Shown piece after piece: positions 1-64,000 of a DNA stretch of 64,000 nucleotides. Source of the DNA: Paraburkholderia flagellata (lineage in GTDB: Bacteria; Pseudomonadota; Gammaproteobacteria; Burkholderiales; Burkholderiaceae); contig NZ_JAJEJT010000002.1 of NCBI RefSeq assembly GCF_021390645.1, positions 620,001-684,000 on the forward strand, given 5' to 3'. Both the position numbers and the translations under genes were made by a program. The notes beneath the pieces were generated by a model. The model worked only from the letters and a program-made list of their open reading frames with translations. It was not told the DNA's origin and searched no databases. The first letter of the stretch is position 1. Every line of letters begins with the position of its first letter.

Positions 1-2
1 CC

Positions 3-332
3 GCGCATTCGATCACGACGGCTACGACCTGGACGCCGCGCTCGACCTTCACGGGCCCGCTGCTCTCGGACGTGCTCAAGACGGTGGGCGCCTACGGCAG
101 CGAGATCGAGATCCACACGCTCGACGACTACACCTGCGTCGTGCCCGTGGCCGACGCCGCGCGCTACGGCGTGGTGGTGGCCTACGCGATGAACGGCCAG
201 CGCCTGAAGGTGAGCAATTTCGGCCCGCTGTTCCTGATCTATCCACGCGACCAGCATCCGCTCGAGCTCTACGGCGCGGCCGGCGACTCGAAGTTCGCGT
301 GGCAGATCAAGTCAATGACGATCAAGCGGTGA
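3..332 (+). CDS. Molybdopterin-type oxidoreductase-like protein, C-terminal part (partial)
   Basis: The gene enters from the left edge; the frame is open from base 3, so the first internal ATG at 72 is unlikely to be the start. The visible 109 residues carry FTGPLLSDVL, a conserved acidic segment and GPLFLIYPRD, resembling the oxidoreductase molybdopterin-binding (sulfite-oxidase-like) fold found in small periplasmic proteins. The cofactor-binding half lies outside the window, so catalysis cannot be judged. The hybrid kinase begins 8 nt after its stop, which suggests one transcript and possibly a sensory accessory role. The family call is from the pattern of conserved residues only. Confidence 0.6.
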   Translation, partial: AHSITTATTWTPRSTFTGPLLSDVLKTVGAYGSEIEIHTLDDYTCVVPVADAARYGVVVAYAMNGQRLKVSNFGPLFLIYPRDQHPLELYGAAGDSKFAWQIKSMTIKR

Positions 333-339
333 CTGGCGG

Positions 340-2244
340 GTGATGCAACGACCCTTGCGACGCCTGCTGCAGGCGATCATCTGGATGGCGGCGCTGGCGC
401 CGCCCGTGGTGGCGGTCGGCTATCTGCTTTATGCAAACCTGCTCAATCCGCAGGTCGTGCAGCGCATCACGGGCAATTACGACGGCCTGTACTGGGACGC
501 CGCGCAGCTCCAGATCGCCTACGCGCGCTTCGAGAGCCAGTTGCTGATGTTCGCGGACGGGATCGACCGCGATCTCGACAAGGTGCGGCTGCGCTACGAA
601 GTGTTGCAGTCGAAGCTCAACGTGATGAAGGGCTCGACACTTTCGGTCGACTCCACGCCGGGTTTGAAGCGGCGCCAGGACGCCGATCTCGCCATTCTGG
701 CCGCGACCATCTCCCCATTCGAGGCCGAAATCGCGACACTCGCGGACAACCCTGAACGCGCGGTGCCGATGCTCATGGCGCTCGACCTGCACTGGACCCA
801 GGTGACCGACCTGGCGCTGAACCGGCGTTTCGCCGACGTGACCGAGCGCGAGGCGATCCGGCACGACTTCATCGCCAAGCGCCGCGAACTGTTCGCGTCG
901 GGGCTCGTGCTGCTCGTGCTTTCGGCGGCGGCGGGCGTGCTGCTCGTGATGAACGGCTACCGGCGCACGCGCCTGTTGCATCAGCAGCACGCGGCGCTCG
1001 AAGCCGAGCACCAGGCGAGCCGCGCTGCGCGCGAGGCGAGCATGGCGAAGGACGCCTTCCTCGGCATGATCAGCCACGAACTGCGCACGCCGCTGCACGC
1101 GATCGTTTCGTCGATCGAACTGCTTGGCTTCAACTCGCATTCGGAAGCCGACCGCAAGGTGATCCAGCGCCTCGAAACCGCCGCGCGCCAGCTCGAAGCG
1201 CAAATGAAGGATCTCACCGACTACGCGCGACTGGGCGCGGGCAAGCTCGAATTGCGTCAGGAAGAGTTCGAGCCGCGGGAACTGCTGCAGTCGATCGTCG
1301 ACGAAAACGAGCAGGCCGCGCGTTCGCGCGGGCTCGTGTTCGAGCACGCGTGGGTGGGACCGCAGCGGCTCGTGGTGGCCGATCCGCATCGCATCCGCCA
1401 GATCGCCAGCAACCTCGTCACGAACGCGATCCGCTATACGGAGCGCGGCAAGGTCCGGCTCGAATTCTGGCTGCAGGCGCCCGCGCGGGACGCGCGGCCC
1501 TTGAGCGACGATGAAACCGGCCTGCGGCCGGCTGGCGGCGACACGCTGGTGATCGTCGTCGGCGACACGGGGCCGGGAGTGGCGGCGGATCAGATTCCGC
1601 TCATCTTCAAGGAGTTCACGCAGCTCGACACGTCGCGCTCGCGGCGCTACGAGGGCGCGGGCATGGGGCTCGCGATCGTGCGGGGCCTCGTCGAGCTGTT
1701 CGGCGGCACGATCGAGACACAAAGCCGTGTGGGCAAAGGCACGACCTTCACCGTACGCATTCCCGTCACACCGGTCGGGCCGCCGGCGCCCGCGGCCGTG
1801 GCCGAAGCGGCGCAGCCCGCGCGGGCGGTGCCGCAGGTGCTCGTCGTCGACGACAACCCGCTCGTGCGCGATTCGCTATGCGAGATGGTCGCGCACATGG
1901 GCTACCGCGCGCTCGCGGCCGGCGACGCCGACAGTGCGCTCGCGCTGCTTGCCCGCGAGGCGTGCGATGTGGTGCTGCTCGACTTGCACATGCCGGGCCG
2001 CGACGGGTACGACTTTGTGGCGGGGCTCGAAACCGCGCAGGACGTGCTCGCGAGGCCGCGCGTGATCGCGGTGAGCGCCGATGTGGCGGGGATCGCGGCG
2101 CTTGTGGACCACGTGGGCCACGGCGGCAAAACCCTTGGCGGCGAGGGTGCGCCGTTCTTCGATTGGCTCACGAAGCCGGTGCATTACGAGGTGCTGCGCG
2201 CGGCGTTGCAGCGGGCGTTGAGCGTGCCGCGGGCTGCGGCTTGA
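340..2244 (+). CDS. Membrane hybrid sensor histidine kinase with C-terminal receiver
   Basis: 634 residues. A first membrane segment (about 10-33) and a second (about 186-206, LVLLVLSAAAGVLLV) bracket a helical periplasmic sensing region. A HisKA domain follows with the phosphoacceptor His near residue 246 (MISHELRTP), then an HATPase domain with N and G boxes (NLVTNAIRYTE, GDTGPGVA, GAGMGLAIV) and a receiver domain (VLVVDDNPLVR, phospho-Asp in VVLLDLHMPG). The start is GTG at 340 or ATG three bases later. It follows the partial oxidoreductase-like gene by 8 nt. The convergent BetR-receiver gene at 2877-3731 is a plausible output partner, since this protein has no DNA-binding domain. Confidence 0.9.
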   Translation: MMQRPLRRLLQAIIWMAALAPPVVAVGYLLYANLLNPQVVQRITGNYDGLYWDAAQLQIAYARFESQLLMFADGIDRDLDKVRLRYEVLQSKLNVMKGSTLSVDSTPGLKRRQDADLAILAATISPFEAEIATLADNPERAVPMLMALDLHWTQVTDLALNRRFADVTEREAIRHDFIAKRRELFASGLVLLVLSAAAGVLLVMNGYRRTRLLHQQHAALEAEHQASRAAREASMAKDAFLGMISHELRTPLHAIVSSIELLGFNSHSEADRKVIQRLETAARQLEAQMKDLTDYARLGAGKLELRQEEFEPRELLQSIVDENEQAARSRGLVFEHAWVGPQRLVVADPHRIRQIASNLVTNAIRYTERGKVRLEFWLQAPARDARPLSDDETGLRPAGGDTLVIVVGDTGPGVAADQIPLIFKEFTQLDTSRSRRYEGAGMGLAIVRGLVELFGGTIETQSRVGKGTTFTVRIPVTPVGPPAPAAVAEAAQPARAVPQVLVVDDNPLVRDSLCEMVAHMGYRALAAGDADSALALLAREACDVVLLDLHMPGRDGYDFVAGLETAQDVLARPRVIAVSADVAGIAALVDHVGHGGKTLGGEGAPFFDWLTKPVHYEVLRAALQRALSVPRAAA

Positions 2245-2276
2245 AAGGCTTGGGGATGTGTTGGGCCGTGCCTCCT

Positions 2277-2841
2277 GGCGCTTTGGCCTTTCCTTGTAAT
2301 CGCGTCGGTATGCCAGTGTTGCCCCTGTGCGGGGCGGCACCTACTTTTCTTTGCAGCGGCAAAGAAAAGTAGGCAAAAGAAAGCCGCTCAAACCGCCAAT
2401 GCCCGCCACAGTTCACCTCTGGCCGTTCCTGCCAGTGGCTCCGGAGCGTCTGCCGCCACTCGCCCTCAACCGGAGTGACAAGGCGCTCATCCTTCCGGCG
2501 GCGCTGCGCGCGCCGAAGGGCATAACCCAAGACCGTCGGGGCATATGAGTTCCCGCCCATATTGACTCGTAACGCTCGGTTTCCCTTGCAGACCCGGCCG
2601 CAGCGCGCGTAGCGAGCAGCGGGATGAATGAGTCCTTTGTCACTGACCTGGGTGGTGCGAGGTGACAGACGCTCCGGAGCCACTGGCATGAACGGCCAGA
2701 GGTGAACTGTGGCAGGCGCTGGCGGTTTGAGCGGCTTTCTTTTGCCTACTTTTCTTTGCCGCTGCAAAGAAAAGTAGGTGCCGCCCCGCACAGGGGCAAC
2801 GCTCGAATACCGACGCGAATACAAGGAAAGGCCAAAGCGCC
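2277..2841. repeat. Long inverted-repeat element with paired internal hairpins
   Basis: The region between the kinase and the BetR gene is one large imperfect inverted repeat. The outer ends match for 21 bases (2277-2297 against 2821-2841) and near-identity continues for about 180 bases per arm. Each arm carries a perfect 15-bp stem, CCTACTTTTCTTTGC / GCAAAGAAAAGTAGG, with a 4-base loop: 2340-2354/2359-2373 (loop AGCG) and 2745-2759/2764-2778 (loop CGCT). The middle (about 2500-2620) is not symmetrical and holds no convincing gene. It lies exactly between two convergent genes. Motifs of this type recur between genes in Paraburkholderia-like genomes, from memory; copy number cannot be measured here. 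Confidence 0.85.
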
Positions 2842-2876
2842 CAGAGCCGCAGCAAAAACCTGCGCCGAGCAGACGG

Positions 2877-3731
2877 TCAACCGCGATTAAGCCGCTTCGA
2901 AAGATCAGCGACGAGAATCGCCATCCGCGCCGGTTTTTCGTAGCACGCCACGTTGTAGTGACGCACGACCTGGCTAATCTCCGACTCGCTGGCCTTGCCG
3001 GTCAGCAGTTCGCCGGTGAGCACGAAGATGGGCGCATCGGGGTTCTCGGAGGCGCGCACGCTGCGGATTGCCTCGGCGGCGGTCTGGCTGCCGAACAGCC
3101 AGTCGATCACCACGCCGTCGAACACGTTGTTTTCGAGCGCTTCGTTGAATGCCGCGAGGCCGTAGAGCGCCAGCGCCGCGTAACCGCTGTGCTCGAGGTA
3201 GTCGCGCAGGTTGTCGGCGGAGGACTGGTCGTCGTCGACGACGGCGATGAGCGGCTTGTCGGATTCGGCCCGGCGCGGGTAGATCTCGATCTTGTGGACT
3301 TCGCGAGCGTTCTGGTAGAGCGCGCCGTCCGGGCGCACGACGCGCCACTGGCCCAGCTTTTCGTAGGCAACGAAGTCGGGCCGGCTGCCTGCCTCGACCG
3401 GTGCGCCGATCCACGCGGTGCACGGCAGCTCGGCCGCGCTCACGCAGAGCGTCGCCTCTTGAGCGCTCGCCCCGACCATGCCGGGGTCGAGCAACTGCGC
3501 GCCGAACAACTGGCCCGCGGGTTCGCCGAACGCTTCAGCCACCTTCTTGATCTGCGCGAGCGTCCACGGGCTGTTGCCGCGCAGCTTGCGGTGCCCCTGT
3601 GAAAAGCTCAGATCGAGAATCCGGCACAGCTCGGTCGTTTGCTGACGCTTGCCGATGCCGTGACGGTTCATCAGCTCGCGTACGCGCTCCGCGACCGAGG
3701 CCGAGTCGGTTGTGTATGCAACGTTCGACAT
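2877..3731 (-). CDS. BetR-type helix-turn-helix protein with C-terminal receiver domain
   Basis: 284 residues from ATG 3731; a TTG 9 bases upstream is the longer alternative. The N-terminal 80 residues fit the BetR HTH family (ELMNRHGIGKRQQTTELCRI, followed by HRKLRGNSPWTLAQIKKVAEAFG). A linker of about 80 residues follows, then a receiver-like domain (IAVVDDDQSSADNL, acceptor Asp in GVVIDWLFG, IFVLTGE, and Lys in CYEKPARM). The order HTH then receiver is the reverse of ordinary response regulators. It is convergent with the hybrid kinase, across the inverted repeat. It is probably a transcription factor; kinase partnership is inferred from position. Confidence 0.8.
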   Translation of the reverse strand: MSNVAYTTDSASVAERVRELMNRHGIGKRQQTTELCRILDLSFSQGHRKLRGNSPWTLAQIKKVAEAFGEPAGQLFGAQLLDPGMVGASAQEATLCVSAAELPCTAWIGAPVEAGSRPDFVAYEKLGQWRVVRPDGALYQNAREVHKIEIYPRRAESDKPLIAVVDDDQSSADNLRDYLEHSGYAALALYGLAAFNEALENNVFDGVVIDWLFGSQTAAEAIRSVRASENPDAPIFVLTGELLTGKASESEISQVVRHYNVACYEKPARMAILVADLSKRLNRG

Positions 3732-3740
3732 ACTGCTCAA

Positions 3741-4055
3741 AAGGGGGGATTCGTAGATTCAGTTTCTAATAGATCATGCCGTGGCGCCATGAGGCCAGTA
3801 TGACCGGACCTCGCGCGGGCTGCACACGGGAGCACGATATTCTAAACGCATCAAATGCCAAACGACGGCGCTATTTTAGCTAAATGTAAGTCGGCGCTGA
3901 ATAACGAGAATGTAAGCGTATATTCGGCACCGCTCACGCGGGGCTTGCGATATTCGCGACATTGCGGGCGCGGCGCTTGCCTGAGAAGATGCACGATTTT
4001 GAAGGCCGGGCGCTCGCGCGCGGCCAATCAACCTTACTGGAGCGAGGGGTATCGT
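3741..4055. other. AT-rich spacer, probable divergent promoter region
   Basis: This stretch separates the BetR gene from the C39-like gene and is visibly richer in A/T than its surroundings. It contains the 10-bp palindrome TTTAGCTAAA at 3875-3884. The reading frame of the downstream gene stays open back to 3855, but the peptide it would encode is rich in Arg and Cys, uses atypical codons and has no family match. I treat it as noncoding and as holding promoters for both flanking genes; no clear -35/-10 pair can be assigned. Confidence 0.5.
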
Positions 4056-4697
4056 TTGAACGACGTGCGCAACGGCGGGACATGGCGCCATGAAGGCGTG
4101 CCGTATTACAGCCAGTGGGGCAGCGCCGACTGGGTGGCGCCCATCGTCGAGCGTGGCGCCGACCCCTGCGAGGACCCGCACTGGCGCGCGAGCGGCTTCA
4201 CGGAGGCCGACGCCTATCGCTTCTGGGCCAAGCGTCTGTGCGGCTTGACCTGCCTCGAATCGGCGCTCGACTATTGGGGCGTTGCGCACGCGCCGCGTGC
4301 GCAACTGCTCGACGAGGCGTTGCGGCACGGCGTCTATCGCGTGCGTGAAGATGGTGGCGTGGACGGGCTGATCTACCGCCCGTTCGCCGGGTGGGTGGAG
4401 GCCGCGTTCGGCGTGCGCGTGGAAGTGATGACCGACGAGGGCATCGAGTCGAGCGCCGCGCGCATCGATGCGCAAACGCTCGCCATCGTCTCCGTGAGCC
4501 CCGAGATCCGCTACCCCGAGCGTGTGAATCCTGGCCAGGGCGGCCACCTGATCCTGCTGCACGGACGCAGCGACGGCGGCGTGTGGTTCCACAATCCCTC
4601 GGGTATCGCGCCGTATCAGTCGGATGCCTGGCTGCCCTACGAGACGGTCGCGCGTTTTCACGCGCGGCGGGGCATGGCGCTCACCCGGCCGCGCTGA
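4056..4697 (+). CDS. Papain-like (C39-type) cysteine peptidase family protein
   Basis: 213 residues if started at TTG 4056, which has GGAGCGAGGGG 6-16 bases upstream; GTG 4065 is an alternative. The catalytic Cys would be in LCGLTCLESALDYWG, the His in GGHLILLHGR and the polar third residue in WFHNPSG, an order that fits the C39/papain-like fold. There is no signal peptide, no transmembrane segment and no transporter next to it, so it is unlikely to be a bacteriocin-export peptidase. The role is unknown; it could be a cytoplasmic hydrolase or transferase using the same fold. It is convergent with the following LysR gene, 13 bp apart. Confidence 0.65.
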   Translation: MNDVRNGGTWRHEGVPYYSQWGSADWVAPIVERGADPCEDPHWRASGFTEADAYRFWAKRLCGLTCLESALDYWGVAHAPRAQLLDEALRHGVYRVREDGGVDGLIYRPFAGWVEAAFGVRVEVMTDEGIESSAARIDAQTLAIVSVSPEIRYPERVNPGQGGHLILLHGRSDGGVWFHNPSGIAPYQSDAWLPYETVARFHARRGMALTRPR

Positions 4698-4710
4698 AAG
4701 CGCGCTTGCC

Positions 4711-5673
4711 TCAGGCCGGGGCTGGCTGCAGTCCGCCCAATAACTGCCGCACGCGCGAGAGATCGCGGTTGATGGCGCCCGCGTCCTCGAACAGCTCCGC
4801 GAGCCAGTCGACGAACACGCGCACGCGCGGCGACACCTGGCGCGACTTCACGAACGCAACCGAAACGGGCGTGGGCAGCGGCTTCCACTGCGGCAGCACC
4901 TCTTGCAGCGCACCGCTGTCCAGGTAGCGCTGCGCGGCGAGCAGCGGCGGCTGGATGAGGCCATAGCCTTGCAGGCCGCAGGTGAGGTAGGCGAACTCGT
5001 CGGAGACATGCACGAAGCCATCCACCTTCACCTTGGTCGGGCTTCCATCCACCTCGAAGTCGAACTCGAACGGGCGGCCCGTGAGCGGCGAGAGGAAGTT
5101 GACGACCGGATGCTGCGCGAGATCGTCGAGCGTATGCGGTGCGCCGTGCCGCTCGAGGTACGCGGGGCTCGCGCAGGTCACGTGCTCGAGCACGCCGAGG
5201 CGCCGCGCCGCGAGCCCCGAGTCGGGCAGCTCGCCCAACTGGATGCTGCAATCCACGCCTTCGCCGACGAGATCGACGTTGCGCAGGCTCACGCCAATCA
5301 CGAGGTCGATCTGCGGGTAGCGCGCGTGGAATTCGTCGAGCGCGGGCAGCACGATCGCGTTGGCGATGAGACCCGGCATCTCCACGCGCAAGCGGCCGCC
5401 GATCGCGCCAGGCGACTGGCGCACGCTCGCTTCGGCATCGTCGATGTCGGCGAGGATCTGCGCGGCGCGCTCGTAGTACGCAGCGCCTTCGGGCGTGAGC
5501 GAAAGACGCCGCGTGGTGCGCACGAGCAACTGCGTGCCGAGCAGCGATTCGAGGTTTTGCATCAGCGTGGTGGCGCTGGCGCGCGGCATATCGAGTGACT
5601 GCGCGGCTTTGGTGAAACTATTGGTGTCGACGATGCGTACGAACGTGCGCATCGCCTGGATGCGGTCGATCAC
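4711..5673 (-). CDS. LysR-family transcriptional regulator
   Basis: 320 residues, a normal LysR length. The N-terminal winged HTH is clear (MRTFVRIVDTNSFTKAAQSL, RASATTLMQNLE), followed by a periplasmic-binding-protein-like effector domain. It belongs to the common subgroup that starts MIDRIQAMRTFVRIVD. The start is GTG 5673 with GGAG 7 bases upstream. No divergent gene lies immediately upstream: the next gene, an alcohol dehydrogenase, is on the same strand about 290 bases away. The target therefore cannot be guessed from context. Confidence 0.9.
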   Translation of the reverse strand: MIDRIQAMRTFVRIVDTNSFTKAAQSLDMPRASATTLMQNLESLLGTQLLVRTTRRLSLTPEGAAYYERAAQILADIDDAEASVRQSPGAIGGRLRVEMPGLIANAIVLPALDEFHARYPQIDLVIGVSLRNVDLVGEGVDCSIQLGELPDSGLAARRLGVLEHVTCASPAYLERHGAPHTLDDLAQHPVVNFLSPLTGRPFEFDFEVDGSPTKVKVDGFVHVSDEFAYLTCGLQGYGLIQPPLLAAQRYLDSGALQEVLPQWKPLPTPVSVAFVKSRQVSPRVRVFVDWLAELFEDAGAINRDLSRVRQLLGGLQPAPA

Positions 5674-5964
5674 GGGCTAGCTCCTGATGATGGGCTTGAG
5701 GCTTGAACGAAATCCGCGCTGCTGCAGAAAACAGGTGAGCCGCGTAGCGATGAATGCGCTTCGCGGTGCGGGCGTCTCGCGGAAAGCGACGCTCGGCGGT
5801 TAAACAGCGGTGACGATCGGATGGCGGCGCACGCGGGCGCCGGCTCGACTACGGGAGGCCAAAAAGGTCGGCCTCGAAGGGGAAGGGCTGGCGGGCCATC
5901 CGGAACGGATGGCCCGGCGGGGCAGGGTGTTACGTCGGAATGCGCGTTGCGGCTTCTTTGCCTG

Positions 5965-7017
5965 TTACTTGCGCAGCGAATCGAGGTCGATCACGAAGCG
6001 GTACTTCACATCGCTCTTGAGCATGCGCTCATAGGCGTTGTTGATGTCCTGCATCTTGATCATTTCGATATCGGACGTAATGCCATGCTTGCCGCAGAAG
6101 TCCAGCATTTCCTGGGTTTCTGCAATGCCGCCGATCAGCGAGCCCGCGAGACGGCGGCGCTTCATGATCAGGTTGAACACTTGCGGCGACGGGTGATCGT
6201 GCTCGGGCGCGCCGACCAGCGTCATCGTGCCGTCACGGCGCAGCAGTTCGATGAACGGGTTGAGGTCGTGCTGCGCGGCCACCGTGTTCACGATCAGGTC
6301 GAAGCTGTTGGCGTGCGCCTTCATCTGCTCCGGGTCTTTCGAGATCACGACTTCGTCCGCGCCAAGGCGCTTGCCGTCTTCGATCTTCGAGGGCGACGTG
6401 GTGAACAGCACCACATGCGCACCCATGGCATGCGCGAGCTTCACGCCCATGTGGCCGAGGCCGCCGAGACCCACGATGCCGACCTTCTTGCCGGGACCGG
6501 CGCCCCACGTGCGCAGCGGCGAGTACGTCGTGATGCCCGCGCACAGGAGCGGCGCGACGGCGGACAGTTCGAGGTTCTCGGGCACGCGCAGCACGAAGGC
6601 TTCGTCCACCACGAGCTGCGTGGAGTAGCCGCCGTACGTCACGTCGCCGCTCACGCGGTCGGTGCCGTTATAAGTGCCGACGAAGCCGTTCTCGCAATAC
6701 TGTTCGAGGCCTTCGGCGCAGCTCGGGCAGGTGCGGCACGAGTCGACGAGACAACCCACGCCAACGAGTTCGCCCACTTTGTACTTCGTGACGCCTTTGC
6801 CGGTCTCGGCCACACGGCCGACGATTTCGTGGCCCGGCACCACCGGGTAGATCGTGTTGCGCCATTCGTCGCGCGCCTGGTGCAGGTCGGAGTGACACAC
6901 GCCGCAGAACAGCACGTCGATACGGACGTCGAGTTCGCGCAGGTCGCGGCGCTGGAATTCGAACGGGGCGAGCGGCGAGGCGGCGTCGCGGGCGGCATAT
7001 CCGTAAGTTGGGTACAT
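5965..7017 (-). CDS. Zinc-dependent NAD(P) alcohol dehydrogenase, YahK/cinnamyl type
   Basis: 350 residues from ATG 7017, chosen because AGGAGAGG lies 7 bases upstream; the frame is open further upstream (to 7143) but the extra residues match nothing. Catalytic zinc ligands are in FCGVCHSDLH and PGHEIVGRV. The structural zinc ligands are four Cys in CLVDSCRTCPSCAEGLEQYC. The Rossmann motif is GIVGLGGLGHMG. Family members reduce a broad range of aldehydes with NADPH; the substrate here is unknown. The AraC-type gene is divergent with about 190 bases between, a common arrangement for a dedicated regulator. Confidence 0.92.
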   Translation of the reverse strand: MYPTYGYAARDAASPLAPFEFQRRDLRELDVRIDVLFCGVCHSDLHQARDEWRNTIYPVVPGHEIVGRVAETGKGVTKYKVGELVGVGCLVDSCRTCPSCAEGLEQYCENGFVGTYNGTDRVSGDVTYGGYSTQLVVDEAFVLRVPENLELSAVAPLLCAGITTYSPLRTWGAGPGKKVGIVGLGGLGHMGVKLAHAMGAHVVLFTTSPSKIEDGKRLGADEVVISKDPEQMKAHANSFDLIVNTVAAQHDLNPFIELLRRDGTMTLVGAPEHDHPSPQVFNLIMKRRRLAGSLIGGIAETQEMLDFCGKHGITSDIEMIKMQDINNAYERMLKSDVKYRFVIDLDSLRK

Positions 7018-7208
7018 GTGTTTCCTCTCCTGTGGTGCGTGGGTGTTGCGGCAGGGTTCCCATCGTAAGGATCGGGGCCCACCCAGGGAATACCTGAAGC
7101 TATCGAAGACTTGCCTGATTCTCCTGGCGCTCAGCACATCCACGGGTTCGGTGATAGATTGGCAAGCCTGTTTCTCTGCCTGACTTCATCTTTTGGGGCA
7201 CAACCGAT

Positions 7209-8189
7209 ATGGGCTACGTCAAAACCCTCGCGGCGGCGGCCATCGCGCCGGCGGCCGCCACGCAGGCGCGCACGGTCGACCTGCTCATGCAACTCACGCA
7301 GCGCGACGGCGTGCACGCCACGCAGGTCGAAGGCGTGCGGCTCTACCGCGGCAGCGAAAGCCATCCGCGCCAGCCGGTCATGTACGAACCGAGCATCTTC
7401 ATCGTTTGCCAGGGGCGTAAGCGCGGCTTTCTCGGCGACCAGGTCTTCATCTACGACGCCCAGCAATATCTGGTCCTCTCGGTGCCGATGCCGTTCGAGT
7501 GCGAGACCGAGGCGAGCCCCGAGAAGCCGATTCTCGCGATCTCGATACGCGTCGATCTCACGACCGTCGCCGAGCTGCTCATGGCGCTCGACGACCCGCG
7601 CCGCGCCGTGTCCGAACCCTCGGGCATCTACGCCACGCCGCTCGACGCCACGCTCTCGAACGCCGTGCTGCGCTTGCTCGAAGCGCTCGCGCAGCCACAC
7701 GAGGCGCGCATTCTCGGGCCTTCGATCGTGCGCGAGATCTGCTACCGCGTGCTCATGGGCGAGCAGGGCGATGCGATACGCGCGGCGCTCACGCATCAGC
7801 ACCACTTCGGGCGCATCGCGAAGGCGCTGCGCCGCATTCACACAGACTACCGCGGTGACCTCGACGTCGAAACGCTGGCCTCCGAGGCGGGCATGAGCCT
7901 GGCCGTCTTTCATGCACACTTCAAGGCCGTCACCTCGACTTCGCCCATGCAGTACGTGAAGACCACGCGCCTGCATCATGCGCGCCTCTTGATCACGCAC
8001 GACGGCTTGACCGTGAGCGCGGCGGCCACGCGCGTGGGCTATGAAAGCGCGTCGCAGTTCAGCCGCGAATTCAAGCGCCTGTTCGGCATGAGCCCCGCCG
8101 ACCAGATGCGCCGCGCGCGCGATGCCGCAGCCGCTGCGGCCGCGCCGCGCGTTGAGGTTTTGCCGCCGCGCTATGTGACGGCCGTGTGA
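7209..8189 (+). CDS. AraC-family transcriptional regulator
   Basis: 326 residues. The N-terminal half fits the AraC-type effector-binding domain that follows MYEPSIFIVCQGRKRGFLGDQ, and the C-terminal 100 residues contain two HTHs (LASEAGMSLAVFHAHFKAVTSTSPMQYVK, then VSAAATRVGYESASQFSREFKRLFG). The start is ATG 7209. It is divergent from the zinc alcohol dehydrogenase at 5965-7017. AraC proteins with this N-terminal domain in proteobacteria often control aldehyde or alcohol dehydrogenase genes beside them, so that gene is the likely target (inference). Confidence 0.9.
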   Translation: MGYVKTLAAAAIAPAAATQARTVDLLMQLTQRDGVHATQVEGVRLYRGSESHPRQPVMYEPSIFIVCQGRKRGFLGDQVFIYDAQQYLVLSVPMPFECETEASPEKPILAISIRVDLTTVAELLMALDDPRRAVSEPSGIYATPLDATLSNAVLRLLEALAQPHEARILGPSIVREICYRVLMGEQGDAIRAALTHQHHFGRIAKALRRIHTDYRGDLDVETLASEAGMSLAVFHAHFKAVTSTSPMQYVKTTRLHHARLLITHDGLTVSAAATRVGYESASQFSREFKRLFGMSPADQMRRARDAAAAAAAPRVEVLPPRYVTAV

Positions 8190-8264
8190 CGCCTGCGTGG
8201 TGACGCGCGGGCGCTGAGGCAGTCGATTCGCACATCGAAACAATGACGGAAAGGTGACACGACG

Positions 8265-9197
8265 ATGAAGCCATGCCTGCTGATCCTGATTCTGCTTGCC
8301 GATGAAGACCTCGCCGGGTTCGGCGAAAAATTCGACGTGATCTACGCGCCCGACGCCGATGCGCGCGCCAAAGCGGTCGCGCAGCACGGCAAGGACGTAC
8401 GCCTGGTGCTCACGAACGGGACGACGGGCCTCACCGCCGACGAAATCGACCGCATGCCCGCGCTCGAACTGGCGGGCGCGCTTGGCGCGGGCTACGAAAA
8501 CATCGCGCTCGACCACGCGCGCGAGCGTGGCATCGCGCTATGCAACGGCGCGGGCGTCAATGCCGATTGTGTGGCCGACCACGCGCTCGCGCTGCTGCTC
8601 GCGGCCGTGCGCGCAGTGCCGCAATTCGACGCCGCCTGCCGCGCTGGAGTCTGGCGCGACGCGCTGCCCATGCGCCCCACGGTCACGGGGCGGCGGCTTG
8701 GCATTGTCGGCTACGGGCACATCGGCGAGAAGGTCGCGAGGCGCGCGGCGGGCTTTGGCATGGAACTCGGCTATCACAACCGCAAGCCGCGCGAAGGCGC
8801 TCAGGCGCGTTACTTCGAGAGCGTGATGGCGCTCGCGCAATGGAGCGATTTTCTCGTGATCGCGACGCCGGGTGGCGCGCAAACGAAGCATCTGATCGAC
8901 CGCGCCGTGATCGATGCGCTGGGACCGCAAGGTTTTCTCGTCAACGTTTCGCGCGGCAGCGTGGTCGATACGGCCGCGCTTGCACGCGCGCTGAAGGCGG
9001 GCACGCTGGGCGGCGCGGGGCTCGACGTCTATGAGGGCGAACCGCAACCGCCCGCTGCGCTCGTCGGACTGGACAACATCGTGCTCACGCCGCACGTGGC
9101 TGGCACGTCGCCCGATGTGCGCACGGCCACCGTGCGCCACTTCGCCGAGAACGCGGCGCGGCACTTCGCGGGCGAGGCGCTGCTCACGCCGCTTTGA
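8265..9197 (+). CDS. D-2-hydroxyacid dehydrogenase, NAD(P)-binding
   Basis: 310 residues. The nucleotide-binding motif is GIVGYGHIGEKVARR (about 145-160). The catalytic Arg is in VNVSRGSVVD, the Glu in DVYEGEP and the His in LTPHVAGTS. This is the glyoxylate/hydroxypyruvate reductase-like branch of the family, which interconverts a 2-keto acid and the D-2-hydroxy acid in the cytoplasm. GGAAAGG lies about 10 bases upstream of ATG 8265. It stands 75 bases after the AraC gene and could be co-transcribed with it. The exact substrate cannot be read from the sequence. Confidence 0.88.
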   Translation: MKPCLLILILLADEDLAGFGEKFDVIYAPDADARAKAVAQHGKDVRLVLTNGTTGLTADEIDRMPALELAGALGAGYENIALDHARERGIALCNGAGVNADCVADHALALLLAAVRAVPQFDAACRAGVWRDALPMRPTVTGRRLGIVGYGHIGEKVARRAAGFGMELGYHNRKPREGAQARYFESVMALAQWSDFLVIATPGGAQTKHLIDRAVIDALGPQGFLVNVSRGSVVDTAALARALKAGTLGGAGLDVYEGEPQPPAALVGLDNIVLTPHVAGTSPDVRTATVRHFAENAARHFAGEALLTPL

Positions 9198-9418
9198 AGG
9201 TCGTTTTTCGCGCCGGCATGCGCCGCCCTGTGTCTGGCACAGCCGGTCTGCCACTGCGCGCGGATGCCGACGGCGCATGCCGTATCATTCCTTCTGTGCG
9301 AGCCAGAATCGCTGTTCGAGCGGCCGCTAATGACCACAACGGCCTTGAATCTGGCGTGACCCCGCTCATTTGCGCATTTGGGCGACGACGCCAGGGCGGT
9401 GATATCGAAGGCTCAAAA

Positions 9419-11455
9419 ATGAAAACGCTGATCGGCGCGCTGCAAGAGCACGCAGCCCACGTGGTGAACCGCTTCTACGAGGAGTTGGGCCGTCTGCCCA
9501 AATCCCGCCGCATTCTCGAAATGCTCTCGAGTACGGAACTCGCGCACCTGAAGGCGCGCCAGGTCCAGAATCTCCTCGCCCTCGCCAACCTTGGCCTCAC
9601 CGCGCGCGAACACGAGGAAATGGCGCAGCGTATTGGCCGCATTCACGCCATTGTCGGGCTCGACAAGGAAGAACTCGTGCGCAGCCGCGGCATTCTGCAG
9701 GAGTTGATCTACGCGGACGTTGGCCGAACCGTGAGCACGCAGCAGCTTTCGCTCTATGCGCGCCGCCTGACTTCCGACCTCGCGTGGCAACTCAAGGCGT
9801 ATCAGGCCGTGCAGGATTCGCAGCAGGAGGCGCTGTTGCGCATCACGCGTCTTGTGTGGGAAGCGGGCAGCTACACGAATTTCATCGATCAGGTGATCGC
9901 CGCGCTGGCGGCGCACGACGAAGTGAGCGCCTGCGCCATCGGCCGTCCCGACGAAGCGGGTATTTTTCACTTCGAGGCCGGCGCGGGCGGCAAGACGAAA
10001 GGCGGGATGCTTTACGTGCTTGCCGGGCACGATCAGGCAATCAGCGTGCGCGCCGATCATCCGCAAGGGCAGGGCGCCATTGGGCGCGCGTGGCGCAGCG
10101 GCAAGCCGGAGCGCGTGGTCAACTACCAGACCGAGCCGCTCGTTGCGGCGTGGCGCGATCTCGCGGATCGCGAAGGCGTGCGCTCTTCGGTGGCGATTCC
10201 GCTGGCCGCGCCCGGGCAGCCGCCGCTCGCCGTGCTGTGTTTGTATAGCGCGTTTCCGGGCGGCTTCGTCGGGCCCGATCAGGTGGCTTTCGTCGATTTG
10301 CTGCAAACGTTGCTCGGCTGCGCGGCGATGCGCATAGCCGCCCACGACGGCCTGAGCGCCGCGGTGCCGGTGAGCGTGCGCCAGCAGTGGGCGGCGCTCG
10401 TGCGCACCGGCGCGCTGGAAATGCACTACCAGCCGCTGCTCAGCCTCGCAACGGGCAAGGCGACCAAGGTCGAAGCGCTGGCGCGCCTGCGTGACGGCGA
10501 GCGCCTGCTCGTACCCGACGAGTTTCTCTCGGCGCTCGCTTCCGACGATCTGCTCGCGCTCTTCGCGCGCGGCATCGATCAGGCGCTCGCCGACCGCGAA
10601 CGCTGGTACGCCGAAGGCCGCGATCTCGATGTCTCGATCAACCTGCCGCCTGCGGCGCTCAACGACATCCGCTATTTCGAAGCCACCCGCACGGCGCTCG
10701 CCGCGCACCGTTGCCCGGCTGCGCGCCTCACGCTCGAAGTTCTGGAAAACGAATCACTCTCGCTAAGCCAGGGGCAGCGCGCCATTCTCGCGAAGTTCCG
10801 TGAGCTAGGCGTGCTGCTCGCGCAGGACGATCTCGGTGCCGGGCATAGCGGCCTCACGCGCCTGCGTGAATTGCCGTTCGACTGGATCAAGCTCGACCGC
10901 GAAATGGTGCAGGTGAGCGGCGACGGCGCGCTCAATACGCTGCGCGTGATCTATCAGTTGACGCGTCTGGGGCATTCGCTGGGCAGGCTCGTGCTGGCCG
11001 AAGGCATCGACACGCTCGACCTGCTGCATGCGCTCGCCATTCTCGGCGTCGACGGCGCGCAGGGCTATGTCATCGGCAAGCCGATGGAAGGCGCGCGCCT
11101 CATCGAATGGCTCGACACGACGCCGACCTTCGCCGCACCCTCTGAGCGCGGCGCAGGAACGGAAAGCCTGCTAGCACGGCTTGCTCGCTTCGTGATCTGG
11201 GAAGAGCGCATGCTCATGATCGCGGCCGTGCCCGAAGCGGCGCAAGAACTGCTGCGCGCGTTGACGCTCGAAGAGGGCGTCAGTGCACCGCTCGCTCACT
11301 CGCTGGCAGGCTTCGGCGCCATTCTGCCTGCGGGCGCACAACGCGACGCGTTGCATCGGCAAGTGGTCGGCGCGCTGTTGACTGAAGGCCCGAACAGCGA
11401 AGCGTGGCGCGTTGCGCTGAACGGGCTGATCGACGCCATTGCGGCGGCCGGGTAG
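9419..11455 (+). CDS. Globin-coupled GAF-EAL cyclic-di-GMP phosphodiesterase
   Basis: 678 residues from ATG 9419; the frame is open 225 bases further upstream but that part is Arg-rich and unlike any domain. Residues 1-140 match globin-coupled sensors, with the proximal heme His at about 76 (RIGRIHAIVGLDKEEL). A GAF domain spans about 145-310. The EAL domain (about 325-560) keeps the catalytic signature: EALAR, INLP, LEVLENE, QDDLGAGHSG, IKLDR, AEGID and AQGY. A C-terminal region of about 100 residues is of unknown fold. There is no GGDEF domain. The likely role is hydrolysis of c-di-GMP under control of O2 or another gas ligand (inference from the globin). Confidence 0.85.
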   Translation: MKTLIGALQEHAAHVVNRFYEELGRLPKSRRILEMLSSTELAHLKARQVQNLLALANLGLTAREHEEMAQRIGRIHAIVGLDKEELVRSRGILQELIYADVGRTVSTQQLSLYARRLTSDLAWQLKAYQAVQDSQQEALLRITRLVWEAGSYTNFIDQVIAALAAHDEVSACAIGRPDEAGIFHFEAGAGGKTKGGMLYVLAGHDQAISVRADHPQGQGAIGRAWRSGKPERVVNYQTEPLVAAWRDLADREGVRSSVAIPLAAPGQPPLAVLCLYSAFPGGFVGPDQVAFVDLLQTLLGCAAMRIAAHDGLSAAVPVSVRQQWAALVRTGALEMHYQPLLSLATGKATKVEALARLRDGERLLVPDEFLSALASDDLLALFARGIDQALADRERWYAEGRDLDVSINLPPAALNDIRYFEATRTALAAHRCPAARLTLEVLENESLSLSQGQRAILAKFRELGVLLAQDDLGAGHSGLTRLRELPFDWIKLDREMVQVSGDGALNTLRVIYQLTRLGHSLGRLVLAEGIDTLDLLHALAILGVDGAQGYVIGKPMEGARLIEWLDTTPTFAAPSERGAGTESLLARLARFVIWEERMLMIAAVPEAAQELLRALTLEEGVSAPLAHSLAGFGAILPAGAQRDALHRQVVGALLTEGPNSEAWRVALNGLIDAIAAAG

Positions 11456-11464
11456 CGCAGGGCG

Positions 11465-12781
11465 TCAATCCTGCAACGCTAGCGCCACATCGCTTTGCGT
11501 GGCCGACGACTGCTTGCGCTGGAGCACCGCGATACACACCAGCGAAATGGCAGCAAGCGCGCTGTAGAACAGCGCCAGCGGCCACCACTGACCCGGATAG
11601 TCATGCGCGAGCAGCGTGCCGACGAGCGGCGTGAGACCGCCCGCGAGCGCAGCGCAACATTGGTAGGAGATCGAAATAGCCGAGTAGCGCACGCGCACCG
11701 GGAACGCATTCGTCATGAAACCTGCCATCACCGCGTACGAACTGCACATGCACATCACCGCAATCGCAATGCCAGCCACGATCGCGACAGGCCGGCCGGT
11801 AGAGACTAGTACGAACATCGGGTAGGGCGAAATCATGGCCAGCGCCGCAGCCAGGACGAGGAAGCGCCCGGCGCCCACGCGCTGCGCAAACCAGCCGGAA
11901 AAGAGCTGCGTAATAAGCTGGATGAACGCGACGACGAACAGACAGTCGAGAATCAAAGCGCGGTCGAGCCCGAGCGTTTGTGTCGTGTAGTTCAGCATGA
12001 AGGTGTTGACGAACCACGCGCCCGCCACGCCGATCACATTCGCGCCGAGGCACAGCAGCACCACGCGCCACGAGTCGCGCAGCACTTCGACGATTGGCAT
12101 CGCGGCGGTGCGGCGCTGCGTCCTGATCGCCTCGAATTCCGGCGATTCGCCCACGCCCGATCGAATCAGCAGACCCACCACGAGGAGCACCGCGCTCGCG
12201 ATGAATGGCAATCGCCAGCCCCAGGAATAGAGTGCGTCCTTGTCGAGATGCGCAACGCTGCGAAACGCCAGCAGCGCCAGAATCAACCCCGCAGGGCTGC
12301 CGAGCTGCGCAAACGAGGCGAGAAACGTGCGCTTTTCCCTGGGCGCATGCTCGCCCGCCATGAGCACCGCACCGCCCCATTCGCCGCCAATTGCGATGCC
12401 CTGCGCCACGCGCAGCAGCACGAGCAGCGCCGGTGCAAGCGCGCCTGCGCTCGCATACGTCGGCAAAAAGCCGATGCCCACGGTGCCGACGCCCATGATC
12501 GAAAGCGTGGCGACGAGCGCCTTCTTGCGGCCGATGCGGTCGCCCAGATGCCCGAACACAAGCCCGCCGAAGGGGCGCGCGAAAAAGCCCACGGCGAAGG
12601 TGCCGAACGAGGCGAGCGTGCTGTAGAACGGCTCGTGGGACGGGAAGAACAGCTTGCCGAAGATGAGCGCCGACGCGGTGGCGTAGATATAAAAGTCGTA
12701 CCACTCGATGGTGGTGCCGACGAAGGCGGCGAGCGAGGCGCGGGCGGGCTGGCGCGCAGATTTACCGTTGGGGCGGGTCAT
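11465..12781 (-). CDS. MFS transporter, metabolite:H+ symporter (ShiA/ProP-like)
   Basis: 438 residues with about 12 hydrophobic segments. It begins FVGTTIEWYDFYIYATASAL, the hallmark of the metabolite:H+ symporter branch, and has the loop 2-3 motif GHLGDRIGRKKAL. The start is ATG 12781 with GGAG 7 bases upstream. It is the last gene of a minus-strand series after the acyl-CoA dehydrogenase and CoA-transferase genes (67 bases after the latter), so it probably imports the organic acid or zwitterion that those enzymes process. The substrate is not determinable from sequence alone. Confidence 0.88.
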   Translation of the reverse strand: MTRPNGKSARQPARASLAAFVGTTIEWYDFYIYATASALIFGKLFFPSHEPFYSTLASFGTFAVGFFARPFGGLVFGHLGDRIGRKKALVATLSIMGVGTVGIGFLPTYASAGALAPALLVLLRVAQGIAIGGEWGGAVLMAGEHAPREKRTFLASFAQLGSPAGLILALLAFRSVAHLDKDALYSWGWRLPFIASAVLLVVGLLIRSGVGESPEFEAIRTQRRTAAMPIVEVLRDSWRVVLLCLGANVIGVAGAWFVNTFMLNYTTQTLGLDRALILDCLFVVAFIQLITQLFSGWFAQRVGAGRFLVLAAALAMISPYPMFVLVSTGRPVAIVAGIAIAVMCMCSSYAVMAGFMTNAFPVRVRYSAISISYQCCAALAGGLTPLVGTLLAHDYPGQWWPLALFYSALAAISLVCIAVLQRKQSSATQSDVALALQD

Positions 12782-12847
12782 GCATGTCTCCTTGATCGGG
12801 ATGAGCCGGCTCGAGCCGGTCTGTATTCCGTTGGGTTGGATCGAACG

Positions 12848-14080
12848 CTAGGCGCTTACGGTCGTTTCGGGATCCTTGACAATGCCGGCTTCGAAAAGCC
12901 GTTGCTGGGTGTCGGCGTCGATGCCGAGCGCGTCCATTACTGTTCGCGTGTCGGCGCCGAGCGCGGGAGGGCGCGTGCGATAGGTCGGCGGCGTGCGTGA
13001 GAGCTTCACGGGCGCGCCCGTGCCGCGATAGCCTTCCATCTCGACGATCATGCGGCGGTGCTGTGTGTGCGGATGCGCGGCCACGGCGTCGACGGTCTGC
13101 ACGGGACCGCACGGCACGCCGGTCTGGATCAGGTCGCGCGCCAGTGGCTCGCAATCGTGGGAGACAAGCCGCGCTTCGAGCGCGGCCTTCAGTTCGGGCC
13201 GATGCGCGCAGCGGCTGCGGTTGTCGGCGAAACGCGGGTCGTCTGCGAGTTCGGGCACGCCCAAATGCGCGCAGAGCTTCGCGAACTGGCGGTCGTTGCC
13301 CACCGCGAGGAAGATCGGCGCGCTGCCGGTGGCATAGCTGTCGTAGGGCGCGATGTTCGGGTGCGCGTTGCCACTGCGCTGCGGCGTGCGGCCATTGCCG
13401 AAATAGTTCGGTAGATGCGGATGCAGGAGCGACACGCCGCAATCGTAAAGCGCGATATCCACCGATTGCCCGAGGCCGCTCTTTTCGCGCTCGGCCTGCG
13501 CGAGCAGAATGCCCGCGAGCGCGTTCAGGCCCGTGACCATGTCCACGATCGGCAGGCCGATACGCAGCGCGGGGCCGTCGTGCTCGCCATTCACGCTCAT
13601 GAGGCCCGCCATCGCCTGAATCACGGCGTCGTAGCCGGGCAACCCGCCGAGCGGGCCGTCCGGGCCGAAGCCCGAAATCGCGCAATGAATCAAGCGAGGA
13701 AAGCGCGGGCGCAGATCGCGCTCGTAGTCCATGCCCCAGCGCGCGAGCGTGCCCGGCTTGAAGTTTTCGACCAGCACGTCCGCGCCTTCGAGCAACTGCC
13801 AGAGAATCGCGCGGCCTTCTTCGCGCGAGAGATCGACGGCGATGCCCTGCTTGTTGCGGTTCACGCCCACGTAGTACGACGCCGTATCGCCGACGAAGGG
13901 CGGGCCCCAGCCGCGCGTTTCGTCGCCATCGGGCGGTTCGAGCTTGATGACTTCGGCGCCGTGGTCGGCGAGCGCCTGGGTGCAGTACGGACCGCCCAGC
14001 ACGCGGCTCAGATCGATCACGCGCAGGCCATGCAGCGCACCGTTCACCTTGATTGATTCGGAATCCTTTGTGGTGTTCAT
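12848..14080 (-). CDS. CaiB/BaiF family (class III) CoA transferase
   Basis: 410 residues, the normal family length. It has the N-terminal block LRVIDLSRVLGGPYCTQALADHGAEVIKLE, the GVNRNKQGIAVDL segment, and the catalytic Asp in LPGYDAVIQAMAGL. The class moves CoA between acyl groups without a covalent thiol intermediate on Cys. GAGG lies about 10 bases upstream of ATG 14080. It starts 11 bases after the acyl-CoA dehydrogenase stop, a tight operon. Together they suggest activation of an acid to its CoA ester followed by oxidation. Confidence 0.92.
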   Translation of the reverse strand: MNTTKDSESIKVNGALHGLRVIDLSRVLGGPYCTQALADHGAEVIKLEPPDGDETRGWGPPFVGDTASYYVGVNRNKQGIAVDLSREEGRAILWQLLEGADVLVENFKPGTLARWGMDYERDLRPRFPRLIHCAISGFGPDGPLGGLPGYDAVIQAMAGLMSVNGEHDGPALRIGLPIVDMVTGLNALAGILLAQAEREKSGLGQSVDIALYDCGVSLLHPHLPNYFGNGRTPQRSGNAHPNIAPYDSYATGSAPIFLAVGNDRQFAKLCAHLGVPELADDPRFADNRSRCAHRPELKAALEARLVSHDCEPLARDLIQTGVPCGPVQTVDAVAAHPHTQHRRMIVEMEGYRGTGAPVKLSRTPPTYRTRPPALGADTRTVMDALGIDADTQQRLFEAGIVKDPETTVSA

Positions 14081-14091
14081 CGTGTGTCGCC

Positions 14092-15879
14092 TCAGTGTGC
14101 CGGGATCAGTTGCATGGCTTGATCGAGCGTCAGCGCTCGTTCGTCCACGAGCGCGCGCAGCGTGGCGGCGTTTGCGTCACGTTCGTCGAGCGCGAGCGGG
14201 TCGCGCGGCAGCAGTTTATGGCGCACGAGCAAATGTGCGAGCGCGAGGCGCCGGTAATCAGGGGTGACGTGCGAAATCCGCGCAGCTTCACAGGCCATGA
14301 TGGCTACCGTCGTGGCGTGGTAGAGCGCACTCGCGGCCTGGCGCACCGATTCGTCGCGGCCGCATTCGGCCACGCTCACGAGCGCCGCGCCCGCACGGTC
14401 GAACACGTTGAGCAGGAGCGCTGCACTGGCTTCAGGCAGGCCACTTTCGGCAAGCTCTGCATGCACGTGCTGCGTCAGCGCTTCGAGCGCGCCTTCGCGC
14501 TTCGCGGCGCGCGCCACATCGAGCGCGACGATATTGCTCGTGCCTTCCCAGATTGAGCCGAGATGCGCATCACGCACGAGGCGCGGGTCGCTCCATTCCT
14601 CGATATAGCCCACGCCGCCGCGCACTTCCATGGCGTCGCCGGTGACGCGGCGCGCGTCGCGGCAGGCGCGGAACTTGATGAGCGGCGTGAGAATGCGCAC
14701 GCATTTCACCGCGAGTTGGTCGCCTTTATCGGCGCGCGGGAGCAAGGTAGCGATGCGCATGAACATCGAGCGCGCCTGTTCGGCGGGCAGCATCATCTTG
14801 AGCAGTTGACGCTGCATGAGCGGCATTTCGATGAGCTTGCGGCCGAACGCCTCGCGGTTGCGCGCCACATGCAGCGCCTCGGTCACGGCGCGGCGCATGA
14901 GACCCGCGGCGCGCACCCCGTTCGACAGCCGCGACATGTTGATCATGTCCGCCATCTGATGAAAGCCGCGGCCCACCTCGCCGATCAGGTACGCCTGCGC
15001 GCCTTCGAGCACGATCTCGCCGCTCGCCATCGAGCGGCTGCCAAGCTTGTCCTTCAGGCGCACGATGCGATAGGTGTTGCGCGTGCCGTCGGGGAGCGTT
15101 TTCGGCAAGAGGAACAAGGCGAGTCCCTTGATGCCTGGAGGCGCATCGTCCGGGCGCGCGAGCACCATCGCGAGATCGGCGTCGGCGTTCGAGCAGAACC
15201 ACTTGTCGCCGTAAAGACGCCATACGTCCTCGCCATTTGCACTGCGCTCATGCGTGGCGCGTGTGGCGATGCGCGCCACGTCCGAGCCCGCTGCCTGCTC
15301 GGTCATGAACATCGCGCCCTGGTAGAGCGTGTCGAAGTCCTGCGAGGCGAGCATCGGCAAGTAGCGCGCAATGAGTTCAGGCGAACCGAAGCGGCGCAGC
15401 GTGCGCGTGAGTGAATCGGTCATGCTCACGGGGCAGCACAGGCCGAACTCGGCCTGCACGAACAAATAGGTGAGCGCATATTTGACGAGCGGCGCGGGCG
15501 CGTTCTCGCGATGGCTCATGGCCGCGAGGCCAAGCTCCGCATAGGCGACGCGTTCGAGCGCGACATAGTCGGGATGCTTGTCGATGCGCTGGATCGCTTC
15601 GCCGCTGCGCGTGCGCTGTTCGAGCGTGGGCGGGTGCTTGTCGGCGACTAGCGCGAGCGCATCGAGTTCGTCGGAGGCGCGCTGGCCGAGGGCGACCAGC
15701 CGCGCTTCGATCGCGCCGAATGCGGCGTCGCCGAGATAGCTGCGCAAAAGGGGCGCGAAGCCGGGGTCGCTCGTGTAGAAGTTGATGCCGCGGCTGTCGG
15801 GAATGTTGGCCGAGCCGCTGGCCGGGGTGGCCGCGTGGGCCGGGCGCGTCGGGGTGGCGAAGGCGGGGCGGTCGCTCAT
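14092..15879 (-). CDS. Acyl-CoA dehydrogenase family flavoprotein
   Basis: 595 residues, in the longer acyl-CoA dehydrogenase class. Markers include TEQAAGSDVARI, the FAD-contact segment WFCSNADADLAMVLAR, MINMSRLSNGVRAAGLMRRA, and RGGVGYIEEWSDPRLVRDAHLGSIWEGTSNIVALDVAR near the C terminus, typical of family members that contain extra helices. It oxidises an acyl-CoA with FAD and passes electrons to ETF. The start is ATG 15879 with GGAGACAG upstream. It is the first gene of the operon with the CoA transferase and MFS permease, and lies divergent from a LysR gene. Confidence 0.9.
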   Translation of the reverse strand: MSDRPAFATPTRPAHAATPASGSANIPDSRGINFYTSDPGFAPLLRSYLGDAAFGAIEARLVALGQRASDELDALALVADKHPPTLEQRTRSGEAIQRIDKHPDYVALERVAYAELGLAAMSHRENAPAPLVKYALTYLFVQAEFGLCCPVSMTDSLTRTLRRFGSPELIARYLPMLASQDFDTLYQGAMFMTEQAAGSDVARIATRATHERSANGEDVWRLYGDKWFCSNADADLAMVLARPDDAPPGIKGLALFLLPKTLPDGTRNTYRIVRLKDKLGSRSMASGEIVLEGAQAYLIGEVGRGFHQMADMINMSRLSNGVRAAGLMRRAVTEALHVARNREAFGRKLIEMPLMQRQLLKMMLPAEQARSMFMRIATLLPRADKGDQLAVKCVRILTPLIKFRACRDARRVTGDAMEVRGGVGYIEEWSDPRLVRDAHLGSIWEGTSNIVALDVARAAKREGALEALTQHVHAELAESGLPEASAALLLNVFDRAGAALVSVAECGRDESVRQAASALYHATTVAIMACEAARISHVTPDYRRLALAHLLVRHKLLPRDPLALDERDANAATLRALVDERALTLDQAMQLIPAH

Positions 15880-15968
15880 CGTGTGCTGTCTCCGTGCTGT
15901 TTTGCTATGCGATTCGGCCTAGCTTAGGCGCGGCTTCGATAACGGTCCAATACAACCGATGTCATGTA

Positions 15969-15987
15969 CGATAAGCGCTGTTTATCG
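15969..15987. promoter_or_regulatory. Candidate LysR operator
   Basis: CGATAA-N7-TTATCG is a perfect inverted repeat, and its centre fits the LysR consensus T-N11-A (T 15972, A 15984). It sits 24 bases before the LysR start codon and about 90 bases before the acyl-CoA dehydrogenase start, in the 131-bp divergent gap. The position fits autoregulation plus control of the divergent operon. Confidence 0.55.
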
Positions 15988-16010
15988 ATGAAACTTCGAA
16001 GGAGCCCGCC

Positions 16011-16922
16011 ATGGAACTCAAGCAACTGCGCTATTTCGTGGCCGTAGCCGAAGAACTCCACTTCGGGCGCGCTGCGCGCCGGCTCTTCATTTCGCAGCCG
16101 GCGCTGAGCTTCGACATCCGCAAGTTCGAGGAGCAGCTAGGCGTGCAGCTGCTCGAACGTACCAACAAGGCCGTGGCGCTGACCAACGCGGGCAACGTGC
16201 TGCTCGAAGAGGCGCGGCGACTGCTGGAGCAGGCCGACGAAGTGCGGCGCATCGCGGCGCGCTCCGCGCACGGGCTGGCGGGGCGGCTGCGCATCGGCTT
16301 CGTCAATTCGATGCTCTATCGCGGGTTGCCGGAGGCGGTGCGCCGTTTCGAGGCCGATCATCCCGCCGTGGAAGTGGTGCTGCGCGAGATGAACACGGCC
16401 GAGCAGGTGCAGGCGCTGCAGCGCCTGCAGATCGATCTGGGCTTCGCGCACTGGGGGCGCTTTCCAGCCGAGGTGCAATCGGAGGTGCTGTTTTCCGAGC
16501 CGTTTCTGTGCTGCCTGCCGGAAGGGCACAAGCTTGCGCGCAGGCGGCGTATCGAACTTGGCATGCTCGCGCGCGAACCGTTCATCCTGTTTCCGCGCTC
16601 GGTGTCGCCGCATTATCACGACCAGATCATCGCGACCTGTGTGGAGGCCGGTTTCAGCCCGCAGATTCGCCACGAGGCGCGGCTTTGGCAAACCGTCGTT
16701 ACGATGGTGGAGTTCGGCATGGGCGTCGCGCTCGTACCCGCCGCGCTCGGGGCGACGGGCGGCGGCCGCGTGGTGTTCAGGCCGTTGGCTAGCAATCCTT
16801 ATGAATCGCAGGTGCTAAGGCTCGTGCGCGTTGGAGAGGCAAATGCGCTGGCGCAGGGGTTTGCAGGCTATCTCGGGGGGCGAAAAGAAAACAGGGCGGC
16901 CGCCACACCGCCCCGGGCTTGA
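16011..16922 (+). CDS. LysR-family regulator of the divergent acyl-CoA operon
   Basis: 303 residues. The HTH is clear (MELKQLRYFVAVAEELHFGRAARRLFISQPALSFDIRKFE in two blocks), followed by a standard effector domain of the BenM/CatR-like branch. The start is ATG 16011 with AAGGAG 8 bases upstream. It is divergent from the acyl-CoA dehydrogenase operon and the intervening gap carries a T-N11-A palindrome, so it is the likely regulator of those three genes. Its end is 10 bases from the stop of the convergent nrdJ gene. Confidence 0.92.
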   Translation: MELKQLRYFVAVAEELHFGRAARRLFISQPALSFDIRKFEEQLGVQLLERTNKAVALTNAGNVLLEEARRLLEQADEVRRIAARSAHGLAGRLRIGFVNSMLYRGLPEAVRRFEADHPAVEVVLREMNTAEQVQALQRLQIDLGFAHWGRFPAEVQSEVLFSEPFLCCLPEGHKLARRRRIELGMLAREPFILFPRSVSPHYHDQIIATCVEAGFSPQIRHEARLWQTVVTMVEFGMGVALVPAALGATGGGRVVFRPLASNPYESQVLRLVRVGEANALAQGFAGYLGGRKENRAAATPPRA

Positions 16923-16932
16923 GCGCGAGGTC

Positions 16933-19485
16933 TCAACCGCAGGTCCCGATCTCTCCGCACGCCGTGCAGAAGTCGCACCCATCTTTGCGGATCACCGCAT
17001 TCGCGCCGCACGAACCGCACTTGCGGCCGAGCATCGCATGGGCAAACGTGTGCTGCGCATCGGCGGGCAGCGCGTTGTCGCCATCCAGCACCTGGTCGCC
17101 GGGCTGCTCCGCGCCGGCCCGCGCGTTGCCGGTGAATTGCGTAGCAAGCGCACCGTCACGCCGTTGCGCGAGCAGCCGCGACGGCACCTGCCGCCCCTCG
17201 GCGTCGAGAAAGCCGCGCCGATGGAGGATCTGCTGGATCGCGTAGGCGATGGCGGCGACTTCGGAGTCGTGCCATAGCGGAATGCGCCGCCCGTCGAGGC
17301 GTTGCGTCTCGCCATAGCGCACCTGGCCGCGATCCCACGAGACCTTGCGCAAGTCCTGCAAGTTGCGCGCGACGAAGCCGCCGCGCGCCGCGAGCGAGAG
17401 CGAACGCATGGTCGCGGTGATCCATTGCTGCTGCTCGTCGCGCTGGCCCACGGGAATGAAGAATTCGATAGGCCGCTCGATCGTCACCGCTTCGCCGCCC
17501 ACCTGGCCTGTCACTTCGAGGAAAGACACCGCGACGTAGAGCGACACCTTGCCCGTTTGCGTGATGTACTCGATTTTCTCGATCACGGCGGGCAACTCGC
17601 CCTTGGGCCGATGGTCGATCGCGACGCGCAGCGGGTCGAGCAGTGCGTCGCCGAGCGCGTCGTCGGCAGTTGCCACCGCTTCGGGAGGCAGCGTTTGCAG
17701 CACCGCGCCAAGCGTCTCGTTGGGCCGGTAGGTCGCGAGTCCCTTGAGGCCGCGCCGCCATGCGTCGAGATAGAGATTCTCGAAGTCTTCGAACGGATAG
17801 TCGGCGGGGACGTTGACGGTCTTGGAGATCGACGTATCGACGTACGGCTGCACGGCCGCCATCATCGCCACGTGTTCCTGCGCGCTCATTTCCAGCGCGC
17901 TCACGAAATACGCGGGCAGGGCGTTCATGTCGCCGCCCAGTTCGCGGTACACGCGCCACGCGTGGTCTTCGACGTTGAACGTTTCGCGGCTGCCGTCAGC
18001 CATGCGGCGCGTGCGCTGATAAGTCCACGAGAACGCGGGCTCGATGCCGTTCGAGACATTGTCGGCGAATGCGAGGCTCACCGTGCCCGTGGGCGCGATG
18101 GAAAGCAGATGGCTGTTGCGGATGCCGTGCGCGCGGATCTCGGCCTTGAGGTCGTCGGGCAGGCGTGAGGCGAAGGTGCCTTCTTCGAGGTACGTCTTCG
18201 CGTCGAAGAGTGGGAAAGCGCCGCGCTCTTGCGCCAGTTCGACCGACGCGCGATAGGCGGCGTCGCGCATCGTGCGTCCCACGCGCGCGCCGAATGCGCA
18301 GCCTTCGGGCGAGTTGTAGCGGATGCCGAGCATCACGAGCGTGTCGCCGAGTCCCGTGAAGCCCACGCCGATACGGCGCTTGGCCGCCGCTTCAGCCTGC
18401 TGCTCGGTCAGCGGCCAGAGCGTGGCGTCGAGCACGTCGTCCAGAAAGCGCACCTGGATGCGCGTGCGTTCGGCAAGCTGATTCCAGTCGAAATCTGCCT
18501 TGCCCCCGCGCAGTTGTGCGAACGGTTCGGTTACGAAGCGCGTCAGGTCGAGCGGCCCGAGGTTGCAGCAACCATAGGCGGGAAGCGGCTGCTCGCCGCA
18601 CGGGTTGGTCGCGCGGATGCTCTCGAGCGCGCGCAGATTGTTGTCCTCATTCATGCGCGAAATGAACACCACGCCAGGCTCGGCCACATCGTAGGTCGAG
18701 CGCATGATCGTGTCCCACAGCGCGCGGGCGCGCGTTTCGGCGTAGACCCACAGGCCGTCGTCGCGGCGCTGCAGGTCGCCCGATGCGCGCAGCGCGGGCG
18801 AGGGTTCGGCGCGATGGACGAGTTGCCAGGGCGCGTCGTTTTCCACGGCGCGCATGAACTCGTCGGTCACCGCGACCGAGACGTTGAAGTTGTTCCAGCG
18901 CCCCTTCGAGTGCTTGGCCTCGATGAATTCGGGCAGGTCGGGGTGATCGCAGTCGAGCACGGCCATCTGCGCGCCGCGCCGCGAGCCCGCGCTTTCCACG
19001 GTGCGGCACGAGGCGTCGAACACGTCGATATAGCTGCACGGGCCCGATGCGCTCGATCCCGTCGACTTCACGTGTGCGCCGCGCGGCCGGATCGCCGAAA
19101 AGTTGTAGCCCACGCCTCCGCCGCGCCGCATGGTCTCGGCGGCCTGTAGCAGCGCGACGTAGATGCCCGGGCGGCCCTCGTCGTCCACGCCCTGGATGCT
19201 GTCGCCCACCGGCTGCACGAAGCAGTTGATCAGCGTGGCTTCGATGCCGGCGCCCGCCGCGCTCATGATCCGCCCCGCGCCGAGCGCGCCGTTGCGCAGG
19301 TTGTCGACGAAACGCGCCTCGACCTCGGCGCGCAGCGCGGGCGGCTCGACCTGCGCGACGCCGCGCGCGACGCGGCGGTAGACGTCGTCGGCGGTTTGCT
19401 CATCGCCTTTGGCGTACTTCTCGAGCATCACGTCGAGCGAGAACTGCTGCGGGGGAAACGGAAGCGGGGGCGTGTTTTCTGCCAT
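16933..19485 (-). CDS. nrdJ: Adenosylcobalamin-dependent ribonucleoside-diphosphate reductase (class II)
   Basis: 850 residues from ATG 19485; the upstream frame to 19641 is Arg-rich and not conserved. It contains the class II pattern: RRGGGVGYNFSAIRPRG, SAGSRRGAQMAVLDCDHPDL, the active-site loop with the radical-bearing Cys in ATNPCGEQPLP, and SIAPTGTVSLAFADN. A C-terminal zinc-ribbon-like segment carries CGSCG, CDFC and CGEIGTCG. It makes deoxyribonucleotides using coenzyme B12 and needs no oxygen. No cobalamin riboswitch precedes it. Its presence explains one demand for the cobalamin genes further right. Confidence 0.92.
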   Translation of the reverse strand: MAENTPPLPFPPQQFSLDVMLEKYAKGDEQTADDVYRRVARGVAQVEPPALRAEVEARFVDNLRNGALGAGRIMSAAGAGIEATLINCFVQPVGDSIQGVDDEGRPGIYVALLQAAETMRRGGGVGYNFSAIRPRGAHVKSTGSSASGPCSYIDVFDASCRTVESAGSRRGAQMAVLDCDHPDLPEFIEAKHSKGRWNNFNVSVAVTDEFMRAVENDAPWQLVHRAEPSPALRASGDLQRRDDGLWVYAETRARALWDTIMRSTYDVAEPGVVFISRMNEDNNLRALESIRATNPCGEQPLPAYGCCNLGPLDLTRFVTEPFAQLRGGKADFDWNQLAERTRIQVRFLDDVLDATLWPLTEQQAEAAAKRRIGVGFTGLGDTLVMLGIRYNSPEGCAFGARVGRTMRDAAYRASVELAQERGAFPLFDAKTYLEEGTFASRLPDDLKAEIRAHGIRNSHLLSIAPTGTVSLAFADNVSNGIEPAFSWTYQRTRRMADGSRETFNVEDHAWRVYRELGGDMNALPAYFVSALEMSAQEHVAMMAAVQPYVDTSISKTVNVPADYPFEDFENLYLDAWRRGLKGLATYRPNETLGAVLQTLPPEAVATADDALGDALLDPLRVAIDHRPKGELPAVIEKIEYITQTGKVSLYVAVSFLEVTGQVGGEAVTIERPIEFFIPVGQRDEQQQWITATMRSLSLAARGGFVARNLQDLRKVSWDRGQVRYGETQRLDGRRIPLWHDSEVAAIAYAIQQILHRRGFLDAEGRQVPSRLLAQRRDGALATQFTGNARAGAEQPGDQVLDGDNALPADAQHTFAHAMLGRKCGSCGANAVIRKDGCDFCTACGEIGTCG

Positions 19486-19731
19486 GGCCGGGCCTCGCGA
19501 AGCGCCGCGCGGGCGGCGTCGGTTGATGGGCGTTGGAACGGGGTTTGCAGCGCTGCGGCTGTGCCGCGACCGTTCAACCTTACCCCAGCGGCGCCCGGCG
19601 TGCACGGCGACGCGAGCGCGCATGCGGCGGCGCCGGAGCATGCCGGCGTCGCGGCGGCCAGGGCGGGTCTGCGGTTACACTGCTTGCGCCTGCACGCGGG
19701 CACCGGATGTGGAGACGGCAGAGGAGACTAG

Positions 19732-20223
19732 ATGACGAACGAAACGGCGCCCGTGGTCTACCGCGACACGGTGCGCGCGGAGTGGGTCGATTACAACGGC
19801 CACCTGCGCGACGCGTTCTACATGCTGATCTACAGCTACGCGACCGACGCGCTGCTCGACGCCATCGGGCTCGATGCGGCCGTGCGGGATGCGCGCGGCC
19901 GGTCGATGTACACGCTGGAGGCGCACCTGAACTATCTCCGCGAGATCAAGGAGGGCGCGCAGGTGCGCGTCGACGTCCGGGTGATCGAGCACGACGCGAA
20001 ACGCGTGCGCCTGTATCTGGAGATGTTCGCGGGCGATCTTGACGATGCGGGGGCGTTGCCCGTCTCGGCGAGCGAGCAATTGCTCTTGCACGTCGACCGC
20101 TCGGGCCCGCGCGCAGCGGCTTTCGACGCCGATGTGCTCGCGCGGGTGGCGGCGTTATGCGCTGCATCGGCGGGCTTTGCGCCGCGCCATGCTGCGCGGG
20201 CTATTTCGCTCGCGCCTCGTTGA
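19732..20223 (+). CDS. Hot-dog fold acyl-CoA thioesterase (betainyl-CoA thioesterase-like)
   Basis: 163 residues. The sequence VDYNGHLRDAFYMLIYSYATDALLD is the hot-dog helix with the Asn-Gly-His signature seen in thioesterases of carnitine/betaine degradation, and HLNYLREIKEGAQVRV forms the following strand. It would hydrolyse a small acyl-CoA ester in the cytoplasm. The start is ATG 19732 after GAGGAGAC. It stands alone, divergent from nrdJ and convergent with the DUF3331 gene. The precise substrate is not certain; a general YbgC-type thioesterase is the alternative. Confidence 0.75.
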   Translation: MTNETAPVVYRDTVRAEWVDYNGHLRDAFYMLIYSYATDALLDAIGLDAAVRDARGRSMYTLEAHLNYLREIKEGAQVRVDVRVIEHDAKRVRLYLEMFAGDLDDAGALPVSASEQLLLHVDRSGPRAAAFDADVLARVAALCAASAGFAPRHAARAISLAPR

Positions 20224-20248
20224 GGGCGCTCGGGCGACGTCGCTGCGC

Positions 20249-20548
20249 TTACTTCGCCAGTTCAGCGCCGATGAGGTCGCCGAACACTTCGGCTGCGATC
20301 ATGACGGAGGCATTGAGCGGGGCGGGGCGTTCGGCCGGCTTGAACACGGCGTCGCCGCGGCGGATCTTGCGGCGCGACACGGCGCAGGTGCCCGAAGAAT
20401 GCGCCGAGCGGCGGCGCCAGCGCTGTTCGCCATAATGGCAGCGCCCGGGTTCGACCCAGCGGATTACCAGCGCCGTATCCGTCTGCTCGAGTATCTCGAT
20501 ACGCTCACCGTTGGCTCCGTCAAGCGAGAGGCACGCTTTTTTCTTCAT
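20249..20548 (-). CDS. DUF3331 domain protein, unknown function
   Basis: 99 residues. It has the pattern of the short DUF3331 family found mainly in Burkholderia-type genomes: ALVIRWVEPGRCHYGEQRWRRR and AVSRRKIRRGDAVFKPAER in order, with a single conserved Cys in each half. There is no signal peptide or membrane segment. The function of the family is unknown. It is convergent with the thioesterase gene, 25 bases apart. Confidence 0.75.
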   Translation of the reverse strand: MKKKACLSLDGANGERIEILEQTDTALVIRWVEPGRCHYGEQRWRRRSAHSSGTCAVSRRKIRRGDAVFKPAERPAPLNASVMIAAEVFGDLIGAELAK

Positions 20549-20928
20549 TGTCGGCTCCGTAAGTGTGGTGCCGCGAATTTAGTCCTGTGCGCTGACAAGT
20601 GCCATTCTGTCGCCGTTGAAACACCATTCCATTATTAGCAACAATCGCCCTGCGACACGTAGTGATTAACGAAGGAATGGGGGTTTGCGGCTGATTAGGG
20701 TCGACATCTCGAATTTGTGCAACGCACTGTTGTACGTAATGCGACATCGAGTGGCCCGAAAACGGATGCCTGGAGGGCGTTCCGGGGTGGGGACGGAACG
20801 GCTGGGACGGATGTGAATCTGAGGAAAGACTGGCCCGGTTCGCTTGACTTGCTGCACCGCGTTGGCTTGCTGTACTGGCTGCGCCGCCAGAAACCCGAGC
20901 ACTTGTTTTTGAATTTTCACGAGGTTAC
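20549..20928. other. Intergenic region without recognisable gene
   Basis: 380 bases between the DUF3331 gene and the AI-2E-type permease. Short frames on both strands have poor codon use. Composition is less GC-rich near 20620-20700. I see no terminator-like hairpin with a T run and no RNA gene. The promoters of both flanking divergent genes should lie here; GAGG at 20921-20924 is the ribosome site of the permease. Confidence 0.5.
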
Positions 20929-21996
20929 ATGATTCATCGTCCGCCTGCTCCGAACTCCGCACACGAGCAGAAAATCCAGCGCGCCGCCTCCGCGGTGCTG
21001 TTCGCCACGCTCGTGCTGCTGGCGCTGTGGATCGTGCGCGAGTTCCTGCCCGCCGTGGCCTGGGCGAGCGTCTTTGCCATCGTGCTGTGGCCCGCCTATC
21101 AGGCGATCGAGCGCCGCACCTGGTTCAAGGGCCGCAAGACGCTGATCGCCACGCTGCTCACGGCGGCGGTCGGCCTGCTCGTGCTCCTGCCGATCGCCGT
21201 CACGGCCATTCAGGCGGGCGGCGAGGCGCACGAACTGTACCTCTGGCTGCGCGACGCCCAGGAGAGCGGCGTGCCGGTGCCCGACTTCGTTTCGCATCTG
21301 CCGGTGGGCAGCCGCCAGGTGAGCGACTGGTGGCAGGCCAATCTCACCCAGCCGCTCAAGGCTTCACCGGCCATGAAGAGCCTGCACGGCGACACGATTG
21401 CCTCGTTCGGCCGCCACTTCGGTGCGCGCGCCGCCCACGCCACGATGACGTTCGGCTTCATGCTCGTCACGCTGTTCGTGATTTTCCGGGCGGGCCCGCG
21501 CCTTTCAGCCACGGTGATGCGCGGTGCGCGCCGCGCCTTCGGCGCCGATGGTGCGCAGCTCCTGCAGCGCATGGCCGCCGCCGTGCGCGCCACGGTTACG
21601 GGGCTCGTGGTCGTGGGGCTGGGCGAGGGCGTGCTGCTGGCCGCCGCCTATATCGCGACCGGCGTGCCCCACGCGGCGCTGCTCGGCACCGTGACCGCCA
21701 TCGCGGCCATGCTTCCGTTTTGCGCGCCCATCGTGTTCTGCGGCGCGGCGCTGTGGCTCGTCATTCAGGGTTCGTTGATCGCCGCTGCCGCGCTCGCGGT
21801 CTGGGGATTCGTGGTGGTGTTCGTCGCCGAGCATTTCGTGCGGCCCGTGCTGATCGGCAATTCCACGCGCCTGCCGTTTCTGCTCGTGCTGTTCGGCATT
21901 CTGGGCGGGGCGACGACCTTCGGCCTAATCGGCATCTTCATCGGCCCGGCGCTCATGACTGTGCTGATGGTGCTTTGGGTGAACTGGGCGGAGTGA
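20929..21996 (+). CDS. AI-2E family (UPF0118) membrane transporter
   Basis: 355 residues with about eight hydrophobic segments in the arrangement of the family: two near the N terminus (VLLALWIVREFLPAVAWASV), a hydrophilic middle (120-180), then a dense C-terminal set including GEGVLLAAAYIATGVPHAALLGTVTAIAAMLPF and the ending GPALMTVLMVLWV. Members have been linked to autoinducer-2 export or to ion/H+ antiport; which applies is not visible. GAGG precedes ATG 20929 by 4 bases. It converges with the esterase gene. Confidence 0.88.
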   Translation: MIHRPPAPNSAHEQKIQRAASAVLFATLVLLALWIVREFLPAVAWASVFAIVLWPAYQAIERRTWFKGRKTLIATLLTAAVGLLVLLPIAVTAIQAGGEAHELYLWLRDAQESGVPVPDFVSHLPVGSRQVSDWWQANLTQPLKASPAMKSLHGDTIASFGRHFGARAAHATMTFGFMLVTLFVIFRAGPRLSATVMRGARRAFGADGAQLLQRMAAAVRATVTGLVVVGLGEGVLLAAAYIATGVPHAALLGTVTAIAAMLPFCAPIVFCGAALWLVIQGSLIAAAALAVWGFVVVFVAEHFVRPVLIGNSTRLPFLLVLFGILGGATTFGLIGIFIGPALMTVLMVLWVNWAE

Positions 21997-22032
21997 CGCT
22001 CACTGCGCCGCGAGGCGCCCCACGCGCCGCGC

Positions 22033-22887
22033 TCAGCGGAAGCAGGCAAGCGTGTACTTGAGCGCGGCAGGCAGCAGTTCACGCCACACCGGCCACACGT
22101 GGCCGCCGTCCACGATGCGCAGCGCCGCCGTATTGCCCGCTTCGCGCAGCCGTGTGTAGAGCAGCGACGACTCGGCCTGGATCACGAGGTCGTCGTCGCC
22201 GGCGGCGATGAAGAACGGTACGCGCCAGGGGCGCGCGAAATACGGCTTCCAGAGTGCCGGATAGTTGAGCGTGCGCCAGATCTGCGCGTCGAACTGATGA
22301 TCGCCGAACACGCCCACGTGACGCGCCGCCGAGCTGGGCGGCGGGTCGCCCGCGTAGACCGCCGGCGAAAGCAGCAGCGCGCCGCAGAACATGTCGGGGT
22401 GCTCCAGCGTGTAGCGCAGTGCGCCGAACCCGCCCATCGACACGCCGCCGATCGCGCGTGCGTCGCGCGCATCGTCCACCGCGAAGTGCGACTCGATCTC
22501 GGGCAGCAGGTCCTCGAAGAACGCCGTCTCCATTTTTTCCTTGCGGTCGACGTACCAGTCGGTGCCGCCCTGCGGCATCACGATCACTACTGGCGGGATC
22601 TCGTGACGGGCGATCAGCGTGTCGGCGGTGGTCTGGAGCTGGCCTTGCGTGATCCAGTCCATGGGCTCGCCGTTGTTGCCATGCAGGAGATAGAGCACTG
22701 GGTAGCGGCCCTGGTCGGCGCGATAGCCGTTCGGCAGGTACACCACATAGGGCCAGTCGCGGTTGAGCGCCGCCGCGTGGAACGTGCGGACCGCAATCGT
22801 GCTCGCAGCAGCAGGCGCCGCCGGCGTGACGAATGCCGCGCATGAAAGTGCGAGCGGGAGCAGCACGGTGCGAAGGAGTCTGCGCAT
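22033..22887 (-). CDS. Secreted alpha/beta-hydrolase esterase (esterase D-like)
   Basis: 284 residues from ATG 22887, where a signal peptide begins (MRRLLRTVLLPLALSCAAFVTPAAPAAA); the frame is open 48 bases further up. The nucleophile is in GGVSMGGFGALRY, the oxyanion region is YLLHGNNGEPMDW, and the Asp and His are in AAGDDDLV and DGGHVW. It fits the esterase D / antigen 85-like family of exported esterases. The substrate is unknown. It is 126 bases downstream of the OpgC-type gene on the same strand, so a shared role in envelope glycan modification is possible but only inferred. Confidence 0.85.
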   Translation of the reverse strand: MRRLLRTVLLPLALSCAAFVTPAAPAAASTIAVRTFHAAALNRDWPYVVYLPNGYRADQGRYPVLYLLHGNNGEPMDWITQGQLQTTADTLIARHEIPPVVIVMPQGGTDWYVDRKEKMETAFFEDLLPEIESHFAVDDARDARAIGGVSMGGFGALRYTLEHPDMFCGALLLSPAVYAGDPPPSSAARHVGVFGDHQFDAQIWRTLNYPALWKPYFARPWRVPFFIAAGDDDLVIQAESSLLYTRLREAGNTAALRIVDGGHVWPVWRELLPAALKYTLACFR

Positions 22888-23013
22888 GGCAGGGACATCG
22901 AGGACGGTGGCGCGCCGGCGGCGCGGGGTCATCATGCTAGCAGCCGTTCGTGCGCGCCGGAAGCCGTGACTGGCGAGCCGTCGCGCAGTTCACTGGCTGC
23001 GAACGGCGTCGTT

Positions 23014-24111
23014 TCAGGCGGCAGCTTTGGCGCGCGAAGGCAGCAGACGCTTGAGCGGGTCGGACGCACGCGCGACGAGCAGCAGCGCGGTGATCGCGAC
23101 GGCGTCGGCGCACAGGCCGAGCGGCACGTTCAGATAGCCGTCGGTGTACCAGTAGAGCACGGAATCGACCGTGAGCGAAATCACGGCGCCGGCCACGAAC
23201 GAGAGCATCCCCTTGCGGCCGACCAGGCCCACCCAAGGCAGCGCATGCGCCACGCGCTTCGCCCAGCCGAGCCGGATGACATGCGCCGTGAGCCACGCGA
23301 CGCCAAGGAAGTTGAGCGCGCGGAACCATGCGAGATTGCGCTTGAAGTCGCCGTCGAGCGCGACGTTGCCGAGCTGCAGGCGATAGATCGCGGCGCCCGC
23401 CACGACGGTAAGCGCGGCGAGCGTCACAAGCGTGCCGAAACGGTGTGCGCTCACCCGCTGGAACACGGGTTGCGCCTGCGCGATCACGCCGAGCACGAAC
23501 ATCAGTTGCCAGGCGAACGGGTTGAAGTCCCATTGCACGTCTTCGACGTGTGGCAACCACGGCGCCAGGTGCGGAGCGGCGCCCCAGAGCGCGAGGCTTA
23601 CGGCCAGCAGCAGCCACGGCCGCGAGCGCGCGAGCGGCAGTGCGAGCGGTGCGACGAGGGCGAAGCAGGCGTACATCGGCAGCACGCCGGCCAGATAGGG
23701 CTGGCGGCGCAGCAGCACGATGTCGCGCAACGCGGCGGCAGGCGCGAGCGTGAGATCGTCGAGATCGGTGGTGGCGAGGTTGGGCGCATCCACGTTGCAC
23801 GCAACGAGAATCGCGGTGACGAGCAGCATCAACAGCGCCGTCACGACGAACGCGCGGTAGATCTCGAATGCACGCTTGATGAAGCGCTGCCGCGCCGCGG
23901 CTTCAGTGTGACGCGCGCAGAGCGTGGCCCACGCGGTGGCTGTGGCGAAGCCGCCGAGGAAGACGAACACTTCGGCGGCGTCGCACAGTGCGTAGGCGTG
24001 GAGCGTGACGCGCGAGACGATGCTGCCGCCGATGTGATCGACGACGATGATGAGCAGGACGAGGCCGCGGAAGAAATCGAGTTCGACTAGACGGTTGGAT
24101 GACTTTGACAT
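23014..24111 (-). CDS. OpgC-type membrane acyltransferase-like protein
   Basis: 365 residues with about ten hydrophobic segments. The N terminus LVELDFFRGLVLLIIVVDHIGGS and the later WDFNPFAWQLMFVLGV match the OpgC family. In well-studied members OpgC succinylates periplasmic glucans; many alpha- and beta-proteobacterial members are known only by similarity. It starts at ATG 24111 and is followed on the same strand by a secreted esterase. A stem-loop at 24260-24289 lies upstream of it. Confidence 0.82.
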   Translation of the reverse strand: MSKSSNRLVELDFFRGLVLLIIVVDHIGGSIVSRVTLHAYALCDAAEVFVFLGGFATATAWATLCARHTEAAARQRFIKRAFEIYRAFVVTALLMLLVTAILVACNVDAPNLATTDLDDLTLAPAAALRDIVLLRRQPYLAGVLPMYACFALVAPLALPLARSRPWLLLAVSLALWGAAPHLAPWLPHVEDVQWDFNPFAWQLMFVLGVIAQAQPVFQRVSAHRFGTLVTLAALTVVAGAAIYRLQLGNVALDGDFKRNLAWFRALNFLGVAWLTAHVIRLGWAKRVAHALPWVGLVGRKGMLSFVAGAVISLTVDSVLYWYTDGYLNVPLGLCADAVAITALLLVARASDPLKRLLPSRAKAAA

Positions 24112-24824
24112 GTTGGGGCAGGAGGCCTGGCCGGCTTGGGGCGCACGAGGCAGCCGATGAGGCAGACGGGCCGGGCGGGCAGATGCTGGAAGTACCTACC
24201 AGGAAAAATCAGGAAATCAGCAATTCGGGCGAAGTTCGCGGGGCGTCAGGCGCCACGAACCGTGCAGCACCACCAGGGTGGTTGCACGGCAAGCGCAGGA
24301 AAAGACCTGACGAATACGCAAGGGTTCCCGTGAGATTCGGGTTTACGTTGACGCCGCCGATACTACCGCAATTTCAAATGCCTTTCAGTGGGCGCAGCCG
24401 TTGCGCCGTTCAAGATTCCGGGGCATGTGCCGATAAGGCAGGGGAAGGGGCACGACCGTGCTGACGCGGCAGACGCCGCGCCGACGGGGGTTTGGGCGCT
24501 TCCACCTGGCCCTTTTGGCAACGATTCGTGGGGCGAGAATTCGCGTATTTAACAGTTGTTTCAAAGTGTTCTCCCTGGGCTGATTCAGAGGAGTTGCGCT
24601 TTACAATGCCGGATCGATTTTGAGATGGCACGCTCGTTCGTTATCGCAGCGATGGCGTGCATTGAATGTTTATCGCTTCGGGATGCAGTCGATTTAGACG
24701 CAGATCGAAGCGGCCCGGCGCAGGCAAGCTGGAGCGCCAGGAGGGCGGGAGCGCGGCATACGCAGCAGACCGTCCAGGCTCCACTCGCTGCATCGCACGG
24801 CGGCAGGTGCCGCAGGAGAGAGCA
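24112..24824. other. Long intergenic region with a strong stem-loop
   Basis: 713 bases between the divergent OpgC-type and LysM/M23 genes. No frame looks coding. A strong hairpin pairs CCGTGCA..ACCAC (24260-24273) with GTGGTTGCACGG (24278-24289). TACAAT at 24602-24607 could be a -10 box for the lipoprotein gene, but I cannot place a good -35. The segment 24540-24620 is AT-richer than its surroundings. Confidence 0.5.
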
Positions 24825-25688
24825 ATGTTCGAAGACGATCGTATCGGTCAGCGCACCAACGGTCTCAAAGGGTTCTGGGCCGCGTTGGGACTCGCGGCCC
24901 TGCTGGGCGGCTGTGCCAACATGAACCAGCAGGAGCCGCAACAGCCGCAGCCCGATACGGCGGCAGCGGCGACCCCGGCTTCGGATGCAACGAGTGCCGA
25001 CGCCAGCGCGCAACAGGCGGCGAGTGCACCCGTGACGCGCGTCGTCACGAAAACGACGTACGTGCGCGTGCGCCGCGGCGACACGCTTGCGCGCATTGCG
25101 CAAAAGCACAGCGTTTCGGTCAAGGACCTGACCGCCTGGAATCATCTGAAGCCGAACGGGCATTTGCGCACGGGTCAGTCGATCAAGCTGGTTTCGAAGC
25201 AGACGATCACCGTTCAGGTGGCCGCGCCGCAGGCTGGCGGCGCGACGGCGAACTCCACCGCGAACTCAGCCGGAAACCGCCAGGTTGCCGCCGAAGTGGC
25301 GCGTCATGCGAACAGCGTCGCGCTCGTGTGGCCGGCGCATGGCCGCGTGGTCGAACCGTTCGCGCCGGGCACGACGCGCGGCATCGAGATTGCGGGCAAG
25401 GCCGGCGACCCGGTGATCGCCGCCGCCGACGGCAAGGTCATGTACGCGGGCACGGGCCTGAACGAGTACGGCAGCCTGATCATCGTCCAGCACAACAAGG
25501 ATTTCCTCACGGCCTATTCGCACAATCGCCGTCTGCTCGTGAAGACCGGCGACACGGTACACCAGGGCCAGCAGATCGCCGAGATGGGTAGCGAAAACAA
25601 CGACCGCGTGGCGGTGCTGTTCGAGGTGCGCCGCGACGGGAAACCCGTGGATCCGATGCCGTATCTGCCTTCGTCGCCGCAAGGTTGA
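24825..25688 (+). CDS. NlpD-like lipoprotein with LysM and LytM (M23) domains
   Basis: 287 residues from ATG 24825, with AGGAGAG 5-11 bases upstream. A lipobox LGGC (about 25-28) follows a hydrophobic segment. A LysM domain (about 82-125, TYVRVRRGDTLARIAQKHSVSVKDLTAWN in parts) binds peptidoglycan, and the C-terminal 125 residues are an M23 fold. The zinc ligands are poorly kept: RGIEIAG and TAYSHNRRLL replace the usual His/Asp and HxH motifs. It is therefore more likely an NlpD/EnvC-like amidase activator than a peptidase. A terminator follows. Confidence 0.85.
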   Translation: MFEDDRIGQRTNGLKGFWAALGLAALLGGCANMNQQEPQQPQPDTAAAATPASDATSADASAQQAASAPVTRVVTKTTYVRVRRGDTLARIAQKHSVSVKDLTAWNHLKPNGHLRTGQSIKLVSKQTITVQVAAPQAGGATANSTANSAGNRQVAAEVARHANSVALVWPAHGRVVEPFAPGTTRGIEIAGKAGDPVIAAADGKVMYAGTGLNEYGSLIIVQHNKDFLTAYSHNRRLLVKTGDTVHQGQQIAEMGSENNDRVAVLFEVRRDGKPVDPMPYLPSSPQG

Positions 25689-25759
25689 ATACGGCGCGCG
25701 GCGTTGCGTTTCTAGTGTCGAGTTCTCCGGCAGTAGTTGGAGCAACACTGCCATAAAGC

Positions 25760-25797
25760 AAAACCGCCCTGACGCATCGCAGCATCAGGGCGGTTTT
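25760..25797. terminator. Bidirectional rho-independent terminator
   Basis: AAACCGCCCTGA-CGC...GC-ATCAGGGCGGTTTTTT forms a stem of about 12 bp followed by six T on the plus strand; on the minus strand the stem is also followed by four T. It lies between the convergent lipoprotein gene (stop 25688) and prpF (stop 25836) and can end both transcripts. Confidence 0.88.
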
Positions 25798-25835
25798 TTC
25801 ATCACCACGAACAGCGCGCTTCTTAACGCCGTTCC

Positions 25836-27026
25836 TTAAAACGCGTCTCCCGGCACCCGCACCCAGCCTTCCATCAGCACGCGCGCGCTGCGGCTCATGA
25901 TGGCCTTCGTGACCGTCCATTCGCCGTTCTCCTGGCGCGCTTCGGCGCCCACGCGCAGCGTGCCCGACGGATGCCCGAAGCGCACCGCGCTGCGCTCGCC
26001 GCCGCCCGCCGCGAGATTCACGAGCGTGCCCGGAATGGCCGCCGCCGTGCCGATCGCCACCGCGGCCGTGCCCATCATGGCGTGGTGCAGCTTGCCCATC
26101 GACATGGCGCGCACCAGCAGATCGACGTCGCCCGCTTCCACACGCTTGCCGCTCGACGCCGTGTAGCCCGTGGGCTGCGCCACGAAGGCGATTTTCGGCG
26201 TGTGCTGGCGCGTGGCGATCTCGTCGAGGTTCTTGATGAGGCCCATGCGCAGCGCGCCGTACGCGCGGATCGTTTCGAACTTCTTCAGCGCCGCTGCGTC
26301 GCCGTTGATCGCATCCTGCAATTCCGTGCCCGTGTAGCCAATGGCCTCGGCGTTCACGAAGATCGTCGGAATGCCCGCGTTGATCATCGTGGCCTTGAGC
26401 GTGCCGACGCCCGGCACTTCGAGGTCGTCCACGAGGTTGCCGGTGGGGAACATCGAGCCGCCAGCGCCTTCTTCTTCGGCGGCCGGGTCGAGGAATTCGA
26501 GCTGCACTTCGGCGGCGGGGAAGGTCACGCCGTCCAGTTCGAAGTCGCCCGTTTCCTGCACGTGGCCGTTCGTCATCGGCACGTGCGCGATGATCGTCTT
26601 GCCGATGTTGGCCTGCCAGATGCGCACGGTTGCAACGCCGTTATCGGGCACGCGGCTCGGGTCGACGAGGCCGCCGCTGATCGCGAACGGGCCCACGGCG
26701 GCAGAGAGATTGCCGCAGTTGCCGCTCCAGTCCACAAAGGCCTTGTCGATGGCAACCTGGCCGAACAGGTAGTCCACGTCGTGGTCGGGCTTGCTGCTCT
26801 TCGACACGATCACGGTCTTGCTCGTGCTGGAGGTGGCGCCGCCCATGCCGTCGATCTGCTTGCCGTACGGGTCGGGGCTGCCGATCACGCGCATGAGCAG
26901 CTTGTCGCGCGCAACGCCTGGCTGCTGCGCCGAAGCGGGCAGATCCTGCAGGCGGAAGAACACGCCTTTGCTGGTGCCGCCGCGGATATAGGTGGCGGGG
27001 ATTTTGATCTGAGGTACGTGTGCCAT
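25836..27026 (-). CDS. prpF: 2-methylaconitate cis-trans isomerase PrpF
   Basis: 396 residues from ATG 27026, with AGGA 9 bases upstream. It begins IKIPATYIRGGTSKGVFFRLQDLP, the typical PrpF N terminus, and contains SSTSKTVIVS, GNCGNLSAAVGPFAI and RVEAGDVDLLVRAMSMGKLHHAM. PrpF isomerises the trans-2-methylaconitate produced by AcnD so that a second aconitase can hydrate it. It ends the prpB-prpC-acnD-prpF operon, following acnD by about 60 bases. A terminator lies 40 bases downstream. Confidence 0.93.
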   Translation of the reverse strand: MAHVPQIKIPATYIRGGTSKGVFFRLQDLPASAQQPGVARDKLLMRVIGSPDPYGKQIDGMGGATSSTSKTVIVSKSSKPDHDVDYLFGQVAIDKAFVDWSGNCGNLSAAVGPFAISGGLVDPSRVPDNGVATVRIWQANIGKTIIAHVPMTNGHVQETGDFELDGVTFPAAEVQLEFLDPAAEEEGAGGSMFPTGNLVDDLEVPGVGTLKATMINAGIPTIFVNAEAIGYTGTELQDAINGDAAALKKFETIRAYGALRMGLIKNLDEIATRQHTPKIAFVAQPTGYTASSGKRVEAGDVDLLVRAMSMGKLHHAMMGTAAVAIGTAAAIPGTLVNLAAGGGERSAVRFGHPSGTLRVGAEARQENGEWTVTKAIMSRSARVLMEGWVRVPGDAF

Positions 27027-27084
27027 GTGTTGTCCTGAAACGAAGGGCGGCGCATGTGTCGCCACTGCGCCGCCCGTTTCCCGT

Positions 27085-29682
27085 TTATGCCGCTGCCTGC
27101 GACGACTCGAGGAAGTCCTGTGCGAAACGCTGCAGCACGCCGCCTGCGTCGTAGATCGACACTTCTTCGGCCGTATCGAGTCGGCAGGTGACCGGCACTT
27201 CCACGCGCTCGCCGCTCTTGCGGTGAATTACGAGCGTGAGGTCGGCGCGTGGCGTGCGCTCGCCGATCACGTCATAGGTTTCTGTGCCGTCGATGCCGAG
27301 CGTCGTGCGGTTCGTGCCCGCCTTGAACTCCAGCGGCAGCACGCCCATGCCGATCAGGTTCGTGCGGTGAATGCGCTCGAAGCCTTCCGCGACGATCACT
27401 TCCACGCCTGCGAGACGCACGCCCTTGGCCGCCCAGTCGCGCGACGAACCCTGGCCGTAGTCGGCGCCAGCGATGATGATGAGCGGCTGCTTGCGCTCCA
27501 TGTAGGTTTCAATGGCTTCCCACATGCGCGTGACCTTGCCTTCCGGCTCGATGCGCGCGAGGGAACCCTTCTTCACCGCGCCGTCCACCACGGCCATCTC
27601 GTTGATGAGCGTGGGGTTCGCGAAGGTCGCGCGCTGCGCCGTGAGGTGGTCACCACGGTGCGTGGCGTACGAGTTGAAGTCCTCTTCCGGCAGGCCCATT
27701 TTCGCGAGGTACTCGCCCGCTGCGCTGTTCGACAGGATGGCGTTCGAAGGCGAGAGGTGGTCCGTCGTGATGTTGTCGCCGAGCACGGCGAGCGGGCGCA
27801 GGCCCTTCAACGTGCGCTCGCCGGCCAGCGCGCCTTCCCAGTACGGCGGACGGCGAATATACGTGCTTTGCGCGCGCCAGTCGTAGAGCGGGTCGGTCGT
27901 TTCGCCGCTGTCCGCCGTCACCGCGAACATCGGCTCGTAGACCTTGCGGAATTGCTCGGGCTTCACGCTCTTCGCGACGATGGCGTCGATCTCTTCGTCG
28001 CTCGGCCAAAGGTCCTTGAGGTACACCGGCTTGCCGTCCTTGTCCGAGCCGAGCGAATCGCGTTCGATGTCGAAGCGGATCGTGCCCGCAATCGCGTACG
28101 CGACGACGAGCGGCGGCGAGGCGAGGAACGCCTGCTTGGCATACGGGTGGATGCGGCCGTCGAAATTGCGGTTGCCCGACAGCACGGCGGTTGCATACAG
28201 GTCGCGCTCGATGATCTCCTGCTGGATCTTGGGGTCGAGCGCGCCCGACATACCGTTACACGTGGTGCAGGCAAATGCGACGATGCCAAAGCCCAGCTTT
28301 TCCAGATCCGGCAGCAGGTTGGCTTCTTCGAGGTAAAGCTCGACAGCCTTGGAACCCGGCGCGAGCGAGCTCTTCACCCACGGCTTGCGCGCGAGGCCGC
28401 GTGCGTTCGCGTTGCGCGCGAGCAGGGCGGCCGCGATCACGTTACGCGGATTGCTCGTGTTCGTGCAGCTCGTGATGGCGGCGATGATGACGGCGCCGTC
28501 GGGCATCTGGCCCGGCGTTTCTTCCCACTTGCCCGCAATGCCGCGCTCGGCGAGCGCGGACGTGGGCAGGCGCTTGTGCGGGTTCGACGGGCCGGCCATG
28601 TTGCGCTCCACGCTCGAAAGATCGAACGTGAGCGTGCGCTCATATTGCGAGTGGGCGAGCGTGTCGGCCCACAGGCCTGCCGTTTTCGCGTAGGTTTCGA
28701 CGAGCTTGACTTGCTCTTCTTCGCGGCCCGTGAGGCGCAGATAGTCGAGCGTCTGGTTGTCGATGAAGAACATCGCAGCCGTGGCGCCGTATTCGGGCGC
28801 CATGTTCGAGATCGTGGCACGGTCGCCGAGCGTGAGGCTCGACGCGCCTTCTCCACGGAACTCCAGGTACGCGCCCACGACCTTTTCCTTGCGCAGGAAC
28901 TCGGTGAGGGCGAGCACGATGTCGGTTGCGGTGATGCCGGGCTGGCGCTTGCCCGTAAGCTCCACGCCGACGATATCGGGCAGGCGCATCCACGATGCGC
29001 GGCCGAGCATGACGTTTTCGGCTTCGAGGCCGCCCACGCCGATGGCGATGACGCCGAGCGCGTCCACATGCGGCGTGTGGCTGTCCGTGCCCACGCAGGT
29101 GTCGGGGAACGCCACGCCTTCGCGCGCCTGGATCACTGGCGACATCTTCTCCAGATTGATCTGGTGCATGATGCCGTTGCCCGGCGGAATCACGTCGACG
29201 TTCTTGAACGCCTTCTTCGTCCAGTTGATGAAGTCGAAGCGGTCGACGTTGCGCCGGTCTTCGATCGCGCGGTTCTTGTCGAACGCGTCCGGATCGAAGC
29301 CGCCGCATTCCACGGCGAGCGAATGGTCGACGATCAGCTGCACCGGCACGACCGGATTCACCTTGGCAGGGTCGCCGCCCTGGTCGGCAATGGCGTCGCG
29401 CAGGCCAGCGAGATCGACGAGCGCGGTTTGCCCGAGGATGTCGTGGCAGACCACGCGCGCCGGGAACCACGGAAAGTCGAGGTCGCGCTTGCGCTCGATG
29501 AGTTGCTTGAGCGAAGCGGTGAGCGTGGCCGGGTCGCAGCGGCGCACGAGGTTTTCAGCGAGCACGCGCGAGGTGTAGGGCAGCGTGTCGTAGGCGCCGG
29601 GCTGGATGGCCTCGACGGCTTCGCGCGCGTCGAAGTAATCGAGCCGGGTGCCCGGGAGGGACTTGCGGTAGGCGGTATTCAC
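27085..29682 (-). CDS. acnD: Fe/S-dependent 2-methylcitrate dehydratase AcnD
   Basis: 865 residues from GTG 29682, which gives the family N terminus (M/V)NTAYRKSLPGTRLDYFDAR; the frame is open to 29748. The iron-sulfur Cys are in ITSCTNTSNPRN and ACTTCNGMSGALDP. Other aconitase marks are VGTDSHTPHVDALGVIAIGVGG and GADYGQGSSRDWAAKG. It dehydrates 2-methylcitrate in the PrpF-dependent version of the pathway, in place of PrpD. It follows prpC by about 140 bases. No ribosome site better than a weak purine run is visible. Confidence 0.93.
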   Translation of the reverse strand: MNTAYRKSLPGTRLDYFDAREAVEAIQPGAYDTLPYTSRVLAENLVRRCDPATLTASLKQLIERKRDLDFPWFPARVVCHDILGQTALVDLAGLRDAIADQGGDPAKVNPVVPVQLIVDHSLAVECGGFDPDAFDKNRAIEDRRNVDRFDFINWTKKAFKNVDVIPPGNGIMHQINLEKMSPVIQAREGVAFPDTCVGTDSHTPHVDALGVIAIGVGGLEAENVMLGRASWMRLPDIVGVELTGKRQPGITATDIVLALTEFLRKEKVVGAYLEFRGEGASSLTLGDRATISNMAPEYGATAAMFFIDNQTLDYLRLTGREEEQVKLVETYAKTAGLWADTLAHSQYERTLTFDLSSVERNMAGPSNPHKRLPTSALAERGIAGKWEETPGQMPDGAVIIAAITSCTNTSNPRNVIAAALLARNANARGLARKPWVKSSLAPGSKAVELYLEEANLLPDLEKLGFGIVAFACTTCNGMSGALDPKIQQEIIERDLYATAVLSGNRNFDGRIHPYAKQAFLASPPLVVAYAIAGTIRFDIERDSLGSDKDGKPVYLKDLWPSDEEIDAIVAKSVKPEQFRKVYEPMFAVTADSGETTDPLYDWRAQSTYIRRPPYWEGALAGERTLKGLRPLAVLGDNITTDHLSPSNAILSNSAAGEYLAKMGLPEEDFNSYATHRGDHLTAQRATFANPTLINEMAVVDGAVKKGSLARIEPEGKVTRMWEAIETYMERKQPLIIIAGADYGQGSSRDWAAKGVRLAGVEVIVAEGFERIHRTNLIGMGVLPLEFKAGTNRTTLGIDGTETYDVIGERTPRADLTLVIHRKSGERVEVPVTCRLDTAEEVSIYDAGGVLQRFAQDFLESSQAAA

Positions 29683-29820
29683 GGCTTGGGGACCAAAGAT
29701 GTAGTGGGTTGGCGGCGGCTCTCGTGCGCGATGAGCGAATGGCCTCACTCTATACGCGCGCGCCGCCGTCTCCCAGTCGTCCGGACGTCATAGTCCGTCC
29801 GGACGGCTGGTTTGCGTCGA

Positions 29821-30987
29821 TCAGCGCTTGCTGATCGGCGTGAAGTTCAGATTCTCCGGACCCGTGTAATTCGCGCTCGGGCGGATGATCTTGTTGTCGA
29901 TGCGCTGCTCGATGATGTGCGCGCTCCAGCCGGCCGTGCGCGCGATCACGAAGATCGGCGTGAACATGGCGGTCGGCACACCCATCATGTGATACGACAC
30001 GGCGCTGAACCAGTCGAGGTTCGGGAACATCTTCTTGACTTCCCACATCGTCGATTCGAGGCGCTCGGCAATGTCGAACAGCTTCATGTTCGACTGCTCT
30101 TTCGAGAGCTTCTTGGCGATTTCCTTGATGACCTTGTTGCGCGGGTCCGAGATCGTGTACACCGGATGGCCGAAGCCGATCACGACTTCCTTCTTCTCCA
30201 CGCGCGCGCGGATATCGGCTTCTGCGTCGTCGGCGTTTTCGTAGCGCGACTGGATCTCGAACGCGACTTCATTCGCGCCGCCGTGCTTCGGACCGCGCAG
30301 TGCGCCGATCGCGCCCGTGATGGCCGAATAGATGTCCGAGCCCGTGCCCGCGATCACGCGGCCCGTGAACGTCGAGGCGTTGAACTCGTGCTCGGCGTAC
30401 AGGTTGAGCGACACGTGCATCGCGTCGACCCACGACTTCGACGGCGCGCGGCCGTGCAGCAGGTGCAGGAAGTGGCCGCCGATCGAGTCGTCGTCGGTTT
30501 CGACTTCGATGCGCTTGCCGTTGTGCGAAAAGTGATACCAGTACAGCAGCATCGAGCCGAGCGACGCCATCAGGCGGTCGGCGATATCGCGCGCGCCCGG
30601 CAGGTTGTGGTCGTCCTTCTCGGGCAGCACGGTGCCGAGAACCGAGACGCCGGTGCGCATCACGTCCATCGGGTGTGCCGAGGCGGGCACGGCTTCCAGC
30701 GCCGTCTTCACGGCGGCGGGCAGGCCGCGCAGCGCCTTGAGCTTCGCCTTGTAGCCGGCCAGTTCCGCCGTGTTCGGCAGCTTGCCGTGCACGAGCAGGT
30801 AAGCGACTTCTTCGAATTCGCACGCGGTGGCGAGATCGAGAATGTCATAGCCGCGGTAGTGAAGGTCGTTGCCGGTGCGGCCCACGGTGCACAGCGCCGT
30901 GTTGCCCGCCGCCACGCCCGAAAGCGCAACCGACTTCTTCGGCTTGAAACCGCCGGCGGCTTGCGTGGTGTTTTCTGCTTCGCTCAT
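29821..30987 (-). CDS. prpC: 2-methylcitrate synthase
   Basis: 388 residues from ATG 30987, with GAGGAAG about 7 bases upstream. Citrate-synthase catalytic regions are present: [36 protein letters not shown], and the His and Asp in [15 protein letters not shown]. The N terminus [30 protein letters not shown] is that of methylcitrate synthases. It condenses propionyl-CoA with oxaloacetate. It lies 51 bases downstream of prpB in the same operon. Confidence 0.94.
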
Positions 30988-31038
30988 GATGTCTTCCTCT
31001 GTCCAGGTATCTATGATCAATGGTCTGTATGGCCGGAT

Positions 31039-31929
31039 TTACTTCTTCGCGGCAAAGAGCGCGTCGAGCTTGTCTTCGTACGCGTGATAGCCGAGGTAGC
31101 GGTAGAGGTCCTCGCGCGACTGCATCGTCGAGACGGCGGCCTTTTGCGTGCCGTCGCGCTTGACGGTCTCGTAGAAGTTCAGCGCGGCGGCGTTCATCGC
31201 ACGATACGCGCCGCAGCAGTAGAGCGCGATATCCACGTTCGCGTTCTTGAGTTCTTCGGTGGTGAAGAACGGCGTCGAGCCGAATTCCGTGAGGTTGGCG
31301 AGAATCGGCACGTTCACGGCGGCGCGGAAACGGCGGTAGTCGTCGAGCGTCTTCATCGCTTCCGGGAAGATCATGTCCGCGCCCGCTTCCACGTAGGCCA
31401 CCGCGCGCTCGATCGCGGCGTCGATGCCTTCCACGGCGGCCGCGTCGGTGCGGGCCATGATGACGAACTGGTCGTCGGTGCGCGCGTCCACGGCGGCCTT
31501 CACGCGGTCCACCATCTCACCGGTGGCCACGACTTCCTTGTTCGGGCGATGGCCGCAGCGCTTCTGGCCCACCTGGTCTTCCAGGTGCACGGCCGCCACG
31601 CCCGCCTTGATGAACGACTTGATCGTGCGCGCGATGTTGAAGGCGCCGCCCCAGCCGGTGTCGATGTCGACCATCAGCGGGATGTCCACGGCGTCGGTAA
31701 TGCGGCGGGCGTCGGTCAGCACGTCGTCCATGGTGCTGATGCCGAGGTCCGGCACGCCGAGCGAGTTGGCGGCCACGCCGCCGCCCGAGAGATAGACGGC
31801 CTTGAAGCCGGTCGCCTGCGCGAGTTTGGCCGCATAAGCGGTGATGGCGCCGACGACCTGCAGCGGTTGTTCGGCGGCCACGGCTGCGCGGAATTGCGCG
31901 CCGGCGCTTGCGGGGGATTTGCTGTTCAT
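31039..31929 (-). CDS. prpB: 2-methylisocitrate lyase
   Basis: 296 residues from ATG 31929, with GGAG 9 bases upstream; an ATG at 31944 overlaps that site and is less likely. The isocitrate lyase superfamily signature [11 protein letters not shown] (catalytic Cys) and metal-site residues in [11 protein letters not shown] and AAVHLEDQ are present. It splits 2-methylisocitrate to pyruvate and succinate. It is the first gene of the operon, behind a sigma-54 promoter and the PrpR sites. Confidence 0.94.
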
Positions 31930-31963
31930 GCGTGATGTCTCCAATTGAATCGCCGACTCATAC

Positions 31964-31979
31964 TGCAGATAGCGTGCCA
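31964..31979 (-). promoter_or_regulatory. Sigma-54 promoter of the prp operon
   Basis: Read on the minus strand the sequence is TGGCACGCTATCTGCA. The GG and GC elements are separated by exactly ten bases, as in the -24/-12 consensus TGGCAC-N5-TTGCA, with one mismatch (C for T). It lies about 35 bases ahead of the prpB start. The divergent activator PrpR has a sigma-54 AAA+ domain, which agrees. Confidence 0.85.
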
Positions 31980-32044
31980 GCTCTGCGCAACGAGGCTAAC
32001 GCATTGATTTTCCGTGGAATTCGCCAAACTGCGTTGCAGGCCCT

Positions 32045-32082
32045 GATTTCCGTGATGAAATCATGATTTCAAAATTGAAATC
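32045..32082. promoter_or_regulatory. Two tandem perfect palindromes, probable PrpR upstream activating sites
   Basis: GATTTC-N6-GAAATC occurs twice: 32045-32062 and 32065-32082. The centres are 20 bp apart, about two helical turns. They lie roughly 80-105 bases upstream of the -24/-12 element, the usual place for an enhancer of a sigma-54 activator, and about 90-125 bases before the prpR start codon, so they could also mediate autoregulation. Confidence 0.75.
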
Positions 32083-32171
32083 GGCGCGCGATAATGCGAA
32101 ATCAGGCTGACGGCCGGCTTTCGACCGCATCGGCGGCGGCGCCAGACGCCAGGACCGCATCGTTGGACACC

Positions 32172-34229
32172 ATGAACCGCTTCCCTGCTCCCGCTTCCCC
32201 CGCAATCCGCCCGTGTGTGTGGGCCATGGGCATCAGCCGCCTGCGCGACCTCTTTCGCGACATCGCCCGCGAATACGACGAACTCGCGGAGCTGCGCGTG
32301 GTGCCGCGCGGCTTCGAGGAAGCGGTGGCCGAAATCGCCGCGGCGGGGCCCAACCAGCGGCCCGATGTGGTGGTGGCGGCGGGCTCGAACGGCACTTACC
32401 TGAAGGCGCGCATCGACTTGCCCGTGGTGCTCGTGCAGCCCACCGGCTTCGACGTGATGCAGGCGCTTGCCCGCGCGCGCCGCGAAGCCGATCTCGTCGC
32501 GCTCGTCACCTATGGCGAGACGCCCGTGGAGGTGCGCCGCTTTGCCAGCGCCTATGGCATCGACGTGGTGTTCGGCCAATATCGCACGGTCCAGGACGCC
32601 GAAGCCTGCGTACTCGACCTGCGCGACCGGGGTGTGGGCGCGGTCGTGGGGCCGGGCCTCGTCAACGATCTCGCGGCCCGGCTCGGGCTCGTGCCGTTTT
32701 TCGTCTACTCGCGGCCTTCGGTGCGCGCGGCCTTCGACAACGCGCTGGACCTCGTGCAAGCCACGTGGCGCGAAACGCAGCGTCGCCAGCGCCTCGACAG
32801 CGTGCTGCAACATCTGCGCGATGGTGTGGTCGCGCTCGACGCACGCGGCCGCGTGGAGGCGATCAACCAGCGCCTCGCCGCCGTGCTCGACATCGATCCG
32901 GCGGCGGCGGCGGGGCAGTCGCTCGCGGCAATCGCGCCCGACATCGCCTTCTCGCTGCCCGAAGCCGATGGCGAATCGCTCGAGACCGTGCGCGGCGTGA
33001 GCTATGTCGTGCATCGCGGGCCGCTCGTCGATAACGGCGTGACGACGGGGGCCGTGCTCACGTTCCAGGAGTCGCGCGCGGTGGAGCGGCTCGACCGCAC
33101 GCTGCGCTCGCGTCAGCGCACGCAGCAGTTCGTCGCGCGCTATCGCCTGGACGACCTGAGCGGCGCAACGCCTGGCATCGAGCGCGTGCGCCAGCTCGCG
33201 CGGCGCTATGCGAAGTCGGACGCCACCGTGCTGATACGTGGCGAGAGCGGCACCGGCAAGGAGATGATCGCGCAGGGCATTCATCGCGAGAGTCCGCGGC
33301 GCGATTTTCCGTTCGTCGCCATGAATTGCGGTGCGTTTCCCGAGGCGCTGCTGGAGAGCGAACTGTTCGGCTACGAGGAGGGCGCGTTCACGGGCGCGCG
33401 GCGCGGCGGCAAGGTGGGGCTCATCGAGGCGGCGCACCGCGGCACGCTCTTTCTCGATGAAATCGGCGAGATGCCGTTGCCGTTGCAAAGCCGCCTGCTG
33501 CGCGTGCTGCAGGAGCGCGAAGTGGTGCGCCTCGGTGCCACGGAGCCCACGCGCGTGGACGTGCGCGTGGTCGCCGCCACGCACCGCGCGCTCACCGAGC
33601 AGATCGAGGCGGGCGAGTTTCGCGCGGACCTCTTCTATCGCCTGAACATTCTTAATCTCGCCATTCCGCCGCTGCGCGAGCGCAGCGCCGATATCGCGCT
33701 GCTGGCGAGCGAACTGCTGTTGCAGGCCTCGCGTCGCGAGCAGCGCGTGGCCGTGCGCATCCGTACGCCCGAAGATGCGGCGCGCACGCTCGCGCTCGTG
33801 AGCGGCGCGCTCGCACGGCACGCATGGCCCGGCAATGTGCGCGAGCTGCAAAACGTGGTCGAGCGGATGGTGGTGGAACTGGCCGATTCGGAAGAGGACG
33901 TGCTGACGCCGGACGTGCTGCGCTCGATCGCGCCTGAGGTGTTCGAGTCGCGCCGCGCTGCGAGTGGCGCCCAGGCAATGGCGGCAGAGGGCGCGCTGAC
34001 GTTGCGCGAGCGCAGCCTGAACACCGAAGCCGACGAAATCCGCGCCGCGCTCGACGCCTGCAACGGCAATCGCGACCGCGCGTGCGAGATGCTCGGCATC
34101 AGCAAGACGACGCTCTGGCGGCGCCTTTCCGCCGCGAAGGGCAAGCGCGCGAATGTGGCAACTGAAGCAGTGGCCGAGCCAACCGTGGCAACTGAGGCAA
34201 CGGCGCCTCGCAAGGCGCCGCGCGGTTGA
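32172..34229 (+). CDS. prpR: Propionate catabolism sigma-54-dependent activator
   Basis: 685 residues from ATG 32172; the frame is open back to 32094 and ATG 32226 is also possible. An N-terminal PrpR_N sensing domain (about 25-190, PDVVVAAGSNGTYLKARIDLPVVLVQPTGFDVMQAL in parts) is known to sense 2-methylcitrate. A PAS domain (about 210-310) follows, then an AAA+ domain with Walker A GESGTGKE and the sigma-54 contact loop GAFTGA, and a Fis-type HTH (RACEMLGISKTTLWRRL). It ends with a low-complexity tail containing repeated VATEA. It is divergent from prpB and surely its activator. Confidence 0.94.
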   Translation: MNRFPAPASPAIRPCVWAMGISRLRDLFRDIAREYDELAELRVVPRGFEEAVAEIAAAGPNQRPDVVVAAGSNGTYLKARIDLPVVLVQPTGFDVMQALARARREADLVALVTYGETPVEVRRFASAYGIDVVFGQYRTVQDAEACVLDLRDRGVGAVVGPGLVNDLAARLGLVPFFVYSRPSVRAAFDNALDLVQATWRETQRRQRLDSVLQHLRDGVVALDARGRVEAINQRLAAVLDIDPAAAAGQSLAAIAPDIAFSLPEADGESLETVRGVSYVVHRGPLVDNGVTTGAVLTFQESRAVERLDRTLRSRQRTQQFVARYRLDDLSGATPGIERVRQLARRYAKSDATVLIRGESGTGKEMIAQGIHRESPRRDFPFVAMNCGAFPEALLESELFGYEEGAFTGARRGGKVGLIEAAHRGTLFLDEIGEMPLPLQSRLLRVLQEREVVRLGATEPTRVDVRVVAATHRALTEQIEAGEFRADLFYRLNILNLAIPPLRERSADIALLASELLLQASRREQRVAVRIRTPEDAARTLALVSGALARHAWPGNVRELQNVVERMVVELADSEEDVLTPDVLRSIAPEVFESRRAASGAQAMAAEGALTLRERSLNTEADEIRAALDACNGNRDRACEMLGISKTTLWRRLSAAKGKRANVATEAVAEPTVATEATAPRKAPRG

Positions 34230-34236
34230 ATCGCGC

Positions 34237-34629
34237 TCAGTTCTTCAGCGTGTTGAGCAGCGGCGCCACCGTCCCATGTAAATGCAGAATCTCGGGACTC
34301 GCCTGCAACAACGCCTGATAGCGCTCGTAGAACTCCGCCGATTCCTCGCCGGAAAATAGCGCGGCCACGCCTTGCGCCGCGCCGATGCGATCGTCGGGTG
34401 TCGCGTCCTTTGCGTCGAGGGTTTCGTCGACGTTGGCGATCACCGTCGAGAACGGCATGAGCCAGCGAAATCCCGAGCCGTTGATGAGCACCTGCAGGAA
34501 GGCCGCCGGCGTGACCGGCCCGAACTCGCGTTCGTACTCCTTGCGCTCGTGGTCGAGAATCGCCTTGTGCAGCGTGAGCAGCGGCTTGCGCACGTTCGAG
34601 AGAAATTGAATCGCGCTTTGTTCGTTCAT
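34237..34629 (-). CDS. Conserved hypothetical protein, 130 residues
   Basis: ATG 34629 is chosen because AAGGAG lies about 10 bases upstream. The longer frame to 34743 is unlikely. The sequence is mostly helical, with KPLLTLHKAILDHERKEYEREFGPVTPAAFLQVLINGSGFRWLMPFSTVIANVDETLD in the middle. It has no signal peptide, membrane segment or metal motif. I do not recognise a named family. It converges with prpR, 7 bases apart, and stands divergent from the DNA glycosylase gene. Confidence 0.7.
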   Translation of the reverse strand: MNEQSAIQFLSNVRKPLLTLHKAILDHERKEYEREFGPVTPAAFLQVLINGSGFRWLMPFSTVIANVDETLDAKDATPDDRIGAAQGVAALFSGEESAEFYERYQALLQASPEILHLHGTVAPLLNTLKN

Positions 34630-34857
34630 CTTGCGGCTCCTTCTGTGGCGCTCGGCCGGTCCTGACGAATCGTCGGACGACGCGCGCCGGATCATGAGGT
34701 AGCGCGAACCGTTCGCGCAGAGATGCGGACGATGGTAGCGCAATGGCCGGCGGCATGTGACCAGGCGGTGGTCAATCGGTGGCGGGGCGGTGCAGCGCTA
34801 CACTCTGCCGGTCCGCGAAATCGCAACGCCCGTGCCGACCAACCCGAGAACGCTTCG

Positions 34858-35478
34858 ATGACGATGACGATCCTGCCGCTGCGCCGCGACGACCTGCCGT
34901 TCGACACCGCCGAGCTGGCGCGCTTCATGGTTGGCAAATATCTCGTGCGCGACATGGCGCGCGGGCGCATGGCTGGGCGGGTCGTCGAAGTCGAAGCGTA
35001 TCCCGTGGGCGACTCCACGAGCTACGCCTACATCGGACGGCGGCCCTATAACGCCGCGATGTTCCTCGAACGCGGTCATGCGCACGTGCGGCTGACCTAC
35101 GGCAGCGCATGGATGTTCAACATGTCGAGCGAAGCCGTGGACGTGGGCGCCGGCATCCTGTTTCGCGCACTGGAGCCGCTCGAAGGCATCGGCGCGATGG
35201 AGGCGCTGCGCCCCGGCGTCCCGCTGCGCGATCTCGCGCGCGGGCCGGGGCGGCTCTCGCAGGCGTTTGGCATTGCGGCGGCCTTCGACGGCGTCGATCT
35301 TTGCCGTGGGCACGGACTCTGGATCGGCCGCGTGGACGAACCCGAGCGGCCCGTGGGTGTGACGACGCGCATCGGGCTCTCGCGGGAGATGGACCGGCCG
35401 CTGCGCTTCTACGAACTGGGCAGCCGCTTCGTGAGCGGGCCGCGCAAGCTGCTGGATGGCAGTGTCGCCCCGTTGTGA
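34858..35478 (+). CDS. 3-methyladenine DNA glycosylase (AAG/MPG type)
   Basis: 206 residues from ATG 34858, the normal length of bacterial AAG proteins. It has [24 protein letters not shown] with the catalytic Glu in VVEVEAY, and [19 protein letters not shown] and [13 protein letters not shown] in the expected order. It removes alkylated bases (3-methyladenine, 7-methylguanine, hypoxanthine) in base excision repair. One oddity is the Asp-Ser-Thr-Ser run after the catalytic Glu, where many members have a DPAxH pattern, so substrate range may differ. Confidence 0.88.
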
Positions 35479-35670
35479 CTTGCGCAAGCGCCGCGCCACA
35501 AGGCGCTCGCGGGGCAACCCATGCGTGCGGCATTGTTGCTTTGGTTGAAAGTGTATTTTCTCAAATTAAGGGTTTCCCCTGGTCTCTCGTCTCAATACAC
35601 TGAAGTCACTGGTTTGGCGGTGCAACCAGACACCGCCGCCGGCATAAAACAAGTGATGGAGGTAATGACC

Positions 35671-36012
35671 ATGAAGTCCCGTACCCTGATTCAAGCCGCA
35701 TTCGTCGCCGCCCTCGTGGCTGCTCCGGCCCTTTCGTTTGCCCAGGTGCAAGGCAACGGCCCGGTCACGCGCGCCGAAGTGAAGTCCGAATTGATCCAGC
35801 TCGAGAAGGCCGGCTACAACCCGGCTACCGCCAACGACGCGACGTACCCGGCCGACATCCAGGCCGCCGAAGCGCGCGTGAACCAGCAGGAAGGCCTGGC
35901 GCAAGCGCCGGCCGCCGAAACGAGCGGCTATGGCCCGTCGACCTCGGGTTCGGCGCAGTCGGGCCAACCGGCCACGATGCGCCCGTCGCAGTCGGTGTAC
36001 TTCGGCAACTAA
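35671..36012 (+). CDS. DUF4148 small exported protein
   Basis: 113 residues from ATG 35671, with GGAGG 9 bases upstream. A signal peptide (MKSRTLIQAAFVAALVAAPALSFAQ) is followed by RAEVKSELIQLEKAGYNPATANDATYPADIQAAEARV, the core of the DUF4148 family, which is abundant in Burkholderia. It ends in a Gly/Ser-rich tail and YFGN. It is probably periplasmic; the function is unknown. The frame upstream to 35521 is not part of it. Confidence 0.88.
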   Translation: MKSRTLIQAAFVAALVAAPALSFAQVQGNGPVTRAEVKSELIQLEKAGYNPATANDATYPADIQAAEARVNQQEGLAQAPAAETSGYGPSTSGSAQSGQPATMRPSQSVYFGN

Positions 36013-36415
36013 GCGGGCAACTACGCGGGTAGCCGTGCGGACGACTGGGCAGGGCGCGCCCTCACAGGGCGCCAAAGCCCAGCCGGAGCGCACGCCGCAA
36101 TCGGCTGTCGCTCAGACACCGGCGCATGCGACATCGATAGGCCACAGGTTGGCCGCTTCCGCGCAAGCCGGTGCCCGGGCACTTCGAGCAGGCTAGACGC
36201 CCGCGCAAGTTGACCCCGCAACGCGCCCACCCAGCAAGGCTCCCAGCCGATACCGGCGAAGCTGGACACCGTTCCGCCTTCGCCGCACGGCGCCGCGCAA
36301 ACCATTCGCGCGATTTTTCATGCGTGGAACCTCCGCCGCCGAAAGGTGGCTTCGCCCAACCCCGTCGGGATTGGGCGTTTTTTCACATCTGAAGGTTCCA
36401 GGACCGAACGCTACG
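36013..36415. other. Intergenic region with a terminator at its end
   Basis: 403 bases between the DUF4148 gene and the CBS gene. I find no convincing gene. A plus-strand frame across 36030-36196 ending in stop encodes a Gln/Ala/Thr-rich peptide that could be a decayed tail, but it has no start or ribosome site. A terminator occurs at 36353-36383. Confidence 0.45.
36353..36383 (+). terminator. Rho-independent terminator
   Basis: CGCCCAA-CCCC-GTC-GGGA-TTGGGCG forms a stem of 7 bp extended by an imperfect inner stem, followed by TTTTTT at 36378-36383. On the plus strand it ends the DUF4148 transcript; it also lies just beyond the stop of the minus-strand CBS gene. Confidence 0.85.
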
Positions 36416-36859
36416 TCAGGCGGCAGGCCCGCCGGTGATGTAGTGCTCAAGCTGCTCGATCGTGAACTTCTGCTCGGCGATGATTTCCTTCACCAGGTCG
36501 CCGATCGACACCATTCCCACGAGCTTGCCGCCGTCCATGACGGGCAGGTGGCGCATGCGCCGTTCGGTCATGAGCGCCATGCAGTCGTAGGTGGTCTGCT
36601 GCGGCTCGACGAAGCGCACGTGCGCGCTCATGATGTCGCGCACGGCGGTCGTTTTCGACGATCGGTCCATCAGCACGATCTTGCGCGCGTAGTCACGCTC
36701 CGTGACGATGCCGGCGATCGTTGGACCGTCGGTCACGAGCAGCGCGCCGATCTGCTTATCGGCCATCAGGCGGATTGCGTTGTAGACGGAATCGGAGGCT
36801 TCGATCGTGTACACCACCTGTTCCGGCTTCGATTTGAGTACCTGTGCAACGCTTGTCAT
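36416..36859 (-). CDS. Two-CBS-domain protein
   Basis: 147 residues from ATG 36859; the longer frame to 36949 is unlikely. It consists of a Bateman pair: the first CBS at about 15-70 (IEASDSVYNAIRLMADKQIGALLVTDGPTIAGIVTERDYARKI in parts) and the second at about 78-135 (TTYDCMALMTERRMRHLPVMDGGKLVGMVSIGDLVK). There is no fused enzyme domain. Such stand-alone proteins bind adenine nucleotides and regulate partners; the partner here is unknown. It is divergent from ribA. Confidence 0.9.
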   Translation of the reverse strand: MTSVAQVLKSKPEQVVYTIEASDSVYNAIRLMADKQIGALLVTDGPTIAGIVTERDYARKIVLMDRSSKTTAVRDIMSAHVRFVEPQQTTYDCMALMTERRMRHLPVMDGGKLVGMVSIGDLVKEIIAEQKFTIEQLEHYITGGPAA

Positions 36860-37126
36860 AGGGCGACCCCTCTTCGTCCTTCTGGTTGTGCAGTCATTGC
36901 GCGGCGCGGCAGGCCGGGAGTGTTGCCCGTCAAGCCATTGCAAAGCCATTCCAGTATAGGCGGCTGGCGTGCCGCGCGTCGTCGGGGTATGCGCGGGGTC
37001 GCACCATTTATGCCGAGGGCATGGGGCTCGCTCGAGCCGCTATCCGGGCGGCCGCCGGAACCGCCACGCAAGCGCGGCGCGGCGGGGTGGAGCAAATGGC
37101 GGTAAACTCCGGTTCCGAACTTCAAC

Positions 37127-37146
37127 CCGGCCCTGTGCCGGTTTTT
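37127..37146 (+). promoter_or_regulatory. Terminator-like hairpin ahead of ribA
   Basis: CCGGC (37127-37131) pairs with GCCGG (37137-37141), followed directly by TTTTT. An alternative pairing, CCGGTT (37109-37114) with AACCCGG (37124-37130), would exclude it. If translation starts at 37168 this is a leader that could attenuate transcription. The stems are short and no known riboflavin (FMN) riboswitch pattern is present. Confidence 0.3.
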
Positions 37147-37167
37147 GCCAGTTTCCTGTTCCAGATC

Positions 37168-37815
37168 ATGCCTACGCTCCCTGAGTCGTCCTGCGCGGAC
37201 GGCGATAACGCCAACGAATGCGTCGTACTTGACGCGATCGCCACGCTGCCGACCCGCTACGGCACGTTCGAGTCCTATGTCTACCGGGTGAAGGACGGCG
37301 GCGCCGAGCATCTCGCGCTCGTCATGGGTGACGTGGGCAGCGGCGAGCCCACGCTGACGCGGCTCCACTCCGAATGCCTGACCGGCGACGTGTTCGGCTC
37401 CTACCGCTGCGACTGCGGCGAGCAACTCGACCTCGCGCTGCGCTATATCGCGGCCGAAGGCCGTGGCGTGCTGCTCTACCTGCGTGGCCACGAAGGCCGG
37501 GGCATCGGTCTGTCGAACAAGATCCGCGCGTACCAGTTGCAGCAGCAGGGTCGCGACACCGTCGAGGCAAATCTCGATCTCGGCCTGCCCGACGACGCGC
37601 GCGAATACGATTCGGCGGCGGCGATCCTGCGTCTGCTGAAAGTGTCGTCGGTGCGGCTCATGAGCAACAATCCGAAGAAGTTCGACACGCTCAGGCAGCA
37701 TGGCCTCCCCGTGATCGAGCGCGTGGCGCTCGCGATCCCGATGCGCGAGGAAAACGAGCGGTATATCCGCACGAAGCAGGTCAAGTTCGGGCATTACTTC
37801 GAAGAAAACGAATAA
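37168..37815 (+). CDS. ribA: GTP cyclohydrolase II (riboflavin biosynthesis)
   Basis: 215 residues from ATG 37168. Zinc Cys are in [21 protein letters not shown], followed by [22 protein letters not shown] and [14 protein letters not shown], all standard RibA. It opens GTP to the first riboflavin precursor. ATG 37096 in the same frame has a better ribosome site (GTGGAG) and would add 24 residues not typical of the family. A terminator-like hairpin lies between the two candidate starts. It stands alone rather than fused to RibB. Confidence 0.9.
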
Positions 37816-37883
37816 TCCGCGTCGGGCAGCGGGCACGCGAATTGCGCAGCGAAAAATCAAAATAGATGGAACAGGGAGAAACG

Positions 37884-38786
37884 ATGTCCAAGCGCCTCAA
37901 GACGCGCGCGCTCGCCTCTGCGCTCGCCAGCGCGTGCCTCGCAACCGGTCTCGTGCTCGCGTCGTCCGACGCCAGCGCGCAAACCGCGGCCTACACGAGC
38001 CAACCCGTCGATTTGTATGCGGGGCCTTCCGGCGACTACCCAGTCGTTTCCGAACTCGGACCCGGCCAGCCCGTCACCGTAATGGGCTGCGTGAGCGACT
38101 ACTCGTGGTGTGATGTCACCGTGCCCGGTCTGCGCGGCTGGGTCTATGGCGGTTATCTCAGTTATCCGTATCAGGGCAGCTACGTGCCGCTCACCAGCTA
38201 TGGCGCGGCGATCGGCCTGCCGGTCGTGGCGTTCTCGCTTGGCGCCTACTGGGGCAGCTTCTACCGCGACCGGCCGTGGTATGGCGAACAGCAGCGCTGG
38301 GAGCACGTGGCGCCGCCCGAGCGCGGCCGGCCGCCGGCAACGCCGGCGTGGCACGGTGCACCGGGCCATCCGCCCGCCATGCCACATGGCGGTGGCGAGC
38401 GTCCGCCGGAGCCCAATGCGTCGATGCGCGGCGGCCCGCCGCAAGCGGCGGAGCGCCCGCCCGGCAATCAGGAAGCGCCGCGCGCGCCGGGCAACATGCC
38501 GCCGCCGGGCGCGGGCCGCCCGCCCGCCAACATGGAGCAGCCCGCAATGCGTCCGCACGAGGCGGGGCATCCGCCTGAGCAGCAGCAGTTCGGCGGCCGG
38601 CCGCCGGCCGGGGCGCCCGCGCAGGGCTACGCTCGTCCGCCGGAACCCCAGCCGCAAGGCGGCATGCGTGCGCCTGGTCCCGCACCGCAACAGGGGCGGC
38701 CGCCTGCGCCGCCTCAGGGTGGTCAAGGTGGCCATGCTCCCAGCCAGGGTGGCGAACGGGGCAACGACCGGCAACCCGAGCATTAA
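37884..38786 (+). CDS. Exported SH3-domain protein with Pro-rich tail
   Basis: 300 residues from ATG 37884, with AGGGAG upstream. A signal peptide (to about 33, ASSDASAQ) is followed by a bacterial SH3 domain (about 38-90: PVDLYAGPSGDYPVVSELGPGQPVTVMGC, WCDV, GLRGWVYGGYL), a short aromatic region (WYGEQQRWE), and 160 residues of Pro/Gly/Gln-rich low-complexity sequence. It is likely periplasmic or surface attached, with the SH3 domain contacting peptidoglycan. The function is unknown. A terminator follows. Confidence 0.82.
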   Translation: MSKRLKTRALASALASACLATGLVLASSDASAQTAAYTSQPVDLYAGPSGDYPVVSELGPGQPVTVMGCVSDYSWCDVTVPGLRGWVYGGYLSYPYQGSYVPLTSYGAAIGLPVVAFSLGAYWGSFYRDRPWYGEQQRWEHVAPPERGRPPATPAWHGAPGHPPAMPHGGGERPPEPNASMRGGPPQAAERPPGNQEAPRAPGNMPPPGAGRPPANMEQPAMRPHEAGHPPEQQQFGGRPPAGAPAQGYARPPEPQPQGGMRAPGPAPQQGRPPAPPQGGQGGHAPSQGGERGNDRQPEH

Positions 38787-39536
38787 CCCATAGCGATGTT
38801 CTTCGCTGCAGCGGCGGGATCTCCATGGTGGGATCTCGCCGCTGCTGTTTTCTGACATTGACTTAGGAATGCCAGGCAATCGGCGTGCATGAACGCCAGG
38901 TGCCGCGTTGGTCAGATACGCTGGGGCAACGGCCTAAGCCACACCGATCGCCACTCTTACACCTCATATCGCCGTCCTGACGGATTTAACAATCCCTGAC
39001 AGTAAATTCGTAGCGCCCAGGTGAGAATACGTCGTCGCGGCAAGTGCAAGCACAGCCGCAAGACGCCAGAGCCAGGCGCGTTTCGCGCATGCGCCGCTGG
39101 CAACGGATTTTTGCTACGGGGGCTGGCTCGCTCGGGACTTGGCGACGCAGTCAGCAAGAGGAAGTCAGAGCGAACCCGAGTTCGCCGGATAACGCTGGGA
39201 AAACCAGTGCTTTGAGGTGGACGTGGCGATGGCGGCAACGTGCCTCGTCGTGCAGGGAGGCGGCTGCGGCCCGCTGACAGCGTCGGGCGGTGACGCTCGC
39301 AGCGGGGCTCGCGCCGGGCACGACGATGACTGCGCTGGCGGTCCGACTCCGGGGGCGGATTCCGGAGACCACGCAGTGCGTAGCACGCGGCCGTCGCCAC
39401 ATTTTTTTCCACACTTCTGAACGCATTCTTTTTGCCGCTTCGCGCATAGCGAGCGGCTCGACGTTGTTGCGTCCGCGAAAAAACGCCTGGCCGCTTCACT
39501 TCTGCTGCTCTGCCTGTTTGTCTTCACGGGGGCTCC
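38787..39536. other. Gene-poor region
   Basis: 750 bases with only the terminator at 38808-38851 recognised. Frames on both strands (for instance 38957-39499 minus) encode Arg/Ser-rich peptides without family features, ribosome sites or typical third-position GC bias. Composition alternates between AT-richer patches (38980-39020, 39400-39440) and GC-rich ones. It could hold a small RNA or decayed genes, but nothing specific is visible. Confidence 0.45.
38808..38851 (+). terminator. Rho-independent terminator after the SH3 gene
   Basis: GCAGCGGCG (38808-38816) pairs with CGCCGCTGC (38837-38845), with GGATCTCC and GGGATC pairing within, and a T-rich stretch (TGTTTTCT) follows. It lies 22 bases after the stop codon at 38786. 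Confidence 0.7.
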
Positions 39537-39944
39537 ATGTTTTTCCGATCCGGCCGTATGCGTTTTCCACCGGGCTCGCGCGTTGACGGCCCCGACGATC
39601 GCCGCGAGTTCGACCGCGTCGAGCTCGACCTTGCGCGCGACCGCCACGCGCGCGCCGCAATGGAGGCTTATGCGGATTCCTGCGCGGCCGAACTCCCGTG
39701 GCTCAGCGAAGCGCTGCGTCTTTCGCGTTTCGCCGCGGCTGAGCGCCTGACACAGTGTTCGTCCACGGTGCTGCGCGTGTTTGTCACGGCGCAGTCACGC
39801 GCGGCCGTGCAGCCCGACTATGCGCACGCGGCGTGGGAGCACGTGCGCTCCCATCTGACCGCGCTGCTTGCGGGATCGCCGTCAACCGCAGGCGGGGCGG
39901 GCAAACCCGGCTCGAACGACGGTAAATTCGACTACCATGAGTGA
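39537..39944 (+). CDS. Hypothetical protein, 135 residues
   Basis: ATG 39537 follows GGGGGCTCC. The sequence is helical and Ala/Arg/Glu-rich (FDRVELDLARDRHARAAMEAYADSCAAELPWLSEALRLSRF in parts), has two Cys, and ends with a Gly/Ser-rich tail. Its codon use is like that of real genes nearby. I do not recognise a family. It precedes the two-component operon by about 250 bases on the same strand. Confidence 0.5.
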   Translation: MFFRSGRMRFPPGSRVDGPDDRREFDRVELDLARDRHARAAMEAYADSCAAELPWLSEALRLSRFAAAERLTQCSSTVLRVFVTAQSRAAVQPDYAHAAWEHVRSHLTALLAGSPSTAGGAGKPGSNDGKFDYHE

Positions 39945-40197
39945 TTAACATGAGAGCGATCTGTTCACCGAAGACGAGCGCGGCCTCACGCTCCCATTTT
40001 TTTCGAGACGCGGCGAAAGTAGTGGGCTTTGGCACACGGCGGGTTGCGCGTGCTGCCAGCTCCAGGGTGGTTGGTCTGCGACCCGGCGCCGGTGCACGCG
40101 GCGGGCGTCGCCAGACGACGGTCACGGCTGCAGCGCGATGCGGCAGGCAGGCAGTCCATCCTGAGACGATGAAGAACAAACCTGGTTGCGGGGTGCT

Positions 40198-40896
40198 ATG
40201 AGAATTGCGGTACTGGATGACGATGCAGCGCAGACAGAATTCGTCTGCCAGGCCTTGAGCGCGGCGGGCCACGCCTGCCACGCGTTTGCCAAGGGCAGCG
40301 AGCTCGTCAGGCAGCTTCGGCGGCAAACGTTCGATCTGCTCGTGCTCGACTGGAACGTGCCCGACATGGCCGGCGACGAAGTGCTGCACTGGGTGCGGCA
40401 GAGCCTCTCCACGCGCCTGCCGGTGCTCTTCATGACGAGCCGCAGCCGCGAGGTCGACATCGCGCAAATGCTCAACGCAGGCGCCGATGACTACGTCGTC
40501 AAGCCCGTCTCGGCGCCGGTGCTGATCGCCCGGGTCAATTCGCTGTTGCGCCGCGCCTATCAGCTGCACGCGCCCGCGCTCAAGGAAATCTTCGGCGAAT
40601 ACGAGTTCGACCTGAAGTCGCGCCAGGCCTCGGTGAGCGGGCGCAACGTCGCGCTTACGCAGAAGGAGTTCGATCTCGCGCTCCTGCTGTTTCAGCATCT
40701 GAGCCGACCGCTTTCGCGCGCGCATATTCTCGACGTGATCTGGAAGCAGTCCGACGACATTCCCTCGCGCACAATGGACACGCACGTTTCCATGCTGCGC
40801 TCGAAGCTCGGCTTGCGTCCCGAAAACGGCTATCGACTTACGCCGATCTACGGCTACGGTTACCGGCTCGAGCGCATCGAGGGGGACAACGCGTGA
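40198..40896 (+). CDS. OmpR-type response regulator
   Basis: 232 residues from ATG 40198. The receiver domain (1-120) has DDDA acidic residues, phospho-Asp in LLVLDWNVPDMAG, Thr/Ser in LFMTSRSRE and Lys in YVVKPVS. The C-terminal winged helix (135-232) has VALTQKEFDLALLLFQHLSRPLSRAHILDVIWK and DTHVSMLRSKLGL. It is the first gene of a three-gene operon; its stop overlaps the GTG start of the FecR/LysM gene (GTGA), so translation is coupled. Confidence 0.93.
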   Translation: MRIAVLDDDAAQTEFVCQALSAAGHACHAFAKGSELVRQLRRQTFDLLVLDWNVPDMAGDEVLHWVRQSLSTRLPVLFMTSRSREVDIAQMLNAGADDYVVKPVSAPVLIARVNSLLRRAYQLHAPALKEIFGEYEFDLKSRQASVSGRNVALTQKEFDLALLLFQHLSRPLSRAHILDVIWKQSDDIPSRTMDTHVSMLRSKLGLRPENGYRLTPIYGYGYRLERIEGDNA

Positions 40897-42317
40897 GGGG
40901 CGCACGTGCGGTGCGCGCCTCTGCGGCTCCGTTCTTTGCCTTCGCGCTTGCGCTCATTTCCCTTCCCCGCGGCGCCGAGGCGCGCGAGAGCGCCCCGCGC
41001 GCGCCGGCGCAGTCGCCCGAGATGACCACCTACGTCACGCAGCCCGGCGACTCGCTCTACGACATCGCCACGCGTTACCTGCGCAATCCCGCCGACTGGA
41101 AAAAGCTTGCGAGCCTCAATCATGTGAGCGCGCCGCGCCGCCTGCAGCCCGGCACGACGCTGCGCGTGCCGGTAGCGCTGCTGCGCCAGGACGCCCTCAG
41201 CGCGAAGGTGATCGCTGCGAACGGTCCCGTGCAGCATGCGTTCCGCGCCGGCCCGCTCCTGCCGCTCACGGTCGGATCGAGCCTCGTTGAAGGCGATCGC
41301 GTGCAGACCGGCCACAGCGGCTTCGCCACACTCGAACTGGCCGACGGCTCGCATATCGCGCTGCCGCCCGATACTTCGCTCGACCTTGCCACGCTGCGTC
41401 AGACGGCGCTCACCGGCGCGACCGACCGCATCGTCGATCTCCATCGCGGTGAGGTGAGCAGCGAGGTCACGCATGCCACGAAGAAGGACGATCGCTTTCA
41501 GATCCGCTCGCCTTCCGTGGTGGCCGGCGTGCGCGGCACGCAGTTTCGCGTGAGCTACGACGGCGACAAGGGCGCAACGGCGGTCGAAGTGCTGGACGGC
41601 GCGGTGGGCGTGGACGCCGACTCGCCGGGCCACAACCGCCACGGCGCTCGCGCACAGCCGCCAGGACCCGGCACGCCGCTCGCCGCCTCCGAGCAGCTTG
41701 TCGCCGCGCGCTACGGCAGCCTCACGCTGGCGGGCCAGCCAGCGGGCGCGCCGGTCACGCTGCTCGACGCGCCTCAATTGCTGCATCCGTCCAAAGTGCA
41801 GGACGACGACGAAGTCGCCTTCGATATCACGCCCGCCGCGGGTGCGAGCGCCTATCGCGTGCAGATCGGCCGCGACGCGGGCCTGCTCGACATGATCCGC
41901 GACACGCGCAGCGCCGACCCGCACGTGTCGTTCGCCGACCTCCCAGACGGCACTTACTTCGTGCGCATCTCCGCCTTCGACGCGCGTGGTCTCGAAGGCA
42001 TGCCGGCGTCGTATGCGTTCGAGCGCCGGCGCGTGGCGCTCGGCGCGAGCGCCGGTCCCGTAGAAGGCTCGCGCGACTTCGCGTTCCGCTGGTTCATCGA
42101 CCGCAACGCGCAGAACACGCGCTTTCGATTCGTACTCGGCACGACGTCCGATCTGCGCGTGCCGCTTATCGACCGGACCGACATCACGGCGGGCGAGGCC
42201 GTCGTGCGTGACCTGCCGAAGGGCGTCTACTACTGGACGGTGATCGCCGAGCAGTTCGACAACGGCCATTACTACCAGAAGGCGAGTCCGGTCCAGTCGT
42301 TCAGGCTCGACTGGTGA
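40893..42317 (+). CDS. Exported LysM-FecR domain protein
   Basis: 474 residues from GTG 40893. A signal peptide (FFAFALALISLPRGAEA) is followed by a LysM domain (about 45-95, YVTQPGDSLYDIATRYLRNPADWKKLASLN in parts). A FecR domain follows (about 125-230, VQTGHSGFATLELADGSHIALPPDTSLDL, then SVVAGVRGTQFRVSYDG), and then fibronectin-like repeats (YRVQIGRDAGL...FVRISAFDARGLEG; FRFVLGTTSDLR). It probably sits in the periplasm bound to peptidoglycan and feeds the CHASE2 kinase encoded next, whose GTG overlaps its stop by four bases. The signalling role is inferred from the coupling. Confidence 0.88.
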   Translation: MRGARAVRASAAPFFAFALALISLPRGAEARESAPRAPAQSPEMTTYVTQPGDSLYDIATRYLRNPADWKKLASLNHVSAPRRLQPGTTLRVPVALLRQDALSAKVIAANGPVQHAFRAGPLLPLTVGSSLVEGDRVQTGHSGFATLELADGSHIALPPDTSLDLATLRQTALTGATDRIVDLHRGEVSSEVTHATKKDDRFQIRSPSVVAGVRGTQFRVSYDGDKGATAVEVLDGAVGVDADSPGHNRHGARAQPPGPGTPLAASEQLVAARYGSLTLAGQPAGAPVTLLDAPQLLHPSKVQDDDEVAFDITPAAGASAYRVQIGRDAGLLDMIRDTRSADPHVSFADLPDGTYFVRISAFDARGLEGMPASYAFERRRVALGASAGPVEGSRDFAFRWFIDRNAQNTRFRFVLGTTSDLRVPLIDRTDITAGEAVVRDLPKGVYYWTVIAEQFDNGHYYQKASPVQSFRLDW

Positions 42318-44740
42318 CGCAGGCGCGCATGAGCGTGAGGCCGCCCGCGCGCCTTGGCCGCTCCGTTGGGCGCCGCTTCCTGTTCGAATGGGCCGGCGTG
42401 GGATGCGCGGGCGTGGTCGTGGTCGTGCTCTGCGTGATCTGGCGGCTCACGAGCGGCGCCGACCATCTGGTCTATGACCGCTTGCTCTCCGCGCGCTCGC
42501 TGCCGGTGTCGCCCGACATCGTGCTCGTGGAGATCGACAACGCGAGCGTGGCCGCGCTCGGGCGCTGGCCGTGGCCGCGCGAGGCGCATGCGCGGCTCGT
42601 CGATCAGCTCGCGAAGGCGGGCGCGGCGGCCGTCGTCTACGATGTGCTGTTCACAGAACCGACGCCCGGCGACGCGCACTTTGCGCAGGCGCTGCGCGCG
42701 CGTCCGGCGTTCCTCCCCATTCTCCTCACACCCGCCGACGACACCGGGCACCGCGACGCCGTGCGCCCGGTCGCGCCGCTCGCGCAGGCGGCCGCCGGCA
42801 TGGGCCATATCAACCTCGAAGTCGATAGCGACGGCATCGTGCGCAGCGTCGCGCTCTTCGAAGGCGACGCGCAGCAGCGCTGGCCGCAACTGATGGTGCC
42901 GGTCTGGCGCGCGGTGCGCAGCGGCGCCGTGAAGCTCGCGCATGGCACGCCCGCCGCCGCGCAGCGCGATGACGTGCTGCACGCGGCGGCGCCTGGCACC
43001 GAGTCGCGTTTCCTGATTCCGTTCAGCGCGAATTCGCAGACCTACCGCACGGTCTCGTTCGCCAACGTGCTCGAAGGCCGCGTGCCGCCCGAGCAGTTGC
43101 GTGGGCGCGTCGTGATCGTCGGCGTAACGGCCTCGGGGCTCTACGACCGCTTCGCCACGCCGCTCTCTGGAACGCTCGGCCCGTTACCCGGCGTGTACGT
43201 CCACGCCATCGTGCTCGACACGCTGCTCAACGGAACGGCCATCCAGCCCGCGTCGCCCGTCATGGTCGTGCTCGCCTCGCTCGCGCCGCTCGTGCTGCTG
43301 CTGGCGGGTTTCCTCGTGCTCTCGCCGCTGCGCACGCTGCTGCTGCTCGCGCTCCTGATCGCCGTGTCGCTTGGCGCGAGCGCGGGCATGCTGCACGGCG
43401 CGCGCCTGTGGCTGCCGCCCGTGCCCGCGATCGTCGCGCTGCTCGTCGCCTATCCGGTGTGGAGCTGGCGCCGCCTCGAAATGACGATGGCCTACCTGCG
43501 CAAGGAACTGCGCCAGCTCGCCGACGAACCCTACCTGCTGCCCGAAGCGCCCACGCAGCGCCGCGAGTTCGCCGGCGACGCGCTCGCCCAGCAAATGGCG
43601 CTCATGGCGCAGGCCGCGCAGCGGCTGCAGGACATGCGCCGCTTCGTGTGGGACAGCCTCGATTCCGTGCCGGAGCCGATTCTCGTCGCCGATCTGCGTG
43701 GCGTCGTGTTGATCGCGAATCACGCTTCGCGTACGTATCTCGCCCGCCTGAACGTGAGCGCCGCGGAAGGGCGTTCGATGCAGGACGTGTTCGGCGACCT
43801 GTCGCTCGTCAAGCCGATCGACCCCGCGCCCGACGCGATGGCGTTCGCCCACGCGCACTGGCCCGCGCCGCTCGACCCGGCGCGCGGCGAGTTCGCCGAG
43901 CTGATGGAGCGCGGCGTGGAAGTGCGCGCGCGTGACGGCAGTGACTACCTGCTGCGCTACGCGCGCTGCACGGACGCGCAGGGGCAGGCGGTCGGCTGGA
44001 TCGCGGGTCTTGTCGACGTGACGGCGCTGCACGACGCCGAACGCCAGCGCGAGGACGCGCTGCGCCTGCTGTCGCACGACATGCGCTCGCCGCAGGCCTC
44101 GATCGTCGCACTCGTCGAGACGGAGCGCGAGCGCGGCACGCTCGCCTCGGAGCCCGTGCGAGGCGTGATGGAGCGGATCGAGCGCTATGCGCGCCGCTCG
44201 CTCAAGCTCGCCGACGACTTCGTGCAACTCGCGCGCGCCGAGTCCCAGGTCTATGCGCTCGAGCCCACGAGCCTCGCGGAGCTGCTGATCGACGCAAGCG
44301 ACGAAGTGTGGCCGCAGGCGCGCGCGAAGCGCATCCAGATCGACACGGCGTTCGAGGGCGAGCAGATGGGCTGGATCAACGCCGACCGCTCGCTCATGAC
44401 GCGCGCGCTCGTGAACGTGCTGAACAACGCCGTGAAGTACAGTCCTGCGGATACGCGTATCGTCTGCAAGATCGCGCTGGACGACCACGTTCCGCCGCGC
44501 GTGGTCTGCTCGATCCGCGATCAGGGCTACGGCATTGCGCACGAAGACCAGGCGAGGCTCTTCCAGCCGTTCCAGCGCTTTCACGCGGAGCAGCGGCCCG
44601 AAGTGAGCGGCGCGGGGCTCGGCATGGCGTTCGTGAAGACAGTCGTGACGCGCCACGGCGGCGATGTCCAACTGCAGAGCGAACCGGGCGAGGGCACCGT
44701 GTTGACGATGACGCTGCCCGCGTTCGACGCACCGGGTTGA
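42314..44740 (+). CDS. CHASE2-domain sensor histidine kinase
   Basis: 808 residues from GTG 42314. One N-terminal membrane segment (about 30-50) is followed by an extracytoplasmic CHASE2 domain (about 60-320, DIVLVEIDNASVAALGRWPWPREAHARLVD in parts). Three closely spaced hydrophobic segments (about 310-390) come next, then a PAS-like region (about 450-570), HisKA with the acceptor His in LRLLSHDMRSPQ, and HATPase (NVLNNAVKYSP, IRDQGYGIA, GAGLGMAFV). It is the third gene of the coupled operon. It should phosphorylate the regulator encoded at 40198-40896. Confidence 0.92.
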   Translation: MTQARMSVRPPARLGRSVGRRFLFEWAGVGCAGVVVVVLCVIWRLTSGADHLVYDRLLSARSLPVSPDIVLVEIDNASVAALGRWPWPREAHARLVDQLAKAGAAAVVYDVLFTEPTPGDAHFAQALRARPAFLPILLTPADDTGHRDAVRPVAPLAQAAAGMGHINLEVDSDGIVRSVALFEGDAQQRWPQLMVPVWRAVRSGAVKLAHGTPAAAQRDDVLHAAAPGTESRFLIPFSANSQTYRTVSFANVLEGRVPPEQLRGRVVIVGVTASGLYDRFATPLSGTLGPLPGVYVHAIVLDTLLNGTAIQPASPVMVVLASLAPLVLLLAGFLVLSPLRTLLLLALLIAVSLGASAGMLHGARLWLPPVPAIVALLVAYPVWSWRRLEMTMAYLRKELRQLADEPYLLPEAPTQRREFAGDALAQQMALMAQAAQRLQDMRRFVWDSLDSVPEPILVADLRGVVLIANHASRTYLARLNVSAAEGRSMQDVFGDLSLVKPIDPAPDAMAFAHAHWPAPLDPARGEFAELMERGVEVRARDGSDYLLRYARCTDAQGQAVGWIAGLVDVTALHDAERQREDALRLLSHDMRSPQASIVALVETERERGTLASEPVRGVMERIERYARRSLKLADDFVQLARAESQVYALEPTSLAELLIDASDEVWPQARAKRIQIDTAFEGEQMGWINADRSLMTRALVNVLNNAVKYSPADTRIVCKIALDDHVPPRVVCSIRDQGYGIAHEDQARLFQPFQRFHAEQRPEVSGAGLGMAFVKTVVTRHGGDVQLQSEPGEGTVLTMTLPAFDAPG

Positions 44741-44756
44741 ACCGCACGAAAAGCGC

Positions 44757-45401
44757 ATGAATAACCCGATGGAGTGTTTCGTGAAGACCTTGCTGTCGAT
44801 CTGTCTCCTGCCGATGCTCGTCGCTCTCGCCGGATGCGCTGGCGTGACGACCGACATCGCGGCCACGGGCGCGTTGCCCGCTGCGGCCAGCCAATCGGCG
44901 AACTACCGTTTCGCGCCCACACCCGCCCAGGCCGACGCGGGCGAGCTGCTTCCGTACCAGGCATTGCTAAGCGATGGTCTCGCGCAGCGCGGCTTCAACG
45001 CGGGGACACCCGAGGCGGCGCGCTATCTCGTCTCGGTGGCGTGGGCCACGCGTCCCGCCGATGTGAAAGTCGTCGACGGCGACTGCGGCGCCGGCTGCGC
45101 GCCTGCCGGGGGGGCGTCGTTTCCGTGGTTCGGGCGGCCCTACGTGCATACGTTGACGCTGCGTTTCTTCGCGTTGCCCGATGGCGGCGAGGTCTACAAG
45201 GTCAGCGCCGTGAAGCGCGACCGTAACGCCGACGCGCGCGAAGCCGTGCCGTACCTCGTGGCCGGCGCGCTCGCGCGGCTGCCGTACGCCGGCGCGCCGC
45301 AATGGCGCGTCAAGCTCAAGAGTCCGCCCAACACCGGCACGACGGATCACGCGCCGGGCATGCCGGAAGTGCTCTCCGTTTCTCCAGTCGACAAGCCGTA
45401 G
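44757..45401 (+). CDS. DUF4136-like lipoprotein
   Basis: 214 residues from ATG 44757; GTG 44781 with GGAG 6 bases before it is an equally good start and gives MKTLLSICLLPMLVALAGC, a lipoprotein signal with the lipidated Cys in LAGC. The mature part has the DUF4136-type arrangement (ANYRFAPTPAQADAGELLPYQALLSDGLAQRGF ... TLTLRFFALPDGGEVYKVSAVKRDRN). It follows the CHASE2 kinase by 16 bases and is probably co-transcribed; an envelope role in that signalling unit is possible. Confidence 0.75.
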   Translation: MNNPMECFVKTLLSICLLPMLVALAGCAGVTTDIAATGALPAAASQSANYRFAPTPAQADAGELLPYQALLSDGLAQRGFNAGTPEAARYLVSVAWATRPADVKVVDGDCGAGCAPAGGASFPWFGRPYVHTLTLRFFALPDGGEVYKVSAVKRDRNADAREAVPYLVAGALARLPYAGAPQWRVKLKSPPNTGTTDHAPGMPEVLSVSPVDKP

Positions 45402-45500
45402 TTCAGGGCAACTTTCCCCAGGCTGCGCTCGCCCCGATGGCGCTATGCTGACTCCCGAATCTGGCGCAACGGTTGCGCACAGACACCACGGGAGTCGCTC

Positions 45501-45881
45501 ATGTTCGATCACATTGGATTGCGTGTGCAGGATCTCGCACGTAGCTTGCGTTTTTACGAGGCGCTGCTTGCGCCGCTCGGCGTCGTGGTGTGCATGCGCG
45601 ACGACACCTATGCGGGGCTCGGCCAGCCAGGCGAGCCCAGGCTCTGGCTGCACGCCGTCTCGGCCGATGCCGCGCTTGCGCCGCGCGGCGTGCATGTGGC
45701 GTTCGCGGCGGCGAACCGCGCAGCGGTCGTTGGATTCTACGAAGCGGGCCTGCGTGCAGGCGCGAAAGACAACGGCGAGCCCGGCGTGCGCGCCGATTAC
45801 AGCCCCGACTATTACGCAGCATTCCTGATCGATCCCGACGGCAACAACGTCGAGGCCGTATGCTACGCGCGCGAAGCGTGA
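45501..45881 (+). CDS. VOC-superfamily (glyoxalase-like) protein
   Basis: 126 residues. It begins MFDHIGLRVQDLARSLRFYEALLAPLGV and ends YYAAFLIDPDGNNVEAVCY, the paired beta-alpha-beta pattern of a single vicinal-oxygen-chelate unit. Metal ligands would be His in FDHIG, His in GVHVAFAA and Glu in NNVEAV. It may be a lyase, a dioxygenase-like enzyme or a binding protein; the substrate is unknown. GGGAG precedes ATG 45501. It converges with bluB, 7 bases apart. Confidence 0.88.
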   Translation: MFDHIGLRVQDLARSLRFYEALLAPLGVVVCMRDDTYAGLGQPGEPRLWLHAVSADAALAPRGVHVAFAAANRAAVVGFYEAGLRAGAKDNGEPGVRADYSPDYYAAFLIDPDGNNVEAVCYAREA

Positions 45882-45888
45882 GCGGCCG

Positions 45889-46593
45889 TCAGGCGCCGGG
45901 CGTGCCGTCCGGCGCCGCTTCGGACGCCGCTTTGGGCACGCTGGGCGCCTCGTCCTGCGGCCAGCGATTCTCGAACACGCATTCGCCAAGCGGCTTGCGT
46001 TCGGCCCACTTCTCCATTTCGAGCATCGGTTGCGGGTAGAACGCATCGACCTGACCCACGCAGAGTATCGCGACCGGCTTGGCGCCGGACGGCATGGCGA
46101 GCAGGGCGCGCACCTCGTCGACATCGAAGATCGACACCCAGCCCATGCCGAGCCCTTCGGCGCGCGCCGCGAGCCACATGTTCTGGATCGCGCAGGCCAC
46201 GGAGGCGAGATCCATCTCCGGCAGCGTGCGCCGGCCGAAGACGTGCGCTTCGCGGCGATCCATCAGCGCGACCACGAGCACCTCGGCGCAGTCGCGCATG
46301 CCTTCCACCTTGAGCTTCATGAACTCGTCGCGGCGCTTGCCAAGTGCATCGGCGGTCGCGATGCGTTCGCGCTCGACCGCCGCATGCAGTTGCTCGCGCA
46401 ACGCGCTGTCGGTGATACGCACGATGCGCCACGGCTGCATGAAGCCAACGCTCGGCGCGTGATGCGCGGCGTCGAGCAGGCGAGCCAACGTCGTGGGATC
46501 GACGGGCCCCGGTGCGAAGTGCCGCATGTCGCGGCGCTCGTAAATCGCACGGTAGACCGCCGCGCGTTCGGCTTCGTCAAAGGGCTGTGCCAT
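45889..46593 (-). CDS. bluB: 5,6-dimethylbenzimidazole synthase
   Basis: 234 residues from ATG 46593. Flavin-site motifs of BluB are present: YERRDMRHFAPGPVD, HHAPSVGFMQPWRIV, and GLGMGWVSIFD. It converts FMNH2 with O2 into the lower ligand base of B12. Its start lies inside the 3' end of cobB (17-base overlap), so it belongs to the cobE-cobO-cobB-bluB operon. A C-terminal extension of about 20 residues (Ala/Pro-rich) is not part of the core. Confidence 0.93.
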   Translation of the reverse strand: MAQPFDEAERAAVYRAIYERRDMRHFAPGPVDPTTLARLLDAAHHAPSVGFMQPWRIVRITDSALREQLHAAVERERIATADALGKRRDEFMKLKVEGMRDCAEVLVVALMDRREAHVFGRRTLPEMDLASVACAIQNMWLAARAEGLGMGWVSIFDVDEVRALLAMPSGAKPVAILCVGQVDAFYPQPMLEMEKWAERKPLGECVFENRWPQDEAPSVPKAASEAAPDGTPGA

Positions 46594-47887
46594 GGAAGAG
46601 TGCGGCCGCGAAAGCCGGGTTGGAGGGCCAGTAAGCGTGCATATAGGTGGCCGCGATCGAGCCATGCCGATAAAGCGCCTCGCCGGGCGCGCCAGTCTGT
46701 GCGTGGCGTGCCGTGAGCGCGGGCGCAAGCGGCGTGGCGATGCGCGAATAGTGAAACGTGTGGCCGCGCAGCGCGCCATGCGCGCCGTCCAGCTGCTGCA
46801 TGCCGAGTGCCGCGAAGCGCTTTTGCATGACCGCCTCGCCGGGCAGCAGGCCGAGCATCGGCGTGCGCGTGCCTTCTACGTCGGTTAGTGCATCGAGCAG
46901 ATAAAGCATGCCGCCACATTCGGCGACGAGCGGCTTTCCGGCTGATACATGTGCGCGCAACGAATTCGCGCTCCGCGTATTGTGCGCGAGCGCCGACGCA
47001 TGTAACTCGGGATAGCCGCCGGGCAGAAAGATTGCATCAGCGCTGGCGGGCGCGGGCTCGTTCGCGAGTGGCGAGAAATAGTTCACGCTTGCACCGAGAG
47101 CTTCGAGCAACGTGATGTTCGCCGGATAGAGAAACGAGAACGCGGCGTCGCGTGCGATGGCGATATGGCGGCCTTCGAGCAGGCGAGGAATTGCTTCGTT
47201 ATGCGAAGGACTGGTGAATTCCACCGGCGGCGGCAGGTCAGCGAGCGCGGTTTGCGCGAGCGCGTCGGCGGCGCGTTCGATGCGCGCGTCGAGATCGTCG
47301 ATCTCCTCAGCCTGATGCAGGCCGAGGTGGCGATCGGGCAGCGCCATCGTCGCTTCGCTTGCTACATGCCCGAGCCAGCGCACGTCGGCGGGCAAGCCCT
47401 CCTGCAGCATCTGCGCGTGGCGCGGCGAGCCCACGCGATTCGCCAGCACGCCATGAAACGGCACCTCGGGCCGAAAACGCGCGAGACCGAACGCGATCGC
47501 ACCGAAGGTCTGCGCCATCGACTTCGCGCTCACGACAGCGGCCACCGGCACGCCGAACGTGGTGGCGAGATCGGCGCTGCTCGGTGTGCCGTCGAACAGG
47601 CCCATGACGCCTTCGATGAGGATCAGGTCGGCTTCGCGCGCGGCCTGCGCGAGGAGGGCGCGGCACGCTTGTTCGCCCACCATCCACAGGTCGAGCGAGA
47701 GCACGGGCGCGCCGCTTGCGCGCGCGAGGATCGTGGGGTCGAGAAAATCCGGGCCGGTCTTGAAGACGCGCACGCGCCGGCCCGCACGGCGATGCAGGCG
47801 CGCGAGGCCCGCCGTGAGCGTGGTTTTGCCCTGGCCCGAAGCGGGCGCGCTGATGAAAAGCGCGGGGCAGGCAAGCGTTGCGCTCAT
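46577..47887 (-). CDS. cobB: Hydrogenobyrinate a,c-diamide synthase
   Basis: 436 residues. The N-terminal P-loop domain has SAPASGQGKTTLTAGLARL, and the C-terminal glutamine amidotransferase domain has the nucleophile Cys in VAECGGMLYLLD and GHTFHYSRI. It amidates the a and c side chains using glutamine and ATP, ahead of cobalt insertion by CobN in the aerobic route. Its start is 5 bases after the cobO stop, and it overlaps bluB at its 3' end. Confidence 0.93.
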   Translation of the reverse strand: MSATLACPALFISAPASGQGKTTLTAGLARLHRRAGRRVRVFKTGPDFLDPTILARASGAPVLSLDLWMVGEQACRALLAQAAREADLILIEGVMGLFDGTPSSADLATTFGVPVAAVVSAKSMAQTFGAIAFGLARFRPEVPFHGVLANRVGSPRHAQMLQEGLPADVRWLGHVASEATMALPDRHLGLHQAEEIDDLDARIERAADALAQTALADLPPPVEFTSPSHNEAIPRLLEGRHIAIARDAAFSFLYPANITLLEALGASVNYFSPLANEPAPASADAIFLPGGYPELHASALAHNTRSANSLRAHVSAGKPLVAECGGMLYLLDALTDVEGTRTPMLGLLPGEAVMQKRFAALGMQQLDGAHGALRGHTFHYSRIATPLAPALTARHAQTGAPGEALYRHGSIAATYMHAYWPSNPAFAAALFHGTAL

Positions 47888-47891
47888 GCGC

Positions 47892-48494
47892 TTAGAACTC
47901 CACGCCCTTTTGCGCTTTCACGCCTTGCTCGCGATACGGATGCTTCACGAGGCGCATCTCCGTGACGAGGTCGGCGGCTTCGATCAACGCGTCGGGCGCA
48001 TGGCGGCCCGTCACGACCACGTGCACGTGGGGCGCGCGCGACGCGATCACGCCGAGCACTTCGTCGAGCGGCAGGTACTCGTATTTGAGCACCGTGTTCA
48101 GTTCGTCGAGGATCACCATCGCGTACTCGCCGCTTTCGATCATGCGCCTCGCTTCGTCCCAGCCCTTGCGCGCGGTGGCGATGTCGCCGTCGCGATTCTG
48201 CGTGTTCCAGGTGTAGCCGTCGCCCATGGTCACGAAATCGCAGTGCGCGACGCTGCCGAGGAAATCGCGTTCGGCCGTGTGCAGCGCACCCTTGATGAAC
48301 TGCACGACGCCGAGCTTCATGCCGTGGCCGAGCATGCGCACGGCCATGCCGAACGCGGCCGTGCTCTTGCCCTTGCCGTTGCCGGTGTTGACGATCAGGA
48401 GGCCCTTTTCGTGCGTCGCGGCGGCCTGCTTTTTCTCGTGGCCCTCGCGGCGGCGTTGCGTCATGCGTTGATGCGATTCGGGATCGGTTTTCAT
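47892..48494 (-). CDS. cobO: Cob(I)alamin adenosyltransferase (CobO/BtuR type)
   Basis: 200 residues, a standard length. The Walker A is LLIVNTGNGKGKSTAAFGMA, followed by VVQFIKGA, MGDGYTWNTQN, and VILDELNTVLKYEYL. It adenosylates cobalt to form the coenzyme. The ATG (48494) overlaps the cobE stop by four bases, indicating coupled translation. Confidence 0.95.
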   Translation of the reverse strand: MKTDPESHQRMTQRRREGHEKKQAAATHEKGLLIVNTGNGKGKSTAAFGMAVRMLGHGMKLGVVQFIKGALHTAERDFLGSVAHCDFVTMGDGYTWNTQNRDGDIATARKGWDEARRMIESGEYAMVILDELNTVLKYEYLPLDEVLGVIASRAPHVHVVVTGRHAPDALIEAADLVTEMRLVKHPYREQGVKAQKGVEF

Positions 48495-49027
48495 CGTCGT
48501 GAGTGGGGTTGTTGCGGGTTTTTCGCGTCCGCGTTTGCCGGGTTTTCCAGCGTGCGTGCGATCGCGACCGTTACGCCATCAAGCACCAGCTTGCCGTGCA
48601 CGAGCGGACCACCGGCCGCCGCGAGGCGCGCGCAGGGTTCGCACACGCCGTCCACGCCGAATTGCGCTTGCGCGGCTGCGGAAGGTGGCGCAGTTGTGGG
48701 CGTCGCGGCGAGTTGCTCCCGCGTGTACGTATGGAGCGGCAGCGCACGGGCCGCGCAAAACGCTTGCAACGCGGGTTCATCGGCTTTGGCGTCGAGCGTT
48801 GCCACGCACGTTACGCTTTCGATCGGCCACGCGCCGAGCGCGGCGCGCACGGCGGCATCGACTTGCGCCAACGTCACGCCGCGCCGGCAGCCAATGCCGA
48901 GCACGAGCGACGGCGCGCGCTGTGTGGGTTCCAGCGTGGCTTCGAGTGAGGCTGCGCGCGATGCGCGATGTTCGGCAGGGTTCACGGCGAGAGCGTCGAT
49001 CGAAGGCGGGACGGCGGAGGCGAACAA
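48491..49027 (-). CDS. cobE: CobE / CbiG C-terminal-type cobalamin protein
   Basis: 178 residues from TTG 49027; GTG 48985 is an alternative start. The core LVLGIGCRRGVTLAQVDAAVRAAL ... SVTCVATLDAKADEPALQAFCAARALPLHTYTREQL is that of CobE and the CbiG C-terminal domain. An added segment with a CEPC pair (about 120-135) follows, as in related proteins. In the aerobic pathway CobE is needed, but its exact action is poorly defined. It is the first gene of the leftward operon, divergent from the riboswitch-led cobW operon. Confidence 0.85.
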   Translation of the reverse strand: MFASAVPPSIDALAVNPAEHRASRAASLEATLEPTQRAPSLVLGIGCRRGVTLAQVDAAVRAALGAWPIESVTCVATLDAKADEPALQAFCAARALPLHTYTREQLAATPTTAPPSAAAQAQFGVDGVCEPCARLAAAGGPLVHGKLVLDGVTVAIARTLENPANADAKNPQQPHSRR

Positions 49028-49103
49028 GCAAAACGGTCATGTTCCGGCCGGTGCCGGATGCGCGCTACGATAGCACACGCTTTTGCGGCTTCCCACGCCT
49101 TCC

Positions 49104-49132
49104 TTGACGCGCAAGCCCCCCGCGCCTACACT
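49104..49132 (+). promoter_or_regulatory. Sigma-70 promoter of the cobW-cobN transcript
   Basis: TTGACG (49104-49109) and TACACT (49127-49132) are separated by exactly 17 bases. Transcription would begin near 49139, immediately before the cobalamin riboswitch. Confidence 0.75.
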
Positions 49133-49141
49133 CGCTCGCAC

Positions 49142-49386
49142 TCTGGTGCTCGCGCGCGCGATTCATGATGCGTGCGCAGTTAAACGGGAATCAGGGAGCC
49201 ATCCCGCCTCGGGCATGGCCAACCTGAACTGCACCCGCAACGGTACAACGAGCGCGGCGTTCGAACGAATGCCGCAAACCGCTTCCATGCTTTACGCAGT
49301 CCACGCCACTGTGCGAGCCGGCCGCAAGGCCGTTCGCGCGGGAAGGCGAAGCGGTGTTTCGTCAGTCCGGATACCGGCCAGATACG
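49142..49386 (+). promoter_or_regulatory. Cobalamin riboswitch upstream of cobW
   Basis: Conserved blocks appear in order: GGTGCTCG, GTTAAACGGGAATCAGGGAG, CTGAACTGCACCCGCAACGG (the B12 box region), GCCACTGTGCGAGCCGG, GGGAAGGCGAAGCGG and GTCAGTCCGGATACCGGCC. This is a complete class-I element on the plus strand. About 225 bases lie between it and the cobW start. It should repress cobW-cobN and the chelatase ATPase gene when adenosylcobalamin is abundant. Confidence 0.95.
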
Positions 49387-49611
49387 TGGGATTCGCGCTG
49401 CGGGGATGCGGCGCCGGGTCCGTGATTTTCATGCGTCAGCCGGGCGAAGCCTGGGTGCGTTTCCGGTCGTTCGTCCCCTGCAGGTTTTTTGAATCGTTGC
49501 GCGTGACGGCGTCTCCACGGATACGCGCGCGCCCGCTAGACGACACCCGCACGAACGGCCAGCGCGACGCACCATGCCCCTCTATCCGGCCTGGCGCCGA
49601 AGGAGCACTTC

Positions 49612-50703
49612 ATGCAAATGCGCAAGATTCCGGCCACGATCGTGACGGGCTTTCTCGGCAGCGGTAAAACCACGCTGCTGCGTCACATTCTTCAGCACGC
49701 GGGCGGTCTGCGTGTCGCGGTCATCGTCAACGAATTCGGCGAACTCGGCATCGACGGCGAAATTCTGCGCGGCTGCGGTATTGGCTGCGACGAGAACGGC
49801 AACGAAACAGAAGGCCAGCTCTACGAACTCGCGAACGGGTGCCTGTGCTGCACCGTGCAGGAAGAGTTCTTCCCCGTGATGGAGAAACTGCTCGAGCGCC
49901 GCGGCGACATCGATCACGTGCTGATCGAGACCTCGGGTCTCGCGCTGCCCAAGCCGCTCGTGCAGGCGTTCAACTGGCCGTCGATCCGCAATGCGTTCAC
50001 CGTCGATGCGGTCGTGACCGTGGTGGACGGCCCCGCCGCCGCGAGCGGTCAGTTCGCCGAAAATCCGCAGGCCGTGGACGCGCAGCGCCGCGCCGACCCG
50101 AATCTCGATCACGAATCGCCGCTGCACGAGCTGTTCGAAGACCAGCTTTCGGCCGCCGATCTCGTCATTCTCAACAAGACCGATCTGCTCGACGAAGCGG
50201 GCCAGGACGCGCTCATCGCCGAGTTGCGCGAAGAACTGCCGCCGCAGGTGAAGATCGTGCGCGCGCAGCACGGCAAGCTCGATCTGCATACGTTGCTCGG
50301 GCTCGAAGCGGCCTCCGAGGAGAGCATTCATCTTCGTCACGACCATCACGGTTCCGCCGACGACCCCGATCATCATCATGACGAGTTCGACTCGGTCGTG
50401 GTGTCGGGCGCGGCCGCTTCGCGCGAGACTGTGATCGAAGCGCTGCAACAACTTGTCGACGCGCACACGATCTATCGCGTGAAGGGTTTCGCCGCGCTGC
50501 CGGGCGCGCCGATGCGTCTCGTGATTCAAGGCGTGGGCCGCCGCTTCGACAGCTATTTCGACCGCCGCTGGAACGCGCAGGAAAGCGCGGCGCAGCCGCT
50601 TGCGAGCCGTTTCGTGCTGATTGGCGAAGACCTCGATGGCGCGGCGCTGCAAATGGCGTTCGATACGGCATTGGCGAACGTGCAGACCGTGGGCGCGAAG
50701 TGA
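49612..50703 (+). CDS. cobW: CobW-type GTP-dependent metallochaperone
   Basis: 363 residues from ATG 49612, with AGGAG 6 bases upstream. The P-loop TGFLGSGKTTLLRHIL, the GCLCCTV motif for metal binding and LNKTDL are all present. A His/Asp-rich stretch of about 30 residues (HLRHDHHG ... DPDHHHDEFD) precedes the C-terminal domain and may store or sense metal. It supplies Co2+ for the CobN complex. It is the first gene behind the riboswitch and is followed by cobN after 27 bases. Confidence 0.95.
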   Translation: MQMRKIPATIVTGFLGSGKTTLLRHILQHAGGLRVAVIVNEFGELGIDGEILRGCGIGCDENGNETEGQLYELANGCLCCTVQEEFFPVMEKLLERRGDIDHVLIETSGLALPKPLVQAFNWPSIRNAFTVDAVVTVVDGPAAASGQFAENPQAVDAQRRADPNLDHESPLHELFEDQLSAADLVILNKTDLLDEAGQDALIAELREELPPQVKIVRAQHGKLDLHTLLGLEAASEESIHLRHDHHGSADDPDHHHDEFDSVVVSGAAASRETVIEALQQLVDAHTIYRVKGFAALPGAPMRLVIQGVGRRFDSYFDRRWNAQESAAQPLASRFVLIGEDLDGAALQMAFDTALANVQTVGAK

Positions 50704-50730
50704 ACGCGCCCAGCTAGACGAGGCCGTACC

Positions 50731-53700
50731 ATGCATTTGCTGCGCACCACGCCGGGCGGTTTCGTCGACGACACGCAGGGCGTCATCCGTATCGACCAGC
50801 AGCCCGCCGAAATCGTCGTGCTCAGTTCGGCGGACACCACGCTCGCGCTCCTGGCGAGCGTCGTGCCGCGCCTGCCAGCGGGCTTTCCGGGCGTGCGGCT
50901 CGCGAACGTCACGTACCTGCGCCAGCCCGCATCGGTGGACTTCTACATCGAAGACGTGTTGCAGCACGCGCGGGTGGTGGTGGTCGATCATCTGGGCGGC
51001 GAAACGTACTGGCCTTACGGCATCGAGCAGGTCGTCTCGCTCGCGCAGCGTCGCGGGCAACTGCTCGCGATGTTTTCGGGCGACTTGCAGGAAGACCCCA
51101 ATCTCATCGCGAGGAGCCGCGCCGAGCCCGAGTTTTGCCGCCTGCTTTGGCGTTATCTGCGCGAAGGCGGCGCGGCGAACGCCGAGTCGTTTCTACGCGC
51201 GCTCGCGTGGCGCGCATTCGATTGGGGCAGCGAGCCGGCGCCGCCCATCGCGCTGCCGGCCGCCGCGCTGTATTGCCCGCAGCGCGACGTCGCGACCATC
51301 GACGAATGGCGCGCGCGCTGGCAACCCGGCGCACCGGTTGTCGCGCTGCTGTTTTACAAGGCGCATTTGCAGGCCGCGAACACGGCCGCTTTCGATGCGC
51401 TCATTACCGCGCTGCTGGCGCGTGGTATGAACCCGCTGCCGCTTGCGATCACCTCGCTCAAGGACACCTTGAGCCGCGACGTGCTCGATCAACTCGCAGC
51501 CGAGCACGACGTCTCGCTCGTGCTGAACACCACGGCGTTTGCGGCTTCGTCGCTGGACGACCCCGAACCGCTCGCGCTCGCCGGCGACGCGCCCGTGCTC
51601 CAGGTGATCCTGAGCGGCGGCAACCGCGAAGATTGGGTCAAGGACAACCACGGCCTGAACTCGCGCGACATCGCCATGCATATCGCGCTGCCCGAGGTGG
51701 ACGGCCGCGTGATTACGCGCGCGATCAGTTTCAAGGGCCTCGCGTATCACTGCAAAGCGACGCAAGTCGATGTCGTGCGTTATCAGCCCGACCTGGAGCG
51801 CGTGGCTTTCGTCGCGGAACTCGCGCGCCGCTGGTGCCGTTTGCGCAGCCTGCCCAACGCAGAGAAAAAGCTCGCGCTCGTGCTCGCGAACTATCCGATG
51901 AGCGAAGGGCGCATTGGCAACGGCGTGGGACTCGACACGCCGGCCTCGGTGGTTGGCATCCTGCGCATGCTGCGCGATGAAGGCTACCGTGTAGCCGATC
52001 TGCCCGAAGACGGCGACGCGCTCATGCGCATCCTCACGCAAGGCGTGACGAACGATCCCGACACGCGCGCGTTGCGCCCGGCATGGCAGAGCCTTTCGCT
52101 CGACGACTACCGCGCGCGCTTCTCGCAACTGCCCGCCGAAGCGCAGAACGCGCTGATCGCGCGTTGGGGCCCGCCGGAAGCGGACCCCACGGTGCGGCGC
52201 GGCCGCTTCATGATCGCGGGCTGGCGTTGCGGCCAGGTGTTCGTGGGCATCCAGCCTTCGCGCTCGCGCGGCGACGACACTTACGCGAACTACCACGACG
52301 CCGAACTCGTGCCGCCGCACGCATACCTCGCGTTTTACTTCTGGCTGCGCGAGACGTTCGGCATCGACGCCATCGCACACGTGGGCAAGCACGGCAATCT
52401 GGAGTGGCTACCGGGCAAGAGCGTGGCGCTTGCCGACACCTGCTGGCCCGACATGGCGCTCGGGCCGCTGCCGCATCTGTATCCGTTCATCGTCAACGAT
52501 CCGGGCGAGGGGAGCCAGGCCAAGCGCCGCGCCCAGGCCGTGATCGTCGATCACCTGATGCCGCCGCTCACGCGCGCCGAAAACTATGGGCCGCTGCAAG
52601 ACCTCGAACGTCAGGTCGATGAGTATTACGAAGCATTGATGGTGGACCCGCGCCGTGCGAAGCTGCTGCGCAAGACCATACTCGCGACCATCATCGAGCA
52701 TCGGCTGCACGAAGAACTGAGCGTCGCCGCGCCCAAGGATCAGGCTGGAGAAGACGAACTCCTCACGCGCGCCGACGCCTACCTCTGCGAACTGAAGGAA
52801 GCGCAGATTCGCGATGGCCTGCACACGTTCGGCGAATCGCCGCAGGGCCAGCAGCGTTGCGATACGCTGCTCGCGCTCGGGCGTTACGCCTGCGGGGACG
52901 GGCAGGGCGCGAACGCGGGCCTCATCGACGCGATCGCGCGCGACCTGCGCATCGATCACCTCGTCGATCCGGCCACGGTGGATTGGGCTGCGCCGTGGCA
53001 AGGCCCGCGTGCACCGCTGCTCGCAAGCGTGAGCGATACGCCGTGGCGTCATGCGGGCGATACGCGCGAACGCCTGGAAATGCTCGCGGCCACGTTGATC
53101 GAAGGCATTTGCTCAGGCGAACGAAACGATGCGGCGGCTCAATCGCTGCCGCACGCGGCCCAGGTACTCGCACGCCTGCACGGCGATGTGCTGCCGCGCC
53201 TCGATGCCTGCGGCCCGGAAGAAATGCGCCAGCTGCGCCGTGGTTTCGAAGGCCGTTTCGTGCCGCCTGGCCCGAGCGGTTCGCCTTCGCGCGGCCGTCC
53301 CGATGTGCTGCCCACGGGGCGCAACTTCTACTCCGTCGATACGCGCGCCATCCCCACGCAAGCCGCGTGGACGCTCGGCATGAAATCGGCGCAGCAACTC
53401 ATCGAGCGTCATTTGCAGGAGCACGGCGATTACCCCCGCGCCGTGGGGCTGTCGGTCTGGGGCACCGCGACGATGCGCACCGGCGGCGACGATATCGCCC
53501 AGGCGTTCGCGCTGATCGGCGTGCGGCCGAAGTGGGCCGCGGGCAGCCAGCGCGTGACCGACTTCGAGATCATGCCGGTCGAGGCGCTGGACCGGCCGCG
53601 CATCGACGTGACGCTGCGCGTATCGGGCTTCTTCCGCGACGCGTTTCCGAACGTGATGCATCTGTTCGACGCAGCGGTGCAGGCCGTGGCCGATCTCGAC

Positions 53701-54525
53701 GAACCGGAGCACCAGAACCCGTTGCGCGCCCGTGTGCTGCGCGAGCGCGACGCGCTGGTCGCAAACGGCATGGCCGCCGACGAGGCGCGCCGCCGCGCGG
53801 GCTGGCGCGTGTTCAGCGCGCGTCCCGGCGCTTACGGCGCGGGGCTGCAGTCGATGATCGACCATCGCCAGTGGCAAACCGACGCCGATCTCGCGAACGC
53901 ATATCAGGCCTGGGGCGGCTACGCCTATGCGCAAAAGAGCGCGGGCGATGAGGCGAGCGACGCATTCCGCGCGCGTCTCGCGACGCTCGACGTCGTGCTG
54001 CAGAACCAGGACAACCGCGAACACGACCTGCTCGACTCGAACGACTACTACCAGTTCCAGGGCGGCATGGCCGCGGCGGCGCGGCACTTTTCGCAGGCCC
54101 AGCCCGCGCTCTATCACGCGGACCACAGCAACCCCGCGGCGCCGCGCATTCGTCCGCTGCACGAGGAGATCGCGCGCGTGATCCGCTCGCGCGTGGTGAA
54201 CCCGAAGTGGATCGACGGCGTGAAGCGTCACGGCTACAAGGGCGCGGCGGAAATGGCGGCGACGGTCGATTATCTGTTCGGCTATGACGCGACCGCGCGC
54301 GTGGTGGGCGATCATCAGTACGCGCTCGTCGCGAACGCCTATGTGCACGACGACGACACGCGCGCCTTCATGCAGCGCCACAATCCGCACGCGCTGCATG
54401 CCGTGTGCGAGCGTCTGCTCGAAGCAATCCAGCGCGGTCTCTGGCAGGAGCCGGGCGAGCATCGCGCGCAACTCGAACACCGTCTGCTCGAAGCCGGGCA
54501 GCATCTGGAAGGATCAGGACCATGA
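50731..54525 (+). CDS. cobN: Cobaltochelatase large subunit
   Basis: 1264 residues, the usual CobN length. It has the CobN/BchH features: [22 protein letters not shown]-like [47 protein letters not shown], and [30 protein letters not shown]. It inserts Co2+ into hydrogenobyrinic acid a,c-diamide with ATPase partners. Its stop overlaps the ATG of the ChlI-like gene by four bases. No cobS/cobT are seen; the partner ATPase is that ChlI/ChlD-like gene. Confidence 0.95.
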
Positions 54526-55565
54526 GCGCTGCGGCCACGCGTCCCGCGTTTCCCTTTACCGCGCTGGTTGGCCAGGCGCCGTTGCAGCGCGCGCTGCTGC
54601 TCGCGGCCATCGACCCCGCAATCGGCGGCGTGCTCGTGAGCGGGCCGCGCGGCACCGCGAAATCCACGGCGGCGCGCGCGCTTGCGGCGCTGCTGCCGGA
54701 AGGCGCGTTCGTCACGCTGCCGCTTGGCGCGAGCGAGGACAAGCTGATCGGCACGCTCGACCTGGAAGCGGCGTTGCGCGAGAGCGCGGTGCGCTTCGCG
54801 CCTGGGCTGCTCGCGCGCGCCCACGGCGGCGTGCTCTACGTGGACGAGGTGAACCTGCTGCCCGATGCGCTCGTCGACGTGCTGCTCGACGCGGCGGCGA
54901 GCGGCGTGAACACCGTGGAGCGCGATGGCGTCTCGCACTCGCACGACGCGCACTTCGTGCTGGTGGGGACGATGAATCCCGAAGAGGGGGAGTTGCGTCC
55001 GCAACTGCTCGACCGTTTTGGCTTGATGGTCGAACTCGGCACGCCTTATGACGCGGCGCTGCGGCAACGCATCGTCAAGGCGCGTCTTGCGTTCGACGCC
55101 GATCCGCGCGCGTTTTGCGCGGCGCGTGAAGCCGATCAGCGCGCGCTCGCGCAGCGCATCGCGGCGGCACGCGACGCGCTCGGCAAGCTCGCGTGGAGCG
55201 ATGCCGTGCATGAGCGCGCGGCGCAACGTTGCGTTGAGGCGGCGGTTGACGGCTTGCGCGCCGACCTTGTGATGCTGCGTGCAGCGCGCGCGCTCGCCGC
55301 GTTCGAAGGCGCGGATGCCGTGACGCCGGAACACGTCGATGAGGTCGCGGATTGCGTGCTCGCGCATCGGCGGCACGCCATGCCGCAGCGCTCCGATGCG
55401 CCGTCTGCCACCGAGCCGCAGCCGCCCCTCTCCACTTCCGCACCCAGGCGAGAAGACAAGCACACCGAAACAACGCCGGATGCCGATTGGGGTGAATTGC
55501 CGCCCGAGCCCGTCGCCGCGAAGGCGGTAAAGGGCGTGATTCCGCTGCCCGCAAAAAAACGCTGA
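54522..55565 (+). CDS. ChlI-like AAA+ ATPase (chelatase small subunit), 0-frame product
   Basis: 347 residues from ATG 54522, overlapping the cobN stop (ATGA). AAA+ features are Walker [17 protein letters not shown], Walker [25 protein letters not shown], and sensor [26 protein letters not shown]. It powers metal insertion by the large subunit. The last 60 residues are low-complexity (Pro/Ala/Thr/Lys), as in the linker of ChlD proteins, and the frame ends at GCA AAA AAA CGC TGA. That end is a -1 slippery site leading into a VWA domain, so this is probably the short product of a chlD-type frameshifting gene. Confidence 0.9.
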
Positions 55566-55612
55566 CCCGTCGAGCACAGGCCGCCGCCTTCGCACAGGGC
55601 GGCGCTCGACGG
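55553..55612 (+). promoter_or_regulatory. Probable programmed -1 frameshift signal (A AAA AAA plus stem-loop)
   Basis: The heptamer A AAA AAA (55553-55559) is in phase with the ChlI frame and the stop TGA comes 3 bases after it. Seven bases downstream a stem-loop begins: CCGTCGAGC (55567-55575) with GCTCGACGG (55604-55612), and inside it GCCGCC (55580-55585) with GGCGGC (55598-55603). AAAGGG at 55529-55534 could act as a distant Shine-Dalgarno-like stimulator. Seven A in a row is exceptional in this GC-rich context. Confidence 0.75.
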
Positions 55613-56230
55613 CGAGAAGGCCCGGGGCGCGGTCCCGCGCAAGTCGTGAGGCAGGGTGAGCGCATCGCCTGGCCGCCCACGCTCGCGGCCAAACGCGCAG
55701 GATCGTTGCAAGCGCAACATTTCCGCTTCACCAAACGCAAGACGGGTTCCGGCGCGCTCCATTGCTTTGTGCTGGACTGCTCGGCCTCCATGCTTGCGCG
55801 CGGTCAGCTTGCGCTCGCCAAGGGGTTGTTGATCGCGCTGTTCGACCGCGCTCGCGCCGAACGGGTGGAAGTGGCGCTGATCGCCTTCGGCGGCGCGGGT
55901 GCCGAACTGCGTTTCGGGCCCGCGGTGCCGCGCTGGTGGAACGAGCGCTGGATCGAGCCTATCGGCGGGGGTGGCGGCACGCCGCTCGAAGCGGGCATTG
56001 GCCGAGCGGCGCGAGTGCTGGAGACGGCCGCGCGCCGCGACCCGGCGCGCGCGCGCCATCTCTGGCTCTTCAGCGACGGCCGCACGACGCAGTGGCCTGC
56101 ACGTCCGAATTCCGCCGATCACGTCACGGTGATCGATTGCGAACTTGGCGCGCTGCGTGTGGGGCGCTGCGAGGCGCTCGCGCAGGCATGGGCCGGCGAG
56201 TGCGTGGACGCTCAGGCGCTGCTCGCGTGA
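55559..56230 (+). CDS. VWA domain part of ChlD-like chelatase subunit, -1 frame
   Basis: Read from the slip site, the -1 frame has no stop for 223 residues. It gives an Arg/Gly/Ala-rich linker then [39 protein letters not shown] with a MIDAS motif (DCSAS), continuing with [13 protein letters not shown]. The fused product would be about 569 residues: AAA+ domain, linker, VWA domain, the layout of ChlD/BchD medium subunits. GTG 55646 could start a separate 194-residue protein, but it lacks a ribosome site and would cut off conserved linker. Confidence 0.8.
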
Positions 56231-56237
56231 GCCGCCG

Positions 56238-57167
56238 CTAGCGCATGCTGCTGGTCCAGGACAGCACGTCGTCCTGACGTTCGAACACGTAGACTTTCAT
56301 CGCCATCTGCTCGGCGGGCGTGAGTCGGTCGAGTTCGAGACCGAGCGTCGCTTGCGCGGGGTTGCCCGTTTCCGTTTGCACGTTGCGGATGACTGCGGTG
56401 GTTTCGATCGCTGTAGCGTTGTCGCCCGAACGTAGCTGGAATGACACGCGCAGCCGCTCGCCAACCTTGCCAAGCGCCCACGCCGCGCTCACCGAAAGCC
56501 CGAGCGCGCTGATGCCGCGTGCGAGCGCCACGCCGTCATAACCCGCGCCTTCCTCGCCAATGCCATAGCGCACGGGAAATTGCGCGCGCACGCGAATCGA
56601 GCGGCGCTCGCGCAGGCGGCGGATGTTGGCGGGCTGCGAAACCACGACGTAGTCGAGCGGCGCGTGGCTGAGCGCATGCACGGTGCATACGAAGCGATAG
56701 ACGGCCTGGCTCGCGATCGCGACGATCTCCACGTTTTCGCCCGGCGTGATGGCGATGGGGCGGCCATCGACATAGGGAGTCGTCACGAAGAGCGCTTCGT
56801 TCGGCGCGAAGCCGATCAGGCGGCACGGGTGCATGGGCGCGCCGCTCGCGCCAATTTCCGGGCGCAGGCCCATCAGCGCGCCGATGTTCAGGTGCATGTC
56901 GCGCGTGGTGGCGGCCGCCTCGCCGGCATCTGCCGTAGCCGCTGCGCTCTGCGGTGCGACTTCGGGCCTCTCTACGTCGCCGCGATGCGGTGCGAAGTGC
57001 TGGAACAGAAAGTCTCGCTCCGCTTCGCCCACCAGCACCGAGCCGGCGTCGAGCAGCAGCGCGCCGTCGCGATCGACGACGGGCCAGGCGAGCGGCTCGC
57101 CTACCGGCATGGCGTCCGGCGTGAGCGGGGCGGCTTCGGCTTGAGCTTCAGTGATCGGATTGGTCAT
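56238..57167 (-). CDS. YcgR-like PilZ c-di-GMP-binding protein
   Basis: 309 residues. The N-terminal half resembles the YcgR flagellar-brake domain (CRLIGFAPNEALFVTTPYVDGRPIAITPGENVEIVAI in parts). The C-terminal PilZ domain has the c-di-GMP Arg motif in RLRERRSIRVRAQFPVRY, but the second motif, usually D/NxSxxG, is altered to GISALGLSV. It likely binds c-di-GMP, possibly with weakened affinity. It converges with the VWA coding frame (7 bases) and is divergent from the diguanylate cyclase, a natural signalling pair. Confidence 0.8.
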   Translation of the reverse strand: MTNPITEAQAEAAPLTPDAMPVGEPLAWPVVDRDGALLLDAGSVLVGEAERDFLFQHFAPHRGDVERPEVAPQSAAATADAGEAAATTRDMHLNIGALMGLRPEIGASGAPMHPCRLIGFAPNEALFVTTPYVDGRPIAITPGENVEIVAIASQAVYRFVCTVHALSHAPLDYVVVSQPANIRRLRERRSIRVRAQFPVRYGIGEEGAGYDGVALARGISALGLSVSAAWALGKVGERLRVSFQLRSGDNATAIETTAVIRNVQTETGNPAQATLGLELDRLTPAEQMAMKVYVFERQDDVLSWTSSMR

Positions 57168-57371
57168 CGGCGCAGGCTGGTCGTTGAGCGGTTCGCGTCG
57201 CGAATCGGCTTCGCGGGTTCAACTGGTTTACGGCGCTTGGGCAGGGAAATTGAGTGCGTGCCGGGATTCGAAGGCGATTTCGGCAGCGGCAGTATGATGA
57301 ATCCTGAATGCAATCTGTAATCGGCCGGCACGCGTAGCAAGCCTAGCGAGCGGAGCAAGAGAAAACGCCTC

Positions 57372-58949
57372 ATGAAGCTCTGGAAACGATGTTTGCGAAT
57401 CCCCGGTCAATGGCATCGGGCGCTCATGCAGTGGGTCGGGAGCCATCCATTCATTGTCGGCACGATGGGTTCGCTCGTCGGCGCGGCCATCGTGGCCATC
57501 GTGCTGCTGGGGTTGATGCAGCAGCGCTCGCAGGCCATCGCCAGCGCGCAGCACAATTCGGCCGCACTCGTCTCGTTGATGTCGAATGACCTGGAGGCGA
57601 ATTACGGCATCTACGACCTGTTGCTGCTCGATGCGGCCGATAGCGCCCGCGACCCGCGCACGCAAAGCCTGCCGCCCGACATCCGCCGCAAGCTGCTGTT
57701 CGGCCGCGTGGCGGCCGGCGCCTATCTCGACGACGCGTTCTACGTCGACGCGAGCGGCCACATCGTCGAATCGCAGGACGGTCGAACGCATCCGGGCATC
57801 AATCTCGCAGACCGGGACTATTTCACTATGCAGCACGACCGCTCGGTCGGCATGTATATTTCGGACCCGATCCGCTCGCGTGCGCGCGAAGGCCACTATT
57901 CGATTGCGCTCTCGCGCCGCGTGACTGAGCACGATGGATCGTTTGGCGGCATCGTGTTGCTCACGCTGCGGCTCGCGTACTTTCAGCAACTGTTCGATCG
58001 GATCGACGTCGACCCCAAGGGCAGCGCGTTCATCATGCTGGACGACGGGACCATGCTCGCGCACCGCCCCTATTCGGACTACGAAGTGGGCGCGCAAATC
58101 GGCCGACTCGATTACATCCAGCCGATGCTGAAAACGAGTGACGGCTCGTTCATCGCCGCGGGCGAGGACGACAAGGTCGAGCGCATCTATACGTTCAAGC
58201 GCGTTCCGCACACGTCGCTCATCGCGGTCGTCGCGCCTTCCGTGGACGGCGCGCTCGACGCATGGCACGAACGCCTGCGTATCTATGCGCCGATGGCGTT
58301 GATCTTCGGTGCGCTCATCGCCGCCTCGTCGTGGCTGCTCGCGCTTTCGATGCGCGCGCGGCTGGCCACGCAAAAGGAATTCGAACGTCTCGCGGTCACC
58401 GACGCGCTCACGAGCCTATACAACCGGCGCGCACTCGACCTGCGCATCGAATCCGAATGGCAGCATGCGAGACGCGCGGGCGAGCCGCTTTCGGTGCTCT
58501 TCGTCGACATCGACAAGTTCAAGCTGTTCAACGACTTCTACGGGCACGCCCAGGGCGATAAAGTGCTCGCCGCCGTAGCAAGAGCGATACGCGAGGCCTG
58601 CCGCCGCGGGACGGACATGGTTGCGCGCTACGGCGGCGAGGAATTCGCCGTGGTTCTGCCGGCCACGACTTTCGATGGCGCCGTGACAATCGCGGAAGGG
58701 GTGCGCCAGCAAGTGGCGGCGCTGGGAATCGTGCACGAGCACAGCGAACACGGCACGTTGACCGTGAGCATTGGCTGCGCCACCTGCGTGCCGCGCGAGC
58801 GCACGGGCGCGCAGGCGCTGCTGCGCGCCGCCGACGCGCAGCTTTACGCGGCGAAGCAGGCGGGGCGCAACCAGGTGAAGGCGCGCGAATTCGAGGGCGC
58901 GCCACCCGACCCGCGCGACTCGCTACCCACCTTGAAGGCGGGAGCGTGA
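57372..58949 (+). CDS. Cache-domain diguanylate cyclase
   Basis: 525 residues. A membrane segment (about 28-50, VGAAIVAIVLLGLM) is followed by a periplasmic dCache-type sensor (about 55-310, AYLDDAFYVDASGHIVESQDGR, RDYFTMQHDRSVGMYISDP), a second membrane segment (about 310-335), and a GGDEF domain (about 345-505) with the active-site motif RYGGEEFAVVLP. No RxxD I-site is visible in the usual place upstream (REACRRGTDMV). It makes c-di-GMP in response to an external small ligand. It is divergent from the PilZ protein. Confidence 0.92.
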   Translation: MKLWKRCLRIPGQWHRALMQWVGSHPFIVGTMGSLVGAAIVAIVLLGLMQQRSQAIASAQHNSAALVSLMSNDLEANYGIYDLLLLDAADSARDPRTQSLPPDIRRKLLFGRVAAGAYLDDAFYVDASGHIVESQDGRTHPGINLADRDYFTMQHDRSVGMYISDPIRSRAREGHYSIALSRRVTEHDGSFGGIVLLTLRLAYFQQLFDRIDVDPKGSAFIMLDDGTMLAHRPYSDYEVGAQIGRLDYIQPMLKTSDGSFIAAGEDDKVERIYTFKRVPHTSLIAVVAPSVDGALDAWHERLRIYAPMALIFGALIAASSWLLALSMRARLATQKEFERLAVTDALTSLYNRRALDLRIESEWQHARRAGEPLSVLFVDIDKFKLFNDFYGHAQGDKVLAAVARAIREACRRGTDMVARYGGEEFAVVLPATTFDGAVTIAEGVRQQVAALGIVHEHSEHGTLTVSIGCATCVPRERTGAQALLRAADAQLYAAKQAGRNQVKAREFEGAPPDPRDSLPTLKAGA

Positions 58950-58953
58950 TTGT

Positions 58954-60666
58954 CTATTCGGCATCCTCACGATACCAGCGCGGCGTATAAATCCACTCGC
59001 CGCCGTCGGCGCGAGCGAACCCGCGCGTAGCCGACGACCCGACGATCACCATCGTGCGCATATCGACGTCGGCCGAGCGCAGCTCGCCTAGCGTCGTGGC
59101 GCGCAGTGTCTCGCCGGGGCGGCCCACGTCGCGGCCCAGCACCACGCGCGTGTGCGGCGCGCGCACGCTGCGCACGATGTCGAGGGCGCGATCGAGCTGC
59201 CAGGGCCGCGCGCGCGAGATCGGGTTGTAGAACGCCATCACGAGATCGGCCTGTGCCGCATGCAGCAGGCGGTTTTCGATCACCGTCCAGGGCTTCAGGT
59301 TGTCGGAAAGCGAAAGCATGCAGAAGTCGTGGCCGAGCGGGGCGCCGACCTGCGCCGCCGTGGCGAGCGCGGCGGAAACGCCTGGCACGATCGACAGTTC
59401 GACGGCATGCCAGAGCGGGTCGTCGGCGCCTTCGAGCGCTTCGAGCACGGCGGCCGCCATCGCGAACACACCGGGGTCGCCCGACGAGACCACGGCGACG
59501 CGCCGCCCTTCGCTCGCCATCTCGAACGCGTGGCGGGCGCGCTGCAGTTCTTCGCGGTTGTCGGTGGCGTGGCGCTGCTGGTCTGCGCGAAACGGTCCCG
59601 CCATCTCCACGTAGGTTGCGTAGCCGACGATATCGGTCGCGTCATCCAGCGCGGCGCGCGCGGCGGGCGTAAGCAGATCGGCGCGGCCGGGGCCAAGGCC
59701 GAGCACCGTGAGTTTGCCGCGCGCGCGGCCCAACGCGAGCGGGTCGAGCGGCGCGGCGGCGCAGGCGAGCGCGATGCCGTCTTCGTTCGGCGCATGGCGC
59801 TCGACGTCCGCGCCAACGTTGAGCGCGGCGAGCGTGGCTTGCGGCGTGGACTCCGCGCTATCGACGAAGCGCAGCGGTACGCCGAGTTCCGTTGCCGCCT
59901 GCGCGAGCGATGCATCGCACATGTGCGCGGAAGGGGCGGCAAGCGCCGCGAGTGCGAGCGGCGCGAGGCTGTGTGCATGCAGCGCGCGGCGGACGCTTTC
60001 AGCAAGCGCCTGATGCGGCGTGCCCACGGCCGCGACAACGCTGCGCGGATGAATCACAAGATCGTCGGGGCTGCCGTTCCAGGCGTGCGCGCTCACGCGT
60101 ATGGCATGACTCGCCGCTGCGTCGCGCGGCAGATCGACGTTCGCGAGCCACGGCGCGTGGCCATCCACGCGTGTCGTTGCGCCCGCAAGCAGATCGGAGA
60201 CGAAACGCTTGCCTTGCGCGAGGCTCGCGAGCGCATAGCCCGCGGGCGGATTGAGCAGACAGGTGCCGAAGCGCAATTCGCCGCTCGTGGTGATGGCGGG
60301 CGCAACCGCGAGCGCGGCGCCGATTTCGCGCGCCATGACGTTGACGCCGGTGAGTCCGCCAAGCAGCGGCACGACGGCGCTGCCGTCCTCGGCGAGTGCG
60401 AGCACCGGCGGTTCCGCGCCCTTGTTGGCAAGCAGGGGCGCGAGGCACCGGATCACGATGCCCGCCGCGCACAGCGCGACGATGGGCATACCGCGCGTAT
60501 AGCATTCGCGCAAATGCGCACCAAGCTCGTTGAACGCGACATCGCCTTCTACGCGGCCTTGCAGCGCATGGATCTGCGCGCCCGTGTAAAGCGCCTGCAC
60601 GCGCCGCGCGGTGGCAAGCGCGCCGGGCCCGAGAATGACGATGGCGGGCGGTGTCACGACTGCCAT
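58954..60666 (-). CDS. cobJ: CbiG-CobJ fusion: precorrin-3B C17-methyltransferase
   Basis: 570 residues from ATG 60666. Residues 1-320 are CbiG-like ([67 protein letters not shown]). Residues 325-570 are a CobJ methyltransferase ([71 protein letters not shown]). The CbiG C-terminal subdomain (about 230-320) lacks the GxGCRRG motif kept in CobE. The start overlaps the end of cobI by 13 bases. It is the last gene of the riboswitch-led cobGHIJ operon. Confidence 0.93.
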
Positions 60667-61385
60667 TTCACCCCCGGCACGACGAGCAGCGAGAAGTAGG
60701 GCGAAGCCATCGGATCGACGTCGTCGAGCGGGACGATGCGCTGGTTCGCCATCGTCGCGCGCTCGACGTACAGCGCGCGATGCGCGAGACCCAGTTCGCC
60801 CAGCACGCGGCGCACCTTGTCGAAGTTGCGACCCAGTTTCATGATGACGGCGGCGTCCGCGTCGGCCAGACGGCGGCGCAATTCGTCCTCGGGCAGCACG
60901 CCCGAAAGCACGGCGAGGCTCTGGTTGCGATAGACGAGCGGCACGCCCAGCACCGCCGCGCCGCCCAGCATCGAGCACACGCCCGGCACGACTTCGGCCT
61001 CGTAGCGCGCCGCGAGCCGGTCGTGTAGATACATGTACGAGCCGTAGAAGAACGGATCGCCTTCGCAGATCACGGCCACGTCGCGTCCGGCGTCGAGATG
61101 GCGCGAAAGCATTTGTGCGGCGCCGTCGTAGAAGTCGGCGATGATCGCCTCATACGAGAGCGGCGGTTCGAGTGCTTCGGTCGTTACGGGGTAGACGAGC
61201 GGCAGGCGTTCCTGCTCGGCTTCGAGATGCGCCTCGACAATGCCGAACGCGTTGCCTTTCTTGCCCTTGGCCACGAAATACGCGACGACGGGGGCGGCCT
61301 TGAGCAGGCGCACGGCTTTGAGCGTGAGCAGTTCGGGGTCGCCGGGGCCGACACCAATGCCGTGCAGACGTCCTTTGCGGATCAT
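60654..61385 (-). CDS. cobI: Precorrin-2 C20-methyltransferase
   Basis: 243 residues. SAM-dependent tetrapyrrole methylase motifs are [44 protein letters not shown] and [24 protein letters not shown]. It methylates C20 to give precorrin-3A. The ATG (61383-61385) touches the cobH stop (61386-61388) without a gap, and the 3' end overlaps the cobJ start. Confidence 0.95.
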
Positions 61386-62012
61386 TTATTCGGTCTCCGA
61401 AGCGAGTGCGTTGACGGCGGCGGCGGCCATCGCGCTGCCGCCACGGCGGCCGTGCACGACGACGAAGGGCACGCCGTGATTGTCGGCGGCGAGCTGCGCC
61501 TTGGACTCGGCCGCGCCGACAAAGCCCACGGGAAAGCCGAGGATGAGCGCGGGGCGCGCAGCGCCGGCGGCGATCATGTCGAGCAGGTGAAAGAGGGCGG
61601 TGGGCGCATTGCCGATCGCAACGACGCTGCCTGCAAGATGCGGCCGCCAAAGTTCGAGCGCGGCCGCCGATCGCGTGTTGCCAAGCTCGCGGGCGAGCGT
61701 GGGCACGGCGGGGTCGTCGAGCGTGCAGATGACGGCGTTGTTCGCGGGAAGGCGCGCGCGCGTGACGCCGTACGCGACCATTTTCGCGTCGCAGAGAATG
61801 GGCGCGCCGCCTGCGAGCGCTTTGCGGCCCGCCTTGCCCGCGCCTGCGCTAAAGGCGAGGTCGGCGACGACGTCCACCATGCCGCACGCGTGGATCACGC
61901 GTACGGCGAGTTTTTCCAGGTCGGCGGGAATGCGCGAGAGGTCGGCCTCGGCGCGGATCGTCGCGAACGACTCGCGATAGATCGCCTGGCCGTCTCGGAT
62001 GTAATCAGACAT
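61386..62012 (-). CDS. cobH: Precorrin-8X methylmutase
   Basis: 208 residues, the family length. The catalytic His is in AVRVIHACGMVDVVADL, with APILCDAKMVAYGV, GNAPTALFHLLDMI and GFPVGFVGAAESK as further hallmarks. It moves a methyl from C11 to C12 to make hydrogenobyrinate. Its start overlaps the end of cobG by eight bases. Confidence 0.95.
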   Translation of the reverse strand: MSDYIRDGQAIYRESFATIRAEADLSRIPADLEKLAVRVIHACGMVDVVADLAFSAGAGKAGRKALAGGAPILCDAKMVAYGVTRARLPANNAVICTLDDPAVPTLARELGNTRSAAALELWRPHLAGSVVAIGNAPTALFHLLDMIAAGAARPALILGFPVGFVGAAESKAQLAADNHGVPFVVVHGRRGGSAMAAAAVNALASETE

Positions 62013-63402
62013 CTTGGGTGCTCCGGGGCCGCTGCGCGAGTGCGAGCGCAGCGGCTTCGATCGTCAGGTTGCGCGCGACGGGCTGGCCAAAGCGCTGGCC
62101 GAAGCCGCTTTGCGTGTCGTCGCGCTGGTACAGGTCGTAGTGGTCCGGGTCGCTTGCGAGCAGCGTGAACGGCGCGCAATGCGCGGCCGCGCAGGAGCGT
62201 TCGCAGCCGCTCAGGTGCGCTTCGGTGTCGGGCGGCAGCAGGGCGGCGAGACGCTGTGCGTCGGCTTTCGTGTCGGCGCGGCTTTTTGCGCACCCCGCCG
62301 AGCCCGTGCAGGCGATGAGGCGCGCGAGCGGATCGGCACGCGAGACGATGAGACCGAGCGCGTGCAGGCGTTCGAGCGTGGCGGCCATGGCGTGCGCGGA
62401 CACGTTGGGCAGCAGCAGGCCTTGCCATGGCGTCACCCGCAGCGTCGCATCGCCCGAGTCTTCCGCGAGCGCGGCGAGCGCGCGCAGCGTATGCGCGTCG
62501 ATGCGGCCGAGCGCGGGCTGCGCGCCCACGTAGCCGCTGCCGTCAGCGTGCAGCGCGTGCGCGCCCAGGCGCAAGTCGGCGGGACTCGGCTCGCGACGCC
62601 ACGCGTGCAGCGCGGCGTCGTCACGCATCAGCGCGAAGTCGCCATGAGCTTGCGCGCGTTGCAGCAGCGCATCGAGCGAGTGTGCGGCCAGCACGTCGCG
62701 CATGCGGGTTGCATCCGAGTCCGCTAGATCGAGGAACGCATGGAGCAGCGCGCGCATCGATGCGCGAATGTCTTCGGCGGCGAGTGTGCCGATTGGCCGT
62801 GTTGTCGGGCATCCCGCGAGGCCCACCGCGAAGCGCACCGTCGCGCCGTGCGGCAGCGCGGCGAGCCAGACGTCGTGCGGATGCTCGAGCATCGCCATGC
62901 GCTCGCCGCCGTCCAGTTGCAGCGCGAACTTGGGCGAGAGCGAGGCGAAACGCGCCTCGCGCTGCATCATGTCGATGAGTTCGGCGGCGATTGCTGCCGT
63001 GTTGCACAAAGAGTTCGGGTCAACGCCCGCGAGCGGGCTCAGCATCACGTTGCGCAACTCGTCGGCGGCGCATGCGCGCTCGAGCGGGCTTGCGGCGTCG
63101 ATGCCAGTGGGCCCGAGGCCCGCGCCGATTAGCGCGGCGCTCAGTGCCGCCTCTTCGCCCACGCGCACGCCGCGAATCTGCACGTTCGCGCGATTGGTCA
63201 GTTCGAGCACGCCGGTGGCATGCGCCGACGCAGCATCGGCGAGGGCGTGCACACGCGCGGCGCTCAGCACGCCGCCGGGCAGGCGGATGCGACACAAGCC
63301 GCCGTCGCGCGCCGCGACCACGCGCACGAGCCCGGGGCACGCCGAGGGGCGGAGCGCGGCCAATGCAGTAGCGGGCGAGACGGGCTTCGTTTCGTGGTTC
63401 AA
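62005..63402 (-). CDS. cobG: Precorrin-3B synthase (oxygen-dependent)
   Basis: 465 residues from TTG 63402; TTG 63453 in the same frame would add 17 residues with atypical codons. It is a nitrite/sulfite-reductase-like protein: GVLELTNRANVQIRGV, and the siroheme/[4Fe-4S] Cys set in CTGSAGCAKS and LSGCERSCAAAHCA. CobG uses O2 to hydroxylate C20 and start ring contraction, so it marks the aerobic pathway. It is the first gene after the minus-strand riboswitch. Neither start has a good ribosome site, which could itself be part of the control. Confidence 0.9.
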   Translation of the reverse strand: MNHETKPVSPATALAALRPSACPGLVRVVAARDGGLCRIRLPGGVLSAARVHALADAASAHATGVLELTNRANVQIRGVRVGEEAALSAALIGAGLGPTGIDAASPLERACAADELRNVMLSPLAGVDPNSLCNTAAIAAELIDMMQREARFASLSPKFALQLDGGERMAMLEHPHDVWLAALPHGATVRFAVGLAGCPTTRPIGTLAAEDIRASMRALLHAFLDLADSDATRMRDVLAAHSLDALLQRAQAHGDFALMRDDAALHAWRREPSPADLRLGAHALHADGSGYVGAQPALGRIDAHTLRALAALAEDSGDATLRVTPWQGLLLPNVSAHAMAATLERLHALGLIVSRADPLARLIACTGSAGCAKSRADTKADAQRLAALLPPDTEAHLSGCERSCAAAHCAPFTLLASDPDHYDLYQRDDTQSGFGQRFGQPVARNLTIEAAALALAQRPRSTQDV

Positions 63403-63509
63403 GGGAATACCGGGTAAGCATTGCGCGAGAGCGGCGCGCTGCCCGCACGGCAAGCGGGAAACGGCAGCGGTATCGGTACACCCCGCCCGATATGGGTTCG
63501 CACGAACAT

Positions 63510-63668
63510 TCGGCCGGCAGGTCTCCTGGCTCGCAGGTCGTGGACCGCATCGGCCTTCCCGGTAAAACCAGTGGCTCGGGTGGATGCGGTCTCGCTGCTC
63601 ACAGTCGCGGGGGCGGCCACAGTTTGCTGTGTTCCCAGTTATGCCTTAAAGGCGCCGGCGGACACGGT
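63510..63668 (-). promoter_or_regulatory. Cobalamin riboswitch upstream of cobG
   Basis: Read on the minus strand: GGCGCC, GCATAACTGGGAACACAG, TGTGGCCGCCCCCGCGACTG (B12 box region), GAGCCACTGGTTTTACC, GGGAAGGCCGATGCGG and GCGAGCCAGGAGACCTGCCG. These are the class-I cobalamin riboswitch blocks in order. The element ends about 110 bases before the TTG start of cobG. The first element in the window (49142) is on the opposite strand and clearly diverged in sequence. Confidence 0.93.
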
Positions 63669-63733
63669 ATTATGCCCGTTTTCACGCGCGCTCCGCCCGA
63701 CAATGGGGTCGCGGGCCGATGGCGGCGCAGAGA

Positions 63734-63765
63734 AACAGGCAGTAAAACAGGCAGCAGAACAGGCA
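63734..63765 (+). repeat. Three AACAGGCA repeats at 12-bp spacing before cobL
   Basis: AACAGGCA occurs at 63734-63741, 63746-63753 and 63758-63765, each 12 bases apart, ending 15 bases before the cobL start. The last copy runs into the ribosome site GGGAG. They could be binding sites for a protein or part of an RNA leader, or a chance low-complexity expansion. Confidence 0.5.
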
Positions 63766-63780
63766 AAAGCGGGAGAACGA

Positions 63781-64000
63781 ATGCAGGGCACGCAGGCATG
63801 GCTGACGGTTATAGGCATAGGCGACGATGGCTACGCGGGGCTCGGGCGCGACGCGCGGCGCGCGCTGTTCGACGCGGCCGTCGTGACGGGCGGCGAACGC
63901 CATCTTGCGATGCTGCCCTCGCGCGTGCGTGCGCGCCGCGAAGCGTGGCCGCAGCCGTTCAGCGTCGAGGCGCTGCTCGCGCATCGCGAGTCGAATGCGC
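63781..64000 (+). CDS. cobL: Precorrin-6Y C5,15-methyltransferase, N-terminal part (partial)
   Basis: ATG 63781 follows GGGAG by seven bases. The visible 73 residues start LTVIGIGDDGYAGLGRDARRALFDAAVVTGGERHLAMLP, the N-terminal CbiE-type methylase of CobL. The gene runs off the right edge, so the decarboxylating C-terminal domain is not seen. It is divergent from cobG across the riboswitch region. Confidence 0.88.
   Translation, partial: MQGTQAWLTVIGIGDDGYAGLGRDARRALFDAAVVTGGERHLAMLPSRVRARREAWPQPFSVEALLAHRESNA

Follow-up and report, generated by a model that had tools for sequence, protein, structure and literature searches.

Downstream of cobN in Paraburkholderia flagellata lies a gene for a ChlI-like ATPase that stops just where an overlapping frame for a VWA domain is already open, and the question that this locus raises is whether the two frames are separate genes, a single gene broken by error or mutation, or one gene read in two ways by ribosomes that slip from the first frame into the second. 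The stretch of DNA analysed here (the window, 64,000 nucleotides, G000:C2:620001-684000) comes from a genome of 9,002,095 bases in six contigs that is 99.99% complete. Comparison with related loci makes it highly probable (a probability of roughly 0.93) that the gene is a frameshifted chlD (fs-chlD) of the aerobic cobalamin pathway, which would supply both the small and the medium chelatase subunit by −1 slippage. The elements on which this reading depends are the following:

54522..55565, + strand, zero-frame ChlI-like AAA+ ORF, 347 aa, predicted small subunit (ATG 54522; Pfam/NCBIfam and structure matches)
55553..55559, + strand, slippery heptamer A AAA AAA, in phase (A7; letters read, kept in relatives)
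55563..55565, + strand, zero-frame stop TGA, one sense codon past the slip site (letters read; same position in 205/205 frameshift loci)
55559..56230, + strand, −1 frame of 223 codons encoding an Arg-rich linker plus a VWA domain, C-terminal portion of the predicted medium subunit (ORF reading, PF13519, TIGR02442, 2x31)

In the frame of ATG 54522, the ChlI-like ORF ends GCA AAA AAA CGC TGA, whilst the −1 frame is open from 55559 through 223 codons and closes at TGA 56228-56230, giving a predicted fusion product of 346 + 223 = 569 aa. The slip site, its phase, the −1 frame and the downstream hairpin are all confirmed in the sequence; the original prediction had described a slip site in A AAA AAA phase with an open −1 frame leading to a VWA domain, all of which is real and conserved across genera, and its product sizes of 347 and 569 residues match the ORF lengths computed here, the sizes themselves being predicted. 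From these elements we infer slippage, its efficiency and the subunit roles. Ribosomes staying in the ChlI-like frame would terminate at TGA 55563, giving the 347-aa ATPase as the small subunit. A fraction would be paused at the slip site by the hairpin 7 nt downstream, whereupon both tRNALys would slip back one base on A AAA AAA and translation would continue in the −1 frame, yielding a 569-aa AAA–linker–VWA protein, the putative medium subunit. Both products would assemble with CobN into a cobalt chelatase.

Such a mechanism has precedents. The 2020 paper by Antonov in Mol Biol Evol is said to set out a two-subunit cobalt-chelatase model. A model of this kind, with P. aeruginosa listed (stage 8), also appears in Kuznetsov et al. 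(2022; PMC9227772), and Antonov et al. (2013; PMC3711429) describe a magnesium chelatase frameshift cluster of 23 genes in six genera, including Burkholderia, in which Pseudomonas is also named. Cassettes from this family gave 63, 40 and 10% frameshifting in E. coli, the 10% cassette being A_AAA_AAA, the section on these cassettes not naming the genus of each (PMC3711429). The original prediction had mentioned reports of chlD-type genes making small and medium subunits by frameshifting; it was right, the reports cover this genus group (PMC3711429, PMC9227772), and the frameshift finding is thus already in print for this gene. The window gene shares with the published cluster the −1 shift, the A-rich double-lysine site, a chelatase ATPase followed by a second part, a downstream structure and a cobN partner; nothing essential differs, and the window gene is another member, for which the covariation of the hairpin has been counted here. 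As a discovery the mechanism therefore amounts to little, and what is added is a count of the hairpin's covariation against controls, the strict placing of the stop one codon after the slip site, a connection of tRNALys(CUU) with the choice of slip site that can be put to the test, and a group of homologues that are single ORFs in the vicinity of CobN. The AAA/AAG split tracking tRNALys(CUU) and the single-ORF relatives may be new. Annotation pipelines may call genes of this kind split or broken.

Family and structure matches agree with the proposed identities of the two halves. The first is a ChlI-like AAA+ protein by Pfam and NCBIfam (AAA_lid_2, Mg_chelatase and BchI-ChlI, the last, TIGR02030, below its cut-off), with ChlI structures 6l8d, 1g8p and 8osf as its nearest solved relatives; the second matches VWA_2 (PF13519) in Pfam and is nearest to 2x31, the 60 kDa subunit of magnesium chelatase. 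The strings GPRGTAKST and DCSAS can be read directly in the sequence, and we take them to be a Walker-like and a MIDAS-like motif, respectively. The model of the fused putative cobaltochelatase, TIGR02442, is covered in order, positions 88-341 by the first half and 456-638 by the second, scoring 392.7 and 79.0 bits for the separate halves against a cut-off of 779.45 set for the whole protein. We also considered a chlorophyll-type magnesium chelatase ChlI/ChlD and rejected it: the scores of 333.4 bits for BchI-ChlI (cut-off 466.95) and 228.8 bits for BchD-ChlD (cut-off 499.55) both fall short, and the partner protein scores as CobN (1569.5 bits, cut-off 822.05) rather than as BchH (672.1 bits, cut-off 829).

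To follow the slip site across relatives, we searched 398 genomes of the family, of which 228 had a match at E<=1e-40; the CobN model matched in 242, with 216 over its cut-off. The 228 all fall within the 242 (the lists were compared by eye), and the 14 further CobN-matched genomes belong to one genus and are weak matches. Some of the 228, from small-genome and other genera, reach only an E of about 1e-60 to 1e-70 with weak CobN-model scores, as would be expected of a magnesium chelatase, and need not carry frameshift genes. We read 230 loci, comprising 80 named loci and 150 from the 228 matched genomes; removal of one whose contig ends within the gene (L107) and of 15 duplicates left 214 distinct loci. 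In 205 of these, A AAA AAR is followed by exactly one codon, a stop and a VWA domain in the −1 frame. The remaining nine are L060, which has the slip site and no VWA match at the limit used, and eight single ORFs. The ChlI-like protein of the window is 96% identical, over the best segment, to the one from Paraburkholderia hiiakae (L043).

Among the 205 loci the heptamer is AAAAAAA in 158 and AAAAAAG in 47. The stop varies between TGA, TAG and TAA, with its one-codon position invariant in 205/205, and in seven loci where the overlapping −1 codon is Val or Met and not Leu the zero-frame stop is kept regardless. A special functional need for a stop at +3 was considered and set aside: the next zero-frame stop lies a median of 87 codons downstream, so plain termination accounts for its retention. 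Adjacent Lys-Lys codons occur only twice elsewhere in the counted parts of the 205 genes, in which 64% of Lys codons are AAG. Burkholderiaceae (our grouping) keep A AAA AAA in 152 of 156 loci. Beyond the family, 21 loci read at class level comprised five frameshift loci, ten with one long ORF and six stand-alone ChlI-like genes lacking a slip site. The five (L261, L262, L263, L265 and L266) belong to four other families, show the same one-codon spacing and are all adjoined by CobN (L284 partly only, at a contig end).

Immediately downstream of the slip site lies a hairpin, made up of these parts:

55567..55575, + strand, outer stem 5' arm, 9 bp, 7 nt past the slip site (folding, helix length, covariation)
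55583..55590, + strand, inner stem 5' arm, 8 bp (folding, covariation)
55596..55603, + strand, inner stem 3' arm (folding, covariation)
55604..55612, + strand, outer stem 3' arm (folding, helix length, covariation)

The hairpin at 55567-55612 thus has a 9-bp outer and an 8-bp inner stem (7 bp in the centroid), separated by a one-sided bulge of 7 nt. A two-part stem-loop over this interval, 7 nt from the slip site, had been predicted; the spacing and the outer stem stand, the inner stem being 8 bp (centroid 7) and not 6. Its energy is −28.9 kcal/mol, which for these 46 nt corresponds to a z of −4.69 when dinucleotides are shuffled. In longer stretches there is no clear margin over dinucleotide shuffles (z of −0.05 for 81 nt and −0.85 for 141 nt), and the 60 nt after the slip site in this gene are no more stable than synonymous-codon shuffles, 65% of which reach its energy. 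Over the 205 loci the mean z is −0.75 and the median −0.49, with 66% below 0 and 21% below −2, and folding energy, indecisive by itself, was dropped as evidence in favour of helix length and covariation. As stability alone proves nothing here, support for the hairpin rests on conservation.

Across 118 non-redundant loci, we took the longest helix beginning 5-8 nt past the slip site (found at 5-7); it has a mean of 9.96 Watson–Crick pairs, whereas synonymous-codon shuffles of the same genes give 4.90 and other positions 4.71. A helix of at least 8 pairs is present in 108 of the 118, and the length is reached by 5% of shuffles or fewer in 95; for the window gene's own 9-bp helix the figure is 8%. 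In 44 rows chosen by hand, with some loci of equal register left out (e.g. L046, L059, L136 and L165), the 18-pair structure is 92.6% paired against 30-50% for slid versions. There are 113 cells with two-sided changes against a shuffled mean of 40.1 (reached by 0/500 shuffles), and nine pairs show two-sided change (reached by 14/500); RNAalifold recovers the same two helices unprompted. A recount on all 67 of the 118 loci in the window's register gives 85.6% pairing (slid 31-49%; outer helix 93.0%, inner 76.3%), 175 two-sided cells against 68.8 shuffled, and 12 pairs with two-sided change, a number reached by 24/500 shuffles. When the register is taken from the window in advance and no rows are selected, the eight outer pairs are 88.6% formed in 164 non-Pseudomonas frameshift loci (slid 26-50%). 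The 41 Pseudomonas loci, whose arms differ from those of Burkholderiales, reach 93.6% in their own register (slid 24-52%). There the helix is retained with hardly any covariation: in 29 of 34 non-redundant loci, 2 of 14 pairs covary, and pairing is 93.3% against 92.5% shuffled. A comparison of own with cross arm pairing (8.81/9 and 8.08/9) was of little use, being biased by the choice of own arms for their pairing.

Aligning the A7 run and the stem across relatives, the check suggested with the original prediction, thus returns A AAA AAR in 205/214 loci and a downstream structure that is both conserved and covarying. Because 205 of the 214 loci keep the site, the stop and the −1 VWA frame, and because the hairpin covaries, programmed −1 frameshifting at fs-chlD is very likely on comparison of related loci.

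The same data bear on other ways of joining the two frames, or of leaving them apart. The A7 run is a homopolymer, and RNA polymerase slipping on it would produce mixed mRNAs, the fusion then being translated from edited transcripts. Such A runs are, however, short for transcriptional slippage. In Pseudomonas the site has only six A followed by G (41/41), and the phase, the heptamer form and a covarying hairpin at near-constant distance are features of ribosomal slippage, all of which makes a transcriptional origin improbable, even though efficiency tracked A-run length in published cassettes (PMC3711429) and Thermus dnaX uses this route (PMC5009743). It is a shade less probable still that there are two genes here, with translation of the VWA protein either starting at GTG 55646 or coupled to termination at the upstream stop. 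That GTG lies in the −1 frame 29 codons past the slip, and 193 of the 205 loci have some start codon in the first 60 codons beyond the slip; an SD-like 4-mer accompanies a start in that interval in only 11 of them, however, and before the slip, in the −1 frame, in 11. Over these 60 codons of the −1 frame in the window gene, GTG 55646 and one TTG are the only candidates, neither with an SD-like 4-mer, much as the original prediction had held for the GTG. No start of the VWA frame that has a ribosome site of its own is conserved, and separate initiation would leave the conserved heptamer and hairpin unexplained. The least credible alternative by some distance is a base missing from or added to the A run, by sequencing error or in a pseudogene: homopolymers are error-prone, and five of nine plasmid matches are without an entry in a gene table that omits pseudogenes, but the same frame relation recurs in 205/214 distinct loci from many assemblies and genera, with both frames open.

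The reading of the gene as fs-chlD also draws on its surroundings, in which these features were identified:

49127..49396, + strand, cobalamin riboswitch RF00174, upstream of cobW-cobN-fs-chlD (51.9 bits, gathering score 31.5)
49612..50703, + strand, cobW (TIGR02475, 482 bits, cut-off 332.1)
50731..54525, + strand, cobN, aerobic cobaltochelatase large subunit (TIGR02257, 1569.5 bits, cut-off 822.05)
63500-63674, − strand, second cobalamin riboswitch, before cobG, cobH, cobI and cobJ (riboswitch match)

The TGA of cobN overlaps the ATG of the ChlI-like ORF (ATGA), and this is the only CobN match in the whole genome. BluB, CobB, CobO, CobW, CobI, CobH, CobG and CobJ each exceed at least one curated cut-off, CobG being a marker of the aerobic route to cobalamin; CobJ carries a weak CbiG-like N-terminal part. 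The genome holds no second ChlI at NCBIfam cut-offs or of comparable score, the next ChlI-like match having an E of 3.3e-6, so that cobN is present and a separate small-subunit gene is absent. CobS (TIGR01650) and CobT (TIGR01651) were not found in the genome at their curated cut-offs, and neither model is among the matches of the window proteins; the locus shares the CobN large subunit and pathway context with the CobN–CobS–CobT cobaltochelatase and differs in this respect.

The original prediction had seen no separate medium subunit gene and no CobS or CobT, which holds for the window but not for the genome, where a distant CobS-like and CobT-like pair lies side by side on contig 4 (G000:C4:937644-940237). 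Might this pair supply the small and medium subunits, leaving fs-chlD to do something else? The CobT-like protein does exceed the Pfam cut-off for CobT_C (101.6 against 21 bits). Against the full NCBIfam models, however, the pair scores only 126.5 and 105.7 bits, with cut-offs of 558.55 and 759.05; its neighbours resemble a J-domain protein and a regulator (by ORF reading of 3.6 kb stretches); and closer CobS relatives occur in G085, a genome with no CobN match. We regard such a role for the pair as very unlikely, on a par with separate initiation of the VWA protein. The claim that fs-chlD supplies both partners of CobN is accordingly supported in this genome, where the only CobN adjoins it and no CobS, CobT or second ChlI reaches its cut-off, although it is not a universal rule.

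The limits of that rule emerge from 18 relatives with one long ORF, eight among the named loci and ten at class level, in the linkers of which no A AAA AAR is present except in the AT-rich L296. Apart from the eight single ORFs there are 72 named loci, and every one of these has CobN matched in its 6 kb flanks; among the eight the count is 0/8. The genomes of the eight contain no second ChlI at E<=1e-15, and one of these single ORFs (L067) belongs to an operon of CbiD/CbiJ type that includes a cobalt transporter. At class level, six of the ten long ORFs have CobN in the stretch fetched; of the other four, one comes from a contig of 6.5 kb, and the query for CobN picks up ChlH-type proteins as well. 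A rule that frameshifting occurs only with CobN therefore fits the 72 and 8 named loci, but its reverse failed at class level and it was abandoned. The VWA match in the ten is in the same frame in eight, in +1 in L267 (a gene also in L288) and absent from L272 (as L296). Since some single-ORF homologues near CobN lack an A-rich slip site, a fused partner for CobN is possible without such a device, and frameshifting is not universally needed; it may also be asked whether a separate small subunit is always required. Because of these homologues, and of one of the five class-level frameshift loci, whose genome (G746) has a separate ChlI-like gene besides its frameshift gene, supply of both partners by the frameshift gene does not hold universally.

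Frameshifting in dnaX yields the short product, whereas in fs-chlD it would yield the long one. The two systems otherwise have much in common: E. coli dnaX (reviewed in PMC5009743) also combines a double-lysine A-rich slip site with a 3' stem-loop, so that one gene yields an AAA+ protein in two lengths. The upstream SD stimulator of dnaX is not conserved in fs-chlD, SD-like 4-mers being found in 33 of 205 loci. Nor do the eight named single ORFs carry a dnaX-like reversed signal in the form of A AAA AAR (0/8). Other in-phase X XXY YYZ heptamers with a −1 stop 3-11 codons on do occur within codons 297-418 of L067, L068, L071, L072 and L079, but these differ from locus to locus (C CCA AAC in L071, for example); of the ten class-level linkers, only that of L296 has heptamers with a near −1 stop, as its AT-rich composition would predict.

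The second codon of the slip site is AAA in 152 of 156 Burkholderiaceae and AAG in 41/41 Pseudomonas, whilst Lys codons elsewhere in the gene are similar in the two (64 and 62% AAG, respectively). We scanned 80 genomes, from 133 chosen loci, for tRNALys(CUU) and (UUU); the UUU pattern found nothing in 4/80, which is a guide to the miss rate. AAG occurs without tRNALys(CUU) in 30 genomes and with it in five (G260, G095, G126, G246 and G746), AAA with it in 40 and without a match in five (G185, G615, G819, G821 and G822, the last of which also lacks a UUU match and is uninformative). The association is strong over the 80 genomes (Fisher p 1.3e-11) and not significant when collapsed to 11 lineages (p 0.55; L094 and L099 left out). 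A literature search found no tRNALys argument for chlD, the 2020 Mol Biol Evol paper lying outside its reach. We put forward only tentatively, as something rather less than an even bet, that the second slip codon has its third base adjusted to the lysine tRNAs of the host, and that the site co-evolves with the tRNA gene. Where tRNALys(CUU) reads AAG firmly, the gene would keep A AAA AAA; where tRNALys(UUU) alone must read AAG, it would keep the more shift-prone A AAA AAG. According to the review by Atkins et al. (PMC5009743), there is one lysine tRNA in about half of the bacteria known, the sole tRNALys of E. coli pairs weakly with AAG, and a similar tRNA argument has been made for Thermus dnaX.

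Among the frameshift loci, in which the ChlI-like frame runs through A AAA AAR and one further codon to a stop, one (L263, in genome G615) has a longer slip-site run, A AAA AAA AAA. This extended run resembles the long runs that the 2013 report describes for the magnesium chelatase frameshift cluster (Antonov et al. 2013; PMC3711429). Another genome, G746 (L261, L281), encodes both a frameshift chlD and a separate ChlI-like gene; its slip site is A AAA AAG and the genome has a tRNALys CUU.

In eight homologues from marine gammaproteobacteria (L067, L068, L071, L072, L079, L093, L104 and L110), the ChlI-like and VWA parts form one uninterrupted ORF without an A AAA AAR site. A genome-wide search at E<=1e-15 found no further ChlI for any of the eight, and CobN is absent from their 6 kb flanks. 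The L067 gene belongs to an early-cobalt type B12 operon, downstream of a cobalt transporter.

An AT-rich gammaproteobacterial genome of 0.4 Mb retains a CobN match (L296; G442:C1:285000-301000). The C-terminal part of its long ChlI-like ORF, for which no VWA match was found, is crowded with in-phase runs of A that have -1 stops after them.

The source genome (G000) also carries a CobS/CobT-like pair on another contig:

G000:C4:937644-940237, CobS-like AAA+ and CobT-like VWA proteins (L009, L010), both well under the NCBIfam CobS/CobT cut-offs

CobS relatives scoring about 515-585 bits, far above the G000 protein, occur across the family, including in genomes with no CobN match (G085, for example).

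Each half of the window's B12 cluster is preceded by a cobalamin riboswitch:

49127-49396, plus strand, cobalamin riboswitch before one half
63500-63674, minus strand, cobalamin riboswitch before the other half

Five of the nine plasmid-borne copies (records H1-H5) have no gene listed under the match in a gene table that leaves out pseudogenes, which suggests that annotation pipelines mark the frameshift gene as broken.
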